From positions 1 through 22,548 of IMG/VR virus record IMGVR_UViG_3300021197_000415: DNA of 22,548 bases. One strand, written 5' to 3'. This stretch comes from a virus. This document shows positions 1-22,548 of the stretch, piece after piece. Below the pieces are notes generated by a model. The model had not been told where the DNA came from. It saw only the letters and a list, made by a program, of their open reading frames with translations, and ran no database searches. The first letter of the stretch is position 1. Each line of letters opens with the position of its first letter. A program made the position numbers and the translations under genes.

Positions 1-1
1 A

Positions 2-49
2 GCAAGTTCACAAGGTTCTCAAATGATTGCATATGAGATAAAAGGATGA
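2..49 (+). CDS. 3' end of a truncated upstream gene, possibly a tail protein
   Basis: Frame 2 is open from the window edge to a TGA at 47-49 and would encode a C-terminus ending QMIAYEIKG. The next gene starts at 80 with its own ribosome binding site, so a late-operon gene is expected to end about here. Another frame closes at 34-36, so the frame choice is uncertain. Function is inferred only from position upstream of tail-fibre genes. Confidence 0.35.
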   Translation, partial: ASSQGSQMIAYEIKG

Positions 50-79
50 TTTTTAATTTAATTTTAACAGGAGCAAGAA

Positions 80-397
80 ATGGCAAATGAGATGACAACA
101 GTCGATGCCCTACAATCCCTAAAGCCAAACGCTGAATGGGTATTGAGAGGCGACACTTTAGAGTGGCTGGACAGTAAACAAACTGAACCCACAGCAGACG
201 AACTAGCAGCAGAGGTTACAAGACTTCAAGCTGTCTACGATGGTAACGCATACCAAAGAACAAGGGCAACAGCCTATGCAGAAATCAAGGAGCAGTTAGA
301 TCAACTGTACCACGATATGACTGCTGGTAAGTTAGACGCAACAGGTGAGTGGCACAAAGCAATCAAAGCTGTAAAAGACGCAAACCCTAAACCATAG
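80..397 (+). CDS. Phage tail assembly chaperone-like protein
   Basis: This 105-aa protein follows a good ribosome binding site (AGGAG, 8 bases before ATG). Residues about 62-105 carry the recurrent phage pattern of an Arg/Tyr-rich lead-in, then IKEQLDQLYHDMTAGKL, then a Trp and AIKAVKDANPKP at the C-terminus. That pattern is common in small proteins encoded beside tail-fibre genes and assigned to the tail assembly chaperone (Phage_tail_APC-like) group. The N-terminal half (WVLRGDTLEWLD) looks like the usual domain that matches the neighbouring fibre. It probably helps fold or assemble the fibres encoded downstream, and is unlikely to be in the virion. Family recognition is by eye, so the exact role is inference. 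Confidence 0.6.
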   Translation: MANEMTTVDALQSLKPNAEWVLRGDTLEWLDSKQTEPTADELAAEVTRLQAVYDGNAYQRTRATAYAEIKEQLDQLYHDMTAGKLDATGEWHKAIKAVKDANPKP

Positions 398-406
398 GAG
401 TAGTAA

Positions 407-931
407 ATGCCAACAGAGATTAGTGGTGCTACAGGTGTAAACAAAGTACAGACTGGTGCTATAGAAACTGGAGATATGCCTACGGGTAGTGTGTTGCAAG
501 TTGTTCAAGGCACATACGCTACTGAAACAGACTTCAATAATACAAATTTTGATACAGATTCAGGACTTACAGCATCAATTACTCCATCAAGCAGTAGCAA
601 CAAAATTTTAGTGTCTGTAACAGCAGCTGGATGTGGAAAAGCAAATGGCGGAAACACAGGTGCTTATTCTGCTTATCGTGTTGCAAAAGTTGTCGGTGGT
701 TCAACAAGTGAAGTGTGTATAGCATCTCCACAACAAGGTTATACAGGAACATCAGAAGGTGATTTTGGAGTTGTATCGGCTAATTATTTAGACAGCCCTT
801 CCACGACATCTTCTATTGAATATAAGTTATTGTATCGAACAGGTGGTAGTGGTACAGGTAAGTTTTTAGCTGAAGATCAGTCAGGCAATCAACCAACAGC
901 TACTATTTTATTAATGGAGATAGCGGGATGA
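407..931 (+). CDS. Putative tail fibre / receptor-binding subunit
   Basis: A 174-aa protein rich in Ser, Thr and Gly, with no membrane segment. It has alternating short beta-prone stretches (VLQVVQGTYATET near residue 29, NKILVSVTAAGC near residue 64) and ends in ATILLMEIAG. This C-terminal ILLMEIA pattern and the SSSNKILVSV strand are typical of trimeric jelly-roll fibre-tip domains in environmental phages. The start has an AGGAG site. The gene ends in an ATGA overlap with the next fibre gene, so both are translationally coupled and probably form one host-recognition structure. Which of the two holds the receptor-binding tip cannot be decided from sequence. Confidence 0.6.
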   Translation: MPTEISGATGVNKVQTGAIETGDMPTGSVLQVVQGTYATETDFNNTNFDTDSGLTASITPSSSSNKILVSVTAAGCGKANGGNTGAYSAYRVAKVVGGSTSEVCIASPQQGYTGTSEGDFGVVSANYLDSPSTTSSIEYKLLYRTGGSGTGKFLAEDQSGNQPTATILLMEIAG

Positions 932-1716
932 GTACAATAAAATCAAGTGACGAACATCTAACACTAAACGCTGATGGTTCTTCTAAAGACATAAAGTTCC
1001 AAGCCAACGGAGTAGAGAAAGCAAGTATCAGCTCTAGCGGTGCGTTTACTTCTACTACGATTGATGCGACCAAGTTGACAGGTGACTTACCAGCGATTAG
1101 CGGTGCTAACCTAACAGGAGTTGGAGTAGCTGGTATCTCGTCTAGTGCTGATGCTACAGCTATAACAATTGACTCAAGTGAAAATGTAGGAATTGCTACT
1201 ACAACCCCAAATGGTTTATTAACTATTGGTGGAACATCAGCTATAGGAACACAGACTTTACCAGCAATACAAATAGGAAGAAGTACGGCTAATGCTGGTA
1301 GTTATAGATTTGGAGTTTATACAACTGCTGAAGGTGTTGTAATAGAAAATAAAAATGGTGATGATGGTATTGCTTTTAATGTAAAGACAACTGGACAAAC
1401 ATTACAGCTAACGACAGATGGCAGAGGCTTGTCACAGTTTACTGCAAAGGTTTGGTGTCAAATGGATATGAGCAATATGTCTATTAATGATAGTCATAAT
1501 TGTGCCAGCATCACCGATATTTCAACTGGTCAAGGAAGAGTTAATTTTATTGTTGCGTTAGCTAATTCATCTTATGCAGCTGTAACATCAGGACCATCAG
1601 GATACATATCTGCTACAAGTAACTTAGGGGTTGGTAATGTTAATTTACGAAGTGCTGATACAAATGGTACAGCAGCAGATACAGATAAAAATATGTTAGT
1701 TGTTTTTGGAGATTAA
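928..1716 (+). CDS. Tail fibre protein
   Basis: A 262-aa protein. Its N-terminus (SSDEHLTLNADGSSKDIKFQ, from residue 6) is the phage fibre signature in which a repeated NADGSSKDIKF-type strand is followed by VEKASISSSGAFT. Residues about 45-70 contain the SGANLTGVG-type collagen/shaft repeat seen in fibre shafts. The C-terminal half is Gly/Asn/Thr-rich and beta-prone, with an SNLGVGNVNLR stretch. It overlaps the previous gene by ATGA. No endosialidase or peptidase motif was seen. It probably trimerises and binds the cell surface with the preceding protein. Fibre assignment is good; the receptor is unknown. Confidence 0.7.
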   Translation: MSTIKSSDEHLTLNADGSSKDIKFQANGVEKASISSSGAFTSTTIDATKLTGDLPAISGANLTGVGVAGISSSADATAITIDSSENVGIATTTPNGLLTIGGTSAIGTQTLPAIQIGRSTANAGSYRFGVYTTAEGVVIENKNGDDGIAFNVKTTGQTLQLTTDGRGLSQFTAKVWCQMDMSNMSINDSHNCASITDISTGQGRVNFIVALANSSYAAVTSGPSGYISATSNLGVGNVNLRSADTNGTAADTDKNMLVVFGD

Positions 1717-1717
1717 T

Positions 1718-1996
1718 ATGAGATTAATTTATGACAATGATGGAGTAGCAGCAGTAGTAACACCAGCTCCTAAATTTTTAGCACAGCTAGAAGGAACGCT
1801 AGAAGAAAAGCTAATACACATAGCTAACAAAGATTTACCTACTGGCACTAAGTACGAAATTATAGGTGACGATGTTGACTTATCTGACAGAACATTCAGA
1901 GATGCGTGGACATATACTGCTGGTTCTGATGAAAAGACTTCAGCAGATTTGAGTGAAGAAGATTTAGCTAAATACAATATGACGGAGAACTTATAA
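1718..1996 (+). CDS. Small fibre-associated protein, unknown function
   Basis: A 92-aa protein starting MRLIYDNDGVAAVV. The ATG at 1718 is chosen over the upstream TTG at 1700 because GGAG lies 6 bases before it. It is soluble and acidic, with a central helix and a short motif LPTGTKYEIIGDDVDLSDRTFRDAW. Phage genes in this position often encode short proteins with a similar IxDxxxLPxxxxY pattern near fibre assembly factors, but I cannot name the family. Its stop overlaps the next start (TAATG), so it is coupled to the next small protein. A role in fibre assembly is inference from position. Confidence 0.7.
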   Translation: MRLIYDNDGVAAVVTPAPKFLAQLEGTLEEKLIHIANKDLPTGTKYEIIGDDVDLSDRTFRDAWTYTAGSDEKTSADLSEEDLAKYNMTENL

Positions 1997-2226
1997 TGCC
2001 AATTACTGTAGACATAAACAAAGCTAAAGTCATCACTAAAGACAGACTTAGGACAGAGAGAAAACCTCTGTTAGAAGAACAAGACATTCTGTTTATGAAG
2101 GCACAAGAAGCTGGCTCAGATACTTCTGCTATTGTGACAGAGAAGCAGAGGCTCAGAGATATTACAAATCAAGTAGATAGTATGACTACTACTGATGAAT
2201 TAAAGGCAGCAACAGTAGAAGCCTAA
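1996..2226 (+). CDS. Small helical tail-fibre assembly-like protein
   Basis: A 76-aa, almost wholly helical protein. The N-terminus ITVDINKAKVITKDRLRTER resembles the INxxKAxxIxxDxxRxxR opening of a common small phage tail-assembly protein. Its C-terminal half (EKQRLRDITNQVDSMTTTDELKAA) matches the usual IRD-x(n)-ALK pattern of the same group. It overlaps its neighbours by TAATG on both sides. GGAG upstream of the ATG supports the start. It likely acts with the fibre genes just before it. The family match is by eye only. Confidence 0.6.
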   Translation: MPITVDINKAKVITKDRLRTERKPLLEEQDILFMKAQEAGSDTSAIVTEKQRLRDITNQVDSMTTTDELKAATVEA

Positions 2227-2825
2227 TGTCTGACAGACTGCGTAACAATGTAATAGCTGGGTTTATAGTTGTAGCTTTTTGGATCATATCCTTTTCGACT
2301 ATGGCAGCTGATCCTATTGTTACTCAAGCAACAAGTAACAGTACAGTCACGTCTAGCTCAACAACTAGCACAACAAGCACAGTTAAAACTAATCCACCTT
2401 CGGCTATTAGTCCTAGCCTGGGAGCTAATACTAATTGTACCTTTGGTGTATCAGGCGCAGTACAAACTCAGATACTTGGCATTAGTACAGGTCAAACAAT
2501 GAGAGACATTAATTGTGAAAACTTAGCTCTTAGTTCGCAGTTATATGACATGGGTCTCAAGATTGCTGCAATTCAGGTTTTGTGTATGAATGATAGAAGG
2601 GTGTTTGACGCCATGAAATTTGCGGGAACTCCCTGTGCGATTTATGATCCTGAAACTGGAGAAGGGTTAATTGGTAAGGAAGCTACAGCTGAATGGAAGA
2701 AAGCTAGGAATAAAAAGTACATTCCGAAAAAAGAAAACTTAACTGCAATGGGTAAAAATGATTTCCTTGAGAAACTTATTAGTGGGCTGCTTGGTGTTAT
2801 GCTGCTTGCTATCCTTGCCATCTAA
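2226..2825 (+). CDS. Exported membrane-anchored protein, unknown function
   Basis: A 199-aa protein with three visible parts. Residues 8-28 are a signal peptide or signal anchor (VIAGFIVVAFWIISFSTMAA with a plausible cleavage after MAA). Residues about 30-60 form a low-complexity Ser/Thr linker. The body carries four Cys residues (in NCTFG, INCEN, VLCMN and GTPCAIY) that could form disulfides outside the cytoplasm. The C-terminus ends in a hydrophobic segment, LLGVMLLAILAI. Translation is coupled to the preceding gene by TAATG. Its last 68 bases also encode the signal peptide of the next gene in another frame. I do not recognise the family; position in the late operon suggests a role at the host envelope or in egress. 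Confidence 0.65.
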   Translation: MSDRLRNNVIAGFIVVAFWIISFSTMAADPIVTQATSNSTVTSSSTTSTTSTVKTNPPSAISPSLGANTNCTFGVSGAVQTQILGISTGQTMRDINCENLALSSQLYDMGLKIAAIQVLCMNDRRVFDAMKFAGTPCAIYDPETGEGLIGKEATAEWKKARNKKYIPKKENLTAMGKNDFLEKLISGLLGVMLLAILAI

Positions 2826-4215
2826 AGCTGAAGCACCTATAGTTGAGCATACCATTGTTGATGATGGATATGCCATAGTACCCCTAGACTTTGGCTTTCA
2901 ATTTTATGGCAACACATATCACACAAGCGTCATGATGGCTAACGGTGTTGTTGGTTTCTTGTCACCTGAAAGTTATAACTGGGGTTTATGTTGTAATGGT
3001 CAAGACCTAGACAACTACGCTCAATTTGGCAGTAGGTTTGATTTCACTTTAATGCCACTCTGGACTGACTTAATATCTATAAATGGTGTTGGTAAGTTTT
3101 ATACTCAAGGTGATGAAAATAGCATGAAGTATATGTGGAAGAACTTGTCTGAATACTACAGACCAGACTCACGCAATGACTTCGATATGACTATCTATCC
3201 ATTAGGCAATATTGAAATGTCATATAGAAAGATAGACATTAAAAATCATTCTGTCACTGTTGGTTATGTTGCTGATCTATCAGAGCAAGAATATGAACAA
3301 TGGTTTTATCACCAAAACCAAGAAGAAGCAGTGTATTGGGATAGTAGTGAATCAGATCCAGTTGTTTTACAAAATCAAAGTATTTGTGAAGTTGTTCCAG
3401 AGTCACACATTTCTTGCGCCTGGTATCCACAACAATATGCTGAAAACTTTTTAGCAGCTGAATGTGCTAAAGACAGTTTGTATTCACAGGCTTGTCCGAA
3501 TTGGGAGACAGCTTGGTTAAACCAGCAATGTGAAGAAAACCCACAGTCAAGTCCTTATTGCCCTAATTATGTAGAGCTTGTTGAAGAGCCTATTGTATTA
3601 GAAGAAGTTGTATTTGAAGTCATACCTGAAACCTATGTTGAGATAGATTTAATACCAGCTCTTGATGATTACAACATTGACTTGGTTATAGAAATAGAAA
3701 CTGACATGGACAGTTTTGAAGAAGTAGAGATGGAAGTAGAAGAATTAGAAGCTGAGCTAGAGGCTGAGATTGAATCAATACTCGAACCAGAACCTGAACC
3801 TGTAGAGGAAATACCAAATGTACAAGAAGAAATCGAAGAGACCACCGAAGAAGAGATAAATGAACCTGTTGTTATGCTCGCTGAATCAGAGCCAGAGCCA
3901 GAAAAAACAAAAGAACAAAAAAAGAATGATGCTTTAAATAAGATAGTTGCTATTAAGTTAGCAAAAATCAGTGAGCAAAGAGCAGTAGCTACAACACTAG
4001 AAGAGGCAGCAAATCTTGAAGCACTAATTATAGCTCTTCTAAATTTTAATGCTGGATATAAAAGCTATGGTGGTTATCTACCTGACGCTATCGGTTATGA
4101 AAGCAGAGACATATATATAGATAAATATATTCCAGACAATACAAGAGGGTTGCGTAACGGTTTAGCCCAAGAATTATTACATAAAGAAATGGTGGACCTT
4201 CAATGGCAGAGATAG
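2758..4215 (+). CDS. Secreted protein with nidogen-like N-terminal domain and Glu-rich region
   Basis: A 485-aa protein. Residues 1-26 are a signal peptide (LVGCLVLCCLLSLPSKAEA). Residues about 40-75 (LDFGFQFYGNTYHTSVMMAN, then GVVGFLSP) match the Nidogen-like pattern of a Tyr-Gly turn followed by an SNG/ANG-type strand. Residues about 205-270 hold a Cys-rich segment with repeated C-x(n)-YSQACPNW and SSPYCPNY units. Residues about 275-395 are extremely Glu-rich, with Glu-Pro repeats. The C-terminus (about 395-485) is helical and basic in places. It overlaps the previous gene by 68 bases and the next by 13. The signals point to the periplasm or cell surface. Function is unknown; adhesion, receptor masking or envelope disruption are possible. 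Confidence 0.7.
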   Translation: MISLRNLLVGCLVLCCLLSLPSKAEAPIVEHTIVDDGYAIVPLDFGFQFYGNTYHTSVMMANGVVGFLSPESYNWGLCCNGQDLDNYAQFGSRFDFTLMPLWTDLISINGVGKFYTQGDENSMKYMWKNLSEYYRPDSRNDFDMTIYPLGNIEMSYRKIDIKNHSVTVGYVADLSEQEYEQWFYHQNQEEAVYWDSSESDPVVLQNQSICEVVPESHISCAWYPQQYAENFLAAECAKDSLYSQACPNWETAWLNQQCEENPQSSPYCPNYVELVEEPIVLEEVVFEVIPETYVEIDLIPALDDYNIDLVIEIETDMDSFEEVEMEVEELEAELEAEIESILEPEPEPVEEIPNVQEEIEETTEEEINEPVVMLAESEPEPEKTKEQKKNDALNKIVAIKLAKISEQRAVATTLEEAANLEALIIALLNFNAGYKSYGGYLPDAIGYESRDIYIDKYIPDNTRGLRNGLAQELLHKEMVDLQWQR

Positions 4216-4754
4216 AGTACGGTGGAATTAAAGTAGGTGGTAGCAAAGCATTACTTATTGTGCCACTTATAGGAACAATAATAGGTGGTCTATGGGGTGG
4301 CTTTGAAGTCTATCAAAGATACCTTGATATGGAAGCTAAGATTGCTGCATTCAAGTCTCCTGATTTATCTCAAATAAGAGAAGACTTAGCACTCATAAAC
4401 GAACACATGAATACCGTAAACACACACATGGATTTTGTGAGTAAAGAGCTTGACTTATTTTCAGACGAGATGGGTTATCAAAAAGAATCACTTGAAGAAC
4501 AAATTAAGTATGTCAAGGAAGTAAAGGTTGATGTTCGCCAGGACATGCGCCACCTTGAAACTATTGTAGGTGATGTTGAAACAAAACTGCAACAACAAAA
4601 GTCAGGATTAATTGAACTTATAGATAAAGCTTCTGAACGATTTGATGCGCGCAGAGACTCACTGTATTCAGACACAGATCGTAAGATTAAAGAAGTTGAA
4701 GAAAGAGTTAACGCAAAAGTACAAAGAGCGTTAGATAACCCATTAGCTAATTAA
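4203..4754 (+). CDS. Membrane-anchored coiled-coil protein (inner-membrane spanin-like layout)
   Basis: A 183-aa protein with one N-terminal membrane segment (residues about 16-33, LLIVPLIGTIIGGLWGGF). About 130 residues of almost uninterrupted heptad-like coiled coil follow, and the C-terminus is VQRALDNPLAN. An N-terminal anchor followed by a long helical rod is the layout of inner-membrane spanins, but I see no small outer-membrane lipoprotein partner nested in or beside it, so a spanin role is inference. Similar proteins are common in marine phages as hypotheticals. It overlaps the preceding gene by 13 bases and precedes another coiled-coil membrane protein. Confidence 0.65.
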   Translation: MAEIEYGGIKVGGSKALLIVPLIGTIIGGLWGGFEVYQRYLDMEAKIAAFKSPDLSQIREDLALINEHMNTVNTHMDFVSKELDLFSDEMGYQKESLEEQIKYVKEVKVDVRQDMRHLETIVGDVETKLQQQKSGLIELIDKASERFDARRDSLYSDTDRKIKEVEERVNAKVQRALDNPLAN

Positions 4755-4762
4755 GGATAACC

Positions 4763-4969
4763 ATGGAAGAGAGATTTAGATTATTAGAAGAAAGAACAGA
4801 GCATCAAAGCAGACAAATTTCTAAACTTTTTTCTGAGATTGATGACACAAAAAAGAACATACAAAAGATTATGAACATACTGACACAGATAAGATATTTC
4901 TTGTACGGTGGTTTTGCATTTTTTGTAGCAACAGAGGTAGGTTTTTTACAAGCACTTAAACTAATGTAA
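4763..4969 (+). CDS. Small coiled-coil membrane protein
   Basis: A 68-aa protein with an N-terminal helical, charged coiled coil (residues 1-42) and a single C-terminal membrane segment (about 45-64, FLYGGFAFFVATEVGFLQAL). This is the mirror topology of the gene before it. AAGGA lies just before the ATG. The size and the helix-then-membrane layout resemble small phage holins or antiholins and some XhlA-type lysis accessory proteins, but no diagnostic motif is present. It sits between two other membrane-protein genes and is probably co-translated with them. Confidence 0.65.
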   Translation: MEERFRLLEERTEHQSRQISKLFSEIDDTKKNIQKIMNILTQIRYFLYGGFAFFVATEVGFLQALKLM

Positions 4970-4977
4970 GGAGATAT

Positions 4978-5412
4978 ATGTTTGGAATACCAATGGAAGT
5001 TATAACAATGCTAGGCAGCACAGTAGGTGGTGCTGTTATGCGTATCTGGAGTCAAGCCAATGCTGACAAAGCAGAGCAATGGAAGATGGCTTTAGAAGCT
5101 GGCAGAGAGAATGAACTATCAAGATCAGCAGCAAGAGAGTGGAGTACACCACATGCTAACTGGACTAGAAAGTTTTTAGTCGTTTCGTTTATGACTATGG
5201 CAATGTTTATTATAGCAGCGCCATTGTTTGGTCAAACAACCCAAGTTCCTGTAGTTAGTACTGAAGGCTTTAAATTGCTCTTTTTGGACTTTACTAAAGA
5301 TGTAACTCAATACATACAGCTTGAAGGGGTTGTTACTCCTGAATGGTTAAGCCACGCTATTATGGCAGTGGTTGGTCTTTATTTTGGGGCAAGCATATCT
5401 TCTAGGAGATAA
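4978..5412 (+). CDS. Putative holin (three-membrane-segment type)
   Basis: A 144-aa protein with three hydrophobic segments: residues about 3-23 (weak, Gly-rich), 62-80 (FLVVSFMTMAMFIIAAPLF) and 122-140 (SHAIMAVVGLYFGASIS). A charged helix of about 35 residues, containing WKMALEAGRENELSRSAAREW, lies between the first two. This order matches the 3TM holin group found in tailed phages and gene-transfer agents, where a charged Ala-rich helix precedes a Trp and paired membrane segments. The start has a perfect AAGGAG site. It would permeabilise the inner membrane at lysis. I found no endolysin next to it, which lowers confidence. Confidence 0.55.
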   Translation: MFGIPMEVITMLGSTVGGAVMRIWSQANADKAEQWKMALEAGRENELSRSAAREWSTPHANWTRKFLVVSFMTMAMFIIAAPLFGQTTQVPVVSTEGFKLLFLDFTKDVTQYIQLEGVVTPEWLSHAIMAVVGLYFGASISSRR

Positions 5413-5413
5413 C

Positions 5414-6175
5414 ATGCTTAAAGGTAAAGTTGGAATAGTTATTCCAGATCAGCATATTCCCTTAATTGATAAAAAAGCAGAGTCTGTTGTACTGCAAGCT
5501 ATTGAACATATTAAGCCAGATATATTTATTAACCTGGGAGATGTAGGAGAATGGGCTGAATTCTCGTCACACAAGAAAGGTAAACCATTACCTATAGTCA
5601 CTCAATTGCCTGAAAAGATTGCAGCAGTTAAAGCAGTTAATAAAGGTATAGATCGATTTGATCGTGTTCTTGATAAATACGTCTCAGAAAAGTATATGTG
5701 CATTGGTAATCATGATATGTGGATTGATCAATGGAGAGAAAAAGAAGCACCGTTTTTAGAAGAGTGGACATTTCAGGAACAATGTCGTTTAGATGAGCGT
5801 GGTTACAAATGGGTTACATATAATGATGTGATAACGCTTGGCAAGATTTCGTTTACGCATGGCATGTATGCAACTCAGAACCATGCTAAGAAACATTTAG
5901 ACTCGTTTGGAACGTCAATTTGCTATGGGCATACACATGATGTCCAGAGGTATTCTAACTCACGTTTAAATGATGGAGCTATTGGTGCATGGAGTATGGG
6001 GTGTTTAAAAGACATGAGTCCAGAAGCAAACACTTGGCTTCGTGGTAGGTTAGTTAGATGGTCACATGCGTTTGGAATTGTAACTTGGTTTGTTGGTGGT
6101 AACTTTCAGTTAGATGTGATTGACATCATTGATGGTCGATCTAATGTTTGGGGTAAAGTCATAGAGGCAAAATAA
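5414..6175 (+). CDS. Calcineurin-like metallophosphoesterase
   Basis: A 253-aa enzyme. The full metal-binding set of the metallophosphoesterase superfamily is visible: D12-x-H14 (PDQHIP), D43 (NLGDVGEW), N99-H100-D101 (GNHD), H149 (FTHG) and H173/H175 (YGHTH). It should bind two metals and hydrolyse a phosphoester; the substrate (nucleotide, nucleic acid or protein phosphate) cannot be read from sequence. The ATG at 5414 is chosen because AGGAG precedes it by 5 bases. An upstream in-frame GTG would overlap the holin-like gene deeply. It has no signal peptide, so it acts in the cytoplasm. It is a late-operon passenger between a membrane gene and attP, a spot where accessory cargo is common. 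Confidence 0.85.
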   Translation: MLKGKVGIVIPDQHIPLIDKKAESVVLQAIEHIKPDIFINLGDVGEWAEFSSHKKGKPLPIVTQLPEKIAAVKAVNKGIDRFDRVLDKYVSEKYMCIGNHDMWIDQWREKEAPFLEEWTFQEQCRLDERGYKWVTYNDVITLGKISFTHGMYATQNHAKKHLDSFGTSICYGHTHDVQRYSNSRLNDGAIGAWSMGCLKDMSPEANTWLRGRLVRWSHAFGIVTWFVGGNFQLDVIDIIDGRSNVWGKVIEAK

Positions 6176-6176
6176 A

Positions 6177-6365
6177 ATGCAAAACAAAGATGATGAAGGT
6201 AAATTAGAATTATCTGTAAGAATTTTAGGTAATGAAATATTAGGCTTTCAAATGGTTGTAGATGATTTCAAAATGAAATGGATGCTAGTAGGTTTGTTTG
6301 CTATTGGAGCTATTTCTTGGATGTTGGCACAGTTTGGCCCACAGTTAATAGAAACCTTTAAATAA
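6177..6365 (+). CDS. Small single-pass membrane protein at the end of the late operon
   Basis: A 62-aa protein. The first half is soluble and charged (KLELSVRILGNEILGFQMVV), and the C-terminal half is one membrane segment (about residues 35-53, MLVGLFAIGAISWMLAQF). It starts 1 base after the stop of the metallophosphoesterase gene and ends 1 base before the first integrase arm repeat. The pattern KLELSVRIxGNE followed by a membrane helix recurs in environmental phage genomes, but I know of no assigned function. It is the last gene before attP. Confidence 0.65.
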   Translation: MQNKDDEGKLELSVRILGNEILGFQMVVDDFKMKWMLVGLFAIGAISWMLAQFGPQLIETFK

Positions 6366-6366
6366 G

Positions 6367-6430
6367 AATCGTGCATAAATCGTGCATTACTCAGCCTAAT
6401 CATGCACTATTCAGACATATATTAATGCAC
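6367..6430. repeat. Left arm-type integrase binding repeats
   Basis: AATCGTGCAT occurs at 6367-6376 and again at 6378-6387, one helical turn (11 bp) apart in the same direction. A related AATCATGCAC is at 6398-6407, and a weaker ATTAATGCAC at 6421-6430. The same 10-mer recurs as an identical 11-bp tandem pair on the other side of the core. Repeats like these are the arm sites bound by the N-terminal domain of tyrosine integrases. Confidence 0.7.
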
Positions 6431-6466
6431 TGTTAAAATAAGAATGCTTTAGTAGAGGGGTTTAAA

Positions 6467-6504
6467 TGGTCGGAGTGGAGGGATTTGAACCCCCAACACT
6501 TCCT
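6467..6504 (-). other. attP: attP core: 3' half of a tRNA (probably tRNA-Pro)
   Basis: On the minus strand this reads as the 3' half of a tRNA: part of an anticodon stem, a variable loop, a T-arm with GGGGG / TTCAAAT / CCCTC, an acceptor strand CACTCCG, a discriminator A and an encoded CCA at 6469-6467. A matching 5' half (CGGAGTG acceptor strand, D-arm) is absent. It is therefore not a functional gene but the identity block that restores a host tRNA after integration. A first base pair of C-G with discriminator A is typical of tRNA-Pro, so the target is probably tRNA-Pro; the anticodon itself lies outside the block. Confidence 0.75.
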
Positions 6505-6527
6505 TTATTAGTAGGGTCTGTAGAGGC

Positions 6528-6548
6528 AATCGTGCATTAATCGTGCAT
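6528..6548. repeat. Right arm-type integrase binding repeats
   Basis: Two copies of AATCGTGCAT lie at 6528-6537 and 6539-6548, with the same 11-bp phasing and direction as the pair on the far side of the tRNA-like core. The integrase stop codon follows 7 bases later. Confidence 0.7.
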
Positions 6549-6554
6549 TAACCT

Positions 6555-7733
6555 CTATTTTTCTACCTTTTTTAAAGGCGATATTATAGTAGATTTTGAA
6601 TTTAAGATGCTTGCAAATTTATTTCCAGCCTCTGGCGCGTCATCATCTATCCATCCAGCATAAGTTTTATAAGTAAAACCCGCATTTGTATGACCCATTT
6701 GTTTTGAAATCCAACCTATGTTTTCACCAGAAGTAGCAGCAAGTGTAGCAAAAGTGTGTCTAGTTTGATAAGGGTATCTATATCGTACACCAGCTCTTTT
6801 TAATATTGTAGTCCATTGATTGCGAATTGGTTTGTCACCTGTCCAGGGTTTGTTAGTTCTTGGATTATGAAATATTTCTTTGCCTTCAAGATAAGTGTAT
6901 TGTTTTTGATTACGCAATGTTTCAACAACATCATCTAGTAACTTAACCCATCTATTACTGGCAGCAGTTTTAGTATAAGAGGCAATTTTGTCATCAGCAG
7001 TCAATGCTTTATCAACTTTGATTTTATTGTTTATCCAATCAACATCATCCCATGTAACAGCTATATATTCACTTGTTCTTAAACCAGTAGAAAAAGCAAA
7101 ATGAAAAAGGTTGTGTTGTTGACCTTCGCAATGATTCAGTATTTCAAAAACCTCTTTAGAAGAACAAGGATCAATATCTATCTTTCTTGAAATTGTCTTT
7201 TGTCCTTTTAGTTTTTTACCATACAAAGGATTAACTGCTATAAGTTCATCATCAACTGCTTCGTCAAGAGCTTGGTTTAGTAATGATAATTTATTATTTA
7301 AAGTCTTCTGTGTGTTTTTTTGTTTCTTAAACCACTTCTTTATATCAATGTATTTAAGTTCAGCTATCGGATATTTACCAAACGCTGGTATAAGTTGATT
7401 GTCTATGATTAATTGATTAGTTCGTAAAGTGGATGCTTTGTAATCTTGCTTGTGTAAATTAAACCATTCTTGCAAATATGCGCCAAATCTTATTGAAGGA
7501 GTTGCTTGAAATTTATGACGTTTAGGGGATTTAGGAAACCAGGTAGCATAATCAAAAGTACCATTTTTTATAGCTGGAAGAAGTTGTTCATTTCTCCAGA
7601 CTAATGTTTTTTCTAAGTTAGATTCAGAGGGGGTGGATTGTATAAGTTCTCTGCATAACTCTTCTTGGTATGTAAAAGTGACTCTGATACTTGAGTTACT
7701 TGCTGCGCGAACTCCTGTCCTTTTCTTACCCAT
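6555..7733 (-). CDS. int: Tyrosine-recombinase integrase
   Basis: A 392-aa protein with three domains. Residues 5-70 (IRVTFTYQEELCREL, then GTFDYATWFPKSP) match the Arm-DNA-bind_2 (DUF3596) arm-binding domain. Residues about 80-170 are the SAM-like core-binding domain. Residues about 185-365 are the catalytic domain with R219 (STGLRTSEY), R325 (PYQTRHTFAT), H348 (KQMGHTN) and the nucleophile Y358 (TYKTYAGW). The usual His of the HxxR box is Tyr322, as is common in this subgroup. It recombines attP with a host tRNA gene. It is the last gene of the leftward operon, adjoins attP, and overlaps the excisionase frame by 121 bases. Confidence 0.95.
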   Translation of the reverse strand: MGKKRTGVRAASNSSIRVTFTYQEELCRELIQSTPSESNLEKTLVWRNEQLLPAIKNGTFDYATWFPKSPKRHKFQATPSIRFGAYLQEWFNLHKQDYKASTLRTNQLIIDNQLIPAFGKYPIAELKYIDIKKWFKKQKNTQKTLNNKLSLLNQALDEAVDDELIAVNPLYGKKLKGQKTISRKIDIDPCSSKEVFEILNHCEGQQHNLFHFAFSTGLRTSEYIAVTWDDVDWINNKIKVDKALTADDKIASYTKTAASNRWVKLLDDVVETLRNQKQYTYLEGKEIFHNPRTNKPWTGDKPIRNQWTTILKRAGVRYRYPYQTRHTFATLAATSGENIGWISKQMGHTNAGFTYKTYAGWIDDDAPEAGNKFASILNSKSTIISPLKKVEK

Positions 7734-7891
7734 TGATTAAATCCTTGTATGCTAATTAAGACTCGGTTATCAGGCCCTCGCACCCAAACCTCATTTTCTC
7801 TAAACACACCTCGACTAATCTTAGTGCGTATAGCCTCCTCGGTGTAACCTGATTCAGATGCGAATTGCCTGATTGTTTTATATTCTATCAT
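7613..7891 (-). CDS. xis: Excisionase-like DNA-binding protein
   Basis: A 92-aa protein. Residues 1-60 fit the winged-helix excisionase pattern: IRQFASESGYTEEAIRTKIS as the recognition helix region, then GVFRENEVWVRGPDNRVLIS as the wing, then GFNQWV. It would bend attachment-site DNA and direct the integrase toward excision. The last 40 residues are encoded inside the start of the integrase gene and look disordered. It overlaps the upstream gene by ATGA, so it is translated from the leftward early operon together with int. Confidence 0.8.
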   Translation of the reverse strand: MIEYKTIRQFASESGYTEEAIRTKISRGVFRENEVWVRGPDNRVLISIQGFNQWVRKGQEFAQQVTQVSESLLHTKKSYAENLYNPPPLNLT

Positions 7892-8238
7892 ATTGTTTTA
7901 AGAATTAGTCTCATCCAAGGATCATAAAAGCTTTTCAGCGTTCCATCCTTGTTGTGTTTGGCAGTGTTTCTATAAGACTTTTTTTGTTTAACAATAGGTC
8001 CATGGTTTCCGTTCTTCAATTTTCTTCTTCTTTCTAATTGAACGTAAGGATGACCATTTGGTATTTTTGTTCCTTTAGCCATAAAGATGTAATCAGGATC
8101 AGAACTTGTATTTAATCTAGCAAGGGCTAGAGAGATCGAGCAGTTGACTCTTTTTGCTACTACAAAGACATCAACTACTTGACCGTCATCCAAGGTGTAC
8201 TGTTTACGTTGACCGTTTTTAGTTCCCTTTGCACCCAT
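7888..8238 (-). CDS. Small basic protein, possible helix-turn-helix
   Basis: A 116-aa, Lys/Arg-rich protein. Residues 14-50 (YTLDDGQVVDVFVVAKRVNC, then SISLALARLN) resemble a helix-turn-helix in which a short strand precedes VxxVAxxxxxSxxxARxRL. The rest, including LERRRKLKNGNHGPIVKQKK, is basic and could contact nucleic acid. I cannot assign a family. It sits between the SSB-like gene (TAATG overlap) and the excisionase (ATGA overlap), so expression is coupled to both. A role in recombination control is inference from neighbours only. Confidence 0.6.
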   Translation of the reverse strand: MGAKGTKNGQRKQYTLDDGQVVDVFVVAKRVNCSISLALARLNTSSDPDYIFMAKGTKIPNGHPYVQLERRRKLKNGNHGPIVKQKKSYRNTAKHNKDGTLKSFYDPWMRLILKTI

Positions 8239-8528
8239 TAGTTAAACGGATGTTCTTCGTGTGGAAAATTTGGATTTGGAGCTTGCTGTTGCTGTGGAGC
8301 TTGCTGCTGCTGTCCATTGTTCTTAGCTTCAAATACACTAGCCCAAACAGTATCAGAGTCAGCTGGGTTTGGCACACCAGCTGGATTAAATGTTCTTTTA
8401 AAATTAATCCAAACAGAGCCATCATCTCTTGTACCCATCTTTCCGATGTTCTCATATTTGTTTCTTTCCTGACCGTTTTTGTCAGTGTATTTACTTGTTG
8501 CTACGCACAAATCATGTGTTGTTTTCAT
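8238..8528 (-). CDS. Single-stranded DNA-binding protein-like
   Basis: A 96-aa protein. The N-terminal 68 residues (THDLCVATSKYTDKNGQERN, KYENIGKMG, KRTFNPAGVPNPADSDTVWASVFEA) match small phage SSB-like proteins with a compact OB-type fold. They are followed by a Gln/Pro-rich linker (QQQQAPQQQQAP) and an acidic, aromatic tail EEHPFN that recalls the DDDIPF tip of SSB proteins. It would coat single-stranded DNA during recombination and replication and recruit partners through its tail. An AGGAG site precedes the ATG. It lies in the same operon as the annealing protein, a common pairing. The fold assignment is by pattern. Confidence 0.65.
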   Translation of the reverse strand: MKTTHDLCVATSKYTDKNGQERNKYENIGKMGTRDDGSVWINFKRTFNPAGVPNPADSDTVWASVFEAKNNGQQQQAPQQQQAPNPNFPHEEHPFN

Positions 8529-8536
8529 ATTGTCTC

Positions 8537-8758
8537 CTAGTTTAAGATTAATCGATACCGACCATGTGATCCAGTATTGCTTGCGTTACGTTCATACTCA
8601 GTAATGATGTTTAAACCCATATCTCTTAAATTAGATATTCGAGATCTGAGCGCAAACCCATTGTCAAAATCCCCAGCAGTCACTCCACTGGGGTTTTCTT
8701 TAAGAGCTTTTAAGACTATTGTGCAGCCTTGGTTTAATTGTTCTTTAGTTGCTTGCAT
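8537..8758 (-). CDS. Winged-helix DNA-binding protein
   Basis: A 73-aa protein that fits the small phage HTH_39-type pattern: a first helix (GCTIVLKALKENP), GVTAGDF, then ALRSRISNLRDMGLNIITEY as the recognition helix and first wing strand, and GRYRLIL as the last strand. It may regulate transcription or assist replication. AAGGAG upstream supports the ATG. Its start overlaps the end of the 56-aa gene at 8745-8915 by 14 bases. Confidence 0.65.
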   Translation of the reverse strand: MQATKEQLNQGCTIVLKALKENPSGVTAGDFDNGFALRSRISNLRDMGLNIITEYERNASNTGSHGRYRLILN

Positions 8759-8915
8759 TAACTTGCTCCTTCGCTAATGATTTACTTACTTTGTCTTCAA
8801 GTTCACTTAACTTATCAAAAAGATCTAAAGTAACTCTAGTACTAGACAAACAATCTCTTTTAAGTTCAGTTATTTTTCTACTGACATCCAACATTTCATT
8901 TTCTAACTCATCCAT
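8745..8915 (-). CDS. Small coiled-coil protein (56 aa)
   Basis: A 56-codon frame running from the ATG at 8915-8913 to the TAA at 8747-8745, with GGAG 8 bases upstream of the start. The product (MDELENEMLDVSRKITELKR..., ending LSELEDKVSKSLAKEQVNASN) is a nearly continuous amphipathic helix with heptad spacing, so it probably forms a coiled-coil dimer or binds a helical partner. It is the first gene after the RNA pseudoknot at 8936-8977 and overlaps the winged-helix gene. The opposite-strand frame over the same bases is Ser/Leu-rich and looks like a shadow. Confidence 0.6.
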   Translation of the reverse strand: MDELENEMLDVSRKITELKRDCLSSTRVTLDLFDKLSELEDKVSKSLAKEQVNASN

Positions 8916-8935
8916 TTCTGTCTCCAGTTAAATGT

Positions 8936-8977
8936 GGGCTGCTTTCAAGGACAGGGTGCAGCCCATATAAACCCTGT
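8936..8977 (-). promoter_or_regulatory. RNA H-type pseudoknot between annealing-protein gene and downstream gene
   Basis: Read as RNA from the minus strand, four segments come in pseudoknot order. S1 5' is ACAGGGU (8977-8971), then a 6-nt loop. S2 5' is GGGCUGC (8964-8958), with no gap to S1 3', ACCCUGU (8957-8951). After an 8-nt loop comes S2 3', GCAGCCC (8942-8936). Both 7-bp stems are perfect and GC-rich in AT-rich DNA, and the stems can stack directly. It starts 7 bases after the stop of the annealing-protein gene and ends 20 bases before the next start codon. Confidence 0.6.
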
Positions 8978-8983
8978 ATGAAG

Positions 8984-9595
8984 TTAATTGTATTTCCTTG
9001 CAGCAGCTTCTCTACAAGATGCTTTAATGAAAGTCTTCTCTTCAGGATTAAAGTCCTTCCATACATCTTTTTGTTGAGATGCTGTCAAATCACGATATGC
9101 TTCTACAGTTTCTATTTCGTCTTGATTTGCACAAGCATTTTTAATCTGAGCAATGTAATTACCACGCATGTCAGGTTGATCTTCATCCCATGTAGGCAAG
9201 TCAGGTAAATCTTCACCTTCATATAAATACAAACCAAGACCATGTAAACCAATTGCTTTTGTTACGCAGCGTTTAATTGCCGTATTGACTGCCATAGAGT
9301 CAACTGTTTCAAGCTTTTGTGCTTTGTTCTGAAAATTTAAGATTGGTAAGTGTTCTATGTGTTCTAGTCCACCTACTGTTACACCACACTCTACCCAGGC
9401 AGTTCTACCATCAGTGTGATAGTTCCAACCTTCAGCATTTTTATATACTGTGTAAGTTGCATCAGGATGCATATTTTTTAACCATCTCCAAGCATGCGCC
9501 CAAGATAAGTAATTAAACTTACCTTTAGCTTCAACATTCTTTGAACAGTCAATTTCATACAATTTTTTAAATGTACTTTTAGTTGTCTTTGTCAT
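8984..9595 (-). CDS. Single-strand annealing protein (DUF1071 / SSAP family)
   Basis: A 203-aa protein. The N-terminal region (KFNYLSWAHAWRWLKNMHPD, from about residue 26) and the central block (MAVNTAIKRCVTKAIGLHGL, then GLYLYEGEDLP) are the conserved parts of the DUF1071 family, which belongs with phage single-strand annealing recombinases. It should anneal complementary single strands during recombination or genome circularisation, with help from the SSB-like protein of the same operon. An AAGGAG site precedes the ATG. The gene ends 7 bases before an RNA pseudoknot. No exonuclease gene is visible beside it. Confidence 0.8.
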   Translation of the reverse strand: MTKTTKSTFKKLYEIDCSKNVEAKGKFNYLSWAHAWRWLKNMHPDATYTVYKNAEGWNYHTDGRTAWVECGVTVGGLEHIEHLPILNFQNKAQKLETVDSMAVNTAIKRCVTKAIGLHGLGLYLYEGEDLPDLPTWDEDQPDMRGNYIAQIKNACANQDEIETVEAYRDLTASQQKDVWKDFNPEEKTFIKASCREAAARKYN

Positions 9596-9604
9596 TACGT
9601 CTCC

Positions 9605-9838
9605 TTAATTAAAATGTCTATCGTCTAAATTAAATTCTGCAATAACTTGTGGACATTCTTCAGCATCACCAGCCTGGCAATCTTCATCAAAATGTCTACA
9701 AGTCTTACAAACAATTTCATCACTGGCTGTACTTTCCCAAAGATTTTGCATGTCGTTTAACCATTGTTCTTTTGAAGAAACGCGCGCGTACCAGCCAGCT
9801 AATATTTCGGGTGAAAAATCGTCAAATGGGTTGCTCAT
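9605..9838 (-). CDS. Small Cys-containing protein, unknown function
   Basis: A 77-aa protein beginning MSNPFDDFSPEIL. Residues 42-62 contain four Cys (CKTCRHFDEDCQ, then EECP) that could hold one zinc. It starts by TAATG overlap with the zinc-ribbon gene upstream. Both products begin with the same five residues, MSNPF. No family was recognised. Confidence 0.65.
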   Translation of the reverse strand: MSNPFDDFSPEILAGWYARVSSKEQWLNDMQNLWESTASDEIVCKTCRHFDEDCQAGDAEECPQVIAEFNLDDRHFN

Positions 9839-9984
9839 TATTCATTACTCCTACTTGGATCAATTTCTTCTACATATTCTTCCCAACTTAGAGCTTTACA
9901 ATCAGAGCCACACTCAGAACAAGTATTAGTGTTTAGTCCGTAAACTGGCTCTCCACAACAATCTGAATAAAAGGGGTTGCTCAT
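9838..9984 (-). CDS. Small zinc-ribbon protein (48 aa)
   Basis: A 48-aa protein starting MSNPFYSDCCGEPVYG with Cys at 9, 10, 22, 25 and 29. The CCGEPV and CSECG pair is the usual layout of tiny phage zinc ribbons. A longer in-frame start at 10062 exists, but I reject it: its extra 26 codons coincide with another-frame membrane peptide (9981-10094) whose TGA overlaps the ATG at 9984-9982 as ATGA. That junction matches the gene spacing of the rest of the operon. Function is unknown. Confidence 0.6.
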   Translation of the reverse strand: MSNPFYSDCCGEPVYGLNTNTCSECGSDCKALSWEEYVEEIDPSRSNE

Positions 9985-10094
9985 ACGAACAACACCCCTA
10001 TGAAAAAAATAGATAACATTACGATCATAAGAAACGCGCTCCATATGAATTCGTAAAGCCATACACCTATTGCTTTCATATCTTTGTTAGTCAT
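9981..10094 (-). CDS. Hidden 37-aa membrane peptide
   Basis: A 37-codon frame from the ATG at 10094-10092 to the TGA at 9983-9981. The first 11 residues (MTNKDMKAIGV) are polar, and the rest is a single membrane helix containing two Trp and ending SIFFIGVLFV. It is joined at both ends by ATGA overlaps: its ATG overlaps the TGA of the acidic gene upstream, and its TGA overlaps the ATG of the zinc-ribbon gene. Two exact junctions of this kind make chance unlikely. As an early-expressed membrane peptide it could act in superinfection exclusion or membrane remodelling, which is speculation. Confidence 0.6.
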   Translation of the reverse strand: MTNKDMKAIGVWLYEFIWSAFLMIVMLSIFFIGVLFV

Positions 10095-10318
10095 AAGAAA
10101 TCACTCATTGACATACCAGCATCAGACATAGCATCAACTGGTTTTTCTTCAGCAGCCTCACGTTTTAAATCTTCAGCGTCTGAATCATGTCGATCATCAT
10201 CAGTAGGAAGTGTTTGCATGAATATGCCTTCCTCATCTATTTCTTCATAGACTCCACGTTTTTCGTTGAACTCAATGTAGCCATCTTCTTCGAGAGCTAG
10301 TGCGTCTTTACCTGTCAT
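10091..10318 (-). CDS. Acidic protein, first gene of the leftward operon
   Basis: A 75-aa, strongly acidic protein (DGYIEFNEKRGVYEEIDEEG, then DDDRHDSDAEDLKREAAEE, ending MSMSDFL). It has no membrane segment. The start is backed by AGGGG 6 bases before the ATG. It is the first gene after the leftward promoter region, the slot held by N in lambda, but it lacks the Arg-rich N-terminus of N proteins. It could be a DNA-mimic-type inhibitor given its charge; there is no direct support for that. Family not recognised. Confidence 0.65.
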   Translation of the reverse strand: MTGKDALALEEDGYIEFNEKRGVYEEIDEEGIFMQTLPTDDDRHDSDAEDLKREAAEEKPVDAMSDAGMSMSDFL

Positions 10319-10357
10319 TGTATTCCCCTGTGTTATTAAACAAAATATACAAACAAG

Positions 10358-10386
10358 ATATTTATTTTTAGTTTGTATAAGTGCAA
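10358..10386 (-). promoter_or_regulatory. Candidate leftward early promoter
   Basis: On the minus strand TTGCAC (10386-10381) is followed after 17 bases by AAATAT (10363-10358), the right spacing for a housekeeping sigma promoter. The next gene start is at 10318. The -35 box lies inside the operator-like site at 10376-10391. The DNA here is very AT-rich and other weak pairs are possible. Confidence 0.4.
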
Positions 10387-10391
10387 TTGTA
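10376..10391. promoter_or_regulatory. Operator-like site overlapping the leftward promoter
   Basis: TATAAGTG followed directly by CAATTGTA gives two inverted half-sites, each close to the TACAAGTT half-site of the perfect operator at 11521-11537 (left half 6 of 8). It would let the repressor or Cro block the leftward operon. Confidence 0.45.
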
Positions 10392-10408
10392 CAGAAAAAA
10401 TTAGGTAA

Positions 10409-10425
10409 TACAAATTAATTTTGTC
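10409..10425. promoter_or_regulatory. Second operator-like site upstream of the leftward operon
   Basis: TACAAATTAATTTTGTC matches the 17-bp operator at 11521-11537 in 13 positions, including both outer TACAA / TTGT blocks. Confidence 0.4.
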
Positions 10426-10447
10426 TATTTAATGCGTATTAATGAAC

Positions 10448-10487
10448 AAAAAAAACCCCCAGCCCAGAAAGGGCAAGGGGTCGGGGG
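10448..10487 (-). terminator. Rho-independent terminator of the repressor operon
   Basis: On the minus strand CCCCC (10487-10483) pairs with GGGGG (10460-10456), and an inner GCCC / GGGC stem closes a TTTCT loop. Eight T residues (10455-10448) follow. It lies just after the stop of the 105-aa gene at 10496. It separates the repressor operon from the leftward early operon that begins further on. Confidence 0.75.
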
Positions 10488-10495
10488 AACTTAGT

Positions 10496-10813
10496 TTATT
10501 TAAAAAATCTTTTTAAAGGATGATTTTCTGGACAAACAGAAAACCACATATGAGCCATATTTGTCATATCTATGGTGTCATTTTTGTACGAGATCTGAGT
10601 TGTCATTTCTTGCAGATCTGTAATTAATGATTTCACTATATCTATATCCTGAATATCAAAAACCCATTCATTATTTTTTTTCAAACTAATAAGAGCTTCC
10701 ATTGTGTCTTTAACATAATTATCCCAAGCAACAAACATCATAGTCATTTCATTTGTGTTAGGTTGAGTTACAGACAAAACTTTAAGCTCAGGTGATTCTA
10801 AATCTACTAACAT
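10496..10813 (-). CDS. Repressor-operon partner protein, unknown function
   Basis: A 105-aa protein starting MLVDLESPELKVLSV. The ATG at 10813-10811 is preferred over an upstream GTG because AAGGAG lies 6 bases before it. The product is soluble and acidic, with a helical centre and a Met-rich patch (NEMTMMFVAWDNYVKDTMEA) and a basic C-terminus HPLKRFFK. No family was recognised. It follows the CI-like gene on the same strand after a 275-base gap and ends at a strong terminator. It is therefore probably expressed in the lysogen and could be a lysogeny maintenance, anti-repressor or superinfection-exclusion factor. Confidence 0.6.
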   Translation of the reverse strand: MLVDLESPELKVLSVTQPNTNEMTMMFVAWDNYVKDTMEALISLKKNNEWVFDIQDIDIVKSLITDLQEMTTQISYKNDTIDMTNMAHMWFSVCPENHPLKRFFK

Positions 10814-10823
10814 TATTTTCTCC

Positions 10824-10883
10824 TTAACGGTATTTATTTGGTCGTTGTTTAGGACATAAGTTTGACCAGTTAAAAAAGTGCAT
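10824..10883 (-). CDS. Candidate 19-aa leader peptide
   Basis: An ATG at 10883-10881 opens a 19-codon frame (MHFFNWSNLCPKQRPNKYR) whose TAA (10826-10824) overlaps the AAGGAG ribosome site of the 105-aa gene. Ribosomes ending here would sit on that site, so it might couple translation. The spacing of its own purine-rich site (AAGGG) is long, so support is weak. Confidence 0.2.
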   Translation of the reverse strand: MHFFNWSNLCPKQRPNKYR

Positions 10884-10919
10884 TGCTGCACACCCTTAAC
10901 TTTCTTTTTTTGTTTTTTG

Positions 10920-10955
10920 AGTGGTAACAGTCAAGTATCTCAACCACTTTGACTG
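10920..10955. other. Two mutually exclusive hairpins in the repressor operon gap
   Basis: AGTGGT (10920-10925) is complementary to ACCACT (10943-10948), and CAGTCAA (10928-10934) to TTGACTG (10949-10955). The two stems interleave, so only one can form at a time. A nearby perfect palindrome CTGCTAGCAG is at about 10995-11004. No other gene is seen in the 275-base gap 10814-11088; the rest is AT-rich with no clear promoter. Confidence 0.4.
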
Positions 10956-11088
10956 CTAGTAAGAAATAAATCCTCTGTATTAATTTGTATATCGCTGCTA
11001 GCAGAATCAGTCGATTGCATCCGCTTTATAAGTGTCTAATGCTTCTCACTAAATATTAAATATACCTAAGACAAAAAAATTTTGTAGG

Positions 11089-11481
11089 TTATTTTGAACT
11101 AATATGTCCAATAAATATTTGAGAGACTTTTCCAGCTTCTGCTGCGCTGTTTGTAAGATAAAGCTTTTCACCTTTGTTTACTGACACTATATAAAGGTCT
11201 TTATCTTTGTCAGGCAAGATTGGTTGATCAATTGCCACTAAAGAAAATGGATTTGTAGAGCTTTTAGATTCGACAGAAGTGTTTCCACTTAATAAATAAT
11301 CAACACTGACATCTAAGGCTCTTGCTAAATCTTCCAGGTATCTTGGGCGCGTAACTTTACCAAGCTCTACATTTTGAATGTTTTGCCAAACTACACCAAC
11401 TAAGTTACCAAGATCTGTTTGTGATAGCCCTTTAGATTTGCGTAATTGGGCTACACGATCTGCTAATTTTTCGTTGCTCAT
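11089..11481 (-). CDS. CI-like prophage repressor, short form without peptidase domain
   Basis: A 130-aa protein. Residues 5-67 are an HTH_3/Cro-CI domain: LADRVAQLRKSKGLSQTDLG, then NLVGVVWQNIQNVELGK as turn and recognition helix, then LEDLARALDVSVDYLLSG. The C-terminal 60 residues are short, with a YIVSVNKGEKLYLTNSA stretch. They lack the Ala-Gly cleavage site and the Ser/Lys pair of the S24 domain of LexA-type repressors. It should bind the palindrome at 11521-11537, repress the rightward promoter and maintain lysogeny. AAGGA precedes the ATG. It is divergent from the Cro-like gene, the classic switch arrangement. Confidence 0.85.
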   Translation of the reverse strand: MSNEKLADRVAQLRKSKGLSQTDLGNLVGVVWQNIQNVELGKVTRPRYLEDLARALDVSVDYLLSGNTSVESKSSTNPFSLVAIDQPILPDKDKDLYIVSVNKGEKLYLTNSAAEAGKVSQIFIGHISSK

Positions 11482-11510
11482 AAGTTTTTTTCCTTAATAT
11501 TGCATAAAAT

Positions 11511-11537
11511 GTTATATCTGTACAAGTTAAACTTGTA
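11511..11537 (-). promoter_or_regulatory. Candidate repressor promoter
   Basis: On the minus strand TATAAC (11516-11511) is a good -10 box. Transcription would begin near 11504, so the AAGGA site at 11495-11491 is in the mRNA. The -35 region is poor and lies within the operator, which fits a promoter that needs or responds to operator-bound protein. Confidence 0.4.
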
Positions 11538-11541
11538 TAAT
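11512..11541 (+). promoter_or_regulatory. Rightward early promoter
   Basis: TATAAT at 11536-11541 is a consensus -10 box, with a weak -35 (TTATAT, 11512-11517) 18 bases upstream. The operator palindrome fills the spacer and runs into the -10 box, so a bound repressor would block RNA polymerase. Transcription would start about 11548, right at the ATG of the Cro-like gene. Confidence 0.6.
11521..11537. promoter_or_regulatory. Operator: perfect 17-bp palindrome
   Basis: TACAAGTT A AACTTGTA is a perfect inverted repeat about a central A. It lies between the divergent CI-like and Cro-like genes and overlaps both candidate promoters. It is the best candidate for the repressor and Cro binding site. 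Confidence 0.75.
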
Positions 11542-11549
11542 CCATCTGT

Positions 11550-11735
11550 ATGGATGAATTAATTAAACACTTCGGATCACAAAAAGAACTCGCAAAAGCT
11601 CTTGGTGTGAAACATGGACATATTTATTACTGGATTAAAAACGGAATTCCTGTCAAACGAGCGATTCAAATAGAAAAAATGTTTCCAGATGGTCGTTTTA
11701 ATCGCAGAATTTTACTTCCTGAGATTTTTCAGTGA
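11550..11735 (+). CDS. cro: Cro/YdaS-like antirepressor
   Basis: A 61-aa helix-turn-helix protein. LIKHFGSQKELAKALGVKHG (from residue 4), HIYYWIKNGIPVKRAIQIEK and a C-terminal FNRRILLPEIF are the pattern of YdaS/Cro-type phage regulators, which bind operators as dimers and favour lytic growth. It is the first gene from the rightward promoter. No ribosome binding site is seen, and the predicted transcript would begin at or 1-2 bases before the ATG, so it may be translated from a leaderless mRNA. The basic recognition helix has an unusual KHGHIYYW sequence. Confidence 0.85.
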   Translation: MDELIKHFGSQKELAKALGVKHGHIYYWIKNGIPVKRAIQIEKMFPDGRFNRRILLPEIFQ

Positions 11736-11801
11736 TTTTTAGATATGTCTCAATGATTAATTTTAACACAAATATATTTTGCATTTTAGAACAGTTTAGT
11801 C

Positions 11802-11984
11802 ATGGTAATGAGTCTGGCAACGTGTCGTGACAGATGCAGAGAGGCTAGAAATTGTGCCAGGCATTCGTGCAATAGACCTGACCCAAGGGTTAGAGATCAA
11901 AGATACGAGAAATTTGATCCAGATGCTAGAAGAGAATGTTGGGGATTTATAGAATTGGATGATGACGGTGCAACTACACATTAA
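11802..11984 (+). CDS. Small Cys-rich protein, possible zinc binder
   Basis: A 60-aa protein with six Cys. The first five fall in residues 8-23 (CRDRCREARNCARHSC) and the sixth at residue 46. Many Arg residues and an acidic C-terminus (ELDDDGATTH) complete it. It could be a small zinc-binding nucleic-acid protein. The upstream ribosome site is weak. It overlaps the RusA start by 26 bases, so the frame is either real or a shadow of the RusA leader; the Cys spacing and lack of other coding in the gap favour real. Confidence 0.5.
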   Translation: MVMSLATCRDRCREARNCARHSCNRPDPRVRDQRYEKFDPDARRECWGFIELDDDGATTH

Positions 11985-12291
11985 ACCATTAAGCGCAAAC
12001 GCAGCATTTAAGGGTCGTAAATTTAAGACTGCTGCATACAAAAATTATGAAAAAGCTTTAATGATGTTACTGCCAGCCAATTATGAAATACCAGAAGGTC
12101 CATTGGAAGTTTTTTATGAGTTTGGAATTACTTCAACATCTGATTGGGATAACCCAATTAAACAGTTACAAGACATTCTATGCAAGCGTTACAACTTCGA
12201 TGATCGTAGGATTATGAAAGGCACAGTGACAAAGAAGGTGGTCAAAAAAGGTAAGGGGTATTTGCAATTTTCAATTCGGGGAATGGAATGA
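11959..12291 (+). CDS. rusA: RusA-type Holliday junction resolvase
   Basis: A 110-aa protein. It shows the RusA pattern: a substrate strand near the N-terminus (LHIKPLSANAAFKGRKFKT), the acidic catalytic region SDWDNPIKQLQDIL (D62, D64, D72), then NFDDRRI (D81/D82) and a Lys-rich KKVVKKGKGY end. RusA dimers cut four-way DNA junctions symmetrically, so it would resolve recombination intermediates made with the annealing protein. Length is close to the family norm of about 120. It ends in an ATGA overlap with the replication initiator gene. Confidence 0.9.
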   Translation: MMTVQLHIKPLSANAAFKGRKFKTAAYKNYEKALMMLLPANYEIPEGPLEVFYEFGITSTSDWDNPIKQLQDILCKRYNFDDRRIMKGTVTKKVVKKGKGYLQFSIRGME

Positions 12292-12989
12292 AAGAACAAC
12301 CAAGTTATTACGCAATATTGACAGCTGATGTTAGATATTCAAAAGTGTTGAAACCCAATGAGAAACTTTTGTTTGCTGAAATTACTGCGCTGACAAATAT
12401 GAATGGTCAATGTTTTGCAACTAATAAATATTTTGCTCAGTTATATGACGTGTCTGTGGAGACTGTTAGTCGTTGGGTATCAAACCTTGAGAAGTTAGGT
12501 TTTATCAAGAGAACAATCAAATACAAGGAGGGAAGCAAACAAATAGAAAAGAGGTTTATTAGTCTTGCTACCCCTATTGACGAAAAAATCAATACCCCCC
12601 ATGATAAAAAAGTCAAGGGGCCTATTGACGAAAAAGTCAAAGGTAATAGTACAAGTTTTAATAGTTTATCTTTTATAGAGGAATTTTATCCAAATGATCG
12701 TTCTTTACTGGCAGTTAATGAAGAATATGGTTCAGTAGCAGATCGTGTATTACATCTTGCTGTAGAAGAATTTAAAGATGCAGTCACAAACAAACAGGGA
12801 AAGCCTTATAAAAATTTGCAATCAGCATTTAGGAATTATGTTCGCAAAGGTTGGCTAGTTAGTTTTAAAGCTAAATCACAAACACATGCCAGTTTAAGAG
12901 GTGCGGTATTACAAGCACAAATAGACGAGGAACTAGACAGGTTGTCTTTACAACAATCAATGGCAAAACTTGGAGATGTTTATGGATGA
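12288..12989 (+). CDS. Replication initiator (lambda O-like, HTH_36)
   Basis: A 233-aa protein with three parts. Residues 6-78 are an HTH_36-type winged helix (ILTADVRYSKVLKPNEKLLF, then CFATNKYFAQLYDVSVETVS, then RWVSNLEKLGFIKR). Residues 96-119 are three 8-residue repeats of the form P(I/H)D(E/K)K(I/V)(N/K)(T/G). Residues about 150-195 end in a LQSAFRNYVRKGWL motif like the C-terminal region of DnaT/DnaD-type loaders. Phage initiators with this layout bind the origin with the N-terminus and recruit the helicase loader with the C-terminus. The repeats are also DNA repeats, probably the origin. It is coupled to RusA (ATGA) and to the P-like gene. Confidence 0.8.
   Translation: MKEQPSYYAILTADVRYSKVLKPNEKLLFAEITALTNMNGQCFATNKYFAQLYDVSVETVSRWVSNLEKLGFIKRTIKYKEGSKQIEKRFISLATPIDEKINTPHDKKVKGPIDEKVKGNSTSFNSLSFIEEFYPNDRSLLAVNEEYGSVADRVLHLAVEEFKDAVTNKQGKPYKNLQSAFRNYVRKGWLVSFKAKSQTHASLRGAVLQAQIDEELDRLSLQQSMAKLGDVYG
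12573..12644. repeat. Three 24-bp tandem repeats: candidate replication origin iterons
   Basis: Units lie at 12573-12596, 12597-12620 and 12621-12644. Units 1 and 3 agree at 19 of 24 bases and units 2 and 3 at 17 of 24. Each has a hyphenated dyad of the form TTGAC-N6-GTCAA (perfect in unit 3). They fall in the linker of the initiator gene, and an AT-rich stretch follows at about 12645-12690. This is the arrangement of lambda ori inside gene O. Confidence 0.6.
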
Positions 12990-13296
12990 CAGTAAATTAG
13001 ATTACATAGACATAGCATCACAAATTTATACTCGCCTAGAGATGGAATATGGGTGGGCTACACCAAAGTCACAAAACAAGGTTGAGTTGACAAAGTTTTT
13101 AGCATCACAATTAGCCAGGCATGATGACATAGTGGTTCTATCTTGGAATGTGGCATTAGACAAAATTTCTGATGAAGGTAGTGATTATCCTCCAAAGATA
13201 CCAAAACTGTTACTGACAATGAGACGTTGTGCGCGTCTTAGAAATGAAAGGTCAGACGAAATAGTAAAGTACTTACAACAAAAACAAAATGTCTAA
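12982..13296 (+). CDS. Helicase-loader candidate (lambda P position)
   Basis: A 104-aa protein. The ATG at 12982 is chosen because GGAG lies 6 bases upstream; an upstream TTG at 12970 is less likely. It overlaps the initiator by 8 bases, the tight O-P coupling seen in lambdoid phages. The motif YPPKIPKLLLTMRRCARL (residues about 72-89) resembles the FPP-x-P-x-F/L-x(n)-C segment of replication protein P-like and other phage loaders. It has no Walker motif, so it is not an ATPase loader. Function as a helicase recruiter is inference from position and that motif. Confidence 0.5.
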   Translation: MDDSKLDYIDIASQIYTRLEMEYGWATPKSQNKVELTKFLASQLARHDDIVVLSWNVALDKISDEGSDYPPKIPKLLLTMRRCARLRNERSDEIVKYLQQKQNV

Positions 13297-13579
13297 GTTA
13301 CGTAAATACGCAAAAGGACAACCCTGTCAAGTTATGCTGCCAAATGTTTGCATATCAGGTGGAGAAAACGAGACAACAGTATTAGCTCATTTACCGTCAT
13401 TCGGAATGGGTACAAAGAGTCCTGATTTACTAGCAGCGCATTGTTGTTCAGCATGTCATGACGTTGCAGATGGAAGAGTGCCAAGTGATAAAGATCGTGA
13501 CATGATTCATCATTTTTTTAACGAAGGAGTTATTCGGACAATAAGAAAATTATATGCCGATGACGTTATTAATATTTAA
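13289..13579 (+). CDS. YbcO-like HNH-fold nuclease (DUF1364)
   Basis: A 96-aa protein that fits the DUF1364/YbcO pattern: SKLRKYAKGQPCQVMLPNVC at the start (C13, C21), TTVLAHLPSFG (H34), then AAHCCSACHDVADGR (H51, C52, C53, C56, H57). YbcO-type proteins have an HNH/beta-beta-alpha metal fold with a structural zinc site, and lie in the recombination (nin) region of lambdoid phages. It would act on recombination or repair intermediates. Length is near the family norm. It overlaps the P-like gene by 8 bases. Confidence 0.8.
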   Translation: MSKLRKYAKGQPCQVMLPNVCISGGENETTVLAHLPSFGMGTKSPDLLAAHCCSACHDVADGRVPSDKDRDMIHHFFNEGVIRTIRKLYADDVINI

Positions 13580-13591
13580 CAGGAGAGAGAA

Positions 13592-13702
13592 ATGGAATAT
13601 TTTGAAAAAACAAAAGCATGGGCTAAAGCTAATCCAAAGATAGCAATCGTTATAGCTTTTGTTGTTGTTGGTGTTATTGCAAATGCCATGGGGTTAGGCT
13701 AA
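13592..13702 (+). CDS. 36-aa single-pass membrane peptide
   Basis: An ATG at 13592 follows an AGGAG site (13581-13585) and opens 36 codons: a polar N-terminus MEYFEKTKAWAKANPK, then one membrane segment IAIVIAFVVVGVIANAMG. The TAA overlaps the next ATG (TAATG). A second early membrane peptide lies in the leftward operon at 9981-10094. Function unknown. Confidence 0.6.
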   Translation: MEYFEKTKAWAKANPKIAIVIAFVVVGVIANAMGLG

Positions 13703-13860
13703 TGGCAAACGGACTGTATGCCAACATCCATGCGAAACGTAAAAGAATAGCAGCTGGATCTGGTGAAAAAATGAGAAAGAAAGGTTCAGTTGGAGCGCCA
13801 AAAAACAGTGCTTTTAAAAAGGCAGCAAAAACAGCAAAGAAAAGGTCCATATTATCATGA
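13702..13860 (+). CDS. Small basic conserved phage protein
   Basis: A 52-codon frame joined by TAATG to the gene before and ATGA to NinB after. The product (GLYANIHAKRKRIAAGSGEK, then MRKKGSVGAP, then FKKAAKTAKKR) is strongly basic. The NIHAKRKRIAAGSGEKMRKxGS core is a recurrent motif in many short-tailed phages. No function is assigned that I know of; nucleic-acid or packaging binding is possible from the charge. Confidence 0.75.
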   Translation: MANGLYANIHAKRKRIAAGSGEKMRKKGSVGAPKNSAFKKAAKTAKKRSILS

Positions 13861-14279
13861 AAGTATTTGTTGACAGAAATGGACAAGAGAGAGCTTTGCG
13901 TATGACACAAGCTATGATTGCTTCTCATTTCAATGTTAGCAAAAATCACAAGGCTGTTCTCGAAATAACTGAAGACAGCCTTACAAGATCACAACGTCAA
14001 AACAAACTGTATTGGATGTGGATGACGCTTATCGCTGATGAGATAGGACACACTAAAGAAGAAATGTCTGAAATCTTGCAGCAAGCTATATTGGGAGAAA
14101 CGAGTTTTGTAAGTAAGCTCGATGGTGAAAGCATAACTAAACAGAAAAGAGCTAAGCAATTGTCAACGTCTGAATTCTCTAATTTTTTAGAACAGATTGA
14201 GTATTGGGCTGGTGAGTATGGAATGAGACTTCCAAAGCCAGAGGATTTATACCTTCGCAGCATGGGAGTAATAGATTGA
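13857..14279 (+). CDS. ninB: NinB-family recombination protein
   Basis: A 140-aa protein with the NinB/Orf core: LTRSQRQNKLYWMWMTLIAD (residues about 42-61), then IGHTKEEMSEIL, a region with LSTSEFSNFLEQIEYWAGEY and the end MRLPKPEDLYL. Lambda NinB (Orf) is a recombination mediator that binds single-stranded DNA and SSB and helps load the strand-exchange machinery. It sits with RusA and the YbcO-like nuclease, the standard set of a nin region. Length matches the family. Confidence 0.85.
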   Translation: MKVFVDRNGQERALRMTQAMIASHFNVSKNHKAVLEITEDSLTRSQRQNKLYWMWMTLIADEIGHTKEEMSEILQQAILGETSFVSKLDGESITKQKRAKQLSTSEFSNFLEQIEYWAGEYGMRLPKPEDLYLRSMGVID

Positions 14280-14458
14280 TAGAAGATTTAGAAAAGTTAA
14301 TGAACAAAATTAACAAAGTAAAGAAACTGGCAGAAGGTGGTCGTTATATCTGTAAGGATGAGATGGCTAAAAATACTTTTGAATTGATCATTCGTGAATT
14401 AGGAAACTTTCAGCAATGGCAAAAACAAAACGCACAAGAACCTAAAACTGGTGAGTAA
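14276..14458 (+). CDS. Small helical protein, unknown function
   Basis: A 60-aa, mostly helical, charged protein. The TTG start at 14276 overlaps the NinB stop (TTGA) and has GGAG 7 bases upstream. A later ATG at 14300 would lack such a site. The only Cys is in GGRYICKDEM. It overlaps the next gene by 8 bases. No family recognised. Confidence 0.55.
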   Translation: MIEDLEKLMNKINKVKKLAEGGRYICKDEMAKNTFELIIRELGNFQQWQKQNAQEPKTGE

Positions 14459-14648
14459 TCTTGAAGAACTAATTCATGATTTTGTAGATGACGAGATTTC
14501 TGAGTTGTATGTTATAGCCTTAAAAGTTCTTGCTACAGAGTTTGAATGTTCTATGGATGATGCTCATCACGGTGTAGTTGAAATGAGAAATGAAGTAGAC
14601 AAATTAGACATAGATAAAACAATACCTGAGACAAACACTAGACACTGA
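14451..14648 (+). CDS. Small acidic helical protein, unknown function
   Basis: A 65-aa protein with a GTG start. It is acidic, helical and soluble, with the stretch LEELIHDFVDDEISELYVIA near the N-terminus. It overlaps neighbouring genes on both sides (8 bases before, TGATG after), so it belongs to the operon. Not recognised. Confidence 0.5.
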   Translation: MSNLEELIHDFVDDEISELYVIALKVLATEFECSMDDAHHGVVEMRNEVDKLDIDKTIPETNTRH

Positions 14649-14869
14649 TGGATAACAAAAAAAGACAAAAAGCATTAGATGATGAGTTGAGGGCAAGAAT
14701 AGACCCTTTACTTCTTAAACCTATACCGATGCGGTTATCAGATATGGCTCGTATGCCTAAAGGTGTTAAGTTTGAAATTCGTTGGGGTAAACAACAAACA
14801 GTTTTGTCAAAAATTAAATTTTTTATTTTGGTTATGTTTTATAAAACTCTTAGGTTAATTAGAAACTAA
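14648..14869 (+). CDS. Small protein with C-terminal hydrophobic helix
   Basis: A 73-aa protein: a basic N-terminal helix (KKRQKALDDELRARIDPLLL), a central MRLSDMARMPKGVKFEIRWG, and a hydrophobic C-terminal helix (IKFFILVMFYKTLRLI) that could associate with the membrane. TGATG and TAATG overlaps join it to both neighbours. Function unknown. Confidence 0.55.
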   Translation: MDNKKRQKALDDELRARIDPLLLKPIPMRLSDMARMPKGVKFEIRWGKQQTVLSKIKFFILVMFYKTLRLIRN

Positions 14870-15288
14870 TGACTAATGAATTCCCTATCCTCATTGGGGA
14901 TGGATTAAAAGACAACCAGGTTAAATTTATTAATGCTTATGTGAATAGCTATTGTAACGTGAGCAAAGCTTGTGCCTCAGTTGATATAACAAGGCAAACG
15001 TATTACAGATGGTTAAAAGAAAGTGACAGCTTTGATGTAGCAGTAGAACAAGCTAGAGAAGCATTAAAAGATCGTTGGGAAGATGAGATCAACAGACAAG
15101 TCTTTGAAGATAGAAACCCAGTAGTGTTAAACAAATTTGCACCTATGGTTTTAAAGGATCGTGGTTACGCAGATGTTAAAGATGTCAACTTACATCAAAC
15201 AGGACAAGCAGATAACAATGTAGTTATTACTGTTGTTGAAGGTGTTGTAAATGAATTACAAGAAGAGGAGCATAAAATTGAGCAGTAA
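14869..15288 (+). CDS. terS: Terminase small subunit-like protein
   Basis: A 139-aa protein. LKDNQVKFINAYVNSYCNVS, then KACASVDITRQTYYRWLKES is the helix-turn-helix of small terminase subunits (FxxAYxxxxNVxxACxxxxIxxxTYYxWxxxS). It is followed by an acidic helical region and a KFAPMVLKDRGYA segment that is common before the oligomerisation part. It should recognise viral DNA and activate the large subunit. The large subunit gene is not adjacent: two methyltransferase genes lie between them. Start by TAATG overlap. Confidence 0.75.
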   Translation: MTNEFPILIGDGLKDNQVKFINAYVNSYCNVSKACASVDITRQTYYRWLKESDSFDVAVEQAREALKDRWEDEINRQVFEDRNPVVLNKFAPMVLKDRGYADVKDVNLHQTGQADNNVVITVVEGVVNELQEEEHKIEQ

Positions 15289-16207
15289 TTACGATTTAGA
15301 AGTTGTGTTAAGTTTGTTTGATGGTGCAAGTATGGGCCAAGAAGCATTGAAAAGATCTGGAATAACTTATAGACAATATCTGGCAAGTGAAATAGATAAA
15401 CCAGCCATGAGAGTCGCAATGCGTAATCATCCTTATACAGTTCAGTTAGGTGACATTAGAAATTTAAAAGGTGAGACTCTTCCACCAATAGATTTACTTA
15501 TGGGTGGTTCACCTTGTCAGGGATTTTCTTATGCCAACACATCGAAGGATAAAAAGAAGTTAGCGTTTGATCATCCACAGTCTCAATTGTTCTTTGAGTT
15601 TATAAGACTGGTAGAAGAAACTAAACCAACTTTTGTGTTTTTAGAAAATGTCAGAATGAAAACTGAATGGAGGGATGAGATAACCAATATTCTCTCGGAG
15701 GTAAGAGGGTATAGAATTGAGCCTGTGTTATGGGATTCAGCGTTAGTGAGTGCGCAAACAAGACTTAGAAATTATTGGACAGACATACCAGGGTTCGTTA
15801 TTCCTGAAGATAGAGGCATTCTACTTAAAGATGTTTTAGAAGATGAAGTCACTGAGTTTGATCTATTGTCTGATAAAGCTAAATCATATATGGATAGAAC
15901 AGTTAAAGGTGGAAGAAATCATTGGGATTTTAAACACCATTCAGAATCAGACAACGATAAATCAAAAACTGTAGTAGCCAATTTTCATAAGGGTGTTCCC
16001 TACAATGTATTGATTGATAAAAGAGAATTACCTGAGACTAAAGATGCTTCCGATTACAGTCCAGTTAAGAAGAAAAACTATGTTCAATTTGATAAAAGCG
16101 GTAAAGGTTTTAACTCACAACAAGATCGTTACTTTTTTAGAGATAACAAATCAGGAACAGTAAGTACGAAAGGCAATGGCAATGTTGAAGTTAAACAGGA
16201 GAGTTAA
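15278..16207 (+). CDS. Cytosine-C5 DNA methyltransferase, N-terminal part (motifs I-VIII)
   Basis: A 309-aa protein from a TTG at 15278, chosen because GAGGAG lies 7 bases upstream; an ATG at 15251 is the alternative. Visible motifs: I, VLSLFDGASMG (residues 10-20, SAM binding); IV, GGSPCQGFS with catalytic C80; VI, FLENV (E123); VIII, QTRLRNY (160-166). The motif I and IV wording (SLFDGASMGQEALKRSGI) is the Dnmt3-like type common in marine phages. Residues about 190-309 form a target-recognition region. Motifs IX-X are missing and are found in the next gene. Together they should methylate cytosine in phage or host DNA. Confidence 0.85.
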   Translation: MSSNYDLEVVLSLFDGASMGQEALKRSGITYRQYLASEIDKPAMRVAMRNHPYTVQLGDIRNLKGETLPPIDLLMGGSPCQGFSYANTSKDKKKLAFDHPQSQLFFEFIRLVEETKPTFVFLENVRMKTEWRDEITNILSEVRGYRIEPVLWDSALVSAQTRLRNYWTDIPGFVIPEDRGILLKDVLEDEVTEFDLLSDKAKSYMDRTVKGGRNHWDFKHHSESDNDKSKTVVANFHKGVPYNVLIDKRELPETKDASDYSPVKKKNYVQFDKSGKGFNSQQDRYFFRDNKSGTVSTKGNGNVEVKQES

Positions 16208-16572
16208 TGAAAAATGAGATAGTAGGTGGTGCAATTCGTGGTCGTAAGATTAACCCAGAAACTGGCAAAAGAGATGACAAAAACCCTAACAGTGTAATTG
16301 AGCAACGTCTTGAAACACGCAAAGACAATAAATCTAATTGTATGACAAGTGTGCCAACAGATTCTGTTGTAGTTGAAAAAGAAACATACAAATACAGAAA
16401 ACTCAGTTGTATTGAGGCGGAGAGGTTACAGACACTGCCTGATAACTATACAGCTGGAGAATCTAATAGTCAGCGTTACAAAATGATTGGCAACGGTTGG
16501 AATGTTGAAACTATTGTTGTTTTCTTTGATGCTTTAAAAATAGAGTTAATGAGGCGCAGACAAGCAGCATAA
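16207..16572 (+). CDS. Cytosine-C5 DNA methyltransferase, C-terminal part (motifs IX-X)
   Basis: A 121-aa protein. It opens with GGAIRGRKI, continues with the end of a target-recognition region (RKDNKSNCMTSV), and contains motif IX (RKLSCIEAERLQTLPDNYT, residues 64-82) and motif X (SNSQRYKMIGNGWNVETI, 87-104), which completes the SAM pocket. It cannot act alone. AGGAG lies 7 bases before its ATG, and the start overlaps the stop of the first part as TAATG, so it appears to be a real separate gene and not a sequencing error. Naturally split enzymes such as M.AquI set the precedent. Confidence 0.8.
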   Translation: MKNEIVGGAIRGRKINPETGKRDDKNPNSVIEQRLETRKDNKSNCMTSVPTDSVVVEKETYKYRKLSCIEAERLQTLPDNYTAGESNSQRYKMIGNGWNVETIVVFFDALKIELMRRRQAA

Positions 16573-16579
16573 GTAACAC

Positions 16580-17839
16580 ATGAAAGTAGAGCTTCAAATA
16601 ACCAAACAGTTTGAACCATTTCTTGATCCTAAATATAGGTATCTCGTATCTTATGGTGGAAGAGGTGGTGCTAAGAGTTGGAGTATTGCTCAGATACTTG
16701 TGTTACGTGCCTGGCAAAAACAAACAAGAGTACTGTGTGTGAGAGAAGTACAACGAAGCATATCAGAATCAGTCTTACAGTTATTGTCTGACACAATCGA
16801 CAGAATGGGTTTACAACAATATTTTGATGTTCAGAAGACTCAGATAGTAGGAACAAATGGTTCTCGTTTTATCTTTGAAGGTATTAAATCCAACATCTCT
16901 AAAGTTAAATCAATGGAGGGTATTGATGTTTGTTTCTGCGAAGAGGCTGACCAGCTAACTTACACCTCATGGGAGACATTAATCCCAACGGTCAGAAAAG
17001 AAGGTAGTCAGTTTATGATTAGCTTTAACCCTAATGATGAGATGGATGACACTTACCAAAGGTTTGTAATTAATACTCCTCCAGATTCATACGTGGTCAA
17101 AACTAACTACTCTGAGAACCCATGGTTTCCACGAGAGTTGGAGAAAGAAAGGCTACATCTTAAAGAGAAGAACATTGATTTGTACAATCATGTTTGGGAA
17201 GGTGAGGTGTTATCTAATAGGGATGGTGCTTACTTTGCTAAATTTATTCCAGATGACCAAATTATAGACTTTGCTGTTGAACCTATGATTCCTGTAGATA
17301 CTTACTGGGATTTAGGAATATCAGATAGCACTGCTATTTGGTTAGTTCAGCAAGTAGGTATGGAGATTCGTGTAGTGGATTGTTATGAGAATCAAGGTGA
17401 AGGGTTACAGTTTTATATTAACTGGCTTCATGATTGGAGAACAAAACACCAGGCAGTGTTAGGTGAACATTATGCGCCTCATGATATACAAGTCAGAGAA
17501 CTTGGTAGTGGTAAGTCGAGACTAGAGACAGCTCGTAAGCTAGGTATTCACTTTAGAGTAGTCAGACGATTAACTATTGAAGATGGTATTCATGCTGCTA
17601 GAGCCATACTACCTAAATGTTATTTTAAAAAGGATAGCACTAAACAAGGCTTACAGGCTTTGAGACGATACCGTAAAGAGTTTGATGAAAAGAAAGGGGT
17701 ATATAAACCACATCCATTGCACGATTGGACATCACATTTTAGCGATGCTTTTCGTTACTTTGCTATTGCACACAGAGACAAGAGTAAACAACAAAGAATA
17801 GGACAACCACAAGCAAACATATCATGGCTGACAGCTTAA
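16580..17839 (+). CDS. terL: Terminase large subunit
   Basis: A 419-aa packaging motor of the Terminase_3 (PBSX/XtmB) type. The ATPase part shows Walker A GGRGGAKS (residues 26-33), Walker B GIDVCFCEEAD (114-124, acidic pair E121/E122) and the coupling motif SFNP (148-151). The nuclease part has acidic residues in YWDLGISDST (D244, D249) and near the C-terminus in SHFSDAFRYF (D389). It drives DNA into proheads and cuts the concatemer. It overlaps the next gene by 16 bases. No clear ribosome site is seen before the ATG, 7 bases after the methyltransferase stop. Confidence 0.95.
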   Translation: MKVELQITKQFEPFLDPKYRYLVSYGGRGGAKSWSIAQILVLRAWQKQTRVLCVREVQRSISESVLQLLSDTIDRMGLQQYFDVQKTQIVGTNGSRFIFEGIKSNISKVKSMEGIDVCFCEEADQLTYTSWETLIPTVRKEGSQFMISFNPNDEMDDTYQRFVINTPPDSYVVKTNYSENPWFPRELEKERLHLKEKNIDLYNHVWEGEVLSNRDGAYFAKFIPDDQIIDFAVEPMIPVDTYWDLGISDSTAIWLVQQVGMEIRVVDCYENQGEGLQFYINWLHDWRTKHQAVLGEHYAPHDIQVRELGSGKSRLETARKLGIHFRVVRRLTIEDGIHAARAILPKCYFKKDSTKQGLQALRRYRKEFDEKKGVYKPHPLHDWTSHFSDAFRYFAIAHRDKSKQQRIGQPQANISWLTA

Positions 17840-18204
17840 AACTAGATTACTTTATAGCCTTTGGAGATTCAGACGTTCCTCATTTTTGGGATGTATTTAC
17901 TCGTAAAGGCTTTAGGCATTGTTGTGCTTTTAAATGGGATGGATACAACTGGATATTAATTGATCCATTAGGTCAACAACTTGATGTCAATGTTATGCCA
18001 TACACAAGCGAAGATGATGTGCCACATATGTTTAGTTCAACTGGTTGGACAGTTATTCGATACAAAAAAACAATTAAACCAAAGTTTATCTTCAGGGGGA
18101 TGCTCACATGCGTAACAGTATGTAAACAAGTCTTGGGAATAAAAGCATGCTGGGTGGTAACACCTTGGCAATTACACAACTATCTAAAAAGGAGAAGTAT
18201 ATGA
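17824..18204 (+). CDS. Conserved protein with permuted papain-like (NlpC/P60-type) pattern
   Basis: A 126-aa protein. GFRHCCAFKWDGYNWILIDP (H32, D47) and the later LTCVTVCKQVLGIKA (C96) give a His-then-Cys order. That is the permuted order of NlpC/P60-superfamily hydrolases: a His at the start of a strand, a polar residue on the next strand, and a Cys at the start of a helix. The end TPWQLHNYL also fits proteins of this kind. If catalytic, it might be a peptidase or amidase. It overlaps terL by 16 bases and sits at the head of the structural genes. The fold call is an inference from motif order only. Confidence 0.45.
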   Translation: MADSLKLDYFIAFGDSDVPHFWDVFTRKGFRHCCAFKWDGYNWILIDPLGQQLDVNVMPYTSEDDVPHMFSSTGWTVIRYKKTIKPKFIFRGMLTCVTVCKQVLGIKACWVVTPWQLHNYLKRRSI

Positions 18205-18473
18205 ACCCATATTTATTACCTAGCTTTAACAGGGAATGGCTAGAAAACAAACTGACATTTGGATTTAGATCTAGGTCATCAGCACCAGCACCAGCAGCAC
18301 CAGTTAAATCAGCTGCTGAAATAGACGCTGACAACAGGAGAGATTCAGAGCTTAGAGAAGAAAAAGCTTATGAAAAGAAATCTATGAATCGTGCAAAGAA
18401 AAGAAGATCGGGTAGACGTTCTTTAATAAGCAAAGACAATGATGAAAGAGGGCTTTCAGACACACTAGGATAA
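18201..18473 (+). CDS. Small basic head-region protein
   Basis: A 90-aa protein. The ATG at 18201 has AAGGAG 7 bases upstream and is preferred over an in-frame ATG at 18147. Residues about 27-40 are Ala/Pro-rich (SSAPAPAAPVKSAAEID). The C-terminus is Arg-rich (KKRRSGRRSLISKDNDERGL) in the form RRSGRRSLxxxxxxxGL, which recurs in small proteins next to the terminase and portal genes of podoviruses. It may be a DNA-binding or head-completion factor; this is from position only. Confidence 0.6.
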   Translation: MNPYLLPSFNREWLENKLTFGFRSRSSAPAPAAPVKSAAEIDADNRRDSELREEKAYEKKSMNRAKKRRSGRRSLISKDNDERGLSDTLG

Positions 18474-18477
18474 TATT

Positions 18478-20043
18478 ATGCCAACATATAGAAAAAGCCC
18501 AGAGCTTACTGATGCTTTAGTTAAGCGGTATGAAGTCGCTAAACAACATCGTAGTTCCTGGGAATCACATTGGAAAGAATGCTATTCATATGCTTTACCC
18601 CAAAGGGAAGTGTTTGATCAGCATACTGAAGGTGCAAAAAAGAATACTAAAATCTATGACTCAACAGCATTGATAGGCACACAAAGATTTGCGTCAAGAC
18701 TACAGTCAACACTTGTGCCACCATTTAAGAAATGGGCTAAGTTATCTGCTGGTACAGGAATACCAAAAGAGTTTTCTAGCAAAATAGATAAGCAGTTAGA
18801 AGATGTAACAGACACTTTGTTTAGTTATATTAGTCAATCTAATTTAGCTACTGAAGCACATGAAGCATTTCTTGATTTAGCAGTAGGTACTGGAGCATTA
18901 CTTCTTGATGAAGGCGAAGGTGATGACTTACTTAAATTTACCGCAGTGCCTTTAAAAGAATTACTTATTGAAGATGGCCCTCATGGAACAGTTGAAACTG
19001 TATTTAGATTACACAAACATCCAGCGCGTAACATCAAACAAGTATGGAAGCGTGGTAAATGCTCTCAAGCAGTCATGGAAATGATGGAAACTAAACCAGA
19101 TGAATTAGTTCCGATCATAGAAGCGACTGTTTACAATCCTGATAAGAAAGTCTATGAGTATGTCATTATCGAAGAAGGCACTAAACATGTCATCTTTGAA
19201 GATTACTTTGAAGTCTCACCTTGGATTGTGTTTCGTTGGTCTAAGGTCGCTGGTGAAAGATATGGTCGTGGGCCTATTATGACAGCATTGCCTGACATCA
19301 AGACAGCCAATGAAGTTGTTAAGTTTGTACTAAAAAACGCTGAGAAAGAGATTGTCGGTGTGTACACAGCTGTTGATGATGGAGTTCTAAATCCTTGGAC
19401 AGTTAACATAAAGTCTGGAGCAGTTATACCAGTAGCAGCTGAAGGTTCTTTATCACCACTACAGTCTGGTGGTAACTTTAATGTCAGTGAGTTAATATTG
19501 CAAGATCTTAGAGAAAACATTAAGAAAGCATTGTTTCATGATCAACTTGGCCCAATGGAAGGTCCAACAAAGTCAGCTACTGAAGTTTCAATTAGACAAC
19601 AAGAACTGATGTCAGACATTGGTTCATCGTTTGGTCGATTGCAAATGGAGTTTATTAACAAGCTTATTAAACGAGCTATAGACATTCTTCAACGTAACGG
19701 ACATGTTGCCCCTATTAAGGTAGGTAACAAGGAAGTAGAAATCAAAGTTATATCACCATTAGCACAACAACAAGATATGGATGAGGTTAACAAGTTAGCC
19801 CAGTTCGTTCAGTTTGCGATGATGGTTGGTGAAGATGCGGTTAGGGTTGGTCTTGACCTTGAAGCATTCCCAGAGCATATAGCTAAATTGCTTGGTGTTA
19901 ATCCTGATCTTGTAAGAGATAAAGAAGAACGTGAAGCAATGAAACAACAAATGCAAGAAGAAGCAGCAATGGCTCAAGCAGCAGAAGCAGCAGCTCAAAA
20001 TCCTGAATTAGCTCAACAAGCTATGGAGCAAATGGATGGATAA
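18478..20043 (+). CDS. Portal protein (podovirus head-to-tail connector)
   Basis: A 521-aa protein of the Head-tail_con type. ALVKRYEVAKQHRSSWESHW (residues about 13-32), the region RFASRLQSTLVPPFKKWAKL (about 74-93), WIVFRWSKVAGERYGRGPIM (about 248-267) and GPMEGPTKSATEVSIRQQEL (about 359-378) are conserved in T7-type connectors and related podovirus portals. It ends in a Gln/Ala/Met-rich coil (KQQMQEEAAMAQAAEAAA). Dodecamers form the DNA channel and the site for terminase and tail. It overlaps the next gene by 8 bases. Length is usual for the family. Confidence 0.9.
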   Translation: MPTYRKSPELTDALVKRYEVAKQHRSSWESHWKECYSYALPQREVFDQHTEGAKKNTKIYDSTALIGTQRFASRLQSTLVPPFKKWAKLSAGTGIPKEFSSKIDKQLEDVTDTLFSYISQSNLATEAHEAFLDLAVGTGALLLDEGEGDDLLKFTAVPLKELLIEDGPHGTVETVFRLHKHPARNIKQVWKRGKCSQAVMEMMETKPDELVPIIEATVYNPDKKVYEYVIIEEGTKHVIFEDYFEVSPWIVFRWSKVAGERYGRGPIMTALPDIKTANEVVKFVLKNAEKEIVGVYTAVDDGVLNPWTVNIKSGAVIPVAAEGSLSPLQSGGNFNVSELILQDLRENIKKALFHDQLGPMEGPTKSATEVSIRQQELMSDIGSSFGRLQMEFINKLIKRAIDILQRNGHVAPIKVGNKEVEIKVISPLAQQQDMDEVNKLAQFVQFAMMVGEDAVRVGLDLEAFPEHIAKLLGVNPDLVRDKEEREAMKQQMQEEAAMAQAAEAAAQNPELAQQAMEQMDG

Positions 20044-20269
20044 AGACTTTGACGCAATGATAGCCAGGCTATTTAAAACTCCTGATGGTAAAAAAGTGCT
20101 GAACCATTGGGAGGAGCGTTATATCAAAGCCCCTGTTTGTATACCTACTCAGTCAGCTGAACAAGGTTATTACAGAGAGGGGCAAAACAGTGTAATACGC
20201 ACTATACAAAATGCCATAAAACGTAGAGAGAGTGGCGATTATTTACCTCAAGGAGACAACAATGAGTGA
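20036..20269 (+). CDS. Bbp19-like small phage protein
   Basis: A 77-aa protein. LFKTPDGKKVLNHWEERYIK near the N-terminus and YYREGQNSVIRTIQNAIKRR in the second half match the Bbp19-like pattern (TPDGxxVL, then YxEGxRxVixxI). Such proteins sit between portal and scaffold genes in many podoviruses. A role in head assembly is likely but unproven. It overlaps the portal and scaffold genes on both sides. Confidence 0.7.
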   Translation: MDKDFDAMIARLFKTPDGKKVLNHWEERYIKAPVCIPTQSAEQGYYREGQNSVIRTIQNAIKRRESGDYLPQGDNNE

Positions 20270-21011
20270 AGAAACAATATTGAATGAACAGGAAGTAGCA
20301 CCTGAAGCTGAAGCTACAACAGAAACAACTGAAACTACGGAAACGGTTAGTGAAGGTTGGATGATGTCAGATGATGTCAAAGGAGAAGGTGAAGCTCCTG
20401 AATGGTTTAAATCTAGTAAATACAAGACTGTTGCTGATCAAGCAAAAGCATACGCTGGACTTGAGTCTAAACTTGGTGCATTCACTGGCGCTCCAGAAGA
20501 TGGATATATAGTAGAACTTCCTGAAGGCATAGAAGGAGAGATAGCTGATGATGATCCTATGCTTGTTAGTTTTAATGAATGGGCTGCTGAAGCTGGATTA
20601 TCACAAGAGAAACACACAGAACTTATGGCACTTTATGTTAATGGGTTAATGGAAACACAGCCAGACATACAAGATGAAATTAAACGTATGGGCAAGGATG
20701 CGCCACAACGTATCAATGACTTTACATCTTGGGCTAAAGCAAACTTTGATGAATCTGAATTTATAACATTACAAGGTTTAGCAACAACTGCTGAAGGATT
20801 TAGTATTTTAGAAAAAATGCGTGGTTTGTCCAGGGAGACAGATGTAGCAGCACCAAGTACCGCTAAAGCAATTGACAGTACAACAAAAGAAGCATTGTAT
20901 GAATTAGTTGCAGATCCGAGATACGCAGAGTCACCATCGTTTAGAAAAGAAGTTGATCAAAAGTTTGCAGATTATTTTGGTAAACAACCACAGAGCGAAA
21001 TAAGAAGTTGA
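20262..21011 (+). CDS. Scaffolding-like protein
   Basis: A 249-aa acidic protein. AAGGAG (20250-20255) lies before the ATG at 20262, preferred over an in-frame start at 20232. The first 25 residues are Glu/Thr low complexity (EATTETTETTETVSEG). Residues about 40-130 (PEWFKSSKYKTVADQAKAYA, GLESKLGAFTGAPEDGY and ADDDPMLVSFNEWAAEAGLS) fit the phage scaffold domain seen in podoviruses and siphoviruses. The C-terminus is helical and basic, with YFGKQPQSEIRS at the end, the part expected to bind the capsid protein. It is absent from mature heads. It precedes the capsid gene, its usual place. Confidence 0.8.
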   Translation: MSEETILNEQEVAPEAEATTETTETTETVSEGWMMSDDVKGEGEAPEWFKSSKYKTVADQAKAYAGLESKLGAFTGAPEDGYIVELPEGIEGEIADDDPMLVSFNEWAAEAGLSQEKHTELMALYVNGLMETQPDIQDEIKRMGKDAPQRINDFTSWAKANFDESEFITLQGLATTAEGFSILEKMRGLSRETDVAAPSTAKAIDSTTKEALYELVADPRYAESPSFRKEVDQKFADYFGKQPQSEIRS

Positions 21012-21196
21012 TTTGTAGAACGACAGAAGTTATCGATGCACTTGAACGTATCTTGTTAGATGCGAAGCTAGACACAATGAGTATGGAAGAATTTGAACAT
21101 AAACATTCATTGTTAGTCACATACCACATTTTGTCTGACTGTGGTTTCGAGTCTGTATCGATAACTGATGCTCATGTTAAACATAATACAAACTAA
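21008..21196 (+). CDS. Small protein of unknown function before the capsid gene
   Basis: A 62-aa frame starting with TTG, overlapping the scaffold stop as TTGA. The product is helical and contains MSMEEFEHKHSLLVTYHILS and an unusual His-rich C-terminus. No clear ribosome site. It could be read by coupling to the scaffold gene. Not recognised, and the start is uncertain. Confidence 0.4.
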   Translation: MICRTTEVIDALERILLDAKLDTMSMEEFEHKHSLLVTYHILSDCGFESVSITDAHVKHNTN

Positions 21197-21354
21197 ATAA
21201 AATAATTTACTTTGTATGTTAAAATAAGACCCACGGACACTCTTGTCTTCAAGACCCGAATTCTAAGTCAAGCAGCTTGTAAAAATTGCTAGATTCAGCC
21301 CGAATTCGGAAACCTGAATTGAAAGAACAATTTTATTAATTTAGGAGAAGACAA
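21197..21354 (+). promoter_or_regulatory. Structured leader of the capsid gene
   Basis: This 158-base gap has unusually ordered sequence. It has a palindrome GTCTTCAAGAC (21245-21255), CCCGAATTC twice (21255-21263 and 21299-21307), a second palindrome CCGAATTCGG (21300-21309), and GAATTCTA facing TAGATTC (21258-21265 and 21290-21296). An alternative GACA-CTCT-TGTC hairpin shares bases with the first palindrome. The AGGAG site (21343-21347) and ATG follow. No promoter with good boxes is visible. It could be an RNA that controls capsid expression. Confidence 0.5.
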
Positions 21355-22170
21355 ATGTCTATCAATCTATCTAGTGCAGCTTCAGCTCAGTTTGATGCAG
21401 AAGTAAAGCACGCATTCCAGACTGCTGGAAAACTCCGTGGTGCAGTGCGTCTACGCACAGGAGTTGTGGGTGATACTTACAACTTCCGTACTATGGGTAA
21501 AGGTTTGGCTAACCAAAAAGCAAGCCAGACTGACGTAACACCAATGGACATCACACATGCCAAAGTGCCAGCCACACTACAAAATTGGGTAGCTGGTGAG
21601 TACACTGACATATTTGATGCACAAGAAGTAAACTTTGATGAGCGCAGAGAACTTGCGGAAACTATTGCTGGTGCAATGGGTCGTAGAGCTGACCAATTAG
21701 TGGTTGATGCTCTTTCAGCTGGTTCAACAATTGCTCATGGTTCTACTGGACTTACAGTAGCTAAGCTTACAACAGCTTCTAAGACGTTAAATGATAACGG
21801 AGTTCCAGCAACTGATCGTATTCTTTTGACTTCAGCTGAAGGTATTGAAGACTTACTAGGTGAAGAGAAAGCTACGTCAGCAGACTATGCGACACTACGT
21901 GCATTGATGTCAGGTGAAATCAACACGTTCATGGGCTTCAACGTCATCATGATGGAAACTCGTGCTGAAGGTGGACTTGCTAAGTCAGGAACTACTCGTG
22001 ACTGCTTTGCTTTCCACAAGTCATCTATTGGCTGTGCAATCGGTCTTGATATTTCTACGGAAGTTAACTACATTCCTGAGAAAACATCATGGCTTTCTTT
22101 AGGCAAATACAAAGCTGGTGCTGTTACTATTGACAGTGCTGGAATAGTAAAAGTCGAAATCACTGAATAA
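21355..22170 (+). CDS. Major capsid protein
   Basis: A 271-aa protein. The N-terminal region (AASAQFDAEVKHAFQTAGKL, then VRLRTGVVGDTYNFRTMGKG) and the middle (TDVTPMDITHAKVPATLQNW, then DIFDAQEVNFDERRELAETI) match the capsid proteins found with connector-type portals in environmental podoviruses, probably in an HK97-type fold (A-domain near GRRADQLVVDAL). No protease and no N-terminal delta domain are seen, so maturation is probably without cleavage, using the separate scaffold. A strong AGGAG site precedes the ATG after a structured leader. It should be the most abundant late product. Confidence 0.85.
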   Translation: MSINLSSAASAQFDAEVKHAFQTAGKLRGAVRLRTGVVGDTYNFRTMGKGLANQKASQTDVTPMDITHAKVPATLQNWVAGEYTDIFDAQEVNFDERRELAETIAGAMGRRADQLVVDALSAGSTIAHGSTGLTVAKLTTASKTLNDNGVPATDRILLTSAEGIEDLLGEEKATSADYATLRALMSGEINTFMGFNVIMMETRAEGGLAKSGTTRDCFAFHKSSIGCAIGLDISTEVNYIPEKTSWLSLGKYKAGAVTIDSAGIVKVEITE

Positions 22171-22181
22171 GGAGTATATAA

Positions 22182-22460
22182 ATGGCTTTTGATAAAAGTA
22201 AATGGTCACGCATGACTACTTCAGCAAACAGTGCTATTCCTACAATGTGGGGATATTCAACAACTGATGCTACAGCAGCAGTGGACACTTCTGGTTACTT
22301 CAATGATGTAGCTGGACAAGTCCAAGTTGGCGATATAATTATGGCGAACACTTCAACAGGTGGTACGTTAGCAGCTGGGTTTTACCTAGTTTCTGGCAAT
22401 ACTGGAACTGTTGTTGACGTTAATGACGCTTTAGTTGTAAACGCAACTGATACTGACTAA
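22182..22460 (+). CDS. Small head protein, probable capsid decoration
   Basis: A 92-aa protein. It starts MAFDKSKWSRMTTSANSAIP and continues with MWGYSTTDATAAVDTSGYFN and a beta-prone region (VQVGDIIMANTSTGGTLAAG), ending VVNATDTD. This layout recurs just after the capsid gene in marine podovirus genomes and resembles small decoration or fibre-head proteins with a single beta domain. AGGAG lies 8 bases before the ATG. It ends just before a strong terminator, which would limit read-through after the capsid pair. Confidence 0.65.
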   Translation: MAFDKSKWSRMTTSANSAIPTMWGYSTTDATAAVDTSGYFNDVAGQVQVGDIIMANTSTGGTLAAGFYLVSGNTGTVVDVNDALVVNATDTD

Positions 22461-22467
22461 ATAAGTT

Positions 22468-22489
22468 AAGCCCCTTCGGGGGCTTTTCT
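22468..22489 (+). terminator. Rho-independent terminator after the capsid pair
   Basis: AAGCCCC (22468-22474) and GGGGCTT (22479-22485) form a 7-bp stem around a TTCG tetraloop, followed by TTCT. The stem is very GC-rich in AT-rich DNA. Confidence 0.85.
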
Positions 22490-22494
22490 ACTCT

Positions 22495-22548
22495 ATGTCA
22501 GCAGTACAAAACTACACATCCATCGACCTAGCATCCAATGCGTTGCTA
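22495..22548 (+). CDS. Start of a tail-tube or head-tail adaptor gene (truncated)
   Basis: An ATG 6 bases after the terminator opens 18 codons to the window end (MSAVQNYTSIDLASNALL). The pattern of a short start, then SxDxASNALL, resembles the N-terminus of podovirus tail tubular A or gatekeeper-type proteins. No ribosome binding site is seen, and the gene runs off the window, so both start and identity are provisional. Confidence 0.4.
   Translation, partial: MSAVQNYTSIDLASNALL

Follow-up and report, generated by a model that had tools for sequence, protein, structure and literature searches.

An apparent mRNA pseudoknot retained between exchangeable genes in the recombination operon of small aquatic phages

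The element described here comes from a small aquatic phage, where it lies between a gene for a DNA-annealing protein and the gene that follows. The DNA considered, which I will call the window, is the whole 22,548-nt stretch of the IMG/VR virus record IMGVR_UViG_3300021197_000415. Among the closest described systems is the operator of gene 32 in phages T4 and RB69, in which an H-type pseudoknot in phage mRNA is followed by an A/U-rich unstructured stretch and then by the ribosome-binding site, within a neighborhood of replication and recombination genes (PMC535899, PMC3014915). The window locus shares this arrangement and this kind of neighborhood, and its knot, too, is of the H type and stands in the leader, 5' of a ribosome-binding site. 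It differs in that the knot trails an annealing gene and precedes other genes, and in that its neighbors have been swapped. The T4 knot stands upstream of its SSB gene; here the gene for a putative SSB-like protein is second or third downstream and varies between phages.

Pseudoknots near genes for SSB, integrase, and other DNA-handling proteins are also known from the STAXI family (RF01728) of Enterobacteriales, in which two or three of them stand in tandem and UUCG loops are frequent (PMC2864571). The gap considered here, in contrast, holds a single knot, has no UUCG, and gives no match to the Rfam model up to an E-value of 10; the element is not STAXI. A further comparison is with the H-type pseudoknots bound by ribosomal protein S1 (a SELEX ligand, tmRNA, preQ1, and rpsO) and with the pseudoknot in tisB mRNA that recruits S1 and the 30S subunit (PMC7708055). 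The likeness is that of an mRNA pseudoknot upstream of a start site. The two differ in that some 100 nt separate the tisB standby site from the ribosome-binding site downstream of it, which is sequestered, whereas here the knot is at -20 of an accessible one. Finally, the end knot of permuted alpha-type tmRNA has the same core, GGU-L1-GGGNNGC-ACC...AA(A)GCNNCCC, shortly past a stop codon, but the window locus has neither a tRNA-like domain nor a tag reading frame. I do not claim common descent with the tmRNA knots, since the shared core was partly imposed by a search pattern derived from the window.

The minus strand of the window reads, from 8977 to 8936, as a perfect 42-base H-type pseudoknot with stems of 7 and 7 bp and loops of 6, 0, and 8 nt. 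It stands in a gap of 68 nt, much longer than any other in this minus-strand operon (the rest range from -121 to 28 nt). After the stop codon of the upstream gene, Sak (TAA, 8986-8984), come 6 nt and then stem S1, so that the knot begins on the 7th base, and 20 nt separate stem S2 from the next ATG (8915). The G+C content of the element is 55%, as against 37% for the window. A first-pass annotation of the DNA had claimed the interleaved perfect stems with their loop lengths, the position 7 bases past a stop and 20 bases before a start, the GC-rich character in AT-rich surroundings, and an annealing-protein gene upstream; the sequence and its coordinates agree exactly with the first three, and a Pfam match to the Sak family bears out the last. 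The features are listed below, the first six of which, read in order, make up the full element 5' to 3'.

8971..8977, minus strand: stem S1, 5' strand, ACAGGGU; pairs 2, 3, and 4, counted inwards, differ among relatives
8965..8970, minus strand: loop L1, UUAUAU, crossing stem S2; 3 nt long in relatives L003 and L012
8958..8964, minus strand: stem S2, 5' strand, GGGCUGC; the middle pair varies, the other six pairs are invariant
8951..8957, minus strand: stem S1, 3' strand, ACCCUGU; 0 junction bases after the 5' strand of S2
8943..8950, minus strand: loop L3, CCUUGAAA, crossing stem S1; AAA at its 3' end is conserved
8936..8942, minus strand: stem S2, 3' strand, GCAGCCC
8913..8935, minus strand: initiation region of the next gene, with an A/U-rich spacer, the Shine-Dalgarno sequence GGAG (8925-8922), and the ATG (8915-8913); conserved
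8984..9595, minus strand: upstream gene, Sak single-strand annealing protein, 203 aa (PF06378, E 3.2e-33; phrog_659, E 4e-53)
8745..8915, minus strand: first downstream ORF, 56 aa, coiled-coil-like, of no reliable family; other genes take its place in relatives
8537..8758, minus strand: winged-helix protein, 73 aa (PF22324, E 1e-6), with homologues also downstream in L003, L004, L006, and L012
8238..8528, minus strand: so-called SSB-like protein, 96 aa (phrog_18187, function unknown, E 6e-8)

The label attached to the 96-aa protein is unproven, as Pfam and NCBIfam give no match and phrog_18187 is the only one found. Further along the same strand, the reading frames of the excisionase (phrog_9668, 7613-7891) and the integrase (6555-7733), as listed, overlap by 121 nt. 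On the plus strand (15251-16572), two ORFs adjoining at 16207 (15251-16207 and 16207-16572) look like portions of one DNA cytosine methyltransferase, which would make it a split gene, a frameshift, or a two-part enzyme.

When 300 first-order Markov sequences were made to match the window in composition, H-type knots with 7/7-bp stems appeared in them at a rate of 0.077 per strand, under loose limits on the loops (L1 1-9 nt, L2 0-1, L3 2-12). Such a knot is therefore unusual yet not extraordinary for one window, and rarity by itself proves little; I judge the element to be real because of its homology and covariation. Within the SSB-like gene, a further H-type candidate of looser form (6/6 bp, L3 11-12 nt), running from 8383 to about 8347 on the minus strand, is at the level of chance (0.58 expected per strand).

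Rfam gave no match to the element, whether at the gathering threshold or up to an E-value of 10, riboswitches included. The earlier description of the element as undescribed thus holds with respect to the families catalogued there, and the element is a new family, absent from Rfam, of a known kind, the intercistronic regulatory mRNA pseudoknot. Several other identities were rejected. There is no intrinsic terminator (a G+C-rich stem plus a U run) in 8700-9300; a repeated DNA operator would call for a second site, and the window holds none; and a tmRNA or tRNA remnant at the locus found no support from ARAGORN (run on L001, L012, and L016) or from Rfam (run on the window).

Scanning IMG/VR with a pattern brought up eight contigs that carry the element, and when the window is added there are six distinct versions: that of the window (identical in L009 and L010), L003 (the same as L011 and L014), L004 (the same as L015), L006 (the same as L013), L012, and L016. 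In an alignment of these versions, standard pairs occupy 96.4% of the 84 pair cells, and three base pairs, spread over both stems, are altered on both sides, which involves 8 cells. Against a covariation score of 0.276, controls in which the alignment was slid gave at most 0.119. Four of the seven pairs of stem S1 vary. The variants A-U/G-U/G-C and G-C/A-U are always paired; pair 2 appears as C-G, G-U, or G-C, with a single C-A mismatch (L006); and the outermost A-U becomes U-U, with loss of pairing, in L004 and L012. Mismatches total three cells and are confined to the two outermost pairs of S1. The one change in stem S2 is from C-G to U-A, in L004 and L012. RNA of the coding strand accommodates all six G-U pairs, and the opposite strand accommodates one mismatch only (96.4% vs. 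90.5% paired).

The first-pass annotation had placed the element in minus-strand RNA and had proposed a search of relatives for compensatory changes. The G-U bias, 6 vs. 1 towards the coding strand, upholds the former, and the search was rewarded by such changes in both stems, at a score that 0 of 500 shuffles reached. The covariation rests on about four independent changes, by my own count, because there are only six distinct versions. The comparison of these versions makes it very probable that the element is an RNA pseudoknot under selection. It is almost certainly a working mRNA control element, a claim that does not extend to what it responds to. Stem S2 and the AAA end of loop L3 are conserved beyond the needs of pairing, which suggests specific recognition or tertiary contacts.

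The versions also dispose of a mini-ORF inside the knot (ATG GGC TGC..., preceded by a Shine-Dalgarno-like strand of S1), since the ATG is absent in L003 and L012 and the frame is shifted in L006. Prophage copies were sought in GTDB genomes; on inspection by eye, the 15 pattern matches looked like chance or REP-like repeats.

The linkers of the six versions, 65-72 nt long, are 74-93% identical in every pair, as compared to 51-59% for the upstream flanks where the upstream gene differs and 51-68% for the downstream flanks. The knot ends 19-21 nt from the AUG in all six, and the distance from the stop codon to stem S1 is variable, 6-11 nt. Conservation of the ribosome-binding region equals that of the knot. 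All but one of the six versions retain TTAACTGGAGACARAAATG within the initiation region, and in IMG/VR this string is found almost exclusively alongside this element (the one other match, in L021, was rejected as a true relative and attributed to chance). Judged by their sequences, the knot and the Shine-Dalgarno-AUG region behave as one module of 65-72 nt, regardless of the flanking genes. The fixed spacing and the conserved ribosome-binding site could come in part from recent common ancestry or from exchange of the whole linker.

The initiation region is predicted to be largely unpaired whether the knot is present or absent. The Shine-Dalgarno sequence itself is likewise predicted to stay mostly unpaired in either case in five versions, the sixth being L003, where it is partly paired when the knot is missing. 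A switch in which the 3' strand of S1 and loop L3 would pair with the ribosome-binding site was rejected: 261 of 500 shuffles did as well, and four of the six phages cannot form one of its five pairs. Since the predicted nested folds leave the Shine-Dalgarno sequence free in most versions and the alternative helix is unsupported, the knot does not appear to be a simple self-occluder.

All six phages have the same order of small genes, annealing-type gene, linker, and variable first gene, followed, where the contig extends, by a winged-helix gene, an SSB-like gene, a further small gene, excisionase, and integrase. The occupants of these positions change. In L012 and L016, a gene for a phrog_11717 protein stands in place of the Sak gene, and the knot is kept. 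No profile link was found between phrog_11717 and Sak, and the AlphaFold model of phrog_11717 is of low confidence (pTM 0.42), with elements in the order alpha-beta-beta-beta-alpha. The first downstream genes and the SSB-like gene also differ between phages, again with the knot in place. Feedback by the annealing or SSB-like protein had been put forward at the outset as the natural reading. With the upstream gene swapped and the downstream genes varied, dedicated feedback by one such protein is unsupported. In the named Sak phages checked, only 1-2 nt lie between Sak and the next gene, which leaves no room for such an element.

As to what the element does, the reading I favor, at somewhat less than an even chance, is that of a cis-acting translation element for the downstream genes, set in the intercistronic mRNA of a phage recombination and integration operon. 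The evidence favors the ribosome-binding side, given the constant spacing and a ribosome-binding site conserved along with the knot. Standing 19-21 nt ahead of the AUG, where the 30S footprint would have its upstream edge, the knot would act on translation initiation of the downstream cluster (the accessory, winged-helix, SSB-like, excisionase, and integrase genes) by offering a folded site for docking. The factor that docks there would be common to all hosts, the simplest candidate being ribosomal protein S1 or the 30S platform: that the knot is kept through swaps of its neighbors is easier to reconcile with a partner from the host or the ribosome than with a single phage protein, and S1 is a candidate because it binds H-type pseudoknots and loads the 30S subunit through one in tisB mRNA. 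By this analogy, S1 perhaps binds the knot. A ribosome finishing the upstream gene would halt 6-11 nt before stem S1 and melt it, so that the knot could be present more or less often according to how heavily the upstream gene is translated. The outcome would be downstream genes uncoupled from, and perhaps timed against, the annealing protein. These phages would provide a second, evolutionarily independent family whose recombination operon holds a covarying knot, and thereby a test case for the dosage of annealing and SSB proteins, and a module retained while both of its neighbors change offers a clean handle on the role of the knot itself.

It is possible, though rather unlikely, that the knot is instead a 3'-end stabilizer, which past the stop codon would block 3'-to-5' exonucleases and shield the mRNA of the annealing protein. 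Protection of the upstream mRNA would leave that protein in excess over the products of the downstream genes. Such a role would suit a knot that lies 6-11 nt past the stop in all six versions, whatever the identity of the gene, and the same geometry (GGU-L1-GGGNNGC-ACC...AAGCNNCCC) closes the precursor of permuted alpha-type tmRNA, right past the tag stop, and is seen again past the stop codons of SSB genes from unrelated phages. This reading, however, gives no reason for the fixed distance to the AUG or for a ribosome-binding region as conserved as the knot, and the knot has neither a terminator-like tail nor a known processing site.

I also doubt that the locus is an operator in the manner of T4 gene 32, at which an ssDNA-binding or annealing protein would bind the knot and spread over the A/U-rich ribosome-binding site, repressing the downstream genes when the protein exceeds its DNA ligand. 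The order of knot, A/U-rich spacer, and ribosome-binding site is that of T4 (PMC535899; PMC3014915), an annealing-type gene is immediately upstream, and knots of the same core lie past SSB genes elsewhere (gp2.5-like in L140, Enc34-like in L056, and OB-fold phrog_2300 in groups A and B, considered below). However, the upstream gene and the SSB-like gene are both exchangeable while the knot sequence stays, and in place of the UUAA(A) repeats found in T4 between knot and ribosome-binding site, each linker has a single UUAA. Moreover, the knot ends 20 nt from the AUG, closer than the T4 operator, which begins 67 nt upstream, and named relatives of the L140 and phrog_2300 SSBs have no convincing knot past the gene.

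It is improbable that the linker is chiefly a modular recombination boundary, that is, a short homology for swapping the annealing and downstream genes, in which the pairing is incidental or serves DNA recombination. The linker lies exactly at a mosaic boundary, but the compensatory changes in both stems and the coding-strand G-U bias indicate selection for RNA pairing, and simple homology would not yield these; any role as boundary may be a by-product. A small-molecule riboswitch of H-type form (of the SAM-II or preQ1 kind) might be suggested by a compact knot shortly before a Shine-Dalgarno sequence, with a near-invariant S2 and AAA in L3, but is very improbable, given the lack of any Rfam riboswitch match up to an E-value of 10, downstream genes concerned with DNA transactions and with no metabolite theme, and a Shine-Dalgarno sequence that is neither inside the knot nor occluded by it.

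A relaxed pattern, derived from the window element and taking no account of gene context, returned mostly genuine pseudoknots from IMG/VR. Permuted tmRNA end knots, right past the tag stop, were confirmed by Rfam or ARAGORN at 13 loci (the viral contigs with such a knot matching the core are L038, L039, L045, L071, L078, L082, L085, L092, L104, L112, L120, L152, and L153). A larger pseudoknotted RNA lies directly past phrog_2300 genes, at L041:~1085-1164 (+), at L054:~3955-4033 (+), and in about 70 other IMG/VR contigs (groups A and B). In 13 representatives of this RNA, 100% of the three-helix cells pair and six pairs are altered on both sides, with 0 of 500 shuffles scoring as high; Rfam gave no match to it. 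Its helices take the following forms.

Helix 1: ACGGCA/UGCCGU, GCGGCA/UGCCGC, or GCGGUA/UACCGC
Helix 2: CUGGU/ACCAG or UCGGU/ACCGA
Helix 3: GGGUGGC/GCCACCC, GGGUAGC/GCUACCC, or GGGCGGC/GCCGCCC
Possible further hairpin: CUAAC/GUUAG or CUAGC/GCUAG

The phrog_2300 protein is predicted to have an OB-fold (mean pLDDT 79; best PDB match PrgE, E 6.6e-5) and on the strength of this model is probably an SSB. Group A RNA at L047:7320-7398 (+), and in L113 and L145, follows an unrelated gene, phrog_5931 (function unknown), so group A RNA is independent of the gene upstream.

H-type knots of the same core are found as well past a gp2.5-like SSB gene (L140:~624-660, plus strand), there followed by a DNA polymerase-like gene, and past an Enc34-like SSB gene (L056:~797-829, plus strand). 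There are also cases past other genes: capsid (L100) and phrog_5931 (L047). Named phages with relatives of these SSBs have hairpins or no convincing knot. The recurrence of SSB and annealing neighborhoods deserves attention because gene context was not in the pattern, but the cases past other genes and the named relatives with no convincing knot make the association a lead, not a rule. It is conceivable, if hardly probable, that aquatic phages possess a wider device in which knots with a tmRNA-like core, directly past the stop of ssDNA-binding or annealing genes, set the ratio of the protein to the genes that follow, through a host ribosomal factor or 3' protection of the mRNA. If this were so, the RNA past the OB-fold SSB genes would be a larger, strongly covarying version of the device in other phage groups. 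One of the contigs with a permuted tmRNA, L112, also carries a manA RNA (RF01745) at 3352-3566 on the plus strand.
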